Origin: Bdellovibrio sp. ZAP7 | Lineage (GTDB): Bacteria; Bdellovibrionota; FAC87; UBA2466 | Assembly (NCBI GenBank): GCA_945878405.1 | Contig: CAMCTJ010000002.1 | Location: forward strand, 67,099-131,098 | Direction of reading: 5' to 3' | DNA length: 64,000 bases | In this document: positions 1 through 64,000 of the stretch, piece after piece | Numbering within the stretch: the first letter of the stretch is position 1 | Layout of the letters: the number at the start of each line of letters is the position of its first letter | Translations under genes and position numbers: made by a program | The notes under the pieces: model-generated | The model's input: the letters and a program-made list of their open reading frames with translations, nothing else | The model's database searches: none | What the model was told of the DNA's origin: nothing

Positions 1-46
1 AAGGCCATAAGTATCCTAATTTCGTCGACGTCATTGAAGGCCAAGA

Positions 47-616
47 TTAAGGAATGTCTTTGGGCGGTGGCAGTTCGAGAGTTGCTGTTCCCGCTAAGAC
101 ACTTTTAAAATCTTCAAGTGTCATTTCAACTGGCCCTCGGGCTAAGCCGATCTTCCTGATATTTTCTCCGAGAAAGCTTCGGTACTGTTGTGCATATCCC
201 CCACAAGTTACAGCATTCACCTCTTTAGGATTGGCTACCAGTAACTCTTGAGCAAAGAGTTGGGCATTGGGATCGAGCTCTATTTCTTGATACGCCCCAG
301 AGAATTCCATTTCGGTTTGAGCAGGTAATCGTCTGGGATCGAGCGAACTTTCTGTTAAATGAACGCGGCATCGGTGAGTAAAAACAAACCAATTCTCGAA
401 ATACATTCCATAACCAATCCCAGTTCTTGTTTTGGGGCCAGGAAAAGAAATGCTGGGTAAATCGATGTAGTCTTGATTCGCCGGAATCAAAATATCTTTG
501 TTCCAGATAAGTTTTGCGCCCCGACCGATGGACTTGAGTTCTGTGGCGAAAGAAATATTTCCGGTGAGCGCCAATAAACAAACCAAGATGAGGCCAAAAG
601 ATTTCGACTGGAACAT
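47..616 (-). CDS. Hypothetical exported protein
   Basis: A 189-residue protein that I do not recognise. It begins MFQSKSFGLILVCLLALTG, a typical Sec signal peptide ending near the FATEL segment, so the product is probably periplasmic or surface-located. The reading frame extends 14 codons further upstream, but the ATG at 616 is preceded by a strong GGGAGGAAATCC ribosome site and gives a clean signal peptide, so I use it. The mature part has few cysteines (one in HRCRVH, one in TCGGY) and no visible repeat or catalytic motif. It lies alone at the edge of the window, so its operon context downstream cannot be seen. Confidence 0.75.
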   Translation of the reverse strand: MFQSKSFGLILVCLLALTGNISFATELKSIGRGAKLIWNKDILIPANQDYIDLPSISFPGPKTRTGIGYGMYFENWFVFTHRCRVHLTESSLDPRRLPAQTEMEFSGAYQEIELDPNAQLFAQELLVANPKEVNAVTCGGYAQQYRSFLGENIRKIGLARGPVEMTLEDFKSVLAGTATLELPPPKDIP

Positions 617-759
617 GGATTTCCTCCCGGAGAAAAGCACTATAATGCCGCAACGCATCTAGATCTACATGAAAATTTAATTATCAATAATATTAAATAC
701 TTAAATCTAAGCCCCTCAAGTCGGCCCCTGAAAGATCCGAAAGGAGGGGTGGAGGAAAT

Positions 760-1032
760 ATGGCAAATACCAATAAAAACGAAACAGCTTCGAATAGCGC
801 TGAAACCGGTAGCAAAGTAAAAGCCGTTCAGCCCAAAGAGGAAAAAAGACGTTGGACTATGGCTCGTTGTCGCAAAGTAGCCAATCGTTTTAACAGTGAA
901 GCGGAATGGGCAAAAGGGGCGCCTTCCAGTTACAAGTCCGCCCAAGCTCATGGTTGGACCCAAGAAATCGTTAGCGGATTTAAATCTAAAAAAGCTAGCG
1001 AGACAAAAGCTCCAGTCAAAAAAGCCGCTTAA
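760..1032 (+). CDS. Small basic protein with a phage/homing-endonuclease-type helical motif
   Basis: A 90-residue, lysine- and alanine-rich protein preceded by a very strong ribosome site (AGGAGGGGTGGAGG just before the ATG). Flexible Lys/Ala/Ser ends flank a conserved-looking core at about residues 30-68 with the order RWT, a CRKVANRFNS segment, EAEWAKG, SSYKSAQAHGW. That W..A.(R/K)F.S..EW.K.....Y..A...GW pattern resembles the short helical DNA-binding-like segment found next to GIY-YIG/HNH nucleases and in phage proteins; that comparison is from memory. No nuclease domain is present. It could be a small nucleoid-type or RNA-binding protein. It is monocistronic, with a possible terminator after it. 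Confidence 0.7.
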   Translation: MANTNKNETASNSAETGSKVKAVQPKEEKRRWTMARCRKVANRFNSEAEWAKGAPSSYKSAQAHGWTQEIVSGFKSKKASETKAPVKKAA

Positions 1033-1052
1033 AACTGACTAAGTTTTAGACA

Positions 1053-1110
1053 CCTGCCCTCCTCACTTCTTCCCGATTTCTGGAAAAAGCGGGGGGCAGG
1101 CCGGTTTTTT
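1053..1110 (+). terminator. Possible Rho-independent terminator after the small basic protein gene
   Basis: CCTGCCC near 1053 can pair with GGGCAGG ending at 1100, followed by CCGG and a run of six T. The loop is long (over 30 bases), so this is a weak candidate. Confidence 0.4.
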
Positions 1111-1161
1111 CATTCCCCTTACGTTAAATCGAGTGGCACTGGTCTTGCTCTTTTAAGGTGG

Positions 1162-2253
1162 GTGCGCACTTTCATTACCTTCATTCTTATGCTCGTCTTT
1201 GGTGTGCCTCTTTGGGCAGAGTCTCGCCAGGAACAACGATTTCAAAAGCCGATTCGTGATTTACAACGTTCTTTAAACAAAAAAAATCCCGACGAAGTAT
1301 TAGATCTCCTCATCAAAAATGGAAATCGATCAGATTTATTTGAGTTGGAAGCACTCTTGCGAGTTTATGAATCAGAGTATTCAGAAACCTTATCCGGTTT
1401 TCTCGAGGACCATATCAAGCCTTTTGAGGATGAGTTAGGAAGGTGGATAGATCTGCGGGAGGCTATTGGGTTTTCCGAAAAAGTCGAAGCTCCCAAGGAA
1501 GTGTTGGCTTTCCTGAAAGGAAAAGAGGAAGCGTCACGGGAGAAATTAAAAAAATTTCTTGATGGCCAGAATCTGATCGGAAAAGAGTCAGGGACTTCTC
1601 CGCTTCGACAACTTGAAGACGCTTTAGAAGAAACTGATTGGTCAAAAAAAAAGAAGGACAGGAAACTTGTTCTTAAATATTTTAGTAAACTTCTGAATGA
1701 AATCGCAAAGAATGATTACGATATGAACTTAGTTGAAGAGGGGATCCACGAACTCCGTCGAGACACGAGATGGATTCCGATTTATCTCAGAAGCTTCAAT
1801 GACCTTATCAAACTCGATGATAGAAGTTTTCCGGAAGCAAAAATTAGGAGTGAGGATCCCATTTTCCAAAGTCCGTACTCAAAGATACCTCGGGCAAAAG
1901 ATCCGGTCTCTTTTCCCATTTTGTTTCCCAAGCTTGGTTTTTTAGCTGTGAACAAAGCCGTTGAGGGTCTAGGCAAAGCAAAGGACATGGGAAGAATGGA
2001 AACATTGCTAGCGCATATTCTCTTTAAGACGGGTGTTGCCTCCTCGAAAACCCAAGCAAATTCTTTTTCAAAGTCTCTTGTCAAAAAACACCCCGACTAT
2101 GTTCCGGTGGTTCAAAAAGCTTCTACTCTTTATCGCTTTCTTGCGGATAAAGAGCACGGTCTTTTGACAGCTTTGAGACCTCTTTTAAAAGAACAAAAGG
2201 ATTGGAAGAAGCAAGATTGCCAGGCATTCCTCACTGCCCTCAAAAAACGATAA
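1162..2253 (+). CDS. Hypothetical exported helical protein
   Basis: A 363-residue protein not recognised. It starts MRTFITFILMLVFGVPLWAES, a signal peptide with cleavage expected after WA. The GTG at 1162 supplies the N-terminal arginine needed for the signal peptide; AAGGTGG lies almost directly against it, so spacing is poor and the start is not certain. The mature region is strongly charged (Lys/Glu-rich) and predicted helical, with basic KKKDRK-type stretches and no membrane segments after the leader. There is no recognised enzyme motif. It is followed after about 120 bp by an XRE regulator gene. Confidence 0.7.
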   Translation: MRTFITFILMLVFGVPLWAESRQEQRFQKPIRDLQRSLNKKNPDEVLDLLIKNGNRSDLFELEALLRVYESEYSETLSGFLEDHIKPFEDELGRWIDLREAIGFSEKVEAPKEVLAFLKGKEEASREKLKKFLDGQNLIGKESGTSPLRQLEDALEETDWSKKKKDRKLVLKYFSKLLNEIAKNDYDMNLVEEGIHELRRDTRWIPIYLRSFNDLIKLDDRSFPEAKIRSEDPIFQSPYSKIPRAKDPVSFPILFPKLGFLAVNKAVEGLGKAKDMGRMETLLAHILFKTGVASSKTQANSFSKSLVKKHPDYVPVVQKASTLYRFLADKEHGLLTALRPLLKEQKDWKKQDCQAFLTALKKR

Positions 2254-2372
2254 AAAATGATGCGTAGCATTATCCCGTTGGGATTCTGCGACTTTTGTAA
2301 TTCATGACCTATATAAGACGTGGCTCACCGTGTGCATTACCATCATGATAGGGGAAATCTTGGAGCATATGG

Positions 2373-2612
2373 ATGAGCATCGAGAGTGAATACAACAAGC
2401 TATTACAACGGGTCGCTTTAAACGTCCGCCGACTTCGAAAAGAGTGCGGATTAACCCAAGAAGAAATGAGTCGAAAAGGCGGTTTCAACTACCGTTTTTA
2501 TCAAAAGCTTGAAAGCGGCAAATATAGTCCCAATCTGTACACTCTTTTCAGAATCGCTAAAACTCACGGAGTAAAAATTTCAGATCTTCTCGATCGTTCT
2601 TCAAGCCGGTAG
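2373..2612 (+). CDS. XRE-family helix-turn-helix regulator
   Basis: A 79-residue protein that is almost entirely one HTH_3 (Cro/CI) domain. Residues about 15-70 show the classic pattern RRLRKECGLTQEEMSRKGG, then YQKLESGKYSPN and LYTLFRIAKTHGV with a terminal ISDLL. It should bind DNA as a dimer; the target is unknown. No toxin gene is adjacent, so it is more likely a stand-alone regulator than an antitoxin. GGAG lies 8 bases upstream of the ATG. Confidence 0.9.
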   Translation: MSIESEYNKLLQRVALNVRRLRKECGLTQEEMSRKGGFNYRFYQKLESGKYSPNLYTLFRIAKTHGVKISDLLDRSSSR

Positions 2613-2658
2613 TTCTTAACATTTTTTTCGATTAGCGAAACAGTTGCAGGTTAAGCTT

Positions 2659-3051
2659 TCAACCTGGGTGCGTTCCTAGAAATTTCTGTAATTGAGCGGT
2701 GATCTCCTCAAGGGAGAAGGGTTTTCCAAGCCAACCATTCGCTTGAGCTTCCCGGGCTCTGGCCTCGGCATCCGCAGCGGCGGTCATCACGATAACCGGA
2801 GCTCGAAGAGATTGAGAAAAGTTTTTTCTGTAGTGTTCACTAAATTCCCAACCGTTCATGACGGGCATTTTCATATCTAACAAGATGAGGTGAGGCATCG
2901 GATTCTTCTGTAGGAAGTTTATGCCGCCTTCTCCGTTTTCAGCTGTAACCACCTGGTAGCCCTCAGATTCCAGATAAGTCTTTAGGGAAAACAGAATATC
3001 CGCTTCATCTTCAATCACGAGAATAGTTTTTTGAGTGTTTTTAGTAATCAT
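2659..3051 (-). CDS. Single-domain response regulator (CheY-like receiver)
   Basis: A 130-residue receiver domain with no output domain. The acidic pocket is seen in VIEDEAD near residues 13-17, the phospho-acceptor is Asp59 in LILLDMKMP, the conserved Thr/Ala switch lies in VIVMTAAAD, and the lysine is in GKPFS. The start codon overlaps the stop of the upstream histidine kinase (ATGA), so the two are translationally coupled and the kinase is the natural phosphodonor. With no DNA-binding domain, output must go through protein contacts or onward phosphotransfer. Confidence 0.93.
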   Translation of the reverse strand: MITKNTQKTILVIEDEADILFSLKTYLESEGYQVVTAENGEGGINFLQKNPMPHLILLDMKMPVMNGWEFSEHYRKNFSQSLRAPVIVMTAAADAEARAREAQANGWLGKPFSLEEITAQLQKFLGTHPG

Positions 3052-4919
3052 GACCCTGTTTTCTGTAATTCCTTTTTTCGGGGAAGATCAAAATAAAAAG
3101 TGCTGCCTTTTTCTGGCGAGCTATGGACTCCAATACTTCCGTTATGGAGAGCAATGATTCCACGACAAATAAATAATCCCAGTCCTAGTCCCGAAGTCTT
3201 TTCATTTACATTTCCTCTTTCAAAAGCGGAAAAGAGTTTTCTTTGACCCTCTTCGGTGAGTCCTGGGCCATAATCTCTTACCGAGTACCGAACAAATTCG
3301 GGGCCGACTTGGAGCTCAAGATCGATGGGGGAACCTTCGGGACTATACTTGATGGCGTTGTCCAAGAGATTAGAGAGGACTTCAAAAATACGAATAGGAT
3401 CAATCATGAGCTCCAATGGCTCCTGGGGAGGCGTAAAGTTAATTTTTCTATCTGGGAATTGAATTTGAAAGGTGGAACTACAATCGGCGATAAGACCGCG
3501 TAAATCGGTGCACTCGTACCGCAGTTCAAGGACTCCTCTATCAAGTTTAGAAACCTCTAAAAGATCAACCACCAGCCGGGAGAGCCTATCTAACTGAACG
3601 CGCATTCTTTGTAAGAGAGTTTTGTCGAGAGCTTCTCCCTTTTCGAGTTGTCTTTGAGTGAGTTGCGTCAGTAAGGAAGCTGCCGTCACAGGCGTTCTGA
3701 GTTCATGGGCTGCGATATCAAGAAATTTTGCCTTGGCCCGCATTGCCACTTCTGCGGCCTCCCGAGCTGCGCTTAATTCCTCCATCAGCTTGTGTTGTTC
3801 TGTGATGTCTACAAAAACGGAGATGCCCGACAGAATACTGCCATCTTCGCGCCGGACAGGGGCAGTCTGAGAGAAGACGACCCGTTTTTCCCCATTGGGT
3901 CGGATAAAAATTAAGTTTTCGGAAGATGTATGGCCAGCTCGAACAGCTTTGGCCAAGGGAAGTTCTTCGTTCGGAATAGGAATGCTATTGATATCGGTAA
4001 TTCTCCAGCGAGCATAGCGGTTAATATCTACATTGGTTACGAGCGTTGATTGATCTCCACCGGCAATATTAAGGGCTGCTGGATTAACAAATCGAAGAAG
4101 CCCATTAGGAGCATCTCCAATGACAATTCCAGCGGGGCTTTGTACCAGAGCAGCTTCAAAGTACGCTTTTAGATCTCGGATTTCCCTCAGGGTATTTTTT
4201 TCTTTGGTGATATCTTGATTGAGTCCGAACATTTTAATTGCCGTTCCTTTTTCATCGCGCATCACATAGGCATTGGCTCTTATCATTCTGATGTTTCCAT
4301 TGGGGTGAAGTACCCTAAATTCGAGTTTGAAAGACGTTTTTCCTGAAACTGCATCTAAAAGAACCTGATTGGAATATTCTGCATCTTCTGGATGAAGCCC
4401 CTTTTTCCATGTATCTACTTTGCCTGTGAAGGTAGATCGGTCGATGCCATAAAACTCGAGCATTTGATCATCCCAAGTAAGAGTATCGTTTTGGATATCC
4501 CACTCCCAGATACCGATATTGGCCGAAGCGGCAGCAAATGTGAGTCGCTCGGCTTCTTCTGCTCTGACCTCTTTACCCGTGAGCTCTCTGATTTTTTTTT
4601 GTGCTAAATCAACGAGGACGGTTCCAAAAACACCAGTCAAAAAGAAAATCACTGGGGAAACCCAGTCATTGGTTCCGGGAAAAGTAAGACCGTAAAAAGA
4701 CAAAATGACAGTTGTTGTAAAACCTGCCCCAAGCCCCCCTCCAAAAAATGAAGTTAAAATAACTCCGAGTGGCATGAGGACGTAAGGGGTGGCAATAAAC
4801 CAACTCCAAAGCAAGGACTGAAGAGTGATTATCATTCCAGAGATCACGACTCCCCACAGAATCTGGGATAAAGGATGCCTGGCGCGTGCAAGCTGAGGAA
4901 TAAAGTTGAATTGATCCAT
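3048..4919 (-). CDS. Membrane-anchored PAS histidine kinase
   Basis: A 623-residue sensor kinase. Residues about 17-105 hold four hydrophobic segments resembling the DUF4118/MASE-type membrane sensor of KdpD-like kinases. Two PAS domains follow (about 128-240, with the WEWDIQND and HPEDAEY features of the PAS_3 type; and about 250-375). The HisKA box has His405 in AAHELRTP, and the HATPase domain has N521 in NLLDNAIKYS, DYGPG at about 549 and GLGLGLF at about 577. It is followed by a coupled single-domain response regulator. The signal sensed is unknown. Confidence 0.93.
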   Translation of the reverse strand: MDQFNFIPQLARARHPLSQILWGVVISGMIITLQSLLWSWFIATPYVLMPLGVILTSFFGGGLGAGFTTTVILSFYGLTFPGTNDWVSPVIFFLTGVFGTVLVDLAQKKIRELTGKEVRAEEAERLTFAAASANIGIWEWDIQNDTLTWDDQMLEFYGIDRSTFTGKVDTWKKGLHPEDAEYSNQVLLDAVSGKTSFKLEFRVLHPNGNIRMIRANAYVMRDEKGTAIKMFGLNQDITKEKNTLREIRDLKAYFEAALVQSPAGIVIGDAPNGLLRFVNPAALNIAGGDQSTLVTNVDINRYARWRITDINSIPIPNEELPLAKAVRAGHTSSENLIFIRPNGEKRVVFSQTAPVRREDGSILSGISVFVDITEQHKLMEELSAAREAAEVAMRAKAKFLDIAAHELRTPVTAASLLTQLTQRQLEKGEALDKTLLQRMRVQLDRLSRLVVDLLEVSKLDRGVLELRYECTDLRGLIADCSSTFQIQFPDRKINFTPPQEPLELMIDPIRIFEVLSNLLDNAIKYSPEGSPIDLELQVGPEFVRYSVRDYGPGLTEEGQRKLFSAFERGNVNEKTSGLGLGLFICRGIIALHNGSIGVHSSPEKGSTFYFDLPRKKELQKTGS

Positions 4920-5080
4920 AAGCTAATATGACCCGCTGAGAAAGCAGACTTCGTGCCAACGCCAATAGCCCGGGTTTTTAAGGGGAAAGGGGAGGAGTCA
5001 GGATAACTCAAAATGCAAAAGGCAAGGGTACCTTGCAAGATGCCCGTTTAACGATTAGTTTCCAGCCATTAGGAGAAACC

Positions 5081-5482
5081 ATGAAATTGAAAGCCCTTGT
5101 AGCTCTACTGGCCCTTTTTTTAGCCCCTATCATTTTTGGTTCCGGTTTTGGCAATGAAATACCTGGAACTCTTAAGAGGGTTGAAACGTCAGAACAAGGA
5201 AAGCTTAGTTACGAGTGCGAAATCCACACCAGCACCAAGCACATCAAATTGCAGGTTTCTCTTCAGACGGGCAATGCCTTTATGGAAGCTGAACTCGATG
5301 AAGGAGTCAGAGTTAAGGGCTTTGCTTCTGAAACTTTCGATAGCAAAACGGGCAGTACTTATTATTTTCTCCAAGGCGGCTCTGCTCCTTATGCTCAACA
5401 ACTTACTCTTGTGACCCGCGACGGTGGTAACTGGGCCGAATTCCGAAAAACTTACGGTGGCACCGCCTTCCGCTGCAACTAA
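5081..5482 (+). CDS. Hypothetical exported protein
   Basis: A 133-residue protein with a signal peptide (MKLKALVALLALFLAPIIFG). I chose the ATG at 5081 because AGGAGAAACC precedes it; the frame is open 16 codons further upstream but without a leader-like start. The mature domain is about 110 residues, predicted all-beta, with two cysteines (YECEI and the C-terminal FRCN) that could form a disulfide. Function unknown. Confidence 0.72.
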   Translation: MKLKALVALLALFLAPIIFGSGFGNEIPGTLKRVETSEQGKLSYECEIHTSTKHIKLQVSLQTGNAFMEAELDEGVRVKGFASETFDSKTGSTYYFLQGGSAPYAQQLTLVTRDGGNWAEFRKTYGGTAFRCN

Positions 5483-5522
5483 CACCAAAAGGTACGGCTT
5501 TACTTTTGGTGGGAGCATCAAA

Positions 5523-6137
5523 ATGGCCCCAGAGTTTGATCCCAGATGGGATGAGCGATTTTCGCAGCCCGGATTCTTTTACGGCACTGAACCCAATGAT
5601 TTTCTGAGAGATCACGCCCAGATGTTTAAGCCGGGTGGGAAAATTCTTTGTCTTGGGGAGGGCGAGGGGAGAAACTCAGTCTATCTTGCGCAAAAAGGGT
5701 TTGAGGTAACTGCAGTCGATTGGTCTTCCAAAGCCTTCGATAAGCTGGCGCAATTAGAAAAAGAGAGAAAAGTAGAAGTCACAAAAGTAGTGAGCGACTT
5801 AGCTGAGTTCTCCATAGGAGAAAACCAGTGGGATGGGATTGTTTCAATCTGGTGCCATCTTTCTAAAAACTTGTGGCGCGAGCTTTTTCAAAAAATCACC
5901 GCAGGCCTTAAACCCAACGGGCTTTTTCTTTTAGAACACTACACGCCGAAGCAACTGCAATTCAAAACCGGTGGGCCCCCAACTGCGGATCTGATGACCA
6001 CTCTTCAGGAACTAAAAACAGAGCTCAAAACTTTGGAGATACTCGTAGGCCAAGAAATTGAACGCGATATCCAAGAGGGAAAAGGGCATTCGGGCCAAAG
6101 CGCAGTCGTCCAGTACTTGGGAAGAAAGTCGCAGTAA
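5523..6137 (+). CDS. Class I SAM-dependent methyltransferase (TehB-like)
   Basis: A 204-residue methyltransferase. Motif I is GGKILCLGEGEGRNSVYLA and the acidic strand-2 end is EVTAVDWSS. The N-terminus (WDERFSQPGFFYG.EPNDFL) matches small soluble methyltransferases of the TehB/thiopurine-type group as I know them. The start at 5523 follows GGTGGGAG; an in-frame extension to 5424 overlaps the preceding secreted-protein gene and is not needed. Substrate unknown; proteins of this group act on tellurite, selenium or small thiol compounds in other bacteria, which is only an analogy. Confidence 0.85.
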   Translation: MAPEFDPRWDERFSQPGFFYGTEPNDFLRDHAQMFKPGGKILCLGEGEGRNSVYLAQKGFEVTAVDWSSKAFDKLAQLEKERKVEVTKVVSDLAEFSIGENQWDGIVSIWCHLSKNLWRELFQKITAGLKPNGLFLLEHYTPKQLQFKTGGPPTADLMTTLQELKTELKTLEILVGQEIERDIQEGKGHSGQSAVVQYLGRKSQ

Positions 6138-6143
6138 CACCCG

Positions 6144-9100
6144 TCAAGGCAAGACACACCGAACGTCGTAGACAGCGCCCGAGGGAATACTGAGCTGGGT
6201 CTCCGCGTTTCCGTTATCTGCGTCTTTATAAAAACACCAATAAGAATTGTACTCAACCGCACTGGTATCTGCTGTTGCAGTCCAAGTCACCGTAGTGCCG
6301 CTTGGAATTCCATTGTCCCCGGCAAAAGTAGGGTTCCCATCCGTAAGAGGAATCTTGTAGTCACTGGGACGAGGCATGCGAGTTTCGTAAGCTGTCGGAA
6401 GCCGCATTCCTAGTTGGCTGCAAGTGGTAATATTGCCTTCGTACCAAGCTCCATCTAAACCATTCGTCGAATTTAAACTATCCCATCTGTCTATCCAATC
6501 TACCCCTTCAGTGAGAGTACTATTTCCCGTTTTAAGAGAAACGAAAGTCGCTCGTCTACTGTAATAAACCCAACGGTTTGTTAAGAATTTATTGCTATCA
6601 TCTAAATAGGTATTGGTGGGATTAGCCCGGTTATCCAGTTGCTCCAAGTTCGACTGGGTCGCTAAGAAATCATCTGAGTGATAGCCTTTCCCGTTAGAGT
6701 TCAATTTTTTCTGCCAACTTGACCCCCAAAGACCCGAAGCAGACAAAATGCGAGTTCCATCGGTTTCTTTCCAAGCCTGAAACTGTTTGGTTAAGTAATC
6801 TATATTCGTGGAACTTGCATTGACGGTAATTGAGTCACCAACACAACTAGTTGTCTCTCCCAAGCTGTTTCTAAACTTCGCATAGACTGTCTGAGTGCCA
6901 CTTCCCGAGAGTGTCCACACTTTCGTTACTGCATAGGGCTCCCACGTTCCGCCGCTATCACAGCCCGAATTGGCAGTAAGATACATTTCAGTTGCGTTTA
7001 AGTAGGAAGGCGAAAGACTCAAAGTCACTTGCTGGTTCGTAGTTTCTTTCTTGTTTGACTCGATATAAACAGTCGGAATTCTCGTGACTAAGTCGACGTA
7101 TGTGGGATCGGATGAAGATTGATTTCCATCTTCAAGAGTGGCGCACAAATCTTGGGTGGCCGGCACATGGTCGTAACAGCTATTTCCTGTTCCCCCACAG
7201 GCCTTGGTACATCTTTGCAGAAACTGAAAAGAAAGCGTGGCTGTTTGACTGTCGGTGTTGGTGATTACAATGTTTTGTGAGCCAACCGAGCTAAAAGCTG
7301 GGGTTACGAACTTAACCTGTGTGGAACTCGTTCGATTGACTTGAGAGGCCTCGATACCTCCTACTGTAATCGTGATTCCCTCTCTGAAAAAAGCTCCAGT
7401 CAGAGTAATGAGATCTCCCGTACGAGTCAGTCCTGTGCCGGGTGAAGCGTTAACAATTTGAGGAGCTTCTTGATACGTATAAGTAGACTCCGCGTAAAGG
7501 GTGCTCGGATTGGTCACTCGTACCGTAACCGTTTGTGCTGATGAAAGTGCGGGACTGGGAGCGGGTACCACACATGATAGTTGGGAATATACCCCGTTCA
7601 CTGGAGACCCCACGAGTGAGCAAGTGGCTTTTCTTGTATCAAAATAAACAGAATTTTCTGATCCCGACCTGAAATTGACTCCGCTAATTGTTATATTCGA
7701 TCCGCCAGCTAAAGGCCCCGATGACTTATCAATAAAAGTGATAGAGGGTTGTCGGTCATCATGAAGAATAGTTGCAGAAGCGCACGTGGTCTCGTTACCA
7801 GTGAGGTCACGAAATTTCACTGAAAAATAGAGCTCGGTATTTTGCTTGGATTCTGGGACATTGTAGTCAATCCATGGGTTGAAGTAGGTCCAACCACCGC
7901 TTAGAGAGCTTCCCGTGCAATCATTACTTTCGAAAAGATTTAGCTGATATTCCGAATAGGGGTCCTCAGTATAACTGGCAGAAAAATGAATCCGAATCGA
8001 AGGATAAGGAGTCGCAGATTCCCCAGAGTTGAGTGAGATTCCCGTTCCCAAGGGGGCAATGTCGTCATGATAAATAGAATCAGAAACACACTCCGTCTCA
8101 AAGTACGGTGCTAGTTTGTCTCGGTATTTTACGTACACAGAAGTAGTTTGATTGAGCGGATTTAAAGTGTGAGAAATACTCGAACTGTAATCCACCCAAG
8201 TTCCGCCAACACTGCAATTCGCAGTATTGGTCACATACATTTCAATAGAGTTAGATCCCGAGGGGGTCATACTCAAAGTTAGAGTGACATTCGTCTTATT
8301 TGTTCTGGCAGCTCCCCCCTCGATAGAAATTCCGGGATTAATCGGGGCTGTGTTGCTGTGAATGATGCTAGAAGCAACGCATCCCGAAATGTTTCCTGCT
8401 TGATCTCTCACCCGTGCGTACACAGTATTGTTGGCGTTCAACGTGGTCAAAGTATGGCTGAGCGATTGGGTGGAACTTAATCCGAAAGAGACCCAATTTA
8501 CTAAGAATGCATCATCAGTGCAAAAAGCAGGGTTTTGGCCGAGAGCCACCTCATAGGGTGAATCATTAGAAGTGACTTTCACAGTGACAGTGGAGCTATC
8601 AGTTACTGAGGCTCCGTCATTGATAGTAATCGCAATGGGATTAGAGGGTGGGGTATTGTCGTGAACAATTTGAGCTTGTAAACAAGACGACTGATTTAAA
8701 ACAGCATCTCGATAACGAACATTTACATAAACGGTTTCATTCTTAAGATACTCTGGAATTGTAATAGTCTGACTAGACTCAAAGCTTACCCAGCTGCCGC
8801 TGCAAGAAAGAGAAGAGGAAGCACTCAAAGCAACTTGCATTTGTACCGAAGTCGCATCGGTTGCTGCATAAAGCACCGCTAAATTATCGCTCTTTGTCGG
8901 AGATGAGTTGCTAATACTTACAGTCGTAAATTGAGGAGCCGTGGTGTCAATCACATGCGAACTCAGAGCCAAGTCACAAGTCACATTTCCCGCTTTGTCC
9001 AGGGCTTGGATGTAAACATCATAATTTCCATCTGAAAGGGTGTTTGTAGAAATGGTTTGATTCCCATTCACATCGGTCAAAGAGCCCGAAAGGGAACTGG

Positions 9101-11726
9101 TACATGTGGCCTCACTAAACAGGCCTACAGTGGAAACTTCATTTACATTGAAACTAAAAGAAATAGTTTGTTGGGTAGTGGGGGAAGCAGGAGAGGTGCG
9201 TGTGACAGCAGATAAAACAGGAGCATCTATGTCGTAGATCCGGGTTAACGCGCTAGAAGGGGTATTCACGTTGCCGGCAAGATCGGCCGCAGAGCTATCT
9301 AAAACCTGAATTGATACTGTACCTAAGTTCTGGGGCGTTACGGTAAATTCCCAATTCTCATTGTTTGAGCCCCCTTGAGCTACCGGGACACTCACCGTGC
9401 CTCCGGAAATACTCAAACTTGAAACGGGAAAAGAAGCCATGGCTTCAGAAAACTGAGCAATCACTGTAAAGGGTCCATTGATGTTTGGAGTAGCTGAGCT
9501 TTGCAAAGTCACGCTGGGACGAGTGATTTCGTAAACTCGACTCAGAGAAGCTGATGCCTCGTTGGAGTTTCCGGTGGGATCACTGACTGCTCCAGCTATG
9601 ACTGAGAGGCTTACCGTTCCCTCTACAGTAGGAGTAACCGTAAACTGAAACTTCTTATCTGTTTCAATCGTTTGCAAGTTACTCACACTGCCGCCAGTAA
9701 TCGAGATGTCTGAAAGTGAAAAGCCGCTGATGATTTCTGAAAAGTCAGCTGTGACAGTAAACGCCGAATTGATTCTGGGATTGGAACTACTGTTTAAAGA
9801 AATCGACGGCTTGATGTCATCGAATGTGCGATTAACGATTTGTCCGGAGGCAAGAACGCCATTTCCCGCTAAATCCCTTGCTCCATTGGTAACAATCGAA
9901 ACACTCACAGCCCCTTGAGCGGTTGGAGTGATTGTAAATTCCCAGCGTGTTCCGTTGCTTCCCGGCACTTCTGTTGGAGCGCTTGCACTTGCTTGAACTA
10001 AACTTAAATCACTACTCTCCACCGTGCCCATAGCCTCATTAAATTCTAATGACACTACAAAAGCCTGATTAAGAAGACTAGACGACGTGGAACTAAGATA
10101 AACAAGGGCCGGTTTAGTAATGTCGTAACTTCTCTGAAGCGTATTACTTGAGGCCGTATTCGGATTTCCCACTCTGTCTGAAGCGGCTCCCGCACTGATT
10201 GAAATGCTTACTTGTCCTTCCTCGGTAGGAGTGACTGTAAATGTATATTCTCGGTAGCCGTAGCCTGTGACATACGTACTGGGGACCCCTGTAATTCCAC
10301 TGGCCGTTGCTTTTAGTAATTGAATGCCAGAGACTGAAAATCCAGTAACTGGCTCACTAAAGACTGCCTTGGCTTGGAACGGTTGATTCACGTAAGTCGA
10401 GCTAGAGGAAGTCACTGAGACCGTAGGGCTTAGGGTATCGTGAACTCGCGTTAAAGGTGCTGATTCCGAGTTTCCATTCTGAGCCGAGTCTAAAGCTCCA
10501 TCGGCAAGAACTTTTACAATCACATCCCCTTCAACAGTAGGAGAAATGGTAAATGAAAATTCTTTGGAATCACTTCCCGAAACTTCTTGAAAGTTACTAG
10601 CATTGCCGCCGGTAACGCTTAAGTCTGATAGAGAGAGTCCAGTAACACTTTCAGAAAAAGTAGCCGTTACAGTGAAGGGCCCATTTACAAATTCAGTCGC
10701 CGGTGAACTCAGTGAAACACTCGGACGAACACTGTCGTGATTTCTCGTTAAATTATCAGATACCAGATTCAAATTTCCCGCGGCATCCGTAGCTGAATTT
10801 TCAGCTACTCTGACGGTAATGAGGCCCTGAGACAAAGGTTGAACGGTAAAGCGATACTGGGTGTAGTTCGTACCGGGCACTACTGAAGGGGAAACTGAGA
10901 CCATTCCTCCGGCCACATAAATATCTTCGGAACTCAAACCGCTCACTGACTCACTGAACGTAGCTGTAACTAAGAAAGGACCATTGAGAAGCGAAGCTGC
11001 TTCGGAACTTAGCAAAACGGTAGGCCTCTCTGTATCGAGTAGATAATCGCCTACTTTCATGCAAGTTCCTTGTTTTTCGCCAATATTAGCCTGCACCATT
11101 ACGGGATAGCTTCCATCAACTAAAAAGCCCTCTGTCACCGAAATGCTTTCGACACCCCCATCCCCTAGTTTTTCCTCTGTCTGTGAAATTTTGAAATCCT
11201 CACTACAGGTGCCTAGGAAGAGTGAAACACTAGCTGTTTTATCTAAGCGAAAGTTGACGGTAGGAGTGGGGTTTGTGGAAGTCTCTCCAGAAGCAAAACT
11301 GAGATCTCTGAGCTTCGGAAGTGTTTGATCAAAAGTAAAATTAAGTGCATTGGAGGCAGAAAAACCTCGTCCACTTAAATCTGTTACCACTGCCTCAGCA
11401 ACGCTGATAACCACCAAACCATTCGCCTGAGGCTGAACGAGAAAAGTGTAGAGTTTAGAATTTACTTGAGTAACAGAATCTGCAGTTCCATTTAAAACAG
11501 TAACCTGATTCTTGGTAAACTGACTTACCGGTTTACTAAAGACTGCCGTGACCAAGATAGATGAGTTAGTAGTAGAAGATTGAGTCGATACCAAAGTGAT
11601 CGCGAGTTCAGAAGAACTAACTTTACTAGAGTCGACTACGTTGAGGGGGTCGACGCGAGCTTTCACATCGCATCCCAAAAGGACCACGAGTAAGAGAAGT
11701 GGTCCGATTAGATTAATGAGTCTCAT
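6144..11726 (-). CDS. Giant surface lipoprotein with Ig-like repeats, IPT/TIG domains and a DUF1566-type C-terminus
   Basis: A 1860-residue protein. Residues 1-22 form a lipoprotein signal with lipobox VVLLGC. About seven tandem Big_12-like repeats follow (about 30-835), each with a PSV.LSS....N.PF.V.A.FSE segment, an inner .GG. turn and a ..A.D..GN.N linker. Next come diverged beta-sandwich repeats with a Cys and a D..GN motif (about 840-1330), two IPT/TIG domains (about 1330-1505), a Cys-rich link (CTKACGG), one more sandwich, and a C-terminal DUF1566/Lcl-like domain (about 1740-1860; GMRLPTAYE, YDVRC). The ATG at 11726 has GAGG six bases upstream; the TTG at 11738 lacks one. The build suggests a cell-surface adhesin or receptor stalk; this is inferred from domain composition only. 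Confidence 0.9.
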   Translation of the reverse strand: MRLINLIGPLLLLVVLLGCDVKARVDPLNVVDSSKVSSSELAITLVSTQSSTTNSSILVTAVFSKPVSQFTKNQVTVLNGTADSVTQVNSKLYTFLVQPQANGLVVISVAEAVVTDLSGRGFSASNALNFTFDQTLPKLRDLSFASGETSTNPTPTVNFRLDKTASVSLFLGTCSEDFKISQTEEKLGDGGVESISVTEGFLVDGSYPVMVQANIGEKQGTCMKVGDYLLDTERPTVLLSSEAASLLNGPFLVTATFSESVSGLSSEDIYVAGGMVSVSPSVVPGTNYTQYRFTVQPLSQGLITVRVAENSATDAAGNLNLVSDNLTRNHDSVRPSVSLSSPATEFVNGPFTVTATFSESVTGLSLSDLSVTGGNASNFQEVSGSDSKEFSFTISPTVEGDVIVKVLADGALDSAQNGNSESAPLTRVHDTLSPTVSVTSSSSTYVNQPFQAKAVFSEPVTGFSVSGIQLLKATASGITGVPSTYVTGYGYREYTFTVTPTEEGQVSISISAGAASDRVGNPNTASSNTLQRSYDITKPALVYLSSTSSSLLNQAFVVSLEFNEAMGTVESSDLSLVQASASAPTEVPGSNGTRWEFTITPTAQGAVSVSIVTNGARDLAGNGVLASGQIVNRTFDDIKPSISLNSSSNPRINSAFTVTADFSEIISGFSLSDISITGGSVSNLQTIETDKKFQFTVTPTVEGTVSLSVIAGAVSDPTGNSNEASASLSRVYEITRPSVTLQSSATPNINGPFTVIAQFSEAMASFPVSSLSISGGTVSVPVAQGGSNNENWEFTVTPQNLGTVSIQVLDSSAADLAGNVNTPSSALTRIYDIDAPVLSAVTRTSPASPTTQQTISFSFNVNEVSTVGLFSEATCTSSLSGSLTDVNGNQTISTNTLSDGNYDVYIQALDKAGNVTCDLALSSHVIDTTAPQFTTVSISNSSPTKSDNLAVLYAATDATSVQMQVALSASSSLSCSGSWVSFESSQTITIPEYLKNETVYVNVRYRDAVLNQSSCLQAQIVHDNTPPSNPIAITINDGASVTDSSTVTVKVTSNDSPYEVALGQNPAFCTDDAFLVNWVSFGLSSTQSLSHTLTTLNANNTVYARVRDQAGNISGCVASSIIHSNTAPINPGISIEGGAARTNKTNVTLTLSMTPSGSNSIEMYVTNTANCSVGGTWVDYSSSISHTLNPLNQTTSVYVKYRDKLAPYFETECVSDSIYHDDIAPLGTGISLNSGESATPYPSIRIHFSASYTEDPYSEYQLNLFESNDCTGSSLSGGWTYFNPWIDYNVPESKQNTELYFSVKFRDLTGNETTCASATILHDDRQPSITFIDKSSGPLAGGSNITISGVNFRSGSENSVYFDTRKATCSLVGSPVNGVYSQLSCVVPAPSPALSSAQTVTVRVTNPSTLYAESTYTYQEAPQIVNASPGTGLTRTGDLITLTGAFFREGITITVGGIEASQVNRTSSTQVKFVTPAFSSVGSQNIVITNTDSQTATLSFQFLQRCTKACGGTGNSCYDHVPATQDLCATLEDGNQSSSDPTYVDLVTRIPTVYIESNKKETTNQQVTLSLSPSYLNATEMYLTANSGCDSGGTWEPYAVTKVWTLSGSGTQTVYAKFRNSLGETTSCVGDSITVNASSTNIDYLTKQFQAWKETDGTRILSASGLWGSSWQKKLNSNGKGYHSDDFLATQSNLEQLDNRANPTNTYLDDSNKFLTNRWVYYSRRATFVSLKTGNSTLTEGVDWIDRWDSLNSTNGLDGAWYEGNITTCSQLGMRLPTAYETRMPRPSDYKIPLTDGNPTFAGDNGIPSGTTVTWTATADTSAVEYNSYWCFYKDADNGNAETQLSIPSGAVYDVRCVLP

Positions 11727-11786
11727 CTTAGTCCTCAAACGTTAGCTCTGACTAAGATTTTAACATGCTGACTATAAGGATCGGTG

Positions 11787-11808
11787 ATTGTGAAGAAAAT
11801 TTCACAAT
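11787..11808. repeat. Perfect 8-bp inverted repeat upstream of the giant lipoprotein gene
   Basis: ATTGTGAA, six bases (GAAAAT), then TTCACAAT. It lies about 60 bp upstream of the lipoprotein start and about 120 bp from the transposase remnant. The spacing and symmetry fit a regulator operator or a small hairpin; no factor can be assigned. Confidence 0.5.
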
Positions 11809-11930
11809 TCAATTATTGATTGTATTCCCCAAGCGATTCTGGCGGTAGTTAATTCCCAAGGGAAAATGACGGCAAGGGTGCGTTAAACTCTCTTCTTTTC
11901 AATCAGTTAGGAAAGAGAGGGTACGGCATC

Positions 11931-12440
11931 ATGGAGTTTGTCATGGGAGCAAAAGCACAACTAAAACTCGATGTGATTAGCAAAGTAGAGCAAGGAAAAA
12001 TACCAAGAAAACAGGCAAGGCAGATTTTAGGCAAATCGGAATGAACGCTTGAGCGTTACCTTGCTCAGTATAGAAAAAATGGAGTGTATTTATTAGACAC
12101 GGCAACCAAGGAAGAAGGCCTCGAAATAGAATCAACGACGAACTCAAACAAAAAGTACTGGGGCTTGTGAGAACTAAATACCATGACTTTAATATGGCCC
12201 ATTGCCTTGAGAGGTTTGGCAACAAAGAATCGACTCTCATTGCCGCTATTGTCGATGCTGACAGCAATATCGTTTACGGAGAGTTCTTCCCATCGGAAGA
12301 TACGATTTCCTGTATGACGGTCTTACAACGAATCATTGAACGAAAAGGACTCTTTGAAATCTTGTACGTGGATAGAGTAGGAATCTTTGGCGGACACAAG
12401 CGCATGGAATTCTCTCAAGTCAAACCCTCGAGAACAACAC
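11931..12440 (+). pseudogene. Decayed ISNCY-family transposase remnant
   Basis: Translated pieces resemble ISNCY-type (IS1202-like) transposases, as remembered. From 11931 the frame reads KLDVISKVEQGKIPRKQA to a TGA at about 12040; the same frame continues as TLERYLAQYRKNGV. A shift then leads to NDELKQKVLGLVRTKYHDF and MAHCLE. The frame jumps straight to FGNKESTLIAAI and EFFPSEDT, DRVGIFGG and FSQVK, so the intervening part, including the expected first catalytic Asp (in an MDGS-type motif), is missing. Similarity stops at about 12430. With an in-frame stop, a frameshift and at least one internal deletion, it is non-functional. No terminal inverted repeats were identified. Confidence 0.82.
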
Positions 12441-12446
12441 AATCGA

Positions 12447-14318
12447 TTAGAAATTCCAGAAAAATGAACCGGAATAGTGCGAGAGTTGGATGGTGTCTTG
12501 TTGGGAGCCTAACAAGGAAATTTGCTGGAGCTGCAACCCAAAGCCATAAGAGCTGCTTTGAAGTGCTTTTCTTTCTAAAAAGAGATTGAGTGTGTGGTTA
12601 TTTTGAATCAGCGACATGGTCTGAGTCTGATTTGCTGAAACAATCGATCCCCGACCTGCTGCTAAAGTCATTGCGGATAAATGAAGGGCCCAAGTCTCCG
12701 TAAGCGCTATTTCGGATCCCATTCCGAGCCCAATTTGTCCGCCCACAATTCCCAATCGGGTAGCAGCATCTTCAAATTCCAGTCGTAGATAACTAAAAGT
12801 AGGCTTTAAGGTAAAGCCACTCGTAACAGAAATATCGTAGTGGAGCTTTCCTTCAATTTGGGAGTAAGACAATGTTTTCAGTCGTGAGTTTAAAGCCATA
12901 GCATAGTCAAACTTAGCTTGAGCTTTCAGATCTCCCCACAGTGAAATAGGAATGGAACGAAATGAGAAAAGAGCACGAAGATCGTTAAAAGTATCCGCAG
13001 AAGATTTGATTCCTAAATCTGTTAAACCGCCACCAACCCAAAAAAGTCCGGATGTTCCGCTGGTGGGTTCAGAGGAATGAGAAACCGACGAGGCAGGGAT
13101 GTACCCTGCGGCTAAGCATCGCGAGGGCTCCCAAGATTCAGCTTGATCATCCCCTCTAACTAACGGTTTCTGAAATGAAGGCTCGTTCTCTTTAGGGGAT
13201 TCTTTCCTGATCTCGTTCACCGCAACACCTATTACCGCCTCAATTTTTTCAGTTTTGAAGGATTGAGAAGAAACGATTGGGGAAGTTGTTTCAAGGTGAA
13301 CATTCGTTTCCATTTGAGGGAGGGCGTTAGTGTTTCCCTGTGAAACAGTTGTTTGGGCGGTGGTTTGTACATTCGTTTGCGCAGTCGTTTCAGGTCTTAC
13401 TTGATTATCAAAAAGTGCACAAAAAGCTTTGATGTTTTTTACTTCTTGAGGCTTGAGGCTCTTTAAGAAATCTTTTGCTTGTTTATCGCCTAATTGTGAG
13501 GCTTGGGTTAGCCAAAAAACTGCCTTTTCTCGATTTTGTTTATTCTGTGGCCCCATCAAATACAGACCTGCTAGAGCTTTCTGGGGAACTACATCGTTTT
13601 CCTCAGCGGCCATGAGAAAGAATTCTTCCGAGCGATTTAAATCTTGTTTAACTCCCAAACCATACAAATACTGTGTACCCGCAAGAACTTTCGCCGCATG
13701 ACTTCCTCGAGAAGCGGCCAAACGATTCCAATAAAGCGCTTCAGAATAATCTTTTTTAAAACCCCGGCTCCCATAGAAGTAGTTGTATCCCAGAGCAGTG
13801 GTGGCTTCGAGATCATAATGTCTTGAGAGTTGCTCCAAATGTTGTCTTAAAGCTTTAGTGTCGGATCGCTTGAGAAGGAACAGAGTTTTAGCAGAGCCCT
13901 CAAGTTTCTTTTCTTTGGCTACTGCTCTCAGGGGCTGTCGAAATAATTTCACTTGTTGTTGGGGAGGGCACTCGAGAGTTAGGCCATTTTTTTGAAGGGA
14001 GAATGTGCAGCTCAGTTCTCCTTTGGGGAGACAAGTAGAATGAGAGGGGTTGGTTTTGTTGAGTAAAAGAAGCGAGCGGTTCTTGTTCTTAACGGAAAAA
14101 TAATCACCCGACACCGAGCAGTTCGCACCTTCAAACGTAAAACCACATTGGGAATTGAATTCAAAACGATTAAGCGTCGCTAAATCAACCCAAGTGCCAA
14201 CGGGCTCTTGGGTACATTTTCTTTGAGTCGTGGGCTCAGCCAAAAGAAAAGGTGAAAAAAAAAGGCCTAGGACAATCAGGCAATGAAAAAGCGGCATTGT
14301 TTTTAGAGAGACTGCCAT
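12447..14318 (-). CDS. Sel1-repeat protein fused to a C-terminal outer-membrane-like beta domain
   Basis: A 623-residue exported protein. The ATG at 14318 gives MAVSLKTMPLFHCLIVLG and a signal peptide ending before AEPTT. An N-terminal disulfide-rich region (about 30-110) is followed by about three Sel1/TPR-like repeats (about 170-295; ALGYNYFYGSRGFKKDYSEA and similar). A Thr/Gln/Asn-rich linker (about 310-400) leads to a C-terminal region of about 200 residues with alternating beta-strand pattern ending in WNF, as in outer-membrane barrels. The stop codon sits at the edge of the transposase remnant. A periplasmic Sel1 scaffold attached to its own barrel is an unusual combination. Function unknown. 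Confidence 0.78.
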   Translation of the reverse strand: MAVSLKTMPLFHCLIVLGLFFSPFLLAEPTTQRKCTQEPVGTWVDLATLNRFEFNSQCGFTFEGANCSVSGDYFSVKNKNRSLLLLNKTNPSHSTCLPKGELSCTFSLQKNGLTLECPPQQQVKLFRQPLRAVAKEKKLEGSAKTLFLLKRSDTKALRQHLEQLSRHYDLEATTALGYNYFYGSRGFKKDYSEALYWNRLAASRGSHAAKVLAGTQYLYGLGVKQDLNRSEEFFLMAAEENDVVPQKALAGLYLMGPQNKQNREKAVFWLTQASQLGDKQAKDFLKSLKPQEVKNIKAFCALFDNQVRPETTAQTNVQTTAQTTVSQGNTNALPQMETNVHLETTSPIVSSQSFKTEKIEAVIGVAVNEIRKESPKENEPSFQKPLVRGDDQAESWEPSRCLAAGYIPASSVSHSSEPTSGTSGLFWVGGGLTDLGIKSSADTFNDLRALFSFRSIPISLWGDLKAQAKFDYAMALNSRLKTLSYSQIEGKLHYDISVTSGFTLKPTFSYLRLEFEDAATRLGIVGGQIGLGMGSEIALTETWALHLSAMTLAAGRGSIVSANQTQTMSLIQNNHTLNLFLERKALQSSSYGFGLQLQQISLLGSQQDTIQLSHYSGSFFWNF

Positions 14319-14455
14319 ATCTCTTTTATCGTCAAAAAGAGAAGGAAAAATGAATAAAAAGCTGTGTCTTCGAGGGGTTAAGAAGACGGAAAGTAATGCT
14401 TTGCGCATTTTGAGGTGCCGTCGATAGGCATAGTGAGAGGAAATCAATAGCCGCT

Positions 14456-15718
14456 ATGCGTCCCTTTCTTAAATTGGGCTTCGTACTTTTTTCTATTTTG
14501 GGAGGCATGTCTGCTTTTGCTTTGAGTCCAAAAGCTTTTCTCAAAAGTAATCCGGTCCCAAGGGAACAGTTAGTTATTTCACCAAAAAGTTTTCAAAAGA
14601 TAAGAACACTAAAGGACGGGAATCTGGGAATGGACTTTTTAGGAGAGCAAAAAGGATCCCGGGAAGTTTGGTTCAATAAAAAACAAATCTCCAATCAGAA
14701 AAAAAAGAGAATTGATACCACCTTTAACCTAAGTCCCAAAAAAACTCTTCATGAAATAAAAGTGATTCAAGAAAACGGATCTGAATATTCCTACTATTTT
14801 CGAATAAAACCTTTGCGGGATTTGCCTCCTACTTTGCGAGTCAGGCTTCGTTCGGATTCAGGCCAGATAATCCAGGGAGTGAAATCACAAGGAGCAGAAA
14901 TTTCCGCAGACGCGTGGGTGAGTTTAAGTTGGATCTCTGAAAGCGAAGCTTTGAGTCCCGAAAAATTTGAATTGAGACAAGTCGAACGACAAACAAAGAA
15001 CCTGCAAACCCAAATTGAAAAGGAACATGAGGAGCTGACAAGACTAAAGGCAGAAAAATTAGCTTTCGAAGCTGGTTCAAGAAAACCTTCAGCGACGACT
15101 GAGGCTTATCAAATCACTCACGAAAATTTTTTTCAGGTATCTCAAGGGCTAGGCTTTTTCTCTTTGCAGCAACCTCAAACGACTGTGGTTGAGAGTTGGA
15201 ACTGGTTATTAAATTTTAAATATCAAAAGATTTCCTCACAGGGGTGGCTTGTTGGCCTGATGGGGCAAGGGTTTTTAGTTCCGCTGTCTAGCTCAAAAGC
15301 GAGCGCGAGCCCCCGATTCATTCAATCTGGAGTTGAGGTAGGAAGGGTTTTATCATTGGGAGAAAGTTTGAAAGTAATTCCAAAACTGGGATTTGATTAT
15401 CAATCTCTGATTACCAATGCAGCAGCCGGATACAGAAACCTGATGGGCCCGAGATTAGAAGTGGGTGGGGAATATTCAGTCGATAGGGACTCCTGGTTAA
15501 AGGCCGGCTTGTTTATCAACCTGTTTGATTCTACTTTTCAAGGGTTACAGCCCTTGAGTTATCAATGGGGCGGGCGACTTGAGTATCAATGGAGGAGTGA
15601 TTTTCTTAACCTCAAAACCTTCATCGCCGGCGCAGAGGTCTCAAATCTCAAGCTCCAGCTGAGTGATTCTGGTCTAACGAGTTCTCTTGTGAATAGCTAC
15701 TTAGGCGTGAGGTTTTAG
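14456..15718 (+). CDS. Exported protein with coiled coil and outer-membrane beta-barrel-like C-terminus
   Basis: A 420-residue protein with signal peptide MRPFLKLGFVLFSILGG (cleavage near AFA). Residues about 30-160 form a soluble beta-rich domain, about 175-205 a charged coiled coil (Glu/Lys/Leu repeats), and about 215-420 an amphipathic beta region ending in YLGVRF, consistent with an outer-membrane barrel. It is divergently transcribed from the Sel1/barrel gene, and both have the same plan of periplasmic part plus terminal barrel, so they may belong to one envelope function. Not recognised as a named family. Confidence 0.72.
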   Translation: MRPFLKLGFVLFSILGGMSAFALSPKAFLKSNPVPREQLVISPKSFQKIRTLKDGNLGMDFLGEQKGSREVWFNKKQISNQKKKRIDTTFNLSPKKTLHEIKVIQENGSEYSYYFRIKPLRDLPPTLRVRLRSDSGQIIQGVKSQGAEISADAWVSLSWISESEALSPEKFELRQVERQTKNLQTQIEKEHEELTRLKAEKLAFEAGSRKPSATTEAYQITHENFFQVSQGLGFFSLQQPQTTVVESWNWLLNFKYQKISSQGWLVGLMGQGFLVPLSSSKASASPRFIQSGVEVGRVLSLGESLKVIPKLGFDYQSLITNAAAGYRNLMGPRLEVGGEYSVDRDSWLKAGLFINLFDSTFQGLQPLSYQWGGRLEYQWRSDFLNLKTFIAGAEVSNLKLQLSDSGLTSSLVNSYLGVRF

Positions 15719-15730
15719 GGAGATTATCAG

Positions 15731-16141
15731 ATGAATATTTTTATCCTTTTGGCGGTTCTGTCTTTGGAAAGTTGGTGGCCCGCGTATGGAGATAATATTG
15801 AAAATAAGCTCTACGACTCTTGCAACCGGCACGCTGAAAAAAAAAGGAAACAAGATGAAGGTGGAAAAGCCATGTGCAGATGCCTTGCCCAAAAGTACGC
15901 ATCAGGGAAGGCCAAGAATCCTGACAATCCCGCTGAAATCATACAATTTGAAATAAAAAAAGATTTTATAAAGGATTTAATGAGAGATTGGAAAAATGTG
16001 GAATCTCCTCCCCAGAGAAAAGCAGGTCGGTATTTCAATAAGAAAAGAAACAAGTATGAAACGCTTACTGCTGAGGTTTTGGGGATGGGTCTGGGTTTTA
16101 ATTGTTTAGTGGAGCTGCGCCCCGAGGGCATGAAAAGGTAA
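15731..16141 (+). CDS. Small exported cysteine-containing protein
   Basis: A 136-residue protein starting 12 bp after the barrel gene, so probably in the same operon. The N-terminus (MNIFILLAVLSLESWWPAYG) is a short signal peptide. The mature part is strongly basic with four cysteines (YDSCNRH, AMCRCLAQ, GFNCLVE), the first three of which resemble a small helical disulfide or metal-binding arrangement. Not recognised. Confidence 0.65.
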   Translation: MNIFILLAVLSLESWWPAYGDNIENKLYDSCNRHAEKKRKQDEGGKAMCRCLAQKYASGKAKNPDNPAEIIQFEIKKDFIKDLMRDWKNVESPPQRKAGRYFNKKRNKYETLTAEVLGMGLGFNCLVELRPEGMKR

Positions 16142-16195
16142 AAAGCGTAAAGCCGAAAGCCCAGTTAGCTAAATGCCTGTTTTTTTTAATAATAT

Positions 16196-16272
<77 letters not shown>

Positions 16273-16381
16273 TCAAAAATGGTAGGGCTGCACACTACGA
16301 AATCCCCCGGGCCCTGTCAATCTTTTGGGATCTCCTGCTATACTACCGGCCTAATTAAGCTTCACCCAACGGAGGAACAGC

Positions 16382-16975
16382 GTGAAACAACTTCTCTTAA
16401 CAACGGCTTTGGTTTTATCGGTAACTTTCTTATCGGGTTGCGGGATTCAAGCACTTCCCAAAGCCCAAAACACTGTCGATGCGGCCCTGGCCGAAGTAAC
16501 CAATCAATATAAACGCAGATCGGATCTCATTCCCAATCTGGTAAACACCGTAAAGGGTTTTGCCAAACAAGAACAAACCGTTTTGACCGAAGTGACTAAT
16601 GCCCGAGCAAGAGCTACGAGCATCAATCTCGATCCGAAAAATCTCAAAGCTCAGGATTTAGAAAATTTTCAAAAAGCTCAGGGGGAACTCGGGCGCTCCT
16701 TGGGACGCCTTTTGGTCGTAGCTGAAAATTATCCTCAGCTAAAGTCAGATGCTAATTTCCGTGATCTCCAAGCTCAGTTGGAAGGCACTGAAAATAGAAT
16801 TACGGTTGCAAGAAATCGCTACATTGATGCGATTAAAGAATTTAACAACTTAGTGACCGTCCCTCCTTACAGCTGGACTAACTCGCTTTTCTATCACTTT
16901 GAAAAGAAACCGCAGTTTGCTCTAGAAGGAGCGGAAGCAACTGAAGCTCAAAAAGCTCCAGAAGTGAAATTCTAA
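16382..16975 (+). CDS. lemA: LemA family lipoprotein
   Basis: A 197-residue LemA protein. It starts with GTG at 16382, with GGAGG about 7 bases upstream. The leader carries a lipobox (FLSGC), so the protein is probably lipid-anchored instead of membrane-spanning as in some LemA proteins. The family signature follows: Y.RR.DLIPNLV.TVKG.A..E, ARA.A, and a late AEN.YP.L. It is the first gene of a three-gene operon with two TPM-domain proteins, a common bacterial arrangement. The biochemical role of LemA is unknown. Confidence 0.93.
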   Translation: MKQLLLTTALVLSVTFLSGCGIQALPKAQNTVDAALAEVTNQYKRRSDLIPNLVNTVKGFAKQEQTVLTEVTNARARATSINLDPKNLKAQDLENFQKAQGELGRSLGRLLVVAENYPQLKSDANFRDLQAQLEGTENRITVARNRYIDAIKEFNNLVTVPPYSWTNSLFYHFEKKPQFALEGAEATEAQKAPEVKF

Positions 16976-17689
16976 TTGAAGACGCTTCTTCTCACAGTTC
17001 TTTTGCTGTTCGGGAAGTGGGGGGTTGGGTTTTCCATTCCCCCACTCACTCAGCCCATCGTCGATACGGCTGGGATGATTCATTCCCAAACGGCTGAAAC
17101 TTTGAATCAAGAGCTTTCCTCCATTTACAACGCTGGCGGGCCCCAAATTTCCGTCCTGACGATCCCCAGCCTCGAAGACCAAACGATAGAAGAGCGGGCA
17201 ATCCAAGTTTTTGACCAATGGAAAATTGGCCAAAAAGGAAAAGACAACGGGGTCTTAGTTCTTATCTCTAAGAAAGAGAGAAAAGTTCGGATTGAAGTCG
17301 GCTATGGTCTCGAAGGGGACATCCCCGATGCTTATGCAAAAAGAATCGTTGAAGATGTGATGCTGCCCCAGTTTAGAAATGGGCAATTCACCACTGGTGT
17401 GGTTTTAGGAATTCAACAAATTGCTCATTTAAGTCATGTTGAGCTCCAAAAAAACTCAAAACTTCTGAGAAGAAAACCCAGATCAGCTATTCGGCCTGAA
17501 ATGTTTATTTTCCTTCTTCTGTGGGTCCTTTTGGTTTCTCTTAGAGGCCGATCCAATCGACACGTCAGAGGGGGAAGGGGACCCTACACAGGCGGCTGGG
17601 GTGGTGGCGGAGGTTGGGGGGGCGGAGGAGGAGGCTGGAGCGGCGGTGGTGGCAGCTCTGGTGGTGGCGGGGCTTCCGGAGGATGGTAA
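16976..17689 (+). CDS. TPM-domain (YgcG-type) membrane protein with Gly-rich tail
   Basis: A 237-residue protein. The TTG at 16976 directly follows the lemA stop and gives a proper leader (MKTLLLTVLLLFGKWG), so I accept TTG. Residues about 25-150 are a TPM_phosphatase domain (VDTAGMI, QISVLTI, ..GKDNGVLVLIS.K.RKVRIEVGYGLEG.IPD). One membrane helix lies at about 178-192, and the C-terminus is a Gly/Ser/Trp low-complexity tail typical of YgcG-like proteins. The tail is translated in frame up to the stop and overlaps the ribosome site of the next gene. Confidence 0.9.
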   Translation: MKTLLLTVLLLFGKWGVGFSIPPLTQPIVDTAGMIHSQTAETLNQELSSIYNAGGPQISVLTIPSLEDQTIEERAIQVFDQWKIGQKGKDNGVLVLISKKERKVRIEVGYGLEGDIPDAYAKRIVEDVMLPQFRNGQFTTGVVLGIQQIAHLSHVELQKNSKLLRRKPRSAIRPEMFIFLLLWVLLVSLRGRSNRHVRGGRGPYTGGWGGGGGWGGGGGGWSGGGGSSGGGGASGGW

Positions 17690-17691
17690 CA

Positions 17692-18336
17692 ATGATGAAA
17701 CATAGTCCAGATGACCTAAAACTTATCGAAGATGCAGTTCGAAAAGCAGAACTCAAAACTTGCGGCGAAATCGTTCCCATTATTTACAATAAATGCTCAA
17801 ACACGAGTTTTGTACTTCCTGTTCTTTTTCTTTTTTTGTTTCTCATTTGGCACACTTTTCAAGACTGGTATTTTCCTGTCAATTACTGGGAGGGAAACCT
17901 ATTTCTTCAGTTGGTTTTTCCCCCGCTTTTTATCGGTCTTTTCAGTTTTTTTCTTTCTCAACGAAGTGCGGTTCAAAGACTTCTAGTTCCCAAAAACAGA
18001 AGAGAAAAAGTTATCCGAGATAGGGCAGAGCTCGAGTTTTACCGCTGCGGGATTCCCCTAACCAAAGACAAAACGGGAATTCTTCTTTTTGTGTCTTTAA
18101 TGGAGCGATACTCGGTTGTGCTTGCGGACAAAGCCATCAGCGAAAAACTTCCTCCAGAAACGTGGAATGACGTTCTGAAAATACTCAACTCCGGAATGAA
18201 ATCTCATCAATTAGCAAAAGGGTTTGTGCCAGCCGTTGAAAAGTGTGGAGAATTGTTAGCGGCTCATTTTCCAATTAAGAAAGACGATATGAACGAATTG
18301 CCTAACTATCCAATTCTGCGACTGGATTATGAGTAG
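17692..18336 (+). CDS. TPM-domain inner-membrane protein
   Basis: A 214-residue protein. The start at 17692 is 9 bases after GGAGG, which lies inside the Gly-rich tail of the previous gene; a longer upstream frame encodes an Arg/Trp-rich shadow and is rejected. It begins with the TPM-like HSPDDLKLIEDAVRKAE and CGEIVPII, then has two membrane helices (about 40-60 and 75-95) and a C-terminal domain. It is paired with LemA and the YgcG-type protein. The 3' end overlaps scpB on the other strand by about 35 bp. Confidence 0.85.
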   Translation: MMKHSPDDLKLIEDAVRKAELKTCGEIVPIIYNKCSNTSFVLPVLFLFLFLIWHTFQDWYFPVNYWEGNLFLQLVFPPLFIGLFSFFLSQRSAVQRLLVPKNRREKVIRDRAELEFYRCGIPLTKDKTGILLFVSLMERYSVVLADKAISEKLPPETWNDVLKILNSGMKSHQLAKGFVPAVEKCGELLAAHFPIKKDDMNELPNYPILRLDYE

Positions 18337-19264
18337 GCTCTTCTTGAGCAACACTCAACTCCTCTACAGAAACTTCAGCAGCTACTTCGGCAGCTACTTC
18401 TTTCAGGTTTTCTTCAAGTCTTCCTTCTGGGCTTAAGTCAGCAGGAGTTTCTCCCAAGTGAAGATCATTGTAAGTCATTGTACGTTTGCGACGACGGTAA
18501 GGAGTCGTTTCTTGGAAAGCTTTCAGTGCCTCTTGGTTTGCATGAGCCACTTCAGCGTGCTCTTTTGATTCGTACACTTCGTCTTGAGAGCGATCCGCCG
18601 TGTTGATCAAAGTTCCAATTTCATCAAGACCGTGTTGGAGATCTAAGTTTCCTACTTCTTCTTGATCGACTAATTCCTCTGTAATGAATCGATCGAGGCC
18701 CTTCTCCAATGTTTTGATAGGATCTTCGGTATCGCCTTGAAGTTGTTGCAATTCGCTCAAGGGTGGCAAGTGAGCTAAGTCCTCAAGTCCTAAAACTTCT
18801 AGGAACTTCTGAGTGGTCGCATACTGAACGGGACGACCAGGGACTTCGGCCTTTCCAGCCATCTTTACCAGACCACGCTCCATCAGCGTTCGTAAAAGGT
18901 GAGAACTATCGATGCCTCTGACCGTATCGATTTCGGCGCGAGTCATCGGTTGTCGGTAAGCGATAATCGCTAATACTTCCAAGGAAGACCGACCCAAACG
19001 GAAAGGCTTTGTTTCTAAAAACTTTCTTACCCAATCTGCATTTTGGGGTTTTGTGATGAATTGATAGCCCCCTTGAGCTTGGCGAAGTTCAAATCCGTAA
19101 TCTGTTCCCTCATAGCGTTTCTGAATAAACTGAATCGCCTCTTCGATGTCTTCTTTTCGGGGATTTAAATCTGCAAAAACTTCAATGAATCGAGCTACTG
19201 AAACTGGTTTATCAGCTGCAAAAAGAATCGACTCAATCGCTGTTGTGATTCCGTTAATTTCCAT
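18302..19264 (-). CDS. scpB: Segregation and condensation protein B
   Basis: A 320-residue ScpB, the winged-helix kleisin-associated subunit of the SMC-ScpAB condensin. Two winged-helix repeats are visible: residues about 1-85 (AIESILFAADKPVSVARF) and about 90-170 (SSLEVLAIIAYRQPMTRAEID, RGIDSSHLLRTLMERGLV, GRPVQYATTQKFLEVLGLEDL). A long acidic C-terminal extension (about 175-320) is unlike the typical length of about 200 residues. GGGGAGA precedes the ATG. It lies 13 bp downstream of scpA. Confidence 0.95.
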   Translation of the reverse strand: MEINGITTAIESILFAADKPVSVARFIEVFADLNPRKEDIEEAIQFIQKRYEGTDYGFELRQAQGGYQFITKPQNADWVRKFLETKPFRLGRSSLEVLAIIAYRQPMTRAEIDTVRGIDSSHLLRTLMERGLVKMAGKAEVPGRPVQYATTQKFLEVLGLEDLAHLPPLSELQQLQGDTEDPIKTLEKGLDRFITEELVDQEEVGNLDLQHGLDEIGTLINTADRSQDEVYESKEHAEVAHANQEALKAFQETTPYRRRKRTMTYNDLHLGETPADLSPEGRLEENLKEVAAEVAAEVSVEELSVAQEEPTHNPVAELDS

Positions 19265-19277
19265 ACTCTCTCCCCGC

Positions 19278-20141
19278 TTAATACTGATCTAAAAGCCCTA
19301 CATTCAATTCTCTGAGTTCCTTTACTTTGCGGACTTGAATGGGGCCAAGCTGTTCTGCTTGAATAATTTCAATAAACTTAAGTTTCGCTAATTCTAAAAG
19401 GGCTAAGAAAGCCACGATGACATCGCGTACGTGGCGTTCTTCTTTGGCAGGAAGCAGTTGCTCAAATCGAACGACTTCTTCTTGCTCCAAAAGTTCTTGA
19501 ACCTGAGTGACTTTTTCTTTGATAGAAGTGGGATCCACCGAGATCTGCATCGGAGGCTTATGCGTTCTATCATTGGCAATTTTAAGACAAAGAAGAAGCT
19601 GAAAGGGATCCACCGATTCCAGAGGAGCATCCATTAAAGATTCAACAGGCATGATATCGGAAATAGCAGTAGCGCTTCTTGGATAAATATCTCTTCCCAG
19701 CCAAGGCTTCTGATCCATTTCCTCTGCTGCTTTTTTAAACTTTTCATATTCGAGAAGCTGGGCCACCAAAGGAAGACGGGGATCTTCTTCTGCTTCGTCG
19801 CCGCCTTCTCGAGGAAGAAGTACCATCGACTTCATCAACGTAAGAGTGGCAGCCATCACCATGAACTCGCCGGCGATGTTTACATCAATTTGGCGCATCA
19901 GTTCCAGATGCCCTAAGTAACTCTTACAGATCTTTGAAATCGGAATATCGTAAATATTGATTTGCTCTTTTCGAATCAGGTGCAAGAGCAAGTCTAAGGG
20001 GCCTTCGAAAACAGGGAGAGTAATTCGATAATCGTCTTTGGCAGAAGAATCAGTGCGAGTAGGGATGTCCCCCGCTGGCATCATGGCAGCATCCAAAGCT
20101 ACCTTCGCATCTAATTGAGCGCTTCCCCCCATTTGAACCAT
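19278..20141 (-). CDS. scpA: Segregation and condensation protein A (kleisin)
   Basis: A 287-residue ScpA. The kleisin N-domain starts YRITLPVFEGPLDLLLHLI, followed by KEQINIYDIPI and LTLMKSMVLLP, and the C-terminal winged helix is at about 225-287 (RHVRDVIVAFLALLELAKL). Residues 1-40 form an unconserved N-terminal tail, and the ATG at 20141 has no clear ribosome site, so the true start may be internal. It bridges the SMC dimer with scpB. Confidence 0.94.
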   Translation of the reverse strand: MVQMGGSAQLDAKVALDAAMMPAGDIPTRTDSSAKDDYRITLPVFEGPLDLLLHLIRKEQINIYDIPISKICKSYLGHLELMRQIDVNIAGEFMVMAATLTLMKSMVLLPREGGDEAEEDPRLPLVAQLLEYEKFKKAAEEMDQKPWLGRDIYPRSATAISDIMPVESLMDAPLESVDPFQLLLCLKIANDRTHKPPMQISVDPTSIKEKVTQVQELLEQEEVVRFEQLLPAKEERHVRDVIVAFLALLELAKLKFIEIIQAEQLGPIQVRKVKELRELNVGLLDQY

Positions 20142-20184
20142 GAGGGATTTATACCATCGGGAACTGGGTTAGGCTATGTGAACT

Positions 20185-21192
20185 TTAACGGTTGCTTCCG
20201 GGCCAAAAGCCCATAACATCAAGTACTTCCTTGATAGTCTGGGAAGCTATGTTTCGGGCCTTTTGATTGCCCTTTTTAATGATTTCCTCGATATAGGCAG
20301 GCTCTTTCTCTAATTCAGCCCGTTTTTTCCGGATAGGCTCAGACCAAGCGATAATTTGGTCCGCTAGAGCCTTCTTATCGTCAAAACAGGAAAGGGTGGC
20401 TGCCCGGCACTCAGCTTCAATCTGAGTCACCCTCTCTTTTGGGGTGAAAAGCTGGTGATAAGTAAAAACGGGGCAATTTTCAGGATGCCCCGGATCCTCA
20501 CGCCTTGGCCGCTTTGTATCCGTCAGCATTCTGGAAACTTTTTTCTGGATGACTTCAGGGGTATCCGCTAACTCGACAGTGTTTCCATAGCTCTTACTCA
20601 TTTTTCGGCCATCAAGGCCCGGAAGCTTTGCTGTTGGAGTAAGAAGCGGCACAAATTCGGGGAAAATCGGTTTTTTGTAAGTGGCATTAAATCGACGAAT
20701 CAATTCTCGACCCATCTCTAAATGGGGTTTTTGGTCTTCTCCCACGGGAACGTGGGTTGCCTTATACAAGCAAACATCCACCGTCTGTAAAACGGGATAC
20801 GAAAGAAACCCTAAGCTTCCCGTATTCTTCTCACCCAACTCTTGTTTTTGTTCTTTATAGGTAGGGTTTCGCTCGAGCCAACCAACCGAAGTAAACATCG
20901 ATAAAAGAACAGTCAGCTCACAATGTTCGGGGACAGCTGATTGTACGAATAAAGTCGCTTTATCTGGGTCCACGCCCACGCTGAGCCAATCCAGCAAGAG
21001 TTCTCGAGTGTTTTTTCCCACTTCTACTTTGGCGAGCTCTCCCGTGGTGAGCGCATGCAGATCGGCGACCATAAAAAAGCAATCAGCCTGGTTTTGGAGT
21101 TCCAGATAATTAACCAGAACTCCCCAATAGTGGCCTAAGTGAAGGCGACCCGTCGGCCGCATTCCACTAAAAATTCGCTTCGGGTGTTTTAT
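20185..21192 (-). CDS. trpS: Tryptophanyl-tRNA synthetase, apparent AUA start
   Basis: A TrpRS of class I. Reading from ATA at 21192 gives 335 residues beginning M/I-KHPKRIFSGMRPTG, with the HIGH motif as HLGH and the second signature as KMSKSYGN. The first ATG (21162) would remove the KRIFSG segment that forms the first Rossmann strand and is conserved in TrpRS. No ATG, GTG or TTG occurs in frame between that ATG and the upstream stop at 21211. The ATA is 5-6 bases from a GAGGTGG ribosome site inside the htpX end, and ATAA overlaps the htpX stop as ATGA overlaps usually do. This may be true AUA initiation or a base error. Confidence 0.9.
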   Translation of the reverse strand: MKHPKRIFSGMRPTGRLHLGHYWGVLVNYLELQNQADCFFMVADLHALTTGELAKVEVGKNTRELLLDWLSVGVDPDKATLFVQSAVPEHCELTVLLSMFTSVGWLERNPTYKEQKQELGEKNTGSLGFLSYPVLQTVDVCLYKATHVPVGEDQKPHLEMGRELIRRFNATYKKPIFPEFVPLLTPTAKLPGLDGRKMSKSYGNTVELADTPEVIQKKVSRMLTDTKRPRREDPGHPENCPVFTYHQLFTPKERVTQIEAECRAATLSCFDDKKALADQIIAWSEPIRKKRAELEKEPAYIEEIIKKGNQKARNIASQTIKEVLDVMGFWPGSNR

Positions 21193-22094
21193 ACGCCACC
21201 TCTTAAACGCTCAATGCGAGTGTCTAAATTAGGGTGGGTTGCTAGAAGAGCCAAAAGTCCCCGGGGCCGGCCACTAATCTTGAAAGCAGCGATGGCAGGG
21301 TGAGATTCATCTACTTTTTCAATACTGCCTTTGAGTGATTGAAGTGCGTGAATCATTTTTTCTTTTCCGGCAAAAGTAGCGCCTCCTTTATCGGCACGAA
21401 ACTCACGCATTCTGGAGAATGCAGCAACCACCATTGCTCCCAGTAACGAGAAAACAATTTCAAAAACAATTTGAGTCCCATAGTAAATCCAAGGAGAAGG
21501 GGAACGTTCTCTATCCCGGTCTCCAGCAATGGCATTCGAAATCGCCCAAGCAGCGATTCGAGAAAAAAACATGACAAAAGTGTTAATGACTCCCTGAAGA
21601 AGAGTCATCGTCACCATATCTCCGTTAGCGACGTGGGCAATTTCATGACCCAAAACACCTTCGACAGCTTGGGAATCCATTCTTTGAAGTAAACCTGAGG
21701 AAACCGCAACCAGCGCGCGGGATCGAGTTGGGCCAGTTGCGAAGGCATTGACCTCCGGACTTTGATAGATACCCACTTCTGGCATTTTCGGAAGCCCAGC
21801 TTTTTCAGCTAAGCGGTAGACCATAGTTACGAGTTCTTTTTCTTCACCTCTACATGAAGAGGGATCAATGGTTTGAACTCCCATTGAAAATTTGGCCATG
21901 ATTCTTGAAAGAGCTAATGAAATGAAGGCCCCTAGAAAACCCCACATCGCACAGAACACTAGGAGACTTTGATAATCAATTCCTCGAGAACTGAGGTAGG
22001 GACGAATGCCTAAGAGGTTCAGAGCGATGGAAATAGTTACAACGACGAGGGCATTCACTGCTAAAAAAAGAAAAACTCTTTTAAACATAGCCAT
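21189..22094 (-). CDS. htpX: Membrane zinc metalloprotease HtpX
   Basis: A 301-residue M48 family protease. Two N-terminal membrane helices (about 5-28 and 42-63) precede the catalytic HEIAH at about 150-154 within VLGHEIAHVANGDM, two further helices (about 160-180 and 205-230), and the zinc-ligating Glu in REFRADKGG. The start at 22094 has AAGGAG six bases upstream; the longer frame to 22118 lacks one. It degrades misfolded membrane proteins in known bacteria. It is coupled to trpS through a stop/start overlap. Confidence 0.95.
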   Translation of the reverse strand: MAMFKRVFLFLAVNALVVVTISIALNLLGIRPYLSSRGIDYQSLLVFCAMWGFLGAFISLALSRIMAKFSMGVQTIDPSSCRGEEKELVTMVYRLAEKAGLPKMPEVGIYQSPEVNAFATGPTRSRALVAVSSGLLQRMDSQAVEGVLGHEIAHVANGDMVTMTLLQGVINTFVMFFSRIAAWAISNAIAGDRDRERSPSPWIYYGTQIVFEIVFSLLGAMVVAAFSRMREFRADKGGATFAGKEKMIHALQSLKGSIEKVDESHPAIAAFKISGRPRGLLALLATHPNLDTRIERLRGGV

Positions 22095-22162
22095 ATAAAA
22101 CTCCTTAATTTCTAACAATATAGTAACTATTCCGTCAGAGTCCAGAGAAGAAAAAGGTGGGA

Positions 22163-22819
22163 TTAGAGAAAAAAGTGAACGGTCAAATCATAGGAGAAAG
22201 AACTGGTCTCTTGATCCCGTCTTAGCCCATCTTGAAAGTTCATCGAGAAGCTAAATCCACCAAATCCCGAATCTCGGTAGTACGGTGAGTCGGAAAAAGA
22301 AAGCCCTAGCCCTACGTTATAAAAGGGAATCCAAAAATTTTCAGAAAGGCCTGGAGTTTCTCCCCTCTGATTTAACCATTCGGCTCCGCCCGCAAGAACC
22401 AGAAAGGGGCGAATCAAATCGAATCCTGGAATGTTGTATTCAGTTCTTAAGCCTGCAGTGAGGGGTACCCAGTGGAGAGTGACATCCGCTTGGCTTGTTT
22501 CCCCATTCTGTGAAGTGAGACTGTAGGTGCCTTGGTTTCTCGCGTATCCCGCTTTGGCAAAAGGGTAAAACTCAATCTGAGATAAGCCGCTTCTGAGAGG
22601 AAGACCCACTCCCAACTGGAAGGCCGAAATGCCCAAAAAACTTTTTGAATAACTTACTTTGTATTCTCTTGAAGAAAGAATCAGGCGACTAGGATTTAAA
22701 ACTGAAAAAGTGCCAGTCAGTTCGAGCCCCGGAAAATTCACGGTTTCTTTACTGGTTTCAGAAAAAGAAAGAGCGCTGCTCAAGCTGAGAGCTATTAGAA
22801 TGTAGATTAAACGATTCAA
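22163..22819 (-). CDS. Outer-membrane beta-barrel-like protein
   Basis: A 218-residue protein with signal peptide MNRLIYILIALSLSSALSFS and an all-beta mature part of alternating hydrophobic strands ending in YDLTVHFFL. About 8-10 strands fit a small outer-membrane barrel. Not recognised as a named family. It stands alone between htpX and a divergently oriented membrane protein. Confidence 0.7.
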   Translation of the reverse strand: MNRLIYILIALSLSSALSFSETSKETVNFPGLELTGTFSVLNPSRLILSSREYKVSYSKSFLGISAFQLGVGLPLRSGLSQIEFYPFAKAGYARNQGTYSLTSQNGETSQADVTLHWVPLTAGLRTEYNIPGFDLIRPFLVLAGGAEWLNQRGETPGLSENFWIPFYNVGLGLSFSDSPYYRDSGFGGFSFSMNFQDGLRRDQETSSFSYDLTVHFFL

Positions 22820-22849
22820 AGTCTTTCCTTAACAGAACCTCATGCTAGC

Positions 22850-23422
22850 ATGGTCCCCATGCAATCTTCAAAAAACCAAGCTTTACGGAGCTTGTTCTTA
22901 GGTGGAATTGTTCCGGTAGTCGTATACACGATTATCGAAGAAAAAGCGGGTCCTTTATGGGGATTGGTTTTTGGTATGGGTTTCGGGATCTTAGAAATCC
23001 TTATCGAGGCCTTCCGATACCGCAAGGTGGAGACGGTAACCTGGATAGGGAATGGTCTTCTGGTGGTCATGGGAGGGGTATCCCTTCTGACTCAAGAGGG
23101 TATTTGGTTTAAACTTCAGCCTTCTCTTCTTGAAGCTGGGATGGCCGTTTTCCTTTTGGGGTCTTGGGCTTTCAAAAAGCCATTACTCGTGACGATGGCA
23201 AAAAAACAAGAGTTGCCTCCGGTTCTTGAAGATCGTTTTGCTGGGATAACGTTCAGGTTAGGGATTTTTTTTCTTCTCCATGCTGTTCTTGCAGCTTATG
23301 CAGCTTACTTTTGGTCAACACGAGCTTGGGCTCTTTTGAAAGGGGTAGGACTCACTCTTTCGATGCTGCTTTATTTAGGAATTGAAGTAGTGAATATTAG
23401 GCGGAATCTCCATGGAAGATAA
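22850..23422 (+). CDS. Multi-pass membrane protein, IspZ/YciB- or VC0807-like
   Basis: A 190-residue protein with about five or six hydrophobic helices (about 12-30, 33-52, 60-78, 90-107, 130-150, 160-178). The N-terminal LFLGGIVPVVVYTIIEEKAGPLWGLVFGMGFG and the TWIGN segment recall the VC0807/intracellular-septation (YciB/IspZ) membrane family. The ATG at 22850 has no clear ribosome site, and the second ATG (22859) is also possible. The 3' end overlaps the GST gene by 11 bp. Confidence 0.7.
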   Translation: MVPMQSSKNQALRSLFLGGIVPVVVYTIIEEKAGPLWGLVFGMGFGILEILIEAFRYRKVETVTWIGNGLLVVMGGVSLLTQEGIWFKLQPSLLEAGMAVFLLGSWAFKKPLLVTMAKKQELPPVLEDRFAGITFRLGIFFLLHAVLAAYAAYFWSTRAWALLKGVGLTLSMLLYLGIEVVNIRRNLHGR

Positions 23423-24020
23423 AATACTTATTTATTCTTATCGGCGATGTCCTTTTGCGATGAGGGTTCGAATTGCTCTTCATGAAAAGAAACTTCCCTT
23501 TGAGGTCGTTGAAGAAGATTTAAAAAACTTTTCAGAAAAATTGCGCTCTTTGCATCCGGAAGCCAAAGTCCCGCTCCTGATTCATGGTTCTCGGGTGATT
23601 TATGAATCGGCCATCATCACTGAGTATGTCGACGACTTGCCTTCTTCCGAGCCCCGACTCATGCCTTCAGGAGCGGGTGAAAAAGCAGAAGTAAGGCTTT
23701 GGACTTATTGGTGCAATCATCAATTCAAGACTGATTTGGATCGATTTAAATACGGAACTTCGCGGTTTCCAGAAGCCGAATGCGTGGGAGCGAAGGAGCG
23801 GTTGATGGTCCATTTAGGAAAGCTGGAAACACAGCTTTCTCAGTCTCACTGGTTAGTCGGAAAAAGTTTCAGCCTTGCTGAAGTTCATATTTTTCCTTTT
23901 GTTCGGCAACTTTCAAGAATTCAGCCAGTTCCTGAATTTCTCTCTCAATTCAAAGCAGTGTCCAAATGGCGAGATGAGATATCGCAACGACCCTCAGTCA
24001 CTGCCACGCTAACACTTTAG
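23412..24020 (+). CDS. Glutathione S-transferase
   Basis: A 202-residue cytosolic GST. The thioredoxin-fold N-domain (residues 1-80) has a YRRCPFAMRVRIAL active-site region, where the cysteine recalls omega/beta-type GSTs, and the cis-proline/GSH site is in KVPLLIHGSRVIYESAII. The C-terminal helical domain (about 90-200) has the N-capping-type SLAEVHIFPF. It may be a thiol-transferase or dehydroascorbate-reductase type because of the cysteine. It is cotranscribed with the upstream membrane protein. Confidence 0.9.
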   Translation: MEDKILIYSYRRCPFAMRVRIALHEKKLPFEVVEEDLKNFSEKLRSLHPEAKVPLLIHGSRVIYESAIITEYVDDLPSSEPRLMPSGAGEKAEVRLWTYWCNHQFKTDLDRFKYGTSRFPEAECVGAKERLMVHLGKLETQLSQSHWLVGKSFSLAEVHIFPFVRQLSRIQPVPEFLSQFKAVSKWRDEISQRPSVTATLTL

Positions 24021-24071
24021 GGCTTGAACGGGCGCCAAAATGTGTAACTTTTTAGGTTTTTTGCTGGGGGG

Positions 24072-24142
24072 CTAGGCTCATGATCACTGGCATAGGACTT
24101 GTAGAAGCCTAGTCTGCCCGTTGTGGTACGTTGGTTCGGGCA
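24072..24142 (+). ncRNA. Two stable hairpins in the gst-ruvB gap, possible structured RNA
   Basis: In the 222-bp gap after the GST gene, CTAGGCT at 24072-24078 pairs with AGCCTAG at 24106-24112, and TGCCCG at 24115-24120 pairs with CGGGCA at 24137-24142. A terminator on the same strand follows at 24196. A TTGAAC at 24024 could be a -35 box, but the match to a -10 is poor (TAACTT with 15-base spacing). It may be an independent small RNA or the processed 3' UTR of gst mRNA. No known RNA family signature was seen. Confidence 0.4.
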
Positions 24143-24195
24143 ATAGTTTTGTTTTCTCAGTTAGTCCGGTTTCGAACAAACAGGGAAAATTAGGA

Positions 24196-24238
24196 TAGGG
24201 TTCCAGGCGATACCGTTTGGGACCCTAGTTTTTTTTAA
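24196..24238 (+). terminator. Strong Rho-independent terminator
   Basis: TAGGGTTCCA at 24196-24205 pairs with TGGGACCCTA ending at 24227 (10 bp with one G-U pair, 12-base loop), followed within two bases by eight T. It ends transcription from the gst side just before the convergent ruvB stop codon. Confidence 0.85.
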
Positions 24239-24242
24239 GGCC

Positions 24243-25271
24243 TTAAAATATATTAAGTTGTGCTTCGCCGGGCTTCTTGATGGGTTCAAGCCCCAGGTGC
24301 CGGTAGGCGAGATCGGTAAGGACCCTTCCTCGGCTTGTTCGATTCACAAATCCACATTGAATTAAATACGGTTCGTAAACATCTTCCAAAGTTTCTTTCT
24401 CTTCGCTCAGAGCAGACGCTAACGTTTCAATACCCACTGGGCCGCCGCTATATTTCTCTGCGATGGCTTTCAAATACAGTCTGTCCATTTGATCGAGACC
24501 GATGCCATCTACATTGAGCATTTCCAGAGCTCGAGAAGCGACATCTTTTGTAATCACTCCGTTTGCTTTGATATCTGCGTAATCTCGGACTCGTCGAAGA
24601 AGACGATTTGCAATTCGAGGGGTGCCTCGCGCTCGTCGGCTGATCTCCAAAGCCCCCGGCAACTCAATTTCACAATTCAGAAGTTTTGCTGATCTTGCCA
24701 CGATCATTTGAAGATCTTCCGGAGCGTAATACTCCAGTCGCAACGCCATTCCAAATCGACCCATGAGAGGAGAAGTCAATTGGCCAGCTCGGGTCGTTGC
24801 CCCAATCAAGGTAAAAGGCGGCACGGGAAGTTTCATGACTCGAGCTCCGAGGCCCTCTCCTAAAACGATATCTAAGTGCCGATCTTCCATCGCAGGGTAA
24901 AGCGACTCTTCGACCACTCGACTTAAGCGGTGAATTTCATCAATAAATAAAATATCTCTCGGATTGAGACTGGTGAGAATAGCAGCTAAGTCTCCCGCTT
25001 TTTCTAAAGCCGGTCCCGAAGTCGAAACGATTTGAACTCCCAATTCATGGGCCATCACATGAGCGAGCGAAGTTTTTCCAAGCCCTGGAGGCCCCGAAAA
25101 AAGAGTGTGATCCAAAGCTTCCCCCCGTAGTTTTGCTGCCTGGGTGAAGATGGATAATTTTTCTTTCAATTCTTTTTGACCAATGAAATCACCGAGCGAT
25201 TTTGGTCTGAGACTCACATCCAGTTTGATTTCATCTTTCTGTGAATCACCTTGTAGGATTCGATCATCCAT
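24243..25271 (-). CDS. ruvB: Holliday junction branch migration ATPase RuvB
   Basis: A 342-residue AAA+ motor. Walker A is GPPGLGKTS, Walker B is LFIDEIHR, sensor 1 is IGATTRAG, with the arginine finger in LMGRFGM and the C-terminal winged-helix region ([20 protein letters not shown]). The start overlaps the ruvA stop by 8 bp (ATGGATGA). It is the last gene of yebC-ruvC-ruvA-ruvB. Confidence 0.98.
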
Positions 25272-25929
25272 TTCCTACCTCGGGGTTAGTTCGGTTGGTA
25301 TTTAACGAACGACTCGAGAGCTCTTTCAAGCAAAGTTTTAAAAGAGGCTCAAAAGATTTTTCTTCTGATGCCATCGCTCTATCCAAAGCTGATTTAATTT
25401 GGTGAGGGAGATAACCTAAATGGGTGAGGGCAGAGAAAAGATCATCTCTTACTTGGATGATTCCGCTAGAGATTTTTGATTCATCCGTTCGAGCTAAAAC
25501 GGAACTCTCTTTTGCCCAACTGAGCTTTTCAATTTTGCCCACAAGCTCCATGACAAGTCTTTCAGCCGTCTTTTTGCCGACTCCCGGTGCTTTTGAAATT
25601 TCTCCAATTCTTTTTCCTAAAACAAGCTCTACTAAAGTGTCAGTGCCAAATTCACTTAAAAGCGAAAGAGCTGTTTTAGGCCCTAGTCCTGAAACGGATA
25701 ACAAGAGCCTGAAGAAGAGCTTGTCGTTTTCAGATTCGAAACCGTAGAGCGATAAAATATCTTCACGAACGTGCGTGTGTAACCAAAGACTGACTTCAGT
25801 TGAGTGAGAAAGTTTTTCTAAACTTCTTCGAGGAACTAAAATCTCGTAGCCCAAGTTTTGCGCAAGCACTACGCAATGAAGGGACTCCAAGTTTTTAGAT
25901 ATTAGTTTTCCCTGAATAAAACCTAGCAT
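25264..25929 (-). CDS. ruvA: Holliday junction DNA-binding protein RuvA
   Basis: A 221-residue RuvA. The N-terminal OB fold starts [10 protein letters not shown], tandem helix-hairpin-helix motifs lie in [14 protein letters not shown] and [13 protein letters not shown], and a C-terminal domain contacts RuvB. The start at 25929 overlaps the ruvC end by 7 bp and is fixed by the family's MIGxxxG-like N-terminus; no good ribosome site is seen, fitting translational coupling. Confidence 0.96.
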
Positions 25930-26417
25930 GATAGTAAAGATTTCAGACGGGTTTGGCTTGCGTGGCAAACCGCAATCGCCACTGCATCTGAAGCATCCAA
26001 TCCCATTTCGAGAGGGCTTCCCACCAAAATTCCCGCCATTTTCCTTACTTGTTCTTTATCGGCTCGGCCATGACCTGTCACGGTTTGTTTCACTTGGGAT
26101 GGGGCATACTCAAAAAGTTTTATCCCGTGCTTTATGCAAAGCGCAAAAACCATTCCACGAGCAATTCCAATTTGAAAGGCGCTCCGAGGATTTTCAGAAA
26201 CAAAAATATCTTCTATGGCAACTTCATGAGGATGGAACTTTTCTAATAACAAATCGAGCTTTTCGTATAAATCGCTGAGCCTATCGTAAAGACTTGCTTT
26301 ACTGGGAGCTTGGATAGTCTCCGCCGATATCAGTTTAACGGAGCTTCCGGATTTTTTTATGACGCCAACACCTAAACGATGAGTGCCCGGGTCAATTCCA
26401 AGTATGATTTTTTCCAT
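25923..26417 (-). CDS. ruvC: Holliday junction resolvase RuvC
   Basis: A 164-residue endonuclease. The catalytic acidic residues are seen in ILGIDPGTHRLG (Asp8), VAIEDIFVS (Glu) and the C-terminal LDASDAVAIAVCH (two Asp). The ATG shares one base with the yebC stop (TAATG). Together with RuvAB it resolves recombination intermediates. Confidence 0.97.
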   Translation of the reverse strand: MEKIILGIDPGTHRLGVGVIKKSGSSVKLISAETIQAPSKASLYDRLSDLYEKLDLLLEKFHPHEVAIEDIFVSENPRSAFQIGIARGMVFALCIKHGIKLFEYAPSQVKQTVTGHGRADKEQVRKMAGILVGSPLEMGLDASDAVAIAVCHASQTRLKSLLSC

Positions 26418-27172
26418 TATTTAGCAGTGAGTTCTGCCAATAGTTTATCATCAATATCAAAATTGGCGTGAACCTTTTGGACATCATCGTGATCTTCTAA
26501 ATTCTCTAAGAGTTCCAGAAGCAGTTCGGCTTTTTCCTTGTCAACAGGCACGGATGTCTTTGGCACATAAGCAAAGCTGGCAGAAGCCGGAGCCATCTGC
26601 ACTTTATCAAAGGCATCTCTGACACGGTACAGATCGGCTGTTGCAGTGAGCACTTCAATGGTTCCGTCTGATTGAGTGGTAACATCTTGAGCTCCCGACT
26701 CAAGAGCTACTTCCATGATTTTGTCTTCGGAAAAAGTTTGTGGTTCAAAAACAAGTTGTCCCACTCGATCAAACATCCAGCTCACGCTTCCGCTTTCGCC
26801 CATATTGCCGCCGCCGCTTTTAAAGAGACTTCGCAAATCAGCTACAGTTCTATTCTTATTATCGCTGGTTGTTTCAACTAAGATGGCAACGCCACCTGGT
26901 CCATAACCTTCATAGGTTACTTCTTCGATCGCATCTCCTTCGAGCTCGCCGGTTCCCTTCTTAATGGCGCGCTCAATATTATCTTTGGGCACACTTGCTT
27001 CTCGAGCGGATTGAATCGCTAGTCGGAGGCGAGCATTGGTATCTGGATTGCCTCCGCCAATGCGAGAAGCCACCATGATTTCTTTGGTGATTTTAGTAAA
27101 AATTTTGCTCCGTTTCGCATCGATGGCGCCTTTAATATTTTTAACTTTGCTCCATTTATTATGGCCTGCCAT
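26417..27172 (-). CDS. yebC: YebC/PmpR/TACO1 family protein
   Basis: A 251-residue protein with the invariant N-terminus MAGHNKWSKVKNIKGA and the acidic central EVTYEGYGPGGVA. Members act as transcription regulators or translation factors for proline-rich stretches. It is the first gene of the ruv operon, an association common in bacteria, with a 1-base overlap to ruvC. Confidence 0.97.
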   Translation of the reverse strand: MAGHNKWSKVKNIKGAIDAKRSKIFTKITKEIMVASRIGGGNPDTNARLRLAIQSAREASVPKDNIERAIKKGTGELEGDAIEEVTYEGYGPGGVAILVETTSDNKNRTVADLRSLFKSGGGNMGESGSVSWMFDRVGQLVFEPQTFSEDKIMEVALESGAQDVTTQSDGTIEVLTATADLYRVRDAFDKVQMAPASASFAYVPKTSVPVDKEKAELLLELLENLEDHDDVQKVHANFDIDDKLLAELTAK

Positions 27173-27178
27173 AGTTCA

Positions 27179-27349
27179 TCATCCTCGATTTCCATATTGT
27201 TCTACTAATCGCCCAATTAAAAAAATCACGACTCCAATTCCGAGCATGGTCAGTTCTTTTGTCATGGAGCCTTCTTTGAAACCTACAAAGAGTGCGAGAG
27301 CTGTGACGGCCATCGCAGCTGCTTGAAGTGATTTGGCGAAATAAAACAT
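27179..27349 (-). CDS. Small two-helix membrane protein
   Basis: A 56-residue protein (from MFYFAKSLQAAAM) with two hydrophobic helices (about 5-22 and 32-48) separated by a short EGSMTKE loop. It ends 7 bp upstream of yebC and overlaps nothing else when started at 27349; a GTG at 27367 is another possible start. A longer frame to 27409 would run into the divergent SAM-hydrolase gene. Function unknown. Confidence 0.6.
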   Translation of the reverse strand: MFYFAKSLQAAAMAVTALALFVGFKEGSMTKELTMLGIGVVIFLIGRLVEQYGNRG

Positions 27350-27389
27350 CGACGAATTTTTATTCACAGCGACGCCGAAATCAATGAAA

Positions 27390-28163
27390 ATGAACTTTAT
27401 GAAAGACATTGTGACTTTGACTACTGACTTTGGGCTGGAAGACTCCTATGTAGCTGAAATGAAAGGGGTTCTTCTTGAGTTAAGACCTCAAGCTGAAGTC
27501 GTGGATATAACGCACAGCATACCGAGCTTTGACAAAGAAGCTGCGAGGTTTCAGCTTTGGCGCTCTTACCGATGGTTTCCCAAACAAACTTGCCACTTGG
27601 CTATTGTCGATCCCGGAGTAGGAGGAAACAGAAAGAATCTGTTTATCCAAACAGATTTTGGAAATTTCTTAGGACCTGACAACGGTGTTCTAGATTGGGC
27701 CGTTTCGGACGCAGAGAAGCGAAGTCAGAAAGCCGCTTTGGTGTATGAGCTTCCCGTGCCAGAGGGTATTCCACCGACTTTTTATGGCCGCGATGTTTTT
27801 ATTCCATTTCTTGGGCAATTTCTAACGGGCCATCCTTTGAGACTCAATCGGATTGAGGCATTTCAATGTAAGGGATTTCCTGAGAGCAAAAAACTCAAAA
27901 AGGCATTTAAATGTCAGGTGATTCATGTGGATAAATTCGGTAACGGCGTTTTGGGGATTTCTCCCTATGAAATTTCAAAACCGCAGTTGATTTGGAAAAA
28001 AAAGAAACTCGGGATTTTTTCGCATTATCAGGCAATTCCCAAAGGCAAAGCGGGCTTAGTCGCAGGTTCACACGGACTTTGGGAAATCGCGGCATCAAGT
28101 GCTTCTGCTTCCAAGCTACTTGGATTTAAAAAAGGCGATGAAGTTAACCTGCAAGTGCTATAA
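27390..28163 (+). CDS. SAM hydroxide adenosyltransferase (DUF62) family
   Basis: A protein of about 257 residues of the S-adenosyl-L-methionine hydrolase family, which splits SAM to adenosine and methionine with water. Motifs present are TLTTDFGLEDSYVAEMKG, VVDITHSIPSF, HLAIVDPGVGG, LGPDNGVLDW and VIHVDKFGNGVL. Starts at 27390 (MNFMKD) or 27399 (MKDIV) are equally possible; there is no strong ribosome site. Followed after 8 bp by a barrel gene on the same strand. Confidence 0.88.
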   Translation: MNFMKDIVTLTTDFGLEDSYVAEMKGVLLELRPQAEVVDITHSIPSFDKEAARFQLWRSYRWFPKQTCHLAIVDPGVGGNRKNLFIQTDFGNFLGPDNGVLDWAVSDAEKRSQKAALVYELPVPEGIPPTFYGRDVFIPFLGQFLTGHPLRLNRIEAFQCKGFPESKKLKKAFKCQVIHVDKFGNGVLGISPYEISKPQLIWKKKKLGIFSHYQAIPKGKAGLVAGSHGLWEIAASSASASKLLGFKKGDEVNLQVL

Positions 28164-28171
28164 TAATTTAA

Positions 28172-28906
28172 GTGAAAATCATCCTCTCCATTTTATTATT
28201 GTTGGGTCTCTCGACCCCGTCTCTTGCTGCAAGAAAAGATTTTAAAGGGCTCTTTGGTTCCTATCAGAGAGATAAGTTTACTGAAAACGAAGCGAATGAT
28301 TCGGACTGGGGAGTAGATCTTTCTCTCTCTTCGTTAATCCCGGTCACTTCCGTAGTGAATAGTACGAGTACGACGGGAGCCGCTGGCGATGCCATGCGGT
28401 TTTCTACCTTTTTCAATGTAGAAGGGTCCCTTCTTTTCTCGCTAGCTTACAATTGGCAGCTCTACGCAAGCGTTGGGTATTTCAGCTATGACACCCGAAA
28501 AGAAATTAACAACGGCAGCCTCAACCAAGCTCTTTTCCATCAGTTTGACTTTAAAGCGATTCCCGTACTTTTAGGGACGCGTTATCGATTTGGCTCCGGA
28601 GATTTGGTCCCTTATCTTGGTCTAGGGGTTGGCTTTTCAAGAGTCACTAGAAAAGGTTCTTACGATATTAGTGGTTCGCCAACCAACGAACAGATCGATA
28701 ACGTGATTACGGGGCAAGTTCAGGGGGGGCTGGAATTTTACTTTAGTCCTCGGGCGGGTTTGAGATTAGAAGTGGCGGCTCATTATTTTAAAACTCCGGA
28801 ATTTAGATTTGATGCGGGCACCCCAGTAACTACGTTTCCGCACATGATTTATCAGCCCAATATCTTCTCGGTCCGTTACTCAAGCGGCCTATTCTTCCTG
28901 TTTTAA
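28172..28906 (+). CDS. Outer-membrane beta-barrel protein
   Basis: A 244-residue protein of the OmpA/OmpW-like small-barrel type. The GTG at 28172 gives signal peptide MKIILSILLLLGLSTPSLAA. The mature part is alternating strands with the glycine-rich VPYLGLGVGFSR pattern of 8-strand barrels, ending YSSGLFFLF with the terminal aromatic. It follows the SAM hydrolase gene by 8 bp, so they may be cotranscribed. Confidence 0.8.
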   Translation: MKIILSILLLLGLSTPSLAARKDFKGLFGSYQRDKFTENEANDSDWGVDLSLSSLIPVTSVVNSTSTTGAAGDAMRFSTFFNVEGSLLFSLAYNWQLYASVGYFSYDTRKEINNGSLNQALFHQFDFKAIPVLLGTRYRFGSGDLVPYLGLGVGFSRVTRKGSYDISGSPTNEQIDNVITGQVQGGLEFYFSPRAGLRLEVAAHYFKTPEFRFDAGTPVTTFPHMIYQPNIFSVRYSSGLFFLF

Positions 28907-29009
28907 AACCCTATTTAAGAAAAAAATCGAACCTACCGATATTTTATCGTGAGCAGCTAAGGGAAATCCTTACTGCCGATATTTACTTACCTTTTTGGGG
29001 GCTTTGGTT

Positions 29010-29687
29010 ATGGGTGATTTATCAGAATTTGGACAGTTTATTAAAGATGGCGGAACCGCAGGATACGTCATCTTAACAGCCGGTTTTTTTGCTGCTGGAT
29101 TAGCAATTGAACGCTTGATTAGAATTCGCCAGTACTCGGTGGATAGTCGAGCCTTCATGGCAAAACTGAAAAAATATATTTTAAGTGACAATATCGATAG
29201 AGCTATCAGCTTGTGCAATAGCAAGCCTGGTGCTCTGTTACCAAAAGTGCTTAAAGCTGGATTGACTCGGGCCAAAGATTCAGAAGCTGATATTCAAAAT
29301 GCAGTTGATGAAGCAACGCTTGAAGTTCTTCCGAAGCTAGAAGCCCGCTCGCTTTATCTCCCTGTTTTGGCAAACCTTGCAACTCTCTTGGGTCTATTTG
29401 GAACGATTGTGGGTTTGATCATGGCCTTCAAAGGGGGCGATGCTGTTGATGCCGTTCAGAGACAAGCCTTTTTACAAAAGGCGATTGCATTGGCGATGAA
29501 CTCCACAGCGATGGGGATCATGGTTGCGATGCCAGCTCTTTTGGTGAATACATTTTTGCAATCAAAGATCAACGGAATCATTTCAGACATCGATCAATAC
29601 TCGGTGAAGCTTATCAATTTGCTTTCGGCTTCTAAAAAAGGCGGACACGTAGCTTCTTCAGAAGATGATTCTGCAGCAAGCGAGTAA
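29010..29687 (+). CDS. MotA/TolQ/ExbB proton-channel protein
   Basis: A 225-residue proton channel subunit with three membrane helices: residues about 17-35 (GYVILTAGFFAAGLAIERL), about 110-132 (LANLATLLGLFGTIVGLIMAF) and about 150-172. The conserved helix-2/3 segments with the small residues and Thr of the proton path are present. The ATG at 29010 is used; an in-frame TTG at 28995 is possible. Two TolR/ExbD-type genes follow. This one-plus-two arrangement is that of the Myxococcus AglRQS gliding motor and of some Tol/Exb systems. Confidence 0.9.
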   Translation: MGDLSEFGQFIKDGGTAGYVILTAGFFAAGLAIERLIRIRQYSVDSRAFMAKLKKYILSDNIDRAISLCNSKPGALLPKVLKAGLTRAKDSEADIQNAVDEATLEVLPKLEARSLYLPVLANLATLLGLFGTIVGLIMAFKGGDAVDAVQRQAFLQKAIALAMNSTAMGIMVAMPALLVNTFLQSKINGIISDIDQYSVKLINLLSASKKGGHVASSEDDSAASE

Positions 29688-29704
29688 TGAGTTAGAGGAC
29701 AATC

Positions 29705-30253
29705 ATGGCTGCCAAAAAGCCCAGCTCCAGAACAAATCGATCACGACCAGACGATTCATTGAATCTCACGCCGATGATCGACATGATCACTTGCTTGATG
29801 TTTTACTTGCTCATGTTTGCGAGCGTGATGCCAGTAGTGATTATCGACGCGCCTCTGCCAAAAATTGCAGGCAACGCCGAAGAAGTCAAAAAGGCAAAAG
29901 ATACAAAGAACAAGTTAGAAGTGATGGTGTACCTAACTGCCCAAGGGATTCGCGTTCGCAGTGATGTGGGCGGCGAAAAAACCTTTCCCGTGAGTCAGGA
30001 GGGAAAGTTGCCTACGGACGAAGTTCATAACTTCCTCGTGCAGTTAAAGAGCAAAAGTCCCGATTCACGAGACATCACCTTGATGCCGTCAGATGATACT
30101 CCGTACTATGTGATGGTAGATATCATGGACGCTGCTCGAGAACTGAAAAAAGATGATGCCGGTTATAGGGTTGTTCCCGTTGAAATCATGGGAAAACCAG
30201 AGAGTGAACAATTTAATCGATTGTTCCCGGATGTCAGTATTGGAGGCGTGTAA
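29705..30253 (+). CDS. ExbD/TolR family protein, first copy
   Basis: A 182-residue protein with a short basic cytoplasmic tail, then the single membrane helix LTPMIDMITCLMFYLLMFA carrying the proton-relay Asp, and a periplasmic domain ending with LMPSDDTPYYVMVDIMDAAR. It lies 17 bp after the TolQ-like gene and its stop codon overlaps the next start by one base (TAATG). A partner of the TolQ-like protein. Confidence 0.92.
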   Translation: MAAKKPSSRTNRSRPDDSLNLTPMIDMITCLMFYLLMFASVMPVVIIDAPLPKIAGNAEEVKKAKDTKNKLEVMVYLTAQGIRVRSDVGGEKTFPVSQEGKLPTDEVHNFLVQLKSKSPDSRDITLMPSDDTPYYVMVDIMDAARELKKDDAGYRVVPVEIMGKPESEQFNRLFPDVSIGGV

Positions 30254-30804
30254 TGGCTGGCGGAGGATCAAGTTCAGGCGTTGGAAGCTCTCGTATCGGG
30301 GGGGCTTTTACCCAGAAGATGAAAAAAAGAAATGAGATTGCTGCCGGCTTGAGTCTTACCTCAATGCTGGACATTCTCATGGCGCTTCTTTTCTTCTTGT
30401 TGCAGAACTTCTCATCGGTGAAAAGTGATTTCAGTGTTGGAAAAGATCTCACTCTTCCTTCTTCAAGTGCACTTCAAACCCCAGTGCCCGCCCTTCAGCT
30501 TGTAGTAACTCGTAATGCAATTCTGGTAGACAATAAAGAAGTAGTTCGATTTGAAAATGGGGACATTAAAAAAACAGACCTCATGGGCGACGGGGTAACG
30601 ATTCGCGATTTAGCAATTGAATTAAAAAAGCTTAAAGAACGTTCCCAAGTTCAAAGTGCAGGAGATGATGGCTCTTGGGTGGGAAATATAGTGATGCAAG
30701 CAGACAAAGATCTACCCTTTAGTGTATTGAAAAAAGTGATCTACACAGCAGGAGTTACTGATTTCGTAATGTTCAAACTCGCAGTTCTAAAAAAAGAAGT
30801 CTAA
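30253..30804 (+). CDS. ExbD/TolR family protein, second copy
   Basis: A 183-residue protein with a Gly/Ser-rich N-terminus, a membrane helix SLTSMLDILMALLFFLL (Asp in the TolR position) and a periplasmic domain with MQADKDLPFSVLKKVIYTAG. It differs markedly from the first ExbD, so the two are not a recent duplication. Such heterodimers are typical of PMF motors that couple to large envelope machines. Confidence 0.92.
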   Translation: MAGGGSSSGVGSSRIGGAFTQKMKKRNEIAAGLSLTSMLDILMALLFFLLQNFSSVKSDFSVGKDLTLPSSSALQTPVPALQLVVTRNAILVDNKEVVRFENGDIKKTDLMGDGVTIRDLAIELKKLKERSQVQSAGDDGSWVGNIVMQADKDLPFSVLKKVIYTAGVTDFVMFKLAVLKKEV

Positions 30805-30816
30805 AAGGACTTACTC

Positions 30817-31239
30817 ATTCTAAAAATCCTTGTCACATTTGCTTTGGTGTTCCTCACTCACTCAGGGTGGAGTGCGCCGAATTTACGCGAATTTTCTTTT
30901 GAGTATGTTCAAAATTTAGATCCCTACGAAGTGGTTTCGTGCACGCATGAGAAAGCATCTGTTGGATTCTATGAATGGAATGTAAATTGCGAGGTTCGAG
31001 GAGAAGTGAAGCGTTTTTGGGTTCATCTTGCCGCCAACGAATACGGCAAAACAGGATTTGGAAAAAACGCTTATGAAGTTCTCTATTGGGTAACCAATGA
31101 GGGTGCAAAAAATCACCGTCACAGTTCAACTTCACTTTGGATTCATAACAGTGAAGAAACTAATAAAATGAATCGTCTTGTTTCCTCGCTCGGAGTTGAA
31201 GAAGATAACGCTTACCTTCGGCTTACCTTGAATTTCTAA
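30817..31239 (+). CDS. Small exported protein, apparent AUU start
   Basis: A 140-residue protein. Started at ATT (30817) it reads M/I-LKILVTFALVFLTHSGWSA, a complete signal peptide with a Lys and an alanine cleavage site; AAAGGA lies about 7 bases upstream. The only canonical start in frame near here, TTG at 30844, would cut off the charged start and half the hydrophobic core, and there is no ribosome site near it. The mature part has two Cys (SCTHEK, NCEVRG) and ends in LRLTLNF. It begins 12 bp after the second ExbD and probably belongs to that operon. Its 3' end overlaps the nitronate monooxygenase gene on the other strand. Confidence 0.7.
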   Translation: MLKILVTFALVFLTHSGWSAPNLREFSFEYVQNLDPYEVVSCTHEKASVGFYEWNVNCEVRGEVKRFWVHLAANEYGKTGFGKNAYEVLYWVTNEGAKNHRHSSTSLWIHNSEETNKMNRLVSSLGVEEDNAYLRLTLNF

Positions 31240-32206
31240 ACGACTCGCCAAAGCGTCGAACAATAGTTCCTGCGTCTTCAATCTGCGAAATGCCTTCAAC
31301 ACTTTTTCCAGCTTGATAGTAGTCCTTTGTCGAAAGACCCTTCAGATTAGTTTTTTTCATCGACATTACGGATTTCAAATTGAATAAAAATCGGACCCAG
31401 TGGCGGCTCTTTCGAAACCGGAAAAAGAATCGTGCGACCGGCCCCACGCTCAAACCGACTTTGTCTACATGGGGGGTGCGAATCACAGACAAAGGAACCC
31501 CAGTTACTCGTTCCGTAAGAACAATATCTGATTCTCTCGCTTTTAAGATCGCTTCTTTATAGTCCTGGTGTGCTTGGCACTGATGAGTTGCAATAAAGCG
31601 AGTTCCCATTTGAACTCCGAGATACCCCATTTTGAGAGCGCTCTCGAAGTGTTCTGGCGTACTGATTCCCCCGGCGCAAATCAAGGGAAGCCCTAAGTCT
31701 TTAAGATTTGCATAGAGCGTTTCGGCTGTATGTTTTCCCGCGTGTCCGCCTGCTCGGTTGTTAACACACAGGAGGCCGTCGACTCCCGTCTTCATGACTT
31801 TTTCAGCCCACTTTCTTTCCGTCACATCATGGTAGACGGTCCCCCCTTGTTTCTTAACCTTATCAATGACCCAGGAGGGGTCCCCAAGCGCAGTAATGAA
31901 AAAACGAACGCCTTCCTCTAGGGCGATATCAACCCATTCTTTCATCCGATTTTCATAAGCCTTGATATTTTTTTCGACAATGACGTTCATCCCGAAAGGC
32001 TTTTGAGTGAGTTCCTTGATTTTTTTAAGGCCTTCTCGGAAATCGTACGAGTAGACGTAGACCAGAGAGAGGGGTTGCACAATTCCCAACCCACCACTTT
32101 CAGAAACCGAAGCAATCAGTTCCGGATTACTGCATGGGTACATCGCCCCACAGATAACCGGAATTTCAATTCCTACCGTCTTGGTGAAGAGATTTTCTGT
32201 ACTCAT
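31223..32206 (-). CDS. Nitronate monooxygenase-like FMN protein
   Basis: A 327-residue TIM-barrel flavoprotein of the 2-nitropropane dioxygenase (NMO) family. Visible are ICGAMYPCSNPELI at the N-terminus, FGMNVIV, the VNNRAGGHAG phosphate/flavin loop, LICAGGISTPEHF and GVQMGTRFIA. The start at 32206 forms an ATGA overlap with the upstream hotdog gene, and AGGAG lies about 10 bases upstream. It oxidises nitronates or related substrates; the real substrate is uncertain, as many members are enoyl reductase-like. Confidence 0.9.
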   Translation of the reverse strand: MSTENLFTKTVGIEIPVICGAMYPCSNPELIASVSESGGLGIVQPLSLVYVYSYDFREGLKKIKELTQKPFGMNVIVEKNIKAYENRMKEWVDIALEEGVRFFITALGDPSWVIDKVKKQGGTVYHDVTERKWAEKVMKTGVDGLLCVNNRAGGHAGKHTAETLYANLKDLGLPLICAGGISTPEHFESALKMGYLGVQMGTRFIATHQCQAHQDYKEAILKARESDIVLTERVTGVPLSVIRTPHVDKVGLSVGPVARFFFRFRKSRHWVRFLFNLKSVMSMKKTNLKGLSTKDYYQAGKSVEGISQIEDAGTIVRRFGESFRNSR

Positions 32207-32658
32207 TTTCTTTTTGCTCCTACTCGCCATCTCGCTCGAGCTTTGGCTACGGTTTCCCCACTTTTATTTTTTACTATCGATTCTATTTCAAGATCGACAG
32301 TTTCATGAGAGGCGGGCGGTGAACAGGAAGCTTCGGCTTCAAGAGTGCCACGGGCCTTTTTTAAATAGTCGATTTCAAAGTGAGTGAGGATGGCTTGGCC
32401 ATTTTGGGGTAAGCCCGGCACCAGGCTCAGGCCCGAGGCACATTCTGCCAAATTGGCGATGGCAATCGCATGGAGTGATTTCAGGTGATTTCGGTGAAAA
32501 CGCCTATCTCGCATCCGGACCCTGGCTAGCCCCCTTTGGAGTTCTAGAATCTCGGGTCGGACCGAGCCGGTATAGGGGATAAAAGCCCAAAAGGCCCAGC
32601 TGAAAAAGTAACGGCCGAACGGGAGTTTGGAGAAACGGTTCCACCATTTTAAGATCAT
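32203..32658 (-). CDS. DUF4442/hotdog thioesterase-like protein
   Basis: A 151-residue protein with a small hotdog-fold profile: GSVRPEILELQRGLARVRMRDRR, then HLKSLHAIAIANLAE (the long helix) and the strands ILTHFEIDYLKKARGTLEAEA. Relatives in the DUF4442 group are thought to be acyl-CoA thioesterases; no activity is proved here. It starts 24 bp from the divergent mazG gene and is coupled to the NMO gene. Confidence 0.8.
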   Translation of the reverse strand: MILKWWNRFSKLPFGRYFFSWAFWAFIPYTGSVRPEILELQRGLARVRMRDRRFHRNHLKSLHAIAIANLAECASGLSLVPGLPQNGQAILTHFEIDYLKKARGTLEAEASCSPPASHETVDLEIESIVKNKSGETVAKARARWRVGAKRK

Positions 32659-32682
32659 AAAAGTAATGTTATAGCCTTTTCC

Positions 32683-33489
32683 ATGGCTAAAAAATCTAAA
32701 AAATCGGAAAAGTCGCAATCTTGCCCTCGGACAGAAGCTTTCCTAAAAGTGGTTCACGAGCTTCGTCAAAAGTGTCCCTGGGATAAAAAACAAACCCACC
32801 CGTCATTGAGTCGATACTTATTGGAAGAGGCCTATGAAGCAGCTGAAGCTATGAACAATCTCGACAAAGTGAGTTTGAAAGAAGAGTTGGGAGATGTTCT
32901 GTTGCAGGTAGCTCTGCATTCAGAAATAGCTAGTGAAAAGAAATGGTTTGATTTTGAAGAGGTAGCTGAAGCTATTTCCGAAAAGATGATTCGACGTCAC
33001 CCCCATGTCTTTGGAGATGCCGAAGTAAAAGATTACGAAACCCACATGCGAAATTGGACTCGTTTAAAGCAGAAGGAAAAGCCCAAGAAGAAAATTCTAG
33101 AAGGCATTCCAAAAGCTCTTCCTGCGCTTCAACTCGCTCAACGGTATGGGGAAATTACCGCGAGTGTCGGTTTTGATTGGGATAAAACCAGCGCAGTTTT
33201 TAAAAAAGTTAAGGAGGAGTTAAAAGAATTCGAAGAAGAAGTGAAATCAAAAAGCTCTAAAAAGAGAATCGAAGAGGAATTCGGAGACCTTCTTTTCACT
33301 TTGGCTCAAGTGGCGCGGCACATGGGTCTAGATGCCGAGCAGAGTTTGAAAGGGAGCAGCCTTAAATTTGCTCGTCGCTTTGAGAAGTTGGAAATGAAGA
33401 TCAAAAAAAGGGGTAAAGGGATTGCTGATTTGAGCCCAGCCGACCTTGAAAAAGAATGGCAAAGTATAAAAAAGAGTGATTCACTCTAG
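32683..33489 (+). CDS. mazG: Nucleoside triphosphate pyrophosphohydrolase MazG
   Basis: A 268-residue MazG with two tandem MazG domains. The first has KCPWDKKQTHPSL, YLLEEAYEAAEAM and EELGDVLLQVALHSEIA (the EExxE..ExxD Mg site); the second has FDWDKTSAVFKKVKEELKEF and EEEFGDLLFTLAQVARH. It hydrolyses non-canonical or excess NTPs and, in E. coli, controls ppGpp. It is 6 bp upstream of lysC. Confidence 0.97.
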   Translation: MAKKSKKSEKSQSCPRTEAFLKVVHELRQKCPWDKKQTHPSLSRYLLEEAYEAAEAMNNLDKVSLKEELGDVLLQVALHSEIASEKKWFDFEEVAEAISEKMIRRHPHVFGDAEVKDYETHMRNWTRLKQKEKPKKKILEGIPKALPALQLAQRYGEITASVGFDWDKTSAVFKKVKEELKEFEEEVKSKSSKKRIEEEFGDLLFTLAQVARHMGLDAEQSLKGSSLKFARRFEKLEMKIKKRGKGIADLSPADLEKEWQSIKKSDSL

Positions 33490-33495
33490 GTCTTT

Positions 33496-34671
33496 ATGGC
33501 GTTGATTGTTCAGAAATATGGGGGAAGCAGCCTTGCATCCCCAAAGCATATCCAAGTAGCTGCTGATCGAATCAAAGCTTTACGCCTTTCGGGCGCTGAA
33601 GTCGTCGTCGTAGTGTCGGCCATGGGACACACTACCGATCACTTATTAAAGCTCGCTGCTAAAACGGTGAAAGTTCCTCCCTCTCGAGAGTTAGATATGT
33701 TGCTAACTGCTGGGGAAAGAGTATCCATGTCATTGTTGGCTATGAGTTTGCAGGAACGAAAAGTTCCCGCCATTTCATTCACGGGTTCTCAAAGCGGTAT
33801 CATCACTACCTCGGATCATTCTCAGGCAAAAATTTTAGAGATTCGTCCTCAACGAATTCAAGAGGAACTTCAAAAAGGAAAAGTTGTCATTATTGCAGGC
33901 TTTCAGGGCGTGAGCCGTGAGAAGGAAATCACGACACTGGGTCGAGGAGGATCGGATACCACTGCCGTGGCTTTGGCTGCCGTACTCAGGGCGGAACGAT
34001 GTGATATTTTAACTGACGTAGATGGAATTTTTAGTGCAGATCCCCGACTTGTCTCCAAAGCAAGATTGTTTGAGAAATTAACCTACGATGAGTGTCTCGA
34101 ATTAGCGAGTCTTGGGGCTAAGATGCAACCCAGAAGCATCGAACTTGCGAAACGCTTTCAAGTAAAGGTCTGGATTGGTTCGAGTCAAAACAACCAGGGA
34201 ATGGGGACGAAAGTTGGCTTTGAAAATGGGGAAAACAAAATGGAAAAATCATCGATTAAGGGAATAGCAACCAAAGACGGGTTTCATTATTTTTCAACTA
34301 AAGCAGATCTGAAATCTTTGGCTGATTTTTTCCAGGCATCTGGTTCGACTCTGAGATTTTTTAATCAGAGTTCCGAACGCACATCCTTTTTATGTGATGA
34401 GTCCCACGTTGAACCTCTGCGAGAGTTCTTAAAAAAAGTGGATATTGATTATCAAGAGATCGAGAAAGTTTCGACTGTATCAGTGGTTGGGGAAGGGGTC
34501 TCAAATTCAAAAGAGGTATTACCCAAATGTTTAGAGGCTTTGGCCGCTATCGGAGAGCCAAATTTAATTCTGGTATCCAACTCACTTTCGTTGACCATTG
34601 CTGTGCCGGCAGCTCGAAAATCACTGCTTACTCAAGTTCTTCACAAAGAATTGATTGAAAAAGAATTCTAA
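33496..34671 (+). CDS. lysC: Aspartate kinase
   Basis: A 391-residue aspartokinase. The N-terminal kinase domain shows VQKYGGSSLASP, TTLGRGGSDTTAVALA and ILTDVDGIFSADPR; two ACT domains follow (about 250-390; SVVGEGVS, NLILVSNSLSLTIAV). It begins the aspartate pathway to lysine, threonine and methionine. It is 6 bp downstream of mazG and followed by a hairpin at 34676. Confidence 0.97.
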   Translation: MALIVQKYGGSSLASPKHIQVAADRIKALRLSGAEVVVVVSAMGHTTDHLLKLAAKTVKVPPSRELDMLLTAGERVSMSLLAMSLQERKVPAISFTGSQSGIITTSDHSQAKILEIRPQRIQEELQKGKVVIIAGFQGVSREKEITTLGRGGSDTTAVALAAVLRAERCDILTDVDGIFSADPRLVSKARLFEKLTYDECLELASLGAKMQPRSIELAKRFQVKVWIGSSQNNQGMGTKVGFENGENKMEKSSIKGIATKDGFHYFSTKADLKSLADFFQASGSTLRFFNQSSERTSFLCDESHVEPLREFLKKVDIDYQEIEKVSTVSVVGEGVSNSKEVLPKCLEALAAIGEPNLILVSNSLSLTIAVPAARKSLLTQVLHKELIEKEF

Positions 34672-34859
34672 AAAAGAAACCCACCCCCGTTTCCAGAGGT
34701 GGGTTTCGATTACTTCAGGAGGTAAGGACTTAAAAAGCCCTCACCTCCGTACTAGGTAAACTGACCATAGTAACACCCCCTTTCTTGGGGCATTTAGCCC
34801 TCGAGGGCCCAAAATGAAGCCCTATACCAATAAGTTTAGCACGGTCTCATTCGGTCGGA
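34670..34859 (-). ncRNA. Putative structured small RNA, about 190 nt
   Basis: A minus-strand transcript unit with no reading frame: an exact TATAAT -10 box (34866-34871 read on minus) with a weak -35 (TTGTAA/TGTAAA) 18-19 bases upstream gives a start near 34859, and the perfect terminator ends at about 34670. The RNA would fold into a long central arm (CCGTGCTA with TAGTACGG; TTGGGC with GCCCCAA; the 12-bp palindrome GCCCTCGAGGGC at 34797-34808), a second arm (GGAGGT/ACCTCC at 34718-34748) and the terminator. Its size and long arm recall 6S-type RNAs, but I could not match a family. Confidence 0.55.
34676..34707 (-). terminator. Rho-independent terminator, minus strand
   Basis: GAAACCCACC (34676-34685) and GGTGGGTTTC (34698-34707) form a perfect 10-bp stem with a 12-base loop. 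On the minus strand it is followed by TTTTTT (34675-34670); on the plus strand no T-run follows. So it best fits transcription coming from 34.7-34.9 kb leftward, although it may also slow lysC transcription. Confidence 0.75.
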
Positions 34860-34928
34860 ACAAAAATTATAACCATGTAAGATGCTGAATTTACAATTTA
34901 AAATGAATGCCTTCTGGCCAGGAAGCAG

Positions 34929-34958
34929 TTGAGTTTGAGTAACGCTACGTGCTATAAT
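34929..34958 (+). promoter_or_regulatory. Putative sigma-70 promoter for the tadC-FHA operon
   Basis: TTGAGT (34929-34934), 18-base spacer and an exact TATAAT (34953-34958), followed by a roughly 120-nt leader to tadC. It diverges from the putative small-RNA promoter at 34871. The remaining stretch between them (34872-34928) shows nothing further. Confidence 0.65.
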
Positions 34959-35084
34959 AGAGGCGTTAAAGGTGCCAATCACTAGCTGGCTAAGTACTTA
35001 AGATATTTTGTTTTTTTTCCGAAAAGAGTGCTGAAACCATAGGGTTACTTTGGGCTCTGTTTGGAAAAGAGCTTGGGAGTATTT

Positions 35085-35972
35085 ATGTCTGTTTTAGCAT
35101 TGGTAGCTTTAGTGCTCACTGGAAGTAGTGCGTTTTATATCGGGTGGAATCTGTTTTCCGGTGAAATCGAAGGGGCTGCTGCTGGACAACTCGATCCTGG
35201 AAAAAGAACTTCTAAAAACGGTCTTTTAAATCTCTCCAGAAAAATGTTTCGTCCGTTGGTAATGCCTTATTCCCAACGAATTCAGGCGGAGAGCTGGCGA
35301 AAGAAAAACAAGCGGCTCATTATCTCGGCAGGTCTTGAAAATGAGATCGATGTTGATGAGCTTCTCGCCTTCAAAATATTTCTTGGAGTAGTCGCTCCTC
35401 CCGTTGTGTATCTCTGGTTTTTCGCCAACGGAATGCGTCCCTCCTTCATGATATTCCTGTTTTTGGGTTTGATTCTGTACATGTATCCGAGTCTCTGGAT
35501 TTCTGGACTTCGAAAAAAGCGACAAGAGGAAATTAAACTTCAGCTTCCTTTTGTGATTGATTTGATGACTCTTTCCACTGAAGCGGGTCTTGATTTTATT
35601 GGCGCGATTCAAAAGGTGGTTGAAAAAACCAGGCCCGGTCCTCTGGTAGATGAATTAGAAAGAATGTTGCAACAAACCCAGTTAGGAACAAGCCGCGCAG
35701 ACGCTATGAGAGAGCTTGCGTGGCGTATTGATTTAACGGAAGTCTCCTCATTGATAGCTGTTCTAGTTACTGCTGATGAAATGGGGGGAAGTATCGGGGC
35801 TGTTCTTCGGGTGCAAGCTGATCTCATTCGCACGCAAAGGTTTAATAGCGCTGAAAAAAAGGGGGCAGCTGCTTCTCAGAAGCTCCTATTTCCGCTGATT
35901 CTATTTATTATGCCCGCGGTTTTTATCATGATCTTTGGCCCAGTCATTTTAGGATTTATAGGAGCTAAATAG
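35085..35972 (+). CDS. TadC-like type II secretion F-domain protein
   Basis: A 295-residue inner-membrane platform protein of the Flp/Tad pilus type. Membrane helices lie at about 2-20, 95-112, 116-135 and 270-292; the T2SSF core shows FVIDLMTLSTEAGLDFIGAIQKV, the FLRELxxxL-like ELERMLQQTQLGTSRADAMREL and TADEMGGSIGAVLRVQADLIR. The ATG at 35085 follows GGGAG; a TTG at 35061 is the only longer option. The neighbouring Tad genes (ATPase, TadB) are not in the window; instead DUF192 and FHA proteins follow. Confidence 0.9.
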   Translation: MSVLALVALVLTGSSAFYIGWNLFSGEIEGAAAGQLDPGKRTSKNGLLNLSRKMFRPLVMPYSQRIQAESWRKKNKRLIISAGLENEIDVDELLAFKIFLGVVAPPVVYLWFFANGMRPSFMIFLFLGLILYMYPSLWISGLRKKRQEEIKLQLPFVIDLMTLSTEAGLDFIGAIQKVVEKTRPGPLVDELERMLQQTQLGTSRADAMRELAWRIDLTEVSSLIAVLVTADEMGGSIGAVLRVQADLIRTQRFNSAEKKGAAASQKLLFPLILFIMPAVFIMIFGPVILGFIGAK

Positions 35973-36326
35973 GTGAAAACGGTATTAACAAAGGGAGGAG
36001 TAGTCCTTTACGAAAGTTGTCGAGTAGCGAACACTTTCGTCTCTCGTTTTCTGGGGCTCATGGGCAAATCGAGCGTTCCAGAAGATGAAGCTTTGGTATT
36101 TCCCAAGTGCAATTCCATTCACACCTTTTTTATGAAAATCCCCATCGACGTCATTTTTGTTTCAAAAACAGGAAAAGTTATACAAGTTTTTCCAGAGCTC
36201 CACCCTTGGAGACTTTTGCTACCGGTCAAAGGGGCAGCTCATGCTATCGAGCTTACATCGCGGGGAGCAGATAGAAAAAATATACAGATTGGGGATCAGC
36301 TGATCTGTCCTGGGGTATTTGAATGA
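35973..36326 (+). CDS. DUF192 family protein
   Basis: A 117-residue DUF192 protein starting with GTG directly after the tadC stop, with GGAG in reach. Family features are SRFLGLMGKSSVPEDEALVFPKCNSIHTFFMKIPIDVIFV and GKVIQVFPELHPW, VKGAAHAIEL. DUF192 function is unknown, but these proteins often lie beside Tad/type II secretion genes. The stop overlaps the next start (ATGA). Confidence 0.9.
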   Translation: MKTVLTKGGVVLYESCRVANTFVSRFLGLMGKSSVPEDEALVFPKCNSIHTFFMKIPIDVIFVSKTGKVIQVFPELHPWRLLLPVKGAAHAIELTSRGADRKNIQIGDQLICPGVFE

Positions 36327-37918
36327 GATTTGAGATTTTACAGAATGGACAGGTCATTGAGACCAAGAATCTGAGCGAGGGGCAGTACCAGATCGGTCGT
36401 TCTGACACCTGTGATATTTGTCTGAAGTCCAGTCGAGTTTCAAAGCAACACGGGGTCATTGTCATCAAGGGTTCTCAAGCAGCTATTTTGGATTCTGGAT
36501 CTGCCAATGGGATCTTTGTGAACGGAATTTTAATAAAGAAACAGCGATTGAATTATGGAGATGTGATTGCAATCGGAGAGTTTCAGATTCGTTGTTCTCG
36601 TCCCTTTCCAGTCAAACAGGACGGTGGGGGAGCTTTCGCTGGTGTTTCAGGAAATTTAGCGAGAAAACTAGATCATGACTATCTTCCGTCTGAAAAAGAA
36701 GTGCCAACTAAGCCAGTCCTAAATCTTCAACAACAGTTTGCTCAAGTCGTTGAGGAAAAGGTTCTCGTTCCTTTTTACGGGGTGATGAAAGTTGCGGATT
36801 GGCGTTGGGTTTTGGGAACACTCATTATTAGTGCTCTTGCTCTTTCTGTCTTGTTGGCTGCTCGTCCGATTTATGTATGGGCCACTGGCTTGGCTGAAAA
36901 AGAAGCATTGGACCGCGCTCACGCGATTGTGAATCAAATCGTTCGGGAGAATTTCCGAAGTCTTCAAAAAGGCGGGGACTACGCGAGACTGAGTGTCGAG
37001 CCTTGGGAGTCTGTCCGTGGATTTAAAGAAATTTACATTTTAGATGGGCAAAACGGAAATATTCTCGCTCCTATAAAACTCTTTAATAAAAGCTTGAGTG
37101 ATCCTTACGCCTTGATCGCATTTCGTCGAGTGATAGATGAGAAAGCGGCTCAGGTGACTATCGAACACCCGGCGGGAGGGTTTATTGTTGCCCAGCCGGT
37201 CCCCCAGTCAGCCGTAGAAAACTCTTCGGATATCAATGTCGGGCCAGCAGCTGTGGTTTTAGGAAACTTTACTGCAACGGAGAGTATTACTTCTGTATTT
37301 GAACCTGTTCTCGAGGCTCTCATTTTCGCTGTGTTCTTGGGCCTCCTGGCTTTTTACTTAGTGATGAAAATGGTCACTCGGCCTATCCAGCAAATTCAAG
37401 AACAATTAGATGCTGCCCTACGCGGTGAGCCCGTCAGTGTTGCCTGTGATGTTAAACTAACGGAGTTAGAAAACCTTGCCCAGGTGATCAATTTCTCTGT
37501 CTCAAGGCTCAGACAGTCTAATGCTGACATGAGTGCGCCCGTAGGGGATTCGGATTCCGATTCTGAGGATACTCTCTTATTAAAAACAATCGAAGAACTC
37601 GATGTGGGAACGGGAGATGCCCTCCTCTTATTGGATAAAGAGAAAAAAGTGAAATTTGTGGGGCATGTTCTCGAGGAATTAATTGGGATGAGATCCGAAT
37701 ACGCCAAAGGACAGAATATATCTGACTGTTGTCGTGACGCCGGGTTTGCAGGAACAGCTATTGATCTGAGCGAGCGGGTCATCGGAAGTCTCGGCGAAAC
37801 ACAGAATGCTGTTTTAGATATCAATGGAACGAACCGCCCAATGGCGGCCGTAGGACACAGAAGTCAGAATGGTGAAATACGATTCATTCTCCTAACTGTG
37901 AGGATGACTTCTAGTTAA
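36323..37918 (+). CDS. FHA-domain membrane sensor with HAMP- and PAS-like parts
   Basis: A 531-residue protein. The FHA domain is at residues about 5-90 (QIGRSDTCDICL, SRVSKQHG, SANGIFVNG). A first membrane helix lies at about 165-187, then a region of about 140 residues likely outside the cytoplasm, a second helix at about 330-352 (LIFAVFLGLLAFYLVMK), a HAMP-like linker (VTRPIQQIQEQLDAALRGE) and a PAS-like C-terminal domain (about 430-530). It lacks kinase or cyclase motifs, so it looks like a phosphothreonine-reading sensory adaptor at the Tad apparatus. The start overlaps DUF192. Confidence 0.88.
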   Translation: MRFEILQNGQVIETKNLSEGQYQIGRSDTCDICLKSSRVSKQHGVIVIKGSQAAILDSGSANGIFVNGILIKKQRLNYGDVIAIGEFQIRCSRPFPVKQDGGGAFAGVSGNLARKLDHDYLPSEKEVPTKPVLNLQQQFAQVVEEKVLVPFYGVMKVADWRWVLGTLIISALALSVLLAARPIYVWATGLAEKEALDRAHAIVNQIVRENFRSLQKGGDYARLSVEPWESVRGFKEIYILDGQNGNILAPIKLFNKSLSDPYALIAFRRVIDEKAAQVTIEHPAGGFIVAQPVPQSAVENSSDINVGPAAVVLGNFTATESITSVFEPVLEALIFAVFLGLLAFYLVMKMVTRPIQQIQEQLDAALRGEPVSVACDVKLTELENLAQVINFSVSRLRQSNADMSAPVGDSDSDSEDTLLLKTIEELDVGTGDALLLLDKEKKVKFVGHVLEELIGMRSEYAKGQNISDCCRDAGFAGTAIDLSERVIGSLGETQNAVLDINGTNRPMAAVGHRSQNGEIRFILLTVRMTSS

Positions 37919-37926
37919 AAGGATTT

Positions 37927-38934
37927 ATGGGATCAGCAGTTGAAAAAAATCAGGAGCCTAGTCTCTTTCCTAGCCTGGAGCAGTTATCTGGGGTGGGCAA
38001 AGGACGGGTCTATTACCTGGATCAGTCCCGAATTACGATTGGTAGAGCAGAGACCAATCACGTAGTAGTTGTCGACGATTCTGTGTCCCGAGAGCATGCC
38101 ATCATTGAAAAAGGAGATGATGGTGCCTTTGTTGTTTTCGATAACCAAAGTCGGAACGGGATATTAGTTAACGGTAAAAAAGTCGAAGCCTCTGTGATTG
38201 AGGGCAACGACCAAGTGAGTATTGGTACGGTACTTTTCAGATTTTCAATCCCCCGTGATCAGTTTGAAGCGGACGAATCCGCTGCACCGGGTTCAGATTC
38301 ACCACTGCTTCCCGGAAAGAAAAAGCTGGGTCTTAATCGAAGAGCCATTCTCTATGGTGGAGCTGGCCTTGTGTTAGCTGCCGTGTTTTTGATGGATAAA
38401 GGAACTCCACAACAGTCGGATTCAAAAAAGACGAAACCAGAGGATCCAAACGGAAAGCCTCAGGTAGTTGTGAGTGAGGCTCCAACTCCCCCCAAAGTCA
38501 CTGATCCGCAAAGACAAGAAGTCATCGATCTCACTAAAAATCCGGTTGAAAGTTCATTGGAGCAGTTAACTCAAAATGATGTCAGTGTGGCCGATTCGGA
38601 AACACATTTTAGAAGAGGGCAAAGAGAGTATTTCAATAAAAATTATCACCGAGCGATCAATTCCTTTGAGTTGGCCCTTTCGTTGAATAGAAATCACCCA
38701 GTCGCTGGGTATTACCTGAAAGCTGCAATTCATGAGGCCGAGGAAGAGGCTAAGAAAAACTACGAAATGGGGATGAAGTACTTTGAGTCACTCCAATACC
38801 AGAGAGCTATTTATCATTTTCAACAGACACAGAACTTACTTTCTCATAGACCGCAGGATCCTGTGATATCTGAGGCTGAAAAGTATATCCGACTTTCGAG
38901 GCAGCGTTTGCAGGCCGCTGAAATGTTCCCATGA
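37927..38934 (+). CDS. FHA-domain protein with one membrane helix and TPR-like tail
   Basis: A 335-residue protein. FHA at about 30-110 (TIGRAETNHVVV, SVSREHAIIE, QSRNGILVNGKK), one membrane helix at about 140-156 (AILYGGAGLVLAAVFLM) and a C-terminal helical region with two or three TPR-like units (RRGQREYFNKNYHRAINSFE and similar). AAAGGA precedes the ATG. It should place FHA in the cytoplasm and TPR outside it. It overlaps the following gene (ATGA). Confidence 0.88.
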   Translation: MGSAVEKNQEPSLFPSLEQLSGVGKGRVYYLDQSRITIGRAETNHVVVVDDSVSREHAIIEKGDDGAFVVFDNQSRNGILVNGKKVEASVIEGNDQVSIGTVLFRFSIPRDQFEADESAAPGSDSPLLPGKKKLGLNRRAILYGGAGLVLAAVFLMDKGTPQQSDSKKTKPEDPNGKPQVVVSEAPTPPKVTDPQRQEVIDLTKNPVESSLEQLTQNDVSVADSETHFRRGQREYFNKNYHRAINSFELALSLNRNHPVAGYYLKAAIHEAEEEAKKNYEMGMKYFESLQYQRAIYHFQQTQNLLSHRPQDPVISEAEKYIRLSRQRLQAAEMFP

Positions 38935-41003
38935 AGCTCATTTTGCGAATCGAAACTGAGAACGGGTTAGAACCCATCTTGAAAGAGTTTGGGGCCGGAG
39001 TGTACCGTTTGGGTCGATCTGAGTTTTGTGATTTGGTCCTTGATGGAAAAGATATCAGTCGGAGTCATTTGGAAATCAGGGTCACCGAGTCAGCGGTTTA
39101 TGTGACAAACATGAGCAGTAGTGGGCAGGTGAAGTTAAATGGGGAAAGAGTTGAGACCGGAGAAGTACGGGATGGCGATCGAGTTCAAATCGGTTCCCAC
39201 GTCCTTATGTTTCAAATGGAATTGGAGGCAAGTTCTCTGGATGCTCCTCCAGCTATTAATGAAATTGCCATCGAGTCTACCCCTGAATCTGAAGCCGAAC
39301 CATTGCTCGAAGCCCAACCGGAACCTCCTCCTGAGCCTATCCAAGAGTTTCAACAGCCAATTGCCGAAGTGAGAGAATTTCCGTTAATGGAGCGCTATGG
39401 AGCGGAACCTTCTCAAGTTGAGGGGGCCCTGGCCCTAAAGACTGAGAACACTGACCTGGAAAGCCAAGCAGTTGTTGCAAAACTCATTTTTACCGAAGGG
39501 CCGTTGGCCGGAACTGAAATACCGGTTCAAGGGTATGAGATGACGATGGGCCGCAGTAAAAAAGCAGATATCTATATTCCCGACGATAAACTATCCAGAA
39601 AACACGCCAAGATCTCGCGCGTTGGCCAAGGTTACAGACTTATCGATCTGGACAGCAGAAATGGAACTTACGTTAATGGAGTGCGAGTTTTAGAGCACCC
39701 GCTTAATAGTTTTGATGTCGTTGAACTTGGAAAAAGCAAAATAAAATTCTTAATCCTAGATCTTGATATGGGGGGATTAGAGAAGGGTGGGCCCATCAGA
39801 GTGATCGATGGGGGTGTCCAAACCAAGTCAATTCAGTTGGTAGCGGATCCTCAGCCTCCTCAGGAATCTGCCCCAGTCGATTTTTCACCAAAAGAGGAAG
39901 TCCCTCCGAAGAAAAATCGCCTCCGACGAAATATAATCCTAGGGGGAGCGGTCTTAGTTTTATTGATGGTGCTTTTTGCTCTTCCACAAGGGGAAAATCC
40001 TGAACAAGCAAAACAATCAGAAACTTCTCAAGAAGTCCAAGAGCAAGTCAAACAAGCTCCCGTGGATGCTAATTTAGCGCCTGCTGTTCCAAGAGAGTTT
40101 TCAGACCTGACTTCGGAAGCACAAAGAAAAGTCGAGGGTCACTACAATACTGCACTCCGTTTTCAGGCCAAGGAAGAATTTGAAGGCGCCTACGGAGAGA
40201 TTAAAGAGCTCCACACCATGATTCCTTACTATAAAGAGTCGAAGAAATTAGAGACATTTCTCCTTAAAAAGATAAAAGAAAAACAGAAAGAAGAAGCTAC
40301 TGAGAGAGCGAATCGCGATCGCTATGCAGAACTCCAAATTTATTTGGAAGATGGTCTAGAATACTTGAAACAAGGAGACTTTGCTCGAGCGGAAGAGGCT
40401 TTTAATAACGTACTTGTTCTGGATCCTAAAAATTCAACGGCAGCTAAGGGAGTTCGAGCAGCCCAACTTCAAATCAGAGATATCGAACAGTTACCTCCTG
40501 AAGTAGATCCCGAGATGGAAAAAAGGAAACTAGTGGTTCAACTGATGGAGCAGGCTGCGTTGAAATATGAGGAGAAGTCCTATCAAGAGGCTATCAACTT
40601 GGCTGAAAAGGTAAGAACGATTGAACTTAAAGGTGAGACAGAATATTTGAATCAAGCAAAACAACTCATTGATAAGGCAAGACTGCAACAGAAAGAAGAG
40701 TTCGAACCCTTCCTGATTCAAGCCAAAGAAAAGTTTGCGGAAGGAGATTACAATCTCAGCCGCGATCTCTGTGATGAAATGCTTCGAAGAGATAAGTCTT
40801 ATGAGGCCGCTCAGGAGTGTAGCCTGCGAGCAAGAAAACAGCTCAATCGATTAGCTAAAGAGGCTTATACCCACGGTTACATCCTAGAAAGCATGAACCG
40901 AATTGAAGAAGCTAAACAATACTGGAATCGAGCTAAGAATTACGCCCGTCCAGGAGACCCCTACTACGAAAAGATCCAGAGAAAACTGGATAATTATCAG
41001 TAA
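38931..41003 (+). CDS. Tandem-FHA, membrane-anchored TPR protein
   Basis: A 690-residue protein. A first FHA domain (about 1-85; YRLGRSEFCDLVL, ISRSHLEI) and a second (about 180-270; MTMGRSKKADIYI, LSRKHAKI, RNGTYVNG) flank a Pro/Glu-rich linker. A single helix at about 333-352 (IILGGAVLVLLMVLFAL) leads to a large helical part with several TPR-like repeats and long Lys/Glu-rich helices (about 395-690). It is the last gene of the tadC operon and the third FHA/TPR protein, so it may be a periplasmic assembly scaffold read by cytoplasmic phosphorylation. Confidence 0.88.
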   Translation: MKLILRIETENGLEPILKEFGAGVYRLGRSEFCDLVLDGKDISRSHLEIRVTESAVYVTNMSSSGQVKLNGERVETGEVRDGDRVQIGSHVLMFQMELEASSLDAPPAINEIAIESTPESEAEPLLEAQPEPPPEPIQEFQQPIAEVREFPLMERYGAEPSQVEGALALKTENTDLESQAVVAKLIFTEGPLAGTEIPVQGYEMTMGRSKKADIYIPDDKLSRKHAKISRVGQGYRLIDLDSRNGTYVNGVRVLEHPLNSFDVVELGKSKIKFLILDLDMGGLEKGGPIRVIDGGVQTKSIQLVADPQPPQESAPVDFSPKEEVPPKKNRLRRNIILGGAVLVLLMVLFALPQGENPEQAKQSETSQEVQEQVKQAPVDANLAPAVPREFSDLTSEAQRKVEGHYNTALRFQAKEEFEGAYGEIKELHTMIPYYKESKKLETFLLKKIKEKQKEEATERANRDRYAELQIYLEDGLEYLKQGDFARAEEAFNNVLVLDPKNSTAAKGVRAAQLQIRDIEQLPPEVDPEMEKRKLVVQLMEQAALKYEEKSYQEAINLAEKVRTIELKGETEYLNQAKQLIDKARLQQKEEFEPFLIQAKEKFAEGDYNLSRDLCDEMLRRDKSYEAAQECSLRARKQLNRLAKEAYTHGYILESMNRIEEAKQYWNRAKNYARPGDPYYEKIQRKLDNYQ

Positions 41004-41006
41004 GAG

Positions 41007-42458
41007 CTAGTCGAGTGCCACCCAAACCGATTTAACCTGCGTGTAGAGCTCCAGAGCATGTTCCCCAAGTTCTCTACCAAAACCACTCTGCTTGAATCCA
41101 CCAAACGGAGAAGCAGCATCAAACTGGTTGTAACAGTTAATCCAAATCGTTCCTGCTTTTACTTCTTTAGCAAAGCGGTGGGCTTTTCCGATATCACGTG
41201 TCCAAATGCCAGCTGAGAGCCCGTACACAGTGTCGTTGGCTTGTTTGAGCAAATCATTCGTATCTTTGAAGGAAATAGCGCACACCACTGGTCCAAAAAT
41301 CTCCTCTCGAGCAACCGTCATTTGGTTGGTGACCCCTTCAAGAACAGTCGGTTTGATAAAGTAACCTTTGGTATGCGCAGGAGCGCCTCCAGTCACAACT
41401 TTTGCACCTTCTTTTTTACCCTGTTCAATATAGCCAAGTATCTTTTTGAACTGTTCTTGAGAAACCTGGGCTCCCATTTGAGTTTTCGGATCTAAGGGAT
41501 CGCCCACTACCAATCTCTCAGCTTTTGTTTTCAGCTTATTTAGGAACTCATCATGAATGGATTGTTCTACAAATAAGCGAGAACCAGCACAGCAAACTTC
41601 TCCTTGATTGAAGAAGATCCCTCGAAGAGCTCCATTCACAGCATCATCAAGATTTGAGTCAGCAAAAACGATATTGGGTGCTTTACCACCCAGTTCCAGT
41701 GAAACCCGTTTCAGGTTGGTTTCGCTTGCCATTTTCATGACAAGTTTTCCAATGTCGGTCGATCCGGTGAAAGCCACCTTATCCACATCCATGTGTCGAG
41801 CAAGAGCAGCTCCTGCTGTTGGACCGAATCCAGTCACGATGTTTAAAACTCCAGGAGGAAGGCCTGCTTCAATCAAAATTTCCCCTAAACGAAGAGCGGA
41901 GAGGGGAGTTTGTTCGGCGGGTTTCAAAACGACGGTACACCCAGTTGCCAAAGCAGGGCCAAGTTTCCATGCAGCCATTAATAGAGGAAAGTTCCAGGGA
42001 ATGATTTGTCCGACGACCCCTGCTGGTTCACGAAGAGTGTAATTTAAAAAGGGCCCATTAACCGGAATAGTTTCACCATGAATTTTATCTGCTAGGCCTG
42101 CGTAATACTCAAAAGTTTCAATCGCCAAAGTAAGATCAACGTGCAGAGTTTCTGAAACCGGCTTTCCGTTATTAAGAGTTTCTAGTTCCGCAATTTCTTG
42201 ACGATATTTATCTAAAAGAAGTGCAGCTCGGTTCAAGATTCGACCGCGTTCTCGGGCGGACATTTTTTTCCAAGCGCCCCCTTCAAAAGCTCGTCTTGCT
42301 GCACTGACAGCTCGGTTTACATCCTCTAGATCTCCTTCTGCGCAATCCGTTAGCTTGGTTTCTGTCGCTGGATTAATGACATCAAATCGTTTTCCGCTAG
42401 CGGCTTCGGTCCATTCATTATTGATAAGGATTTTTCCGGGTTTGATCTGAGCTTTCAT
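41007..42458 (-). CDS. NAD(P)-dependent aldehyde dehydrogenase
   Basis: A 483-residue class 3/ALDH2-type enzyme oxidising aldehydes to acids. The catalytic Cys is C289 (in QGEVCCAGSR), the general base is Glu255 (SLELGGKAPNI), and the nucleotide loop is FTGSTDIGK. The ATG at 42458 has AGGAGG upstream; the longer open frame to 42530 lacks one. It converges on the FHA operon with a 3-bp gap. Physiological substrate unknown. Confidence 0.96.
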   Translation of the reverse strand: MKAQIKPGKILINNEWTEAASGKRFDVINPATETKLTDCAEGDLEDVNRAVSAARRAFEGGAWKKMSARERGRILNRAALLLDKYRQEIAELETLNNGKPVSETLHVDLTLAIETFEYYAGLADKIHGETIPVNGPFLNYTLREPAGVVGQIIPWNFPLLMAAWKLGPALATGCTVVLKPAEQTPLSALRLGEILIEAGLPPGVLNIVTGFGPTAGAALARHMDVDKVAFTGSTDIGKLVMKMASETNLKRVSLELGGKAPNIVFADSNLDDAVNGALRGIFFNQGEVCCAGSRLFVEQSIHDEFLNKLKTKAERLVVGDPLDPKTQMGAQVSQEQFKKILGYIEQGKKEGAKVVTGGAPAHTKGYFIKPTVLEGVTNQMTVAREEIFGPVVCAISFKDTNDLLKQANDTVYGLSAGIWTRDIGKAHRFAKEVKAGTIWINCYNQFDAASPFGGFKQSGFGRELGEHALELYTQVKSVWVALD

Positions 42459-42725
42459 AGGTTTAGTTCCTCCTAGAACAAATTGAGTCTTAACAGTTGA
42501 GATCTCTTTTATCAAACACTTAAGTAGCACTTGAAAATCCGAGGTAAAATAAAAAAATAGTGTAAAAACAATGCATTACAGAGGCAGGGTCTTGTTGCTC
42601 ATAATCAATAATGCGACGTGACTTTTTCCTGGGGCGCTTCTGTGTTGGGGTGGGTTAATACAAAAAATTAAAAGAGTGCCATAATGATAAATCCCACGAA
42701 CAAACTTAAAAAAAGAGGATGGTCT

Positions 42726-43226
42726 ATGAAGAATACTCTTAACCTTATGGTTGTTTTGGTTGCTTCTTTCGTTCTTTTTAGTTGTGGTAACCAAAGTCCT
42801 AGTGAACCCGGATCTAAAAAATCCCAATTAGGCCAAGCCAAAATTATTTTGAAAGTTTTTGCTGGATACTCTTGTGCGAGTTGCAACGAAGAACTGCCTG
42901 TTTTGAATCGACGCATTTCCAGTGAACTAGGTTCTAAGGCTGCCCTAGTGGATTCTCGAGTTTACGTGGTGGCAGGCCCCAATTGGAGCAAAGCTGACCA
43001 GCAAGTTGCGGATCGGTATGGTCGGGAGCTTGGTTTGACCCAGTTCCAAATGATGGTCGATAATCGATGTCAAACGGAGTATCGAAAATACTATCCCGGA
43101 ACCAGTTGTTTAGTTCCCGCAACTGTCATTACTCGCCCCGACGGAGAAGTTTTGGAAGTTTATGATCCGGGTGTCTTGGATATGGACGAGTTTATGGCAA
43201 GAGTTCAGGAGCTTATTAATGGCTAA
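42726..43226 (+). CDS. Thioredoxin-fold lipoprotein
   Basis: A 166-residue lipoprotein with lipobox VLFSC at about residue 20, then a thioredoxin-like domain with a CASC motif in FAGYSCASCNEELPVL and a cis-Pro region (CLVPATVIT). The family includes periplasmic thiol-disulfide proteins and glutaredoxin-like assembly factors. The ATG at 42726 follows AGAGG; a longer frame to 42684 is rejected. The stop overlaps the start of the TlpA-like gene by 8 bp. Confidence 0.8.
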   Translation: MKNTLNLMVVLVASFVLFSCGNQSPSEPGSKKSQLGQAKIILKVFAGYSCASCNEELPVLNRRISSELGSKAALVDSRVYVVAGPNWSKADQQVADRYGRELGLTQFQMMVDNRCQTEYRKYYPGTSCLVPATVITRPDGEVLEVYDPGVLDMDEFMARVQELING

Positions 43227-43701
43227 GCGGCTAATCACTCTTCTGAGCTTGTGTTTAGCCCTGCAGCTAATGGCTAAGCAAGCTCCCCAATTTCAAGGTG
43301 AGACCTTAGATGGGAAGAGAGTTTCGCTGAAGCAAAGCCTGCGTCCCGGAAGATCTTTAATTCTTTGTTTTTGGGCTAGTTGGTGCACGCCTTGTCTTCA
43401 AGAGTTAAAAGAAGTGAGTACTCGACTAAAAAATGACCCTAGTCTTCCTTTAGATATGTTGGCTATTAATGTCGATACTTCTGAGACAGCAAGTGATGTT
43501 GGCCCAACACTAAAACTTTATGGATTTGATTTTCCTGTGGTGATGGATCAAAAACATACCATTTTCTCCAAGTATCAAGGCGCCAAGAGTCTTCCCTTTT
43601 CGGCGCTCATTTCTCCCGAAGGAGAAATATCCAAAACCTTTTCCGGATTTGATGAACAGATGTTTGAAGAAGTAAAAAAGCATCTATCTCCCAAAACTTA
43701 A
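43219..43701 (+). CDS. TlpA/ResA-like thioredoxin
   Basis: A 160-residue exported thiol-disulfide oxidoreductase. Signal peptide residues 1-18 (MAKRLITLLSLCLALQLMA), then the AhpC/TSA-Redoxin fold (APQFQGETLDGKRVSL), active site WASWCTPCLQEL and DTSETASDVG. It probably reduces periplasmic disulfides. AGGAG precedes the ATG, which overlaps the preceding lipoprotein gene. A beta-barrel gene follows 4 bp after the stop. Confidence 0.9.
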   Translation: MAKRLITLLSLCLALQLMAKQAPQFQGETLDGKRVSLKQSLRPGRSLILCFWASWCTPCLQELKEVSTRLKNDPSLPLDMLAINVDTSETASDVGPTLKLYGFDFPVVMDQKHTIFSKYQGAKSLPFSALISPEGEISKTFSGFDEQMFEEVKKHLSPKT

Positions 43702-43705
43702 TTTT

Positions 43706-45205
43706 GTGAAAAATCGGCCTTACATTTTTTTATTATCAGCTTTGGGTAGTCTTACCCTTTTCGCAGCGGAAATCGTTGAGGAGTCTTCTTCTTGGCCCTT
43801 CACTTGGACCATTACTGATCATTCACTTGTTACCAGTGCTAAGGATCCCGGAGATCCGACTCTTCCGGCATCTAATGTGTTAGCTCATCAGACAGTCTTA
43901 GGCGCTGAATTAGGAAGTTTTTCTACTAGCCTCGCTTTTTCAAATCGCTTTTCCCAGACTGGTGATCCGTCGCAAAACAAACCCATTCTTCTAGATAAAA
44001 AAACGCTGTCGGGAGAATGGGAAAATTGGGAAATTCGACTAGGTGATAGTCACCAAGAATTTGGACGGGGGATTGCTCTAGCCCTGTTTAACAATCCTGT
44101 CTTTGGAGTCGACAACACACTTGAAGGCGGCTCATTCAAGTATCGAGATTCTGTCATTGAGGTGTCGGCCTTTGGTGGGAAAGTAAACGCTCTCCAAGCT
44201 CCCGTTGCAATTAATCCCGTTGATACTTTGATGCAAGCTCGGGAAGTCCGTCTTTTGGGGGGAGCTCTGTCTGGCAACCTTACGGGTCAAACAAAGATAA
44301 CCGCGCATTATCATCTCACCGAAAGCCAACCAGATGGTAAGCCCATCAATAAAAAATACAAAACGGTTGGGATGTCCTTTGAATCTCGAGACCTCATTTC
44401 AGGAGTCGAGACCTATTTAGAAAGTAATTTCATGGATTGGGAGGCTTCCACTTCCTCTAAAAAGCCACTTACCAAAAAGCCACGAGCCTATGCTAGCTTT
44501 GCATCAATGAGTTACAGCGATCTTGCTTTTAAAACAAAATTAGAATTCAAAGATTATCGAAATTTTTTCTATGATTTTCAGCGTCCACCGACTCTCGAAG
44601 AAGAATTTGTCTTAGCCACCAATAATAGTGACGTGACTGCGGGTCGCTTGGGCATGGAAGGACGTTTCGGCGAAGAGAGAACGACCGTTTTAGGAGCGAG
44701 CTATCTGACCGGTCAAGATAGAGAGCTCGATGCCCCAATTTACCATCCCCTTGTTTTTTCAAAGTTTAAATTGGGTTCTGGAATCGATTTGGAGCTCAAA
44801 GGCGGATACCGTTGGATGCCCGAAAAGAATAATCTGGTCCATGCAAGCTTGAAGACAAAGGTAAAGACGCAAAAGGGTCAATACGTAGAATTAGAACTGC
44901 GCAGGCAAAACCTCAATCAGGCCATTACGTCGCCTATTCCCATTCGAGAAGAAAGAAACGTAGCTCGAGTGACTTATACATTTTCAGAAAAGTTTAATTT
45001 GGGCGTGGGTTACGAGCATATGCCCACCAATATTGCTGAATTAGGAAACCATTTTGTGAATGGTTCCGCCACCTACACAACGAGCTGGCTGACCGCTCGT
45101 GCGTTTATGGGACAAACCAGTGGCGGCACCCAATGTTCATCGGGTGTTTGCCGGCAAGTTCCCCCTTATACGGGGGCTTACCTAGAAACGACGCTTACCT
45201 TCTAA
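43706..45205 (+). CDS. Outer-membrane beta-barrel, DUF6029-like
   Basis: A 499-residue exported barrel. The GTG at 43706 gives signal peptide MKNRPYIFLLSALGSLTLFAA. The mature part contains many alternating strands, the GDSHQEFGRGIALALF segment and terminal YLETTLTF. The pattern resembles the outer-membrane DUF6029-type proteins known from Bacteroidetes. Two Cys close to the end (QCSSGVCRQV) could be a disulfide hairpin and a client of the two upstream thioredoxins; the three are in one operon. Confidence 0.8.
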   Translation: MKNRPYIFLLSALGSLTLFAAEIVEESSSWPFTWTITDHSLVTSAKDPGDPTLPASNVLAHQTVLGAELGSFSTSLAFSNRFSQTGDPSQNKPILLDKKTLSGEWENWEIRLGDSHQEFGRGIALALFNNPVFGVDNTLEGGSFKYRDSVIEVSAFGGKVNALQAPVAINPVDTLMQAREVRLLGGALSGNLTGQTKITAHYHLTESQPDGKPINKKYKTVGMSFESRDLISGVETYLESNFMDWEASTSSKKPLTKKPRAYASFASMSYSDLAFKTKLEFKDYRNFFYDFQRPPTLEEEFVLATNNSDVTAGRLGMEGRFGEERTTVLGASYLTGQDRELDAPIYHPLVFSKFKLGSGIDLELKGGYRWMPEKNNLVHASLKTKVKTQKGQYVELELRRQNLNQAITSPIPIREERNVARVTYTFSEKFNLGVGYEHMPTNIAELGNHFVNGSATYTTSWLTARAFMGQTSGGTQCSSGVCRQVPPYTGAYLETTLTF

Positions 45206-45215
45206 TTAGTTCAGC

Positions 45216-46244
45216 TTACTTGAAGCTCTTATTGAGCTTTGCAATCAATTCTGGACCTGGATCGAGATCTGCCTCAGTCATTTCACATAGCGGTCGATCG
45301 CCCAAGTTCATGAGTTCGGCATGATCGCTAAAACCAGGGTTGTGATAGAGAAGCCCTGTGATGAGCTCTTGTTTAGCTCTTGCTTGGTGAATGGAATCAA
45401 TAGCCTTTACCGGATCCGTATAGTCATAATCTCGTCCCAGTTTTTTTACAGTCAGTCGTGAGCCATCATGAAGAGTGACTTCTTTCTTCTCCCCATCCTG
45501 AATATCAACTTCGATGTCTTCCTGAGGAGCGATAAATCCGAGCTCTTGAAGAACCACATCATGTTCTTTTACGAAAGTGTAACTCTTAGTGGAACCTTCG
45601 TGGTTATTGAAAGTCACACAAGGAGAAATGATGTCTAAAATAGCAATTCCCTTATGGGCGTAAGCCGCTTTGATAAGAGCAATCACTTGTTTTCGATCAC
45701 CCGAAAAAGATCGAGCAACAAAGCTTGCCCCCAGTTCGATGGCTACAGCACAGCAGTCAATTGTGGGATACGGATTGGACCAGCCTTTTTTGGCTTTGGA
45801 CCCTAAGTCAGCTGTCGCAGAAAACTGCCCCTTGGTAAGTCCGTAGGTTCCGTTGTTTTCAATAATGTAAACAATGTCCAAATTTCGACGAATAGCATGG
45901 CAGAAGTGCCCCATTCCGATACTTGCGGTATCTCCGTCTCCAGAGACCCCAATCATGGTTAACTTATTGTTGGCTAGGTTCGCCCCAGTCGCAATGGCTG
46001 GCATTCGGCCGTGCACGCTGTTGAATCCGTGGGCTCTATCCACAAAATAAGTAGGGGTCTTGGAAGAGCAACCGATCCCCGAAAACTTCATCAAGGTATG
46101 AGGGGCAACTCCTAATTGATAATAAGCTTCAATGATACAAGCCGTAATGGAGTCGTGCCCGCACCCTTTACAGAGCGTGGATGGTCTTCCTGAGTAGTCT
46201 GTTTTTTCTAAACCGATTCGATTGCAAGTAGATGGTGTTGTCAT
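45216..46244 (-). CDS. korB: 2-oxoacid:ferredoxin oxidoreductase, beta subunit
   Basis: A 342-residue subunit with the thiamine pyrophosphate fold. Cys residues of the beta-subunit are in TLCKGCGHDSI, the TPP loop is VSGDGDTASIG and IIENNGTYGLTKGQ; the GIGCSS motif is also present. It takes part in oxidation of 2-oxoglutarate or 2-oxoisovalerate with ferredoxin (kor/vor choice unresolved). Its start lies 5 bp after the alpha subunit stop. Confidence 0.93.
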   Translation of the reverse strand: MTTPSTCNRIGLEKTDYSGRPSTLCKGCGHDSITACIIEAYYQLGVAPHTLMKFSGIGCSSKTPTYFVDRAHGFNSVHGRMPAIATGANLANNKLTMIGVSGDGDTASIGMGHFCHAIRRNLDIVYIIENNGTYGLTKGQFSATADLGSKAKKGWSNPYPTIDCCAVAIELGASFVARSFSGDRKQVIALIKAAYAHKGIAILDIISPCVTFNNHEGSTKSYTFVKEHDVVLQELGFIAPQEDIEVDIQDGEKKEVTLHDGSRLTVKKLGRDYDYTDPVKAIDSIHQARAKQELITGLLYHNPGFSDHAELMNLGDRPLCEMTEADLDPGPELIAKLNKSFK

Positions 46245-46249
46245 GGTTA

Positions 46250-48031
46250 TTACCCTAATTGTCTTTCAAGTTCGCGTTGAATGAAGTCTGCTGAAATGGG
46301 GAAGCCTCCATAGTACAGGACGCTAAAGAGTTTATTTTGGTATCCTCTGATATCCACTTCAATGAGTTGTCTCATCTGAGCATCTCGATTTTGTTCGACC
46401 ACAACCACTCGGTCACAGGATTTTATGAAATCCTCAACTTCTTGTGAAAAAGGATACGAGCGAAGTCTCATATATTTCACATTGTCGTTCTTCATTCGAT
46501 CGAACGTTTCCACCAATGCATGGTGAGTTGTTCCAAAGGCAATGACTCCTACTTTTGCCTTCGGATTTCCCGTCACGATCGGCTTTGGTACGTATTGTTT
46601 TGCAGTCTGGAATTTCTTAGCGAGCCGGTCCATATTTCTTGTATAGACAACAGGACTTTCGGTGTATCGAGCATACTCATCGTGGCCGGATCCTCGAGTA
46701 AAGAAGGCTGCTTTTCTGTGATTGGTTCCGGGGAGCGTTCGATAGCAAACTCCATCACCATCTACATCGAGATAGCGACCGAAGTCCTTTACTTTATCTA
46801 GTTGCTCAGCATTGAGAATTTTGCCTCGATCGTACTTAGGCTTTGTGTAGACCAATTCGTCATCAACCCATTGATTCATGCCTAAGTCGAGATCGGTCAT
46901 CACAAACACGGGAGTTTGTATTCTGTCTGCAAGATTGAAAGCATCCTGTCCCATTTCGAAGCACTCTTTTGGAGAGCTCGGGAAAAGAAGAATATGTCTT
47001 TTGTCTCCGTGAGAAGCATAAGCGCAGGATTGAATGTCACACTGTTGAGTACGAGTGGGAAGACCAGTGGAGGGTCCAACCCGTTGGACATTGTAAAGAA
47101 CAGCAGGGATTTCAGCATAGTAAGCAAGGCCTAACAGCTCTTGCATCAGAGAAATCCCGGGTCCTGCTGTCGCAGTCATCGCTCTGGCGCCTGCCCAGCT
47201 AGCGCCAAGGACCATACCGATGGCTCCTAATTCATCTTCTGCTTGGACCACGGCATATTTTGCTTTTCCATCTTTTCCCATTCTGAGTTTTTTCAGATGG
47301 CTTTCCATGGATTCGGTTAGCGAGCTTGAAGGAGTAATGGGGTACCAAGCGACAACTGTGCAGCCAGCGTAAATCGCTCCAAGACCACAAGCTGTATTTC
47401 CCTCGGTAACGATTTTTCCATCGTTCACATTGGAGCGTTGAAACTCGTAAGCGTCTTGTTTTTTGAAATTTTCTTTCGCGTAATCGATTCCCACTTGAAG
47501 AGCTGCGATATTGGCGTCAATCGCACTTTGTTTGTCGCGGAACGTATCTTTGATCACACTCTTCATGACATCTTCTTCAATGCCATACAGATGAGAGAGT
47601 GCACCTACGTAAAAAAGATTTTTCAAAAGGTGACGAAGTTTTGCGTCGGTAATTTTTTTAGAAAGTTCTTCTACCGGAAGAGCATAGAGAACTATTCCGG
47701 GTTTAACTTCTTCAGGGGCAATTTTGATAATGCTTGAGTTGTAAAAAATCGTAGTGCCCGGTCGCATGGCTGCTACATCATCCTTCGCAGTTTCTGCGTT
47801 CATTAAAACCGCGATATCGTCATGTTCACGAAGTGTTTGATAACCTTTCGGACTCACTCGAATTTGAAACCAAGTCGGAAGACCTTGAATGTTTGAAGGG
47901 AAGAGATTTTTTGCACAAACTCCAATACCCATTCTGAACAGGGATTTGAAAAGCAGATTGTTTGAAGATTGGCTACCAGTTCCGTTGACCGTTGCAACGC
48001 GAATACTAAAGTCGTTGATTCGTTTTTCCAT
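46250..48031 (-). CDS. korA: 2-oxoacid:ferredoxin oxidoreductase, fused gamma-alpha subunit
   Basis: A 593-residue protein with an N-terminal gamma-type domain (about 5-190; TGSQSSNNLLF and GIGVCAKN) fused to the alpha domain (about 200-590; GLGAIYAGCTVVAWYPITPSS, AEDELGAIGMVLGASWAGA, TATAGPGISLMQE). The ATG at 48031 is used; the open frame to 48157 runs into a divergent gene. The fusion type is common in KorA proteins. Partner of korB. Confidence 0.92.
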   Translation of the reverse strand: MEKRINDFSIRVATVNGTGSQSSNNLLFKSLFRMGIGVCAKNLFPSNIQGLPTWFQIRVSPKGYQTLREHDDIAVLMNAETAKDDVAAMRPGTTIFYNSSIIKIAPEEVKPGIVLYALPVEELSKKITDAKLRHLLKNLFYVGALSHLYGIEEDVMKSVIKDTFRDKQSAIDANIAALQVGIDYAKENFKKQDAYEFQRSNVNDGKIVTEGNTACGLGAIYAGCTVVAWYPITPSSSLTESMESHLKKLRMGKDGKAKYAVVQAEDELGAIGMVLGASWAGARAMTATAGPGISLMQELLGLAYYAEIPAVLYNVQRVGPSTGLPTRTQQCDIQSCAYASHGDKRHILLFPSSPKECFEMGQDAFNLADRIQTPVFVMTDLDLGMNQWVDDELVYTKPKYDRGKILNAEQLDKVKDFGRYLDVDGDGVCYRTLPGTNHRKAAFFTRGSGHDEYARYTESPVVYTRNMDRLAKKFQTAKQYVPKPIVTGNPKAKVGVIAFGTTHHALVETFDRMKNDNVKYMRLRSYPFSQEVEDFIKSCDRVVVVEQNRDAQMRQLIEVDIRGYQNKLFSVLYYGGFPISADFIQRELERQLG

Positions 48032-48155
48032 GGGGGATCTCAGGCTCCTCTTGAAGTTAAAACTATCAGGTGATTCTAGAGGGTTAGGGGGCACAGTCAA
48101 GTCAGACTCCAAAATAACACGCCGCACAACACAACAAAAAAGGTACGATATTCCC

Positions 48156-49721
48156 ATGCCGGAAAATCGAGTTCCTTTGGTAAAAGAACAATATGAGAAA
48201 TTCCCCTATCCGAAGGTGCCTCTACTGGCCAAACTTCATCGCGATACTCTGTGGCAAATCAATTTGGATTGGATTGCAAGGCGTCTGGGGTGTGAACCCG
48301 GTCCTAATCCCCGAATTTGGATTGCGGGGTGTGGGACCTTCCAGCCGTATTCCTTCGCCAGGGCAAATCCCAAAGCTTCAATTCTTGCGACCGACCTGTC
48401 CTCAGAGTCTTTAACGCAAGCCAAGAAACGATGTCGGTTTCACCGAATCAAAAATGTTGAGTTTGCCCCTATTGATTTGAATGATGTGAGCACTTATCCC
48501 GATGAAAAGTTCGATCTCATTGAGTGTTATGGCGTTCTCATGAGCCTTCCCGAACCAGGAAAGGTCTTAAAAGAGTTCTCAAAGCGGTTGAAGCCAAATG
48601 GGATTTTGAGGGTGATGGTCTATACCCATTATGGACGGCAGAGAATTTTTCAGATTCAAAAGCTATCAAAGTTATTGGGATTGGGGCCTTATGAAAAAAC
48701 TCATCCTGTAATTTTGCGGAGCCTCATGACGGCTTTGCCGGAAACCCACCCATTAAAATCTACTTTCTTTGATTATCCTGACTCGAAGAATCTCCCCGGG
48801 ATTGTCGATGGCTTTTTACATGCCTCTGATCAAGGTTTTACGGGAGAAGCGGTATCTAAAATTTTAGACGAAGCAGGGTTTGAGCTGGGCTTTTGTTACC
48901 ACCGACCTTGGGGAGATCCTGAGGTTATGGAGAAAAAACTGGTAAGGCCGGGGGAAGACCCCGCTTTTTGGCTCCATTACTTGGACCTTTGGCAGAGTCT
49001 AAAGTCTAATTTTATTTTATGTGTCGTCCCTAAAAAGGGGCTTAAAACTCAGGAGAAAAAATCTACCGCGAGGCACCCGCTTTTTGATTTGGGTGAGCCC
49101 GTGGGGATTCGGCATAAATTACGGCTTTTAAAATCGGGGATTTTGGGGACTCACCTTCAGAGCCGCACCCATGAAGAGGCCGTTCAGCTTTCCGCAAAAG
49201 AAGTACGAGCCTTAATGAGTGGGAAAGCTCCTACGGGAAAAGTGAGTGATGTTTTGGGAATAAAGACAGTAAAGCCCAGACCTTTTTTGGAGAAAAGCCC
49301 CCGGTTTCCGATGCCGACTGAGCCGTGGAAGGTCGAAATTGGGAAAGGCCCGAATCCCCTCTATCGGCATCTTTTTGATGCTTATACTTTTAGCGAGGAT
49401 CTTCCAACGGAATGGGAGAAGTGGAAGCCGCATACTCGGCCGCTTGAGGATTCAGACCAGCCCTGGGGCCTTACCCCAGCGTCAACCTACGAGAATCAAA
49501 AAGAGCTGATTGACGAGTGGCTTCGGAGCAGGGAGAAGAGGACCCTGGTGCCGATCTCTGAGGCTAGACTGGTTAAAGAGGATGAGAAACTCGAGGTTTT
49601 AAGAGTCTTTTTAGGAAAACAAAAAGGTCTTCAGATTCCTTCTGATAGGGCCTCCCAAAGGGTTCTTTGGGTTCTTCTTTTAAGTCATCAAGAGCTCTTT
49701 TTAGAGTTCGAGGCGCCTTAA
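48156..49721 (+). CDS. SAM-dependent methyltransferase with C-terminal extension
   Basis: A 521-residue protein. It opens VKEQYEKFPYPKVPLLAK, the Y..FPYP motif of a group of methyltransferases, followed by a SAM fold (WIAGCGTFQPYSFA, LATDLSSESL, FDLIECYGVLMSLP) at about 50-210. Its long C-terminal part (about 290-520) is not recognised. The start at 48156 lies about 12 bases from an AAAAAGGT site; a longer frame overlapping the antisense end of korA is a shadow. Substrate unknown. Confidence 0.85.
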   Translation: MPENRVPLVKEQYEKFPYPKVPLLAKLHRDTLWQINLDWIARRLGCEPGPNPRIWIAGCGTFQPYSFARANPKASILATDLSSESLTQAKKRCRFHRIKNVEFAPIDLNDVSTYPDEKFDLIECYGVLMSLPEPGKVLKEFSKRLKPNGILRVMVYTHYGRQRIFQIQKLSKLLGLGPYEKTHPVILRSLMTALPETHPLKSTFFDYPDSKNLPGIVDGFLHASDQGFTGEAVSKILDEAGFELGFCYHRPWGDPEVMEKKLVRPGEDPAFWLHYLDLWQSLKSNFILCVVPKKGLKTQEKKSTARHPLFDLGEPVGIRHKLRLLKSGILGTHLQSRTHEEAVQLSAKEVRALMSGKAPTGKVSDVLGIKTVKPRPFLEKSPRFPMPTEPWKVEIGKGPNPLYRHLFDAYTFSEDLPTEWEKWKPHTRPLEDSDQPWGLTPASTYENQKELIDEWLRSREKRTLVPISEARLVKEDEKLEVLRVFLGKQKGLQIPSDRASQRVLWVLLLSHQELFLEFEAP

Positions 49722-49774
49722 ATTGACAATTTTTCAGCGGATCAGTAGGGTCTTGGATTCTATCGCAAGCATGC

Positions 49775-49851
<77 letters not shown>

Positions 49852-49871
49852 TTTTTCATGACTTTTATTTT

Positions 49872-50330
49872 ATGAAAGCAATTTCGAAGCATCTTACTAA
49901 TGAGAGAGGCTGTTTAAGCGACGGCACAATCTTAGCACTTGGTTTGATTGTGGCTCCTTTGTACTTAGCCCTTAAATCAATTTTTTATGGAACCTTTATT
50001 GGTTTCGCCAGCACCAATGTCTTGAATCTTGAAACGTCGCTGACCAAGAAACAAAATTTTATCCTAGGTCTTTGTAGAACAATTGCTGGGATAATTTTTT
50101 TTGTACCGATGATGTCTTTCATAAAAAGCGTAGAACATTCAAACTCCATCGAACATGCAAGTGTTAATTTCTTTGCGGCGGTTCCTGCTTGGGCCTTAAT
50201 TTCTTTTATAATCTATTCAAAATTCAAACCCAAAAACAGCCGGGGATTTTTGTATTTTATAATTCTAGGCTCAAGCCTCTCTTTTGTTCTTAATCATTTT
50301 ATATTGGCGATGGGTCCGGGCTTTCGATGA
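49872..50330 (+). CDS. Small multi-pass membrane protein in the tRNA-Asp island
   Basis: A 152-residue protein with about four hydrophobic helices (about 20-42, 60-82, 100-120, 125-147), no recognised family motif and a visibly more AT-rich base composition than neighbouring genes. It starts 21 bp after tRNA-Asp and ends 10 bp before a degenerate tRNA 3' copy, so it appears to be the cargo of the first small segment. No strong ribosome site is visible. Confidence 0.6.
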   Translation: MKAISKHLTNERGCLSDGTILALGLIVAPLYLALKSIFYGTFIGFASTNVLNLETSLTKKQNFILGLCRTIAGIIFFVPMMSFIKSVEHSNSIEHASVNFFAAVPAWALISFIIYSKFKPKNSRGFLYFIILGSSLSFVLNHFILAMGPGFR

Positions 50331-50340
50331 CGGTCAACTT

Positions 50341-50378
50341 ACACGCGGTTCGAAAGTCGTCCACTTCGCCCCGCCATT
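50341..50378 (+). repeat. Degenerate tRNA 3'-end repeat, copy 1
   Basis: 38 bp sharing GTTCGA and CCCCGCCATT with the 3' end of tRNA-Asp, including the CCA, but with a T-stem that no longer pairs. It matches copy 2 at 33 of 38 positions. It fits a remnant attachment site (att) bounding the membrane-protein segment. Confidence 0.8.
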
Positions 50379-50452
50379 CATCTAAGTAATTGAAATTAAA
50401 TAACAAAAACGCATAAAACCAGTTGGTTTATCCCTGTAAAAGAGCACGCTCC

Positions 50453-50482
50453 TTGAAAAGGTATACCTTGATGAGGTATAAT
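50453..50482 (+). promoter_or_regulatory. Putative higBA promoter with overlapping operator
   Basis: TTGAAA (50453-50458), 18-base spacer and exact TATAAT (50477-50482). A perfect 12-bp palindrome AAGGTATACCTT (50458-50469) lies across the spacer, and AGGTATA repeats at 50474-50480. That is the layout of an operator bound by the HigA antitoxin to shut off its own promoter. The expected transcription start is at about 50489-50490. Confidence 0.7.
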
Positions 50483-50489
50483 TCTTCTC

Positions 50490-50777
50490 GTGGCGATTCT
50501 ATCTTTCGCTGATGAAGCAACAGAGAGTTTCTTTCGAACGGGGCGCGCCAAGCACGCGAGCTGGACTAACATTAAGTCAGTTGTCGCCAGAAAATTGGAC
50601 ATGATTCAATACGCAGCTAAGTTATCTGACTTGAAGTCACCCCCCGGTAATCGACTCGAAGCTCTCACCAAAGATCGAATTGGGTATCACAGTATTCGGA
50701 TAAATGATCAGTGGCGGTTAGTGTTTCGATGGACCGAATCAGGTCCAACAGAAGTAGAAGTCACGGATTATCACTAG
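50490..50777 (+). CDS. higB: HigB-type RelE-superfamily toxin
   Basis: A 95-residue toxin beginning SFADEATESFFRTG, with basic linkers and a C-terminal core HSIRINDQWRLVF and VEVTDYH that match the ribosome-dependent mRNA endonuclease HigB. The start is the GTG at 50490; there is no ribosome site at the usual distance, and the -10 box ends only 7 bases earlier, so the mRNA is predicted leaderless. It precedes its antitoxin, as usual for higBA. Confidence 0.88.
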   Translation: MAILSFADEATESFFRTGRAKHASWTNIKSVVARKLDMIQYAAKLSDLKSPPGNRLEALTKDRIGYHSIRINDQWRLVFRWTESGPTEVEVTDYH

Positions 50778-50787
50778 CGAGGTAGCT

Positions 50788-51087
50788 ATGAAAACGATTT
50801 CCAGAAAACCTACATCTCCCGGCGAGATTCTAAATGAGGAGTTTCTTATTCCCTTGGGTTTAACTCAAAAGCAATTAGCTGAACACATTGGTTGTGACAT
50901 TAAGGTCATTAATCGAATTATCAATGAACGAACTTCCGTAACAGCAGAAATGGCTCTGAAACTGGCAGCTACTTTTAAAACAACACCTGATTTTTGGCTC
51001 AATGCCCAGAAGGCTATGGATATTTATAGCGCCACTCGCCGGCTTGCCAAACTGCCAGCTCCGCTCATGAATCGAAAAGCTGGGTAG
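50788..51087 (+). CDS. higA: HigA-type antitoxin (XRE)
   Basis: A 99-residue protein of the HigA family. It begins SPGEILNEEFLIPLGLTQ, followed by the HTH KQLAEHIGCDIKVINRIINE, then MALKLAATFKTTPDFWLNAQ with the family's DFWL motif. A GAGG site precedes its ATG. It neutralises HigB and probably represses at the palindrome at 50458. It starts 10 bp after higB. Confidence 0.9.
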   Translation: MKTISRKPTSPGEILNEEFLIPLGLTQKQLAEHIGCDIKVINRIINERTSVTAEMALKLAATFKTTPDFWLNAQKAMDIYSATRRLAKLPAPLMNRKAG

Positions 51088-51110
51088 TATTTCTAGGCGC
51101 GAAATCCTAT

Positions 51111-51148
51111 ACACGCGGTTCGAAATTCATCCACTCGACCCCGCCATT
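51111..51148 (+). repeat. Degenerate tRNA 3'-end repeat, copy 2
   Basis: 38 bp with the same start (ACACGCGGTTCG) and end (CCCCGCCATT) as copy 1 and five mismatches in between. It closes the higBA segment and overlaps by two bases the stop codon of the convergent gene, marking the right boundary of the island. Confidence 0.8.
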
Positions 51149-53408
51149 ATTCCTTAATAGTCGCTTTGTAAGTTTTCCCCAGCTCTAAATCTGGTTCGTA
51201 CTGCATTTTGAATTGTCGAAGCCCCGGAGTGGAGCCATCCATCATATTTACGAAGTCGATGGGTCCATACTTTTCAGGATGGTTAACCACTTCTTGAACC
51301 ATTTCCCGATTGATAAAGGGAATAGCGTTCTTTGTTCCATCTGATTTTTGAACATAGATGAGGAGTGTTCGTTTTCCTGAAGATTCGATTGCGATTTCTC
51401 CTGAGGCATAGGCAATCACTGGAGCAGTTCCTCCTTCTGTTTTGTATCCTCTAACCGCTATTTGAATGTTTTCGGGCCGGGTGAGTTTTTCTACTAGGTG
51501 TTTTGCTGCTTCGGTTTCCGTTTCCAGTGTCGCTTGCTCAAATTCAGTTAGCTGATGGGTTTGCTTTTGATGAGTGACCCAAGTGCCCAAAAACTCACGA
51601 ATGGATTCTTTAAACTGGGACGCCTTTTCAGGCGACAGGTTCGCAATCAATTCCACCTGGGCTTCGGGATGGGTTTGTTCAAATGAGCGAGCTTGATTTC
51701 CCCTATCGCGAAGCTTCTTCGTTTTGTCGAGTTTAGCGAGGTTCTCTGCGGGGTAGATAAAATCAAAAGTGTCCGGGGCCTCAGAAGTAGAAATATGATC
51801 ATGGCCAAGAAGAAGCTTATAGACAGGCTCAGACACAAATGAAAACTCCGCTTTTATCCCTTTTCGCTTTTTATCTTCGATGATCTTTCGAATGAGTTCT
51901 GCTTTCTCTTGGGGACTACCCCCCAAAGGCTCAACAAAACTTTCCTTTCCTTCTTCCCCCGTTTTCTGACTGGATATGAGGAGAAGATTGCCGTGACGTG
52001 AAATCTCCATGGGCCATCGAGAAGCCCATGCGGCCAGATAATTGGGAGAAAGAAAAGAAGCGTTATTCGAAAACGATTTGTTAGAAGCTGACAAATGGTC
52101 TCTGAGAAGCCCCAGGTGCGAGGGGGCCAGGGACTGGGTTTTAGGATAGTGACTAATTTCTTGAGAGGGCCGAAGCTGAAACGGATTTGTGATTGTACCC
52201 GGATCGACAATAACCGTATGAGAAGCTTTTTCAGGAACAAACTCATAAATTTTTAATTCCTCGCCCTCAGGAATCCCTTCGCCTTTCATCTCTCTTAACC
52301 AGGGCTGGGCGTCTGTCTTATAAAACGGTGAAGGGCCAAATACTATAAAACGAAAACGTTTTCCCGAACTCAGACCAACCGTTCTGAGATCCTCAAGAAT
52401 TTTGTCAAAAGTCTGCCCAGAAACCGGATTAAAAGCGTAGTAGACATCTGCCGGCTCAGGTTTGAACTGAGGATCAGCTAAGTTTTGCTCAAGTAAATGT
52501 ACCCTATCCTCCAGTTGCCACTCTTTCGCAATTCGGGCGCCCTCAGTGATACGGTCTTTTACAATTTCATACCCAGTAATGTTGAGTTCGGGATAGCGAG
52601 TGGCTAGAGCAAGACCGAGTCGACCAAATCCCGCTCCGAGATCAACGACCTTATCTCCAGGTTTCAGGCGCATTGAATGAAAGAGATTTAAGATTTCCGA
52701 ATAGGGGGTGAGAAGAAGTTCAGGGCCAGCGAAGGAATAGGTTTCTTCACCTTGATGGTTGTCATTAAAGTCTTTGCGGTCTGATTTTTGAATCTGTTCG
52801 CTGATCTTTCTTGTCTGAATGCCCGAGGCCAGATCGATGAGCGAATCGAGCTGCGCTTGGTGATGCCAAGACTGATCGTGATAGTCAAAATGTTCAAGGA
52901 AGAGCTTGAACATCTCTTTGTGTTCTTGAGGGGTGGCCGTACTTCCCAAGAGTGAAGCTACTGCTTCCGCTGAAGACCAGATTCGTTTTTTCAAAATAGC
53001 CCGAGTGAGTTTGTCTTGGGCCTCAGGTTTTTGTGAAAGAAGATTGTTTGATCGTGGATAAATAGAAAGGATTTCGTTCGTAGCTAGTTTTAGTTCTGAA
53101 GGAATGTGTTCTTCTGGCAAATGAGGGACTTGCCACCTCAGAAGCATCAGCTTTTCAAGAAGGCCCCTTTTTTCGCGGAAGGAGAGGCCAGAAAGTTTCT
53201 TCTCGAATTGATTTGCAGGAAGAGAAGCAAACGAAAATAGGTCTCTGGTCTCTTGGGTTGAAAGAGGTCGGTTTTCTATGGGAATAAGTTTTGGAAAAAG
53301 GCTTTTGCAAATAGCAGGGAGGTTCTGCTGGCGAAAAGATTCAGCTTGCGCTCTCGCAGTGAGCGCAAGAATAGCGACCGCTATCAAATGAATGACCCAG
53401 AACTTCAT
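51147..53408 (-). CDS. Signal-peptide-bearing protein with a methyltransferase-like domain
   Basis: A 753-residue protein. The N-terminus MKFWVIHLIAVAILALTARA with AQA is a clear signal peptide. After a helical region (about 25-220) comes a Rossmann methyltransferase-type domain at about 225-395: KVVDLGAGFGRLGLALA (256-265 the glycine loop), ITGYEIV and YYAFNPVSG. A C-terminal region (about 400-753) is not recognised. SAM is not expected in the periplasm, so this is either a secreted effector that works in another cell's cytoplasm, a binding protein using the fold, or a mislabelled leader. The stop lies in the island boundary repeat. Confidence 0.8.
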   Translation of the reverse strand: MKFWVIHLIAVAILALTARAQAESFRQQNLPAICKSLFPKLIPIENRPLSTQETRDLFSFASLPANQFEKKLSGLSFREKRGLLEKLMLLRWQVPHLPEEHIPSELKLATNEILSIYPRSNNLLSQKPEAQDKLTRAILKKRIWSSAEAVASLLGSTATPQEHKEMFKLFLEHFDYHDQSWHHQAQLDSLIDLASGIQTRKISEQIQKSDRKDFNDNHQGEETYSFAGPELLLTPYSEILNLFHSMRLKPGDKVVDLGAGFGRLGLALATRYPELNITGYEIVKDRITEGARIAKEWQLEDRVHLLEQNLADPQFKPEPADVYYAFNPVSGQTFDKILEDLRTVGLSSGKRFRFIVFGPSPFYKTDAQPWLREMKGEGIPEGEELKIYEFVPEKASHTVIVDPGTITNPFQLRPSQEISHYPKTQSLAPSHLGLLRDHLSASNKSFSNNASFLSPNYLAAWASRWPMEISRHGNLLLISSQKTGEEGKESFVEPLGGSPQEKAELIRKIIEDKKRKGIKAEFSFVSEPVYKLLLGHDHISTSEAPDTFDFIYPAENLAKLDKTKKLRDRGNQARSFEQTHPEAQVELIANLSPEKASQFKESIREFLGTWVTHQKQTHQLTEFEQATLETETEAAKHLVEKLTRPENIQIAVRGYKTEGGTAPVIAYASGEIAIESSGKRTLLIYVQKSDGTKNAIPFINREMVQEVVNHPEKYGPIDFVNMMDGSTPGLRQFKMQYEPDLELGKTYKATIKE

Positions 53409-53527
53409 AATAATCTTATATTAAGGAAGCAATAACGGAGCCAGGCCGACCAGCCTGATGTGACAGCGAATACCGTGAGAATACGTCTAAAGAATGCGTT
53501 TAATCTCTAAAAGTAGAGCTTGGAGGT

Positions 53528-54295
53528 CTAAGATTCCCTTTGGGTGAACTCATAGAGCTTTAGGTACTTAACCGTCGAGTACAAAGCACTTAAAAGACAC
53601 CACAGAAATCCGGAATAGCCATCTAACAAGCCCAATTGAAAAATATAGCGACGCAAAAATAAAAAGGGAAATCTTCCCCAGGCGAGAAAAGGATTTGTTC
53701 TCTTTCCTTTTTTATAAAGCTCCTCTGCGGCTAGTGAGGTGTATCGATTAAACTTAGTGAAGTACTCTTCCAGAGAACCATAACTGTAATGGAGGACGGG
53801 TGCCTTGATGGAGGCTAGCTCACCAGAAGTGACAATTTTCTCATGAACGATATCGGGACTCATTCTGGCTCTGTGGCGATTAAAAAGTCGGATAGGCAAG
53901 TCGGTTGTTCCAGAAAACGAAAGGGGTCTATTCAAGAAAAATAATTTTCGATTAATTCGAAATGCTGAGTACTTATTAATAGCATCCGAACTCAGCAACT
54001 CCTCTACTTCTTTTTGAAACTCTGGAGTCACTAACTCATCTGAATCAAGATTTAAAATCCAAGCATGACTTGCTTTGGAAAAAGCAAACTGCTTTTGCGG
54101 TCCGAAGCCGTCAAATTGTCTGAAAAAACACTTCGCGGAAACCCTCTCACAGAGCGCTTCAATTTCTTTCGAAGGATGGGATGTAAGAATAACGATCTCA
54201 TCAGCCCAACTAACGGCTTCAACCACTCGTTCAAAAAGAAGGGAGTGCTGGTGCGCCAGCAAGACAACAGAAATAGGGTGCAGGTGTTTATTCAT
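53528..54295 (-). CDS. Glycosyltransferase family 2, WaaE/KdtX-like
   Basis: A 255-residue GT-A-fold enzyme. ISVVLLAHQHSLLFERVVEAV, then LNLDSDELV (the DxD-type metal site), LPIRLFNRH and the HYSYGSLEEYFTKF segment match WaaE-like LPS-core beta-glucosyltransferases. A C-terminal amphipathic hydrophobic segment (about 205-245) suggests membrane association. Probably adds sugar to LPS core or another envelope glycan. Confidence 0.88.
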   Translation of the reverse strand: MNKHLHPISVVLLAHQHSLLFERVVEAVSWADEIVILTSHPSKEIEALCERVSAKCFFRQFDGFGPQKQFAFSKASHAWILNLDSDELVTPEFQKEVEELLSSDAINKYSAFRINRKLFFLNRPLSFSGTTDLPIRLFNRHRARMSPDIVHEKIVTSGELASIKAPVLHYSYGSLEEYFTKFNRYTSLAAEELYKKGKRTNPFLAWGRFPFLFLRRYIFQLGLLDGYSGFLWCLLSALYSTVKYLKLYEFTQRES

Positions 54296-54315
54296 GGATT
54301 TACTTCAGTGAAAAT

Positions 54316-56697
54316 CTAAACAGCTTTAACTCTTAAAATCAAGGTGGGAATGGCCGATCCGAATCCCAGTATCAGCGCTAGTCCAATTTCTTTAAAACTT
54401 AACTGGGAAAAGTGGAAAACTACTCCGAGAGCTGGGACTCGAACTAGTAAAAGGGTTAGCCCGAGAATGGTTGAACCCATTAGGATTGCCCGTAAAGTAG
54501 TCTCCTTTCTAGTTTCCATAAAGATAAAGGCAACCGTGCCAACCAGCACCGTCGAGAGAGAGAGGGTTCGAGCGGCTTCAATATCGAGCGCGTCGGGGTG
54601 CATTCGATAAAGGCAGATACTCACAAGGCTGAGGAGGCCGCCTGCTATAACCGATTCCCCAAACCGCCTTGGAGAAAGCAAGGTTTTACTCTGAGCTTCA
54701 ATCGATGGAAGGCTTTCAAAACCAAACGCAGATACCGGATGGATGATCAATTCCAAAAGTACAATATGGATAGGAAGAAGCAGATCCCCCCAACCGAGAA
54801 GGGGGGGGAGAAAAGCCAGAACAATAATCGGAACATGAAAAGCAATGAGGTAAGAGAAACTTCTTCTTAAATTCTGAAAAATCCTTCGTCCTTCGAAAAC
54901 CGCTTCGACAATTCCTTTAAAGTCATTTTTCAGGAGAATCATCTGAGCGGTTGACCGAGCTACGTCCGTTGCATTGAGTCCCATACTGATTCCAATATCA
55001 GCTAATTTGAGAGCCGGGGCATCGTTGATTCCGTCTCCGGTCATCGCAACCACTTTGCCAGTTGCTTTGAGAGCTTGAACCATTTCATACTTTTGTTCTG
55101 GTAAGACTCTCGAAAAAAGGGCCCCTTGTTGGAAGGCCTTCCACCTGTCCTCCACTTTCATTTTGGAGATTTCATCACCCGTAAAGAGTAACTGGTGATC
55201 GTGCTCCATCCCGATTTCATCGGCTACAGCATGAGCTGTGCCTGGATGATCTCCAGTGAGCATTTTTATTTCTATCCCCGCTTTTTGGCATTCCAGTACA
55301 GCATGACGAGCCGATTCTCTGGTTGGGTCATTAAAAACGAAAAGCCCGATAAAACGGAGTCCTTGTTCATCGAAAGTTCGTTCTCCGGTACATCTGCCTT
55401 CTCTGTAAGCAAGCCCTAATACCCGTTTTCCTTTTTGAACGGCCGCATTGGTAAGGTGATTCAGCTGATTCCTCTCATCTGTTGAGAGCTGGCAATGTTC
55501 AATGACTCCCTCTACCGCACCCTTCATAGCGATTAAATACTCGCCTTCTTGATTCTGCCAAACGTGGGACATATGCTTTCCCAGAGGTTCAAAGGGATAA
55601 TCCCACTGCAAGTGCCATCCCTTGAGAAGGTTTAAATAGGGGCTGCCTTTTTCAACGATAGCAGCTTCGAGAGAATCAACGACAGCCACTTCACAAGCCA
55701 TTAGAGCAGATTTCCAAAGCAGCTCGGGATTTAGGTCCCTCAAGGGAGTGAGGCTTTCTAATTGGAATCGGCCCTCGGTGAGAGTTCCCGTTTTGTCGGT
55801 GCAAATCACATCAACGCTCCCGAGCGCTTCGACACTGGGAAGGGATTTAACAAGAACGCCATGTCGGGAGAGCCGCCAGGCCCCCAAGCTTAAATAAAGT
55901 ACAAAAACTAAAGGGAACTCTTCAGGGATGGCTGCCATTCCAAAAGTGACTGCAACAATTAATGACTGAATCCAACTATTCCCTCGCCACCATTCAATGA
56001 GAAAAAGCAAAAATGCTAAAAAAAGGGCAGCTACGAAAAAGCGCTTAATTAAGTGATTAACTCTCTTTTGAAGAGGGGTGCTTTCAGATCCCGTGCCCTT
56101 TAAAAGCGAAGCGATACTACCGATTCTTGTATCTTTAGCAGTTTTTTGAACTTGTCCAATCCCTCGCCCCTGTAACGGGGTCGTTCCCCCAAAGAATTCG
56201 GAACCGACACTTTTTTCTACGGGAACCGATTCTCCGGTGAGGGGTGCTTCATTGACACTCAAGTTGTGAGATTCAATCACTGTTCCATCCGCAGGAAACA
56301 ACTGCCCCTCTTCAAAAACAATCAAGTCTCCGACAACGATATCTCTCGTCGGGACCTCCTGAACCCGTCCATCTCGAATCACTTTAGCCGTATCAATGAT
56401 GCTCGAGTGCAGAGCCTTCAAAGCCCTATTGGCTCTGACTTGCAATAGGACATCGACTCCCGTAACGGGTAGGTAAGCAAAAAACAAGATGATCGCATCT
56501 GTTTTACTCCCTACGATTAAGTACAGTAGCCCCAAGGACAACAACATTAATCCCAAAGGATCCATAAGAATTTTACGAGCTTCGGATAATGTGGAATCAA
56601 ACCGGGAAGGGATAATTTGGTTAGGGCCCCTCTCACCAAGACGTCGAGCAGCTTCTTCCGAGGATAAACCAGAAAATGTCTGATTTGGTGCGGTCAC
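54316..56697 (-). CDS. P-type cation-transporting ATPase
   Basis: A 793-residue P-type pump. Phosphorylation motif DKTGTLT (Asp301), actuator LTGES, ATP/hinge motif GDGINDAPALK, and about eight or more membrane helices. The M4 motif is PEEFPLV, as in P-type ATPases of the PII group with PEE[FL]P. Cation specificity cannot be told from the sequence. Start is uncertain: GTG at 56697 keeps clear of the divergent gene at 56747 (GGAG directly precedes it); a longer ATG at 56793 is possible but would overlap that gene. Confidence 0.92.
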   Translation of the reverse strand: MTAPNQTFSGLSSEEAARRLGERGPNQIIPSRFDSTLSEARKILMDPLGLMLLSLGLLYLIVGSKTDAIILFFAYLPVTGVDVLLQVRANRALKALHSSIIDTAKVIRDGRVQEVPTRDIVVGDLIVFEEGQLFPADGTVIESHNLSVNEAPLTGESVPVEKSVGSEFFGGTTPLQGRGIGQVQKTAKDTRIGSIASLLKGTGSESTPLQKRVNHLIKRFFVAALFLAFLLFLIEWWRGNSWIQSLIVAVTFGMAAIPEEFPLVFVLYLSLGAWRLSRHGVLVKSLPSVEALGSVDVICTDKTGTLTEGRFQLESLTPLRDLNPELLWKSALMACEVAVVDSLEAAIVEKGSPYLNLLKGWHLQWDYPFEPLGKHMSHVWQNQEGEYLIAMKGAVEGVIEHCQLSTDERNQLNHLTNAAVQKGKRVLGLAYREGRCTGERTFDEQGLRFIGLFVFNDPTRESARHAVLECQKAGIEIKMLTGDHPGTAHAVADEIGMEHDHQLLFTGDEISKMKVEDRWKAFQQGALFSRVLPEQKYEMVQALKATGKVVAMTGDGINDAPALKLADIGISMGLNATDVARSTAQMILLKNDFKGIVEAVFEGRRIFQNLRRSFSYLIAFHVPIIVLAFLPPLLGWGDLLLPIHIVLLELIIHPVSAFGFESLPSIEAQSKTLLSPRRFGESVIAGGLLSLVSICLYRMHPDALDIEAARTLSLSTVLVGTVAFIFMETRKETTLRAILMGSTILGLTLLLVRVPALGVVFHFSQLSFKEIGLALILGFGSAIPTLILRVKAV

Positions 56698-56746
56698 GCT
56701 CCAAAAACTAGTTCTAAAACAGGGAAAACTGAAGGAGAATCTTCTT

Positions 56747-57139
56747 ATGAGAAAGCCTCTCGTTGCTGCTTTGTTCTTTTTGGGTTCCCTCACTATTTAT
56801 TTTAAAACTACGACTGCGCCTTCGCGTTGGGTAGTCTGGAGCTTCGATAGCATTTCCAGAGCCTTTCAAGAAGATGCGGGTCAGGAAGTCATTCGTCCAG
56901 AAGCCTTAGCAATGAGAAAAATCGCCTCTCAGAGGGCTGATAGGGTTTATCGCCTATTTGGGGAACTCAAAACCAATCAATACATCAGTTATCCTGCTAA
57001 GGAATATTTGTATCCCATCAGAATTTCAGAGGAGGCCTCTCTTCTCTTTGCTAAAGAAAACGAATCTGCACCGGCTGACTGCAAGCAGCTCTTACGGGAA
57101 GGGGAGGTGATTCTGTATGAATGTAGTCAATCGAAATAG
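56747..57139 (+). CDS. Hypothetical membrane-anchored or exported protein
   Basis: A 130-residue protein with an N-terminal hydrophobic segment (RKPLVAALFFLGSLTIYF) as signal or anchor, followed by a soluble domain of about 105 residues without recognised motif and two Cys (DCKQLL, YECSQS). GGAG lies upstream of the ATG. The 3' end overlaps the next gene by 23 bp, so the two are coupled. Function unknown, possibly linked to the glycosyltransferase-like membrane protein. Confidence 0.65.
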   Translation: MRKPLVAALFFLGSLTIYFKTTTAPSRWVVWSFDSISRAFQEDAGQEVIRPEALAMRKIASQRADRVYRLFGELKTNQYISYPAKEYLYPIRISEEASLLFAKENESAPADCKQLLREGEVILYECSQSK

Positions 57140-58328
57140 CCGCTTTTGCTTTGGATTTGCAATCAGTTTTATTTTTCTTAATTTCTTGAACCTAGTGGCT
57201 TGGTCTTTCGGATTTTACATTCATCCGTTGGTTTATCTCTTAACCTGTCTAGCTTTTGTTCCCATTTGCTTTTTAAATTTCCAACGAGATTGGATGATTT
57301 TAGCCACATTCAGTTGTTTTATTCTGATTATCTTAGGGGCCCCTCTTTTCGATTGGGATGCGAGGTACATTTGGTTTTTTCATGGAAAGCGAATCTTTAT
57401 TGATAATAATCTCTATGCACAGCTGGATAACTACTTTTGGGAAATACACAATGATTACCCCGTCCTCGTGCCTGCTATCGCTGCTTCTTTTGCAAAAGGG
57501 GTGGGTTTCTGGAATGAGGTGTTTCCCAGACTTTCCATCATTCCGGTTCTCCTTCCTATGTTTTTAGTTCTCAGTTCACTTTTTAAACGCACTGGAATCT
57601 TTGGCCTTGCGGTGATTGGCATCCTTTTTATCAGCAAACAGATTCTCGTAAATGGTTATATGGACGCCATTTTAGGTCTCTACGGTGCGGCAGCTTGTCT
57701 TTTAGTCGTTCGTTTGGATTCCGAAGGCTGGGATCGGCGTTCCTATTTTCTGCTGGTTTCGATTCTTCTTAGTCTTCCCATGATCAAAAATGAAGGATTA
57801 CTGGCATCGCTTCTTATTTATGTGAGCTTGGTATGGGTTTTATGGAGAAGAAAAAGTGCGCTGATTCTCCCGGCCCTCACGTTTGTGATCTATTATTTTT
57901 TATGGAAGCGCCACGTGAAAGCAGCTGGAATAGAAACCACAGATTTATTTATTTCTGGAATCCTGAATCGAGCGCTCACCCGATTAAAAAGCGGAGAAGA
58001 TATTTTAGAAATCACAAAGTCTGTTTTGACAGTGTCGGGCCTATACTTTCTCTGTTTGGGTTTCTTTATAGGGAAATTTCGCAAAATTATAGGGCAGTGG
58101 AGATCGCTTCTCTTTTTTGTATTGAGTTACAGTAGCGCAATGATCGTTATTTACTTAATCACCACTCTGGATCTAAAGGAACACTTAAGTCATAGCGTTG
58201 ACCGGACGTTTTTGATGGTAAACCTTAGTATTTTTCTGATGCTGCTTAAGTTTTATGACAGGCGAGCATCAAAAATAACTTCATCGCTTCAGGAAAGCTA
58301 TTCCAGCGCTATTAATCAGGCTTCTTAA
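57117..58328 (+). CDS. GT-C-like multi-pass membrane glycosyltransferase
   Basis: A 403-residue protein with about 10-11 hydrophobic helices. An acidic-aromatic loop near residues 80-110 (LFDWDARYIWFFHGKRIF, then NDYPVLVPAIAA) has the Asp-containing first loop of GT-C enzymes such as PMT and ArnT. It probably transfers a lipid-linked sugar outside the cytoplasm. It starts within the previous gene's end and converges on the methyltransferase gene with a 48-bp overlap. Confidence 0.75.
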   Translation: MNVVNRNSRFCFGFAISFIFLNFLNLVAWSFGFYIHPLVYLLTCLAFVPICFLNFQRDWMILATFSCFILIILGAPLFDWDARYIWFFHGKRIFIDNNLYAQLDNYFWEIHNDYPVLVPAIAASFAKGVGFWNEVFPRLSIIPVLLPMFLVLSSLFKRTGIFGLAVIGILFISKQILVNGYMDAILGLYGAAACLLVVRLDSEGWDRRSYFLLVSILLSLPMIKNEGLLASLLIYVSLVWVLWRRKSALILPALTFVIYYFLWKRHVKAAGIETTDLFISGILNRALTRLKSGEDILEITKSVLTVSGLYFLCLGFFIGKFRKIIGQWRSLLFFVLSYSSAMIVIYLITTLDLKEHLSHSVDRTFLMVNLSIFLMLLKFYDRRASKITSSLQESYSSAINQAS

Positions 58329-59123
58329 ATTATGAGGCAAAAGACGTACCGCAGATTTAAGAAGCGGAGCGCCTTTGGGAGCCCGACCGATTTTAATGGC
58401 TTCGTCAAATGAGGATTTAAAGTCAACGGCTTCCCAGCCACAGGCCTTAAAAAACTGAGGGCCTTCCTTCGGGGCAAACGCCATTTCCGAATTGGCTGCT
58501 TTAAATTGTTTCCCCCATTTTAATTTAATCATTGCGAGTTGAACGGGTCCCAGCAGTTCAGCGAGCCAAAATCTAAAGGGAGAATGCTGGGCAAGTTCCT
58601 GTGCCAGCTCGCTGGCCTGAATGGGCGTGAGGTACATCAAGAATCCCTCGCTTATAATTAAAGTCTTTTTCGAATCTCGAGCGACTTCAGTGAAAAAACG
58701 CGCTCTTTCTGCTTGATCGGCGAGATCCATCTTTACCAAATGATAATCGCATTTGGGTTTGTCATTTTTGAGAATAAGTTCCTTATGGTTAGATATTGCC
58801 GGTAAATCTACATCGAACCATCGAAGTGATTGAGGGAGTTCCAAACGATAAGCCCTGGCGTCGAGTCCAGCAGCTAAATTCAGAACTGTATCAATGTTTT
58901 CTTCTTTGATGATTGTCAGGATCCACTGATCCAGAATGCAGGTCCTGGCCACTAAAAACCACGAGGAACGCCTTCCTGCATGTAGGCCATCGACTATTTT
59001 TAGTCCTTTGTCCCCAACGAGTTTTTTAGCAAAGGGGTCTTGAAAAAGAGCGTCTTTTCTCTCTGTTTCAAGAGCCCGGTAAGCCGCAACCAGAAAAGCA
59101 GTGTCTGAGATGTTTTCAATCAT
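58281..59123 (-). CDS. Leucine carboxyl methyltransferase-like (PPM1/TcmP) methyltransferase
   Basis: A 280-residue class I methyltransferase of the LCM/PPM1/TcmP-type family. It has DTAFLVAAYRALET, then LNLAAGLDARAYRL and the acidic FDVDLPAI, characteristic of this family. It starts with ATG overlapping the stop of sqr (ATGA), with GAGGGC seven bases upstream. It is the distal gene of the sulfur operon; its link to sulfide metabolism is not known. A polyketide-type or small-molecule O-methyltransferase is the usual assignment. Confidence 0.88.
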   Translation of the reverse strand: MIENISDTAFLVAAYRALETERKDALFQDPFAKKLVGDKGLKIVDGLHAGRRSSWFLVARTCILDQWILTIIKEENIDTVLNLAAGLDARAYRLELPQSLRWFDVDLPAISNHKELILKNDKPKCDYHLVKMDLADQAERARFFTEVARDSKKTLIISEGFLMYLTPIQASELAQELAQHSPFRFWLAELLGPVQLAMIKLKWGKQFKAANSEMAFAPKEGPQFFKACGWEAVDFKSSFDEAIKIGRAPKGAPLLKSAVRLLPHNLRSLINSAGIAFLKR

Positions 59124-60328
59124 AATAGCCCTCGTAGCATTCCATACCAATAAAGCTTGGGAAGGAGATAGCGTTTCAAAAACCACATGCTTCTGCGCTC
59201 TTTCGCTGGGTTCACAGGAAAAGAGGGAAGGAGTTTTCCATCATAACCAAATTCGGCCAAGATGACTTTACCCACTTCAGTGACAAGAGGGCAGGAAGAA
59301 TAACCGTCATAGTGTGCTGCAATTGGTTTTTGAGTCATTGCGGACAAGAGATTTTCCACCACTACCGGAGCTTGCTTTCGAATGGCTGCCCCCGTTTTTG
59401 AATTGGGAACCCCGGTCACATCTCCTATTCCAAACACATTTGGGAAAAGCTTGTGTTGGAGAGTGAACTTGTCGACCGAAAGCCAACCTTTTTGGTCGCC
59501 TTCTTTTTCTGCTAATTCACTTTCGCTCACTACGGTTGGGGCCGTCATGGGCGGGACCACATGGATCAAATCATATTTGAGTTCTTGGTCGGACGCCTGT
59601 CCGGATGCCTCAGTGACTCGAAAGACTGCTTTCTTATTCAAGCCGTCGATTGAAATCAGTTGATATTGGGTGAGAAGGTCTATCTTTTTTCGCTGGACTA
59701 CTTTTGTGAGAGCTTCTGCAAAAACGGGAACGCCAAAGATCGCTTTCCCTGCCGTGGCAAAGAAAAGTTTACTTTGATTTCTCACACCGTTGTTTCTGAA
59801 GATCTCATCCGCAAGATACATAATTTTTTGGGGAGCTCCAGCACATTTGATGGGCACTGGCGGCATAGTAAAGACCGCGGTTCCACCCGAGAAGGATCTC
59901 AGCATTTCCTCGGTTTTATCTACTTGGTCGTATTCATAAATAGTGCAGACCCCATTTTTTCCGAGTGATTCTTTTGCTCCTGGGATTTTCTCCCAAGCCA
60001 GTCGTAGGCCCAAAGCGACAATCATAAAATCATAGGTGATCTTTTTTCCGGAGTCTGTTTCCACCTCATTTGCTTGAGGAATAAGACGAGCGACGCCCTC
60101 TTGAATCCAATCGACCCCAGGGGGGATAAAATCGATTTGGTTTCTCTCTGATTCTTGCTTGGGCACGACTCCCGCGCCGGATAGGGTCCAAAGCGGTTGA
60201 TAGTAGTGTTTTTGAGCAGGATCAATAATCGCAAGGTCTGTGGGAGAAAGCTTCTTGGCTAATCGAGCTGCTACTGAGATGCCCCCGGTACCAGCCCCTA
60301 GAATCAGGACCTTATAATGGGCGTTCAT
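59120..60328 (-). CDS. sqr: Sulfide:quinone oxidoreductase
   Basis: A 402-residue FAD enzyme oxidising sulfide to persulfide/polysulfide with electrons to quinone. The N-terminal dinucleotide loop is LGAGTGGISVAARLA, the active-site cysteines appear in IKCAGAPQKI and the YSSCPLVTE segment, and the second FAD motif is FGIGDVTGVPN. The C-terminal RRSMWFLKRYLLPKLYWYG segment is amphipathic, as expected for membrane docking. It is close to the SQRDL/type II group. It lies between the MBL and methyltransferase genes. Confidence 0.93.
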   Translation of the reverse strand: MNAHYKVLILGAGTGGISVAARLAKKLSPTDLAIIDPAQKHYYQPLWTLSGAGVVPKQESERNQIDFIPPGVDWIQEGVARLIPQANEVETDSGKKITYDFMIVALGLRLAWEKIPGAKESLGKNGVCTIYEYDQVDKTEEMLRSFSGGTAVFTMPPVPIKCAGAPQKIMYLADEIFRNNGVRNQSKLFFATAGKAIFGVPVFAEALTKVVQRKKIDLLTQYQLISIDGLNKKAVFRVTEASGQASDQELKYDLIHVVPPMTAPTVVSESELAEKEGDQKGWLSVDKFTLQHKLFPNVFGIGDVTGVPNSKTGAAIRKQAPVVVENLLSAMTQKPIAAHYDGYSSCPLVTEVGKVILAEFGYDGKLLPSFPVNPAKERRSMWFLKRYLLPKLYWYGMLRGLL

Positions 60329-60337
60329 GGAAACCTC

Positions 60338-61201
60338 CTAAGCTTTTTCGGAAATAGGGATTGATAAATAGCTCCTACCATTGGGATGCGGTTTTGGATA
60401 ATGGCCAGCATCAATGTTGAACTGAACTGCGGGTAGAAGCAATTTGGGAGCCGCAAGTTTTTTGTCTCTTTCGGTTCGAAAGGTTACAAATTCACTCTTG
60501 GTTGTTTTGGCGTTCAAATGAATATTCTCAGCCTTCTCTTTTCCAATAGTGGATTCAAATTGGACGGGCCTTCCATTGGGTTGATAGTCATGCCCCGTGT
60601 AGACTTTTGTATGATCGGGAAGTGTGTACAGGTTTTGAGTGATTGATTCGTAAAGTGTGCTTGCATCTCCTTTGGGAAAATCGCATCGACCTACACCAGA
60701 ATCAGGCATGAACAAAGCATCTCCGGTAAAGACGGCCCCCTCAAAAAGAAAGCTAGAGCAAGCGGGAGTGTGTCCTGGGGTGAGGATTACTTTGAACGAT
60801 AAGCTTCCTGCTTGAACCACTTCTCCATTTTTTAAAAGCCTATCAAACTGGCTTCCATCAACAGCTAAACTGGGCAAATCGAAAACATCTTTGAATACCA
60901 TTTGAACCGTACGAATCTGTTCGTTGATGGTTACTTTGGCTGTTGGGAATGCTTGCTTAAGAAGTTGTGATCCGGTCAGGTGGTCTGCATGGGCATGGGT
61001 TTCCAGAATGAGATGAACTTTAAAAGCCTTACTTTCAAGAAAATGCATTAAGGAATGAAAGGATTCTTTGCTCGTCGTAGATGACCCTGGATCGTAATCT
61101 AAAACGGGATCTATTACGACTGCATCAAGAGTCTGGGGATCCCAAACGACGTAGGTCAAAGTGAAGGTTTTTGCATCGAAGAATTCCTTAACTTGAATCA
61201 T
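60338..61201 (-). CDS. ETHE1-like persulfide dioxygenase
   Basis: A 287-residue metallo-beta-lactamase fold protein. The iron site is THAHADHLTG, with further ligands in LTPGHTPACSSF and VYTGHDY. Residues ADSGVGRCDF in the GVGRCDFP loop and the PDSG pattern are typical for ETHE1/Blh-type persulfide dioxygenases. It takes glutathione persulfide made from sqr products to sulfite. The ATG at 61201 overlaps the stop of the previous gene (ATGA), with AAAGG upstream. Confidence 0.9.
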   Translation of the reverse strand: MIQVKEFFDAKTFTLTYVVWDPQTLDAVVIDPVLDYDPGSSTTSKESFHSLMHFLESKAFKVHLILETHAHADHLTGSQLLKQAFPTAKVTINEQIRTVQMVFKDVFDLPSLAVDGSQFDRLLKNGEVVQAGSLSFKVILTPGHTPACSSFLFEGAVFTGDALFMPDSGVGRCDFPKGDASTLYESITQNLYTLPDHTKVYTGHDYQPNGRPVQFESTIGKEKAENIHLNAKTTKSEFVTFRTERDKKLAAPKLLLPAVQFNIDAGHYPKPHPNGRSYLSIPISEKA

Positions 61202-61626
61202 CGTATCGCCTTTCGTGATTGCCATTTTTCAAAGAGGAGCATGACAGCTAACATGGTTCCCGCAAAAACCAAGACTGAATGGCCAAGACCTACCAACGAG
61301 GTCAGAGCCGGGCCCGGACAAAAACCCGCTATTCCCCAACCGATCCCAAAAAGGGCAGAACCCAGCATGAGAGAACTATCCAACTGCCTGTTTGTGGGAA
61401 TAAGAAACGCAGAGGTAAAAAAGGGTTTTCGATTTTTTTTAACCCAGCGGTAACCAATTGAATAGACCAAGACCGCACCTGCCATCACAAAAAGGAGGCT
61501 CGGATCCCAAGAGCCAAACAGGTCTAAAAACCCCACCACTTTCTGGGGCTGAGTCATTCCCGAAATCCCCAATCCGATGGCAAATAAAAACCCGCAAAAA
61601 AGAGAACTCAGGTTTTCTCGATTCAT
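61198..61626 (-). CDS. YeeE/YedE-type sulfur transport protein, second half
   Basis: A 142-residue membrane protein (DUF6691/YedE-type half-transporter) with about four helices. Signatures are LGISGMTQPQKVVGFLDLFGSWDPSLLFVMAGAV and FGIGWGIAGFCPGPALTSL, where the Cys is part of the thiol/persulfide path in YeeE. It starts with ATGA overlap to the first half and is followed, overlapping, by the dioxygenase gene. Paired halves (PmpA/PmpB) import sulfur-containing compounds in other bacteria. Confidence 0.88.
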   Translation of the reverse strand: MNRENLSSLFCGFLFAIGLGISGMTQPQKVVGFLDLFGSWDPSLLFVMAGAVLVYSIGYRWVKKNRKPFFTSAFLIPTNRQLDSSLMLGSALFGIGWGIAGFCPGPALTSLVGLGHSVLVFAGTMLAVMLLFEKWQSRKAIR

Positions 61627-62039
61627 TTTACCAGCTCCCATCGATTCATTACCCAAACTGTGAGGATTCCAAAAAACATGAAGATGCCAGTCGCGAGCAA
61701 AGAACGAGGAGAGAGTCGGGATACCCCACAAATACCATGTCCACTGGTACAACCACTTCCCAGTCGAGTTCCCCAGCCAACCAAAACGCCAGCTAAAACC
61801 AGATGGAGATTACTTCGAGTCAAATTGTTCTCTAATGCTTGAGGCATAAAAGCCCGGAGCGCTACTCCTCCAAGAATCATTCCCGCAAAAAAGAAATAAC
61901 GCCAGAGTTGGTTTCTGGTGGTGGGATTAAAAACACCGCCGACGATTCCGCTAATCCCCATAATACGACCATTAAAAACCAGCATGAGAAGGGCAGCTAA
62001 TCCGATTAACAGCCCCCCGAAAAGTGCATTTCCGAACAT
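61623..62039 (-). CDS. YeeE/YedE-type sulfur transport protein, first half
   Basis: A 138-residue membrane protein with about four helices, beginning ALFGGLLIGLAALLMLVFNGRIMGISGIVGG and containing GWGTRLGSGCTSGHGICGVSRLSPRS, the double-Cys loop of the family. The ATG at 62039 follows GGGAG. It is the first gene of the sulfur-handling part of the operon, 45 bp after D-lactate dehydrogenase. Confidence 0.9.
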   Translation of the reverse strand: MFGNALFGGLLIGLAALLMLVFNGRIMGISGIVGGVFNPTTRNQLWRYFFFAGMILGGVALRAFMPQALENNLTRSNLHLVLAGVLVGWGTRLGSGCTSGHGICGVSRLSPRSLLATGIFMFFGILTVWVMNRWELVK

Positions 62040-62084
62040 TCGATTCTCCCGCTTTGGTAATTTATTCCTGTGCAAGAAGTGCGT

Positions 62085-63083
62085 CTAGGAAAAACTCACT
62101 CGATTCTCTAAGGGATTTCCCCTCTCAAAAGCGGTGATATTTGAAAGAGTAGTCTTTGCTATGTTGCTCAGAGCTTCTTGAGTTAAGAAAGCTTGATGAG
62201 AAGTAATGATCACATTGGGAAAAGTAAGGAGTCGCGCTAATACGTCGTCCTGAAGCACATCGCCGGAATGGTCTTGAAAAAATACTTGCTCTTCTTCCTC
62301 GTAGACATCAAGCCCCGCGCCTCCTAAGTGACCCTTTTTTAAACTTTGAATGAGATCCCGAGTGTTTACGAGGCCCCCCCGGCCAGTGTTAATCAACAAA
62401 ACCCCTTTTTTCATTTTGGAGAGTGAATCTTTATTGATGAGGTATCGAGTGCGGTCATTGAGAGGAACGTGGAGCGAAATGATGTCAGAATGTTGGTAAA
62501 GGGCATCAAGATCAGAGTAGCGAGCTCCCAATCGTTTCGCCAAATCAAGATCGGGATTGGTATCATGAAGAAGAACGTCACATCCAAAACCTGTCATGAT
62601 TTTGGCAAAAACTGCTCCAATTCTTCCCGAACCGATCACCCCGACAGTTTTTCCGTGTAGATCCATTCCCACAAGACCATCCAAGGAAAAATTAAGCTCT
62701 CGGACGCGCATATAGCTTCGATGGATTTTCCGATTGAGAGTGAGGATTAAAGCAACGGCATGTTCTGCTACGGCGTAGGGTGAATACTCAGGAACTCGCA
62801 CAACTACCAATCCTAACTCTTGAGCTGCTTTTAAATCGACATGGTTGAAACCAGCGCTTCTAAGGGCGATTAATTTCACTCCGGCTTTACTTAATAAAAC
62901 CAGACTCTCTCGGTCCAGCTTGTCGTTTACGAAAGCGCACACACAAGGAAACTGATCCGCGAGTACGGCGGTTTCTTTAGAGAGCCTTTCTTCGAAAAAA
63001 ACCAAATCGTGATGAAATGCCTCATTTTCTGTCTCAAAAATGGGGCGTTCAAATTTATGTGTGTCAAAAAAAGCTACTTTCAC
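62085..63083 (-). CDS. ldhA: D-lactate dehydrogenase (2-hydroxyacid dehydrogenase)
   Basis: A 332-residue NAD-dependent D-2-hydroxyacid dehydrogenase. Substrate-loop PEYSPYAVAEHAVALIL, NAD loop VGVIGSGRIGAVFAKI, catalytic Arg in NTGRGGLVN, and His in TSHQAFLT are all visible. It interconverts pyruvate and D-lactate. It is the upstream member of the same-strand run before the sulfur genes and may share their transcript. Confidence 0.93.
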   Translation of the reverse strand: MKVAFFDTHKFERPIFETENEAFHHDLVFFEERLSKETAVLADQFPCVCAFVNDKLDRESLVLLSKAGVKLIALRSAGFNHVDLKAAQELGLVVVRVPEYSPYAVAEHAVALILTLNRKIHRSYMRVRELNFSLDGLVGMDLHGKTVGVIGSGRIGAVFAKIMTGFGCDVLLHDTNPDLDLAKRLGARYSDLDALYQHSDIISLHVPLNDRTRYLINKDSLSKMKKGVLLINTGRGGLVNTRDLIQSLKKGHLGGAGLDVYEEEEQVFFQDHSGDVLQDDVLARLLTFPNVIITSHQAFLTQEALSNIAKTTLSNITAFERGNPLENRVSFS

Positions 63084-63180
63084 AAAAAATCCTCTAAAGT
63101 TCTCATACCGCGGTTCCTTTTCTATTGGCGAGTAAAATGTGAAGGGTTAGATTCGAAATGACAAATGAGGAGTAAGCCAA

Positions 63181-64000
63181 TGAAAAGAAAAGTTCACAAT
63201 CAATTGCGAGTGCTCTGGGCTATTGATCTTCTTGCAGCAGACAAAAAAGTGAGGGCTTCAGCTGAGTCCCTATTAAAAGTGTTTTCCAAGCTGACTTCAT
63301 TGGAAATTCACCCAAGCTATATCGTCCGCTTTTCCGAACAAGCCCAGCCTTTATCTCAAGGGCAAGAGAGAAAGATCTTGATCGCAAACGTGCGAGAAGC
63401 GATGAAAAAATGGTTATCAGGGGTAAAGCTACAACTGGAAGAACCCAGAGCGGTTCTCCAAAAGGGAGTTTACTTACGATCCGACGTAGATGCTTTGGTG
63501 TCAGAGGCAAAAAAAGCAAAAGTCGATTTCATTTTAGTGAATACGCATGCGAGAAAGGGCTTCTCTCGATTTTGGATGGGAAGCTTCGCTGAAAACTTAA
63601 TGTATCAATCAACCATACCTGTTTTGTTTTTAAATCCTTCTTCGAAACCAGTCTCAGGGATCAAGACGATTCTTTTTCCAACCAATTTGTCACCGGATTC
63701 TCATAAGGCAATGCGTAAAGTGGGTGAAATGGCGAATCGTCTAAGAGTAGAACTAGTTCTCTATTATAACGTGGAGTACTTTGCGGCGACTACGGGCCTA
63801 GCTCTTTCGGAAATGATGGTCTTGACGGAGAACATTGAGAAGAATGTCGAAGAAAGGAAAAAGACTCTTGAGAAGTGGGCGAACCAGATGAAAAAAGAGT
63901 ATGGAATTAAAGTAAAAACCATCATAGACGATTCTGATGTTCGAGTTTCTCACGGTATTATCAAAGCATCCCAGCGGCTTCCCGCTTGTATGATTGCGAT
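63181..64000 (+). CDS. Tandem UspA-like universal stress protein, runs off the window
   Basis: The open frame starts ATG at 63181, 7 bases after GAGGAG, and continues to the window end (at least 273 residues). A first Usp domain (about 1-155) ends in FILVNTHARKGFSRFWMGSFAENLMYQSTIPVLFL, the G-x-G-S-type nucleotide region, and a second begins IKTILFPTNLSPDS. A tandem Usp protein is likely. It is divergent from ldhA. Confidence 0.85.

Follow-up and report, generated by a model that had tools for sequence, protein, structure and literature searches.

At which codon does the last gene of an exbB-exbD-exbD operon begin, and does a start other than ATG, GTG or TTG say anything about initiation in the lineage as a whole? 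In the window, i.e., the whole stretch of 64,000 nucleotides of genome G000, a freshwater relative of Bdellovibrio, that was analysed, two exbD-like genes are followed by a small gene for a putative exported protein, and a sequence-only reading had placed the start of this gene at an ATT at 30817. Having also read trpS, within 10 kb, as starting with AUA, it offered relaxed initiation in the lineage, systematic sequence error or low-level autoregulation like that of infC and pcnB as explanations. The following features of the operon are needed for the argument.

28995–29687, plus strand: ExbB/TolQ/MotA-like proton channel, first cistron of the group (PF01618, E 2e-21)
29705–30253, plus strand: ExbD/TolR-like protein 1 (PF02472, E 1.2e-13)
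30253–30804, plus strand: ExbD/TolR-like protein 2 (PF02472, E 7.3e-11), with its TAA stop at 30802–30804, 12 nt before the ATT
30804–30809, plus strand: Shine-Dalgarno sequence AAAGGA, 7 nt before the ATT (duplex −5.9 kcal/mol); AAGGA with a 7-nt spacer also in G002
30817–31239, plus strand: gene for a small, beta-rich, putatively exported protein of 140 residues; open frame with proposed AUU start at 30817–30819 and TAA stop at 31237–31239, with homologues both within the genus and elsewhere in the phylum
30817–30819, plus strand: ATT, proposed start codon, the sole codon common to the three genus members right after the Shine-Dalgarno region
30817–30876, plus strand: putative Sec-type signal peptide (M)LKILVTFALVFLTHSGWSA, from sequence, hydropathy and an N-terminal helix at residues 2–14 of the structure model
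30844–30846, plus strand: TTG, the sole nearby canonical codon, not accepted as start (Shine-Dalgarno duplex +1.0 kcal/mol; h-region truncated and without positive charge)

The ExbB-like gene, the two ExbD-like genes and, as the last member, the small gene follow one another at close spacing on the plus strand. The frame of the small gene is open from the exbD stop through to 31239. Between that stop and the ATT, the only in-frame codons are AAG GAC TTA CTC, and the codons preceding the TTG at 30844 read AAG GAC TTA CTC ATT CTA AAA ATC CTT GTC ACA TTT GCT, with no ATG, GTG or TTG in frame between the exbD stop and 30844. At its other end, the small gene shares 17 nt (31223–31239) in a tail-to-tail overlap with an opposite-strand gene that resembles nitronate monooxygenase.

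The spacer between AAAGGA and the ATT is CTTACTC, which confirms both the coordinates and the distance of about 7 bases given in the sequence-only reading. The anti-Shine-Dalgarno sequence of the genome, CACCTCCTTTC, is intact and of the usual form, and pairing with it was calculated at −5.9 kcal/mol before the ATT vs +1.0 kcal/mol before the TTG. The former value corresponds to a Shine-Dalgarno sequence of moderate strength and not to an extended one. Given that 2.2% of random positions are preceded by a 5-nt Shine-Dalgarno match at 4–10 nt spacing, the motif by itself is mild evidence for an AUU start.

Translated from the ATT, the product would begin (M)LKILVTFALVFLTHSGWSA-PNLREF, a regular signal-peptide pattern in which a charged n-region, a hydrophobic core and small residues at the cleavage site are all recognizable from sequence and hydropathy, as they are in the homologues. 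Translated from the TTG, it would begin MVFLTHSGWSAPN, with the hydrophobic core cut and no positive charge; the highest hydropathy over 10 residues falls from 3.1 with the ATT to 0.59 with the TTG. The claims that the signal peptide is complete from the ATT, and that the TTG cuts it and has no ribosome site, both held. Being the first standard start codon, the TTG is what automatic gene finders pick, and the product would then be shorter and non-exported. However, in addition to the missing Shine-Dalgarno sequence and the damaged signal peptide, all homologues carry signal peptides and none begins at this position, including about 25 outside the genus. We consider a start at the TTG highly improbable.

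We compared the locus with the two relatives that, with G000, make up the three genomes of the genus: G002 (Lake Lanier MAG LLD_281) and G001 (LLD_190). The sister-species homologue in G002 (L093) is 66% identical, and its gene reads AAC AAGGAC GTTTCT ATT AAA ACT CTC, i.e., AAGGA, a 7-nt spacer and ATT as in G000, with a duplex energy of −5.8 kcal/mol. Both genomes thus have a properly spaced Shine-Dalgarno sequence and no canonical start ahead of the conserved N-terminus. The first canonical codon in G002 is a GTG that lies midway through the signal peptide, and none stands in register with the TTG of G000, which further argues against the TTG. Only 4 of the 17 aligned signal-peptide codons are identical between the two species, and in the mature part dN was 0.19 with dS saturated, hence no dN/dS ratio is given. 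The two ATTs coincide in the DNA alignment; since the signal peptides vary in length, they lie one codon out of register in the protein alignment, where a one-codon signal-peptide indel is needed.

G001 has an ATT at the same place and, in addition, a TTG four codons upstream, both without a strong Shine-Dalgarno sequence (−0.9 and −1.6). Because this upstream TTG is available and neither codon is strongly preceded, G001 does not decide the start. The ATT is therefore conserved in all three genomes of the genus, and the properly spaced Shine-Dalgarno sequence in G000 and G002 but not in G001. The case for AUU is carried by the Shine-Dalgarno sequence, its spacing and the ATT conserved in a second species; on this comparative evidence, a start of the small gene at AUU 30817 appears well supported. 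No base needed correcting and no homologue was found to start at the TTG, the two outcomes that the sequence-only reading had named as refuting it.

A sequencing or assembly error that hides an ATG could be suspected, as G000 is a draft of 24 contigs. Nevertheless, the same ATT occurs in G002 and G001, which are separate assemblies of other species, and the AUA of trpS recurs in five genomes. We therefore reject systematic error, which appears exceedingly unlikely at this codon. Checking near-cognate starts across species in this way can tell genuine ones from sequence errors with no experiment needed.

Outside the genus, the signal peptide is headed by an ATG and the neighbouring genes differ, both in a genome of the same order (G014) and for about 25 homologues from across the phylum. 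As the outgroups have ATG, the change from ATG to ATT is derived. This leads to a reading in which translation does begin at the AUU but the codon serves no regulation: an ATG-to-ATT change that was mildly harmful became fixed because small amounts of the protein suffice, and drift together with shared ancestry accounts for the sister species. Only two or three species carry the ATT, its derived state is compatible with such a history, and there is neither an extended Shine-Dalgarno sequence nor a conserved hairpin (see below). On the other hand, the saturated synonymous sites between G000 and G002 imply ample time for reversion to ATG, GTG or TTG had it been favoured, and the Shine-Dalgarno sequence and its spacing were kept. 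We regard drift as a serious but rather unlikely account.

The order exbB-exbD-exbD-small gene is found in three of three species of the genus, with the same downstream genes in G001 and G002, and not outside it. The gap from the exbD stop to the ATT measures 12 nt in G000, where the small gene has its own Shine-Dalgarno sequence, 23 nt in G002 and 14 nt in G001. Reinitiation drops steeply across such distances (PMC10666635). Translational coupling to exbD is thus uncertain, being possible at 12 nt in G000 and doubtful at 23 nt in G002. Raising IF3 lowered reinitiation (PMC2268962), which leaves the idea that reinitiation escapes IF3 unsupported. In G000, a short hairpin predicted at 30795–30812 would join the Shine-Dalgarno sequence of the small gene to the end of exbD; it is no better than in shuffled sequences (z 0.64) and is absent in G002 and G001.

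In G000, the ExbD frame opening at 30253 and the ATT at 30817 are both in frame 1, so that read-through of the exbD TAA could in principle fuse ExbD to the small protein. The signal peptide would then be internal, however, and in G002 the two frames differ, making a fusion impossible there. The differing frames refute read-through as a conserved mechanism, and we give the fusion in G000 next to no credence.

The lineage does appear to use near-cognate starts in other genes, judging from trpS and infC. The sequence-only reading had assigned an AUA start to trpS, and this was borne out.

20185–21192, minus strand: trpS, with AUA start at 21192–21190 in an ATAA overlap with the htpX stop; Shine-Dalgarno sequence GAGGTG 4 nt upstream

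The first canonical codon of trpS, an ATG, falls within the conserved SGMRPTG motif and lies too deep in the gene to be the start. The ATA is kept in five genomes of two genera, namely the three of this genus and two of another genus of the family (G010 and G013), where the neighbourhood sequence differs. We infer that one G-to-A substitution within an overlapping ATGA turned the stop from TGA to TAA and the start from ATG to ATA together. The infC gene, on contig C22 of G000 (locus L010, minus strand), served as a positive control: its AUU lies behind a strong Shine-Dalgarno sequence (AGGAGG), overlaps the thrS stop as ATTAA and is kept across the family. An AUU start of infC is also found in E. 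coli and others.

Does this amount to relaxed start selection? We surveyed 351 orthologue pairs between G000 (about 1.23 Mb covered) and G001 (0.69 Mb) for conserved N-termini that precede every ATG, GTG and TTG. Only infC and trpS showed this in both genomes; the other flagged pairs were traced to overlapping frames, to rRNA, or to a conserved leader or Shine-Dalgarno sequence upstream of a normal start. The small gene was not flagged because of the upstream TTG in G001. In a start-agnostic scan based on coding potential and Shine-Dalgarno sequences (about 380 genes, 440 kb), both cases of the window were among the weak candidates, every other candidate either lay within a gene or had a normal start close by, and no further convincing near-cognate start was found. 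A scan of the same extent (440 kb) for near-cognate codons led by a Shine-Dalgarno sequence revealed no codon-specific excess. As a separate observation outside the window, a gene at G000:C3 that resembles lptF (membrane permease of LPS export) is interrupted near 84622 by an in-frame TGA, where the orthologue in G001 encodes lysine.

A lineage-wide relaxation through altered IF3, rRNA or initiator tRNA would account for the AUA of trpS and the AUU of both infC and the small gene. Against this stand the restriction to infC and trpS among the orthologue pairs, the lack of a codon-specific excess and the intact anti-Shine-Dalgarno sequence. Moreover, both domains of the G000 IF3 can be aligned with those of solved IF3s, and the protein looks ordinary by this comparison. 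The proposal of relaxed initiation is hence unsupported, and we judge it very unlikely. With about three near-cognate starts known in roughly half of the G000 genome, such starts are rare, not relaxed, and the closeness of two of these genes, within 10 kb, could be coincidental and needs no special cause.

The small protein gave no sequence match in Pfam, NCBIfam or PDB. Its structure model (mean pLDDT 77.8) has eight strands and the N-terminal helix, and no PDB fold matched it below E 0.001. It belongs to an unnamed exported-protein family (homologues L100–L125) that occurs across the phylum, including Bdellovibrio, and lies behind exbD only in this genus. Two cysteines of the mature part are conserved in a six-sequence alignment, which would fit export. 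The absence of an IF3-type match, with infC located on another contig, bears on the proposed autoregulation: like infC of E. coli and others, the small gene has an AUU with a Shine-Dalgarno sequence after an upstream cistron, but what it encodes is no initiation factor, and feedback on its own synthesis is hence not expected. Of the proposed low-level autoregulation, low-level expression is plausible and fits precedent, whereas there is no basis for an infC-like autoregulation, the product being an exported protein.

Precedents for conserved non-standard starts in single genes exist elsewhere. The E. coli pcnB gene begins with AUU, which keeps poly(A) polymerase low; it is likewise a single gene other than infC, although unrelated to the one studied here. 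In Staphylococcus aureus reporters, native AUU and AUA sites with extended Shine-Dalgarno sequences reached about 10% of the AUG level, and cvfC1 (AUU) and ccpN (AUA) are likewise conserved near-cognate starts with low output in a few ordinary genes (PMC13009471). Those two have strong extended Shine-Dalgarno sequences and start-site profiling, whereas the small gene has a moderate one (−5.9 kcal/mol). In E. coli reporters, AUU gave about 0.3% of AUG, a value for which PMC10666635 cites Hecht et al. 2017. The Borrelia burgdorferi pncA gene (BBE22) likewise has an AUU before the annotated canonical codon, with an N-terminus needed for protein function; it differs in being experimentally shown and in encoding a cytosolic enzyme rather than an exported protein (PMC13398362). 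The GTC start of Streptomyces sigR is repressed by IF3 and, similarly, is a conserved non-standard start that limits the output of one operon member; there the codon is different and IF3 repression was shown, while for the small gene we infer it (PMC5472188).

Together, the comparisons lead us to favour, as the probable explanation, a genus-level weak AUU start, compensated by a Shine-Dalgarno sequence, that keeps the last cistron of the exbB-exbD-exbD operon low and is probably IF3-sensitive. The AAAGGA at good spacing, just past the exbD stop, would place fMet-tRNA on the AUU at 30817. IF3 would discriminate against this weak codon, resulting in a low output of the exported protein relative to the upstream ExbB- and ExbD-like proteins, and initiation may benefit from coupling to exbD. 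The AUU may have been selected for, or at least tolerated, in the genus in which the gene sits behind exbD. A broader scheme would unite infC, trpS and the small gene, whose near-cognate starts lie at or just behind a preceding stop: post-termination ribosomes aided by a Shine-Dalgarno sequence would initiate on AUU or AUA, and the weak codon would filter coupled, low-level translation under IF3 control. We consider this scheme doubtful.

The AUU start of the small gene, weak and genus-level as we read it, is another case of an already known type, of which there are few in the G000 genome. Conserved AUU and AUA starts outside infC are few; none was found for this phylum in the literature searched, and the small gene adds one. 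Gene finders restricted to ATG, GTG and TTG cut its signal peptide, so that an exported protein seems cytosolic, and in the same way trpS would be deprived of the beginning of its nucleotide-binding fold. Low output would be fitting for an accessory exported protein encoded behind a proton-channel complex.
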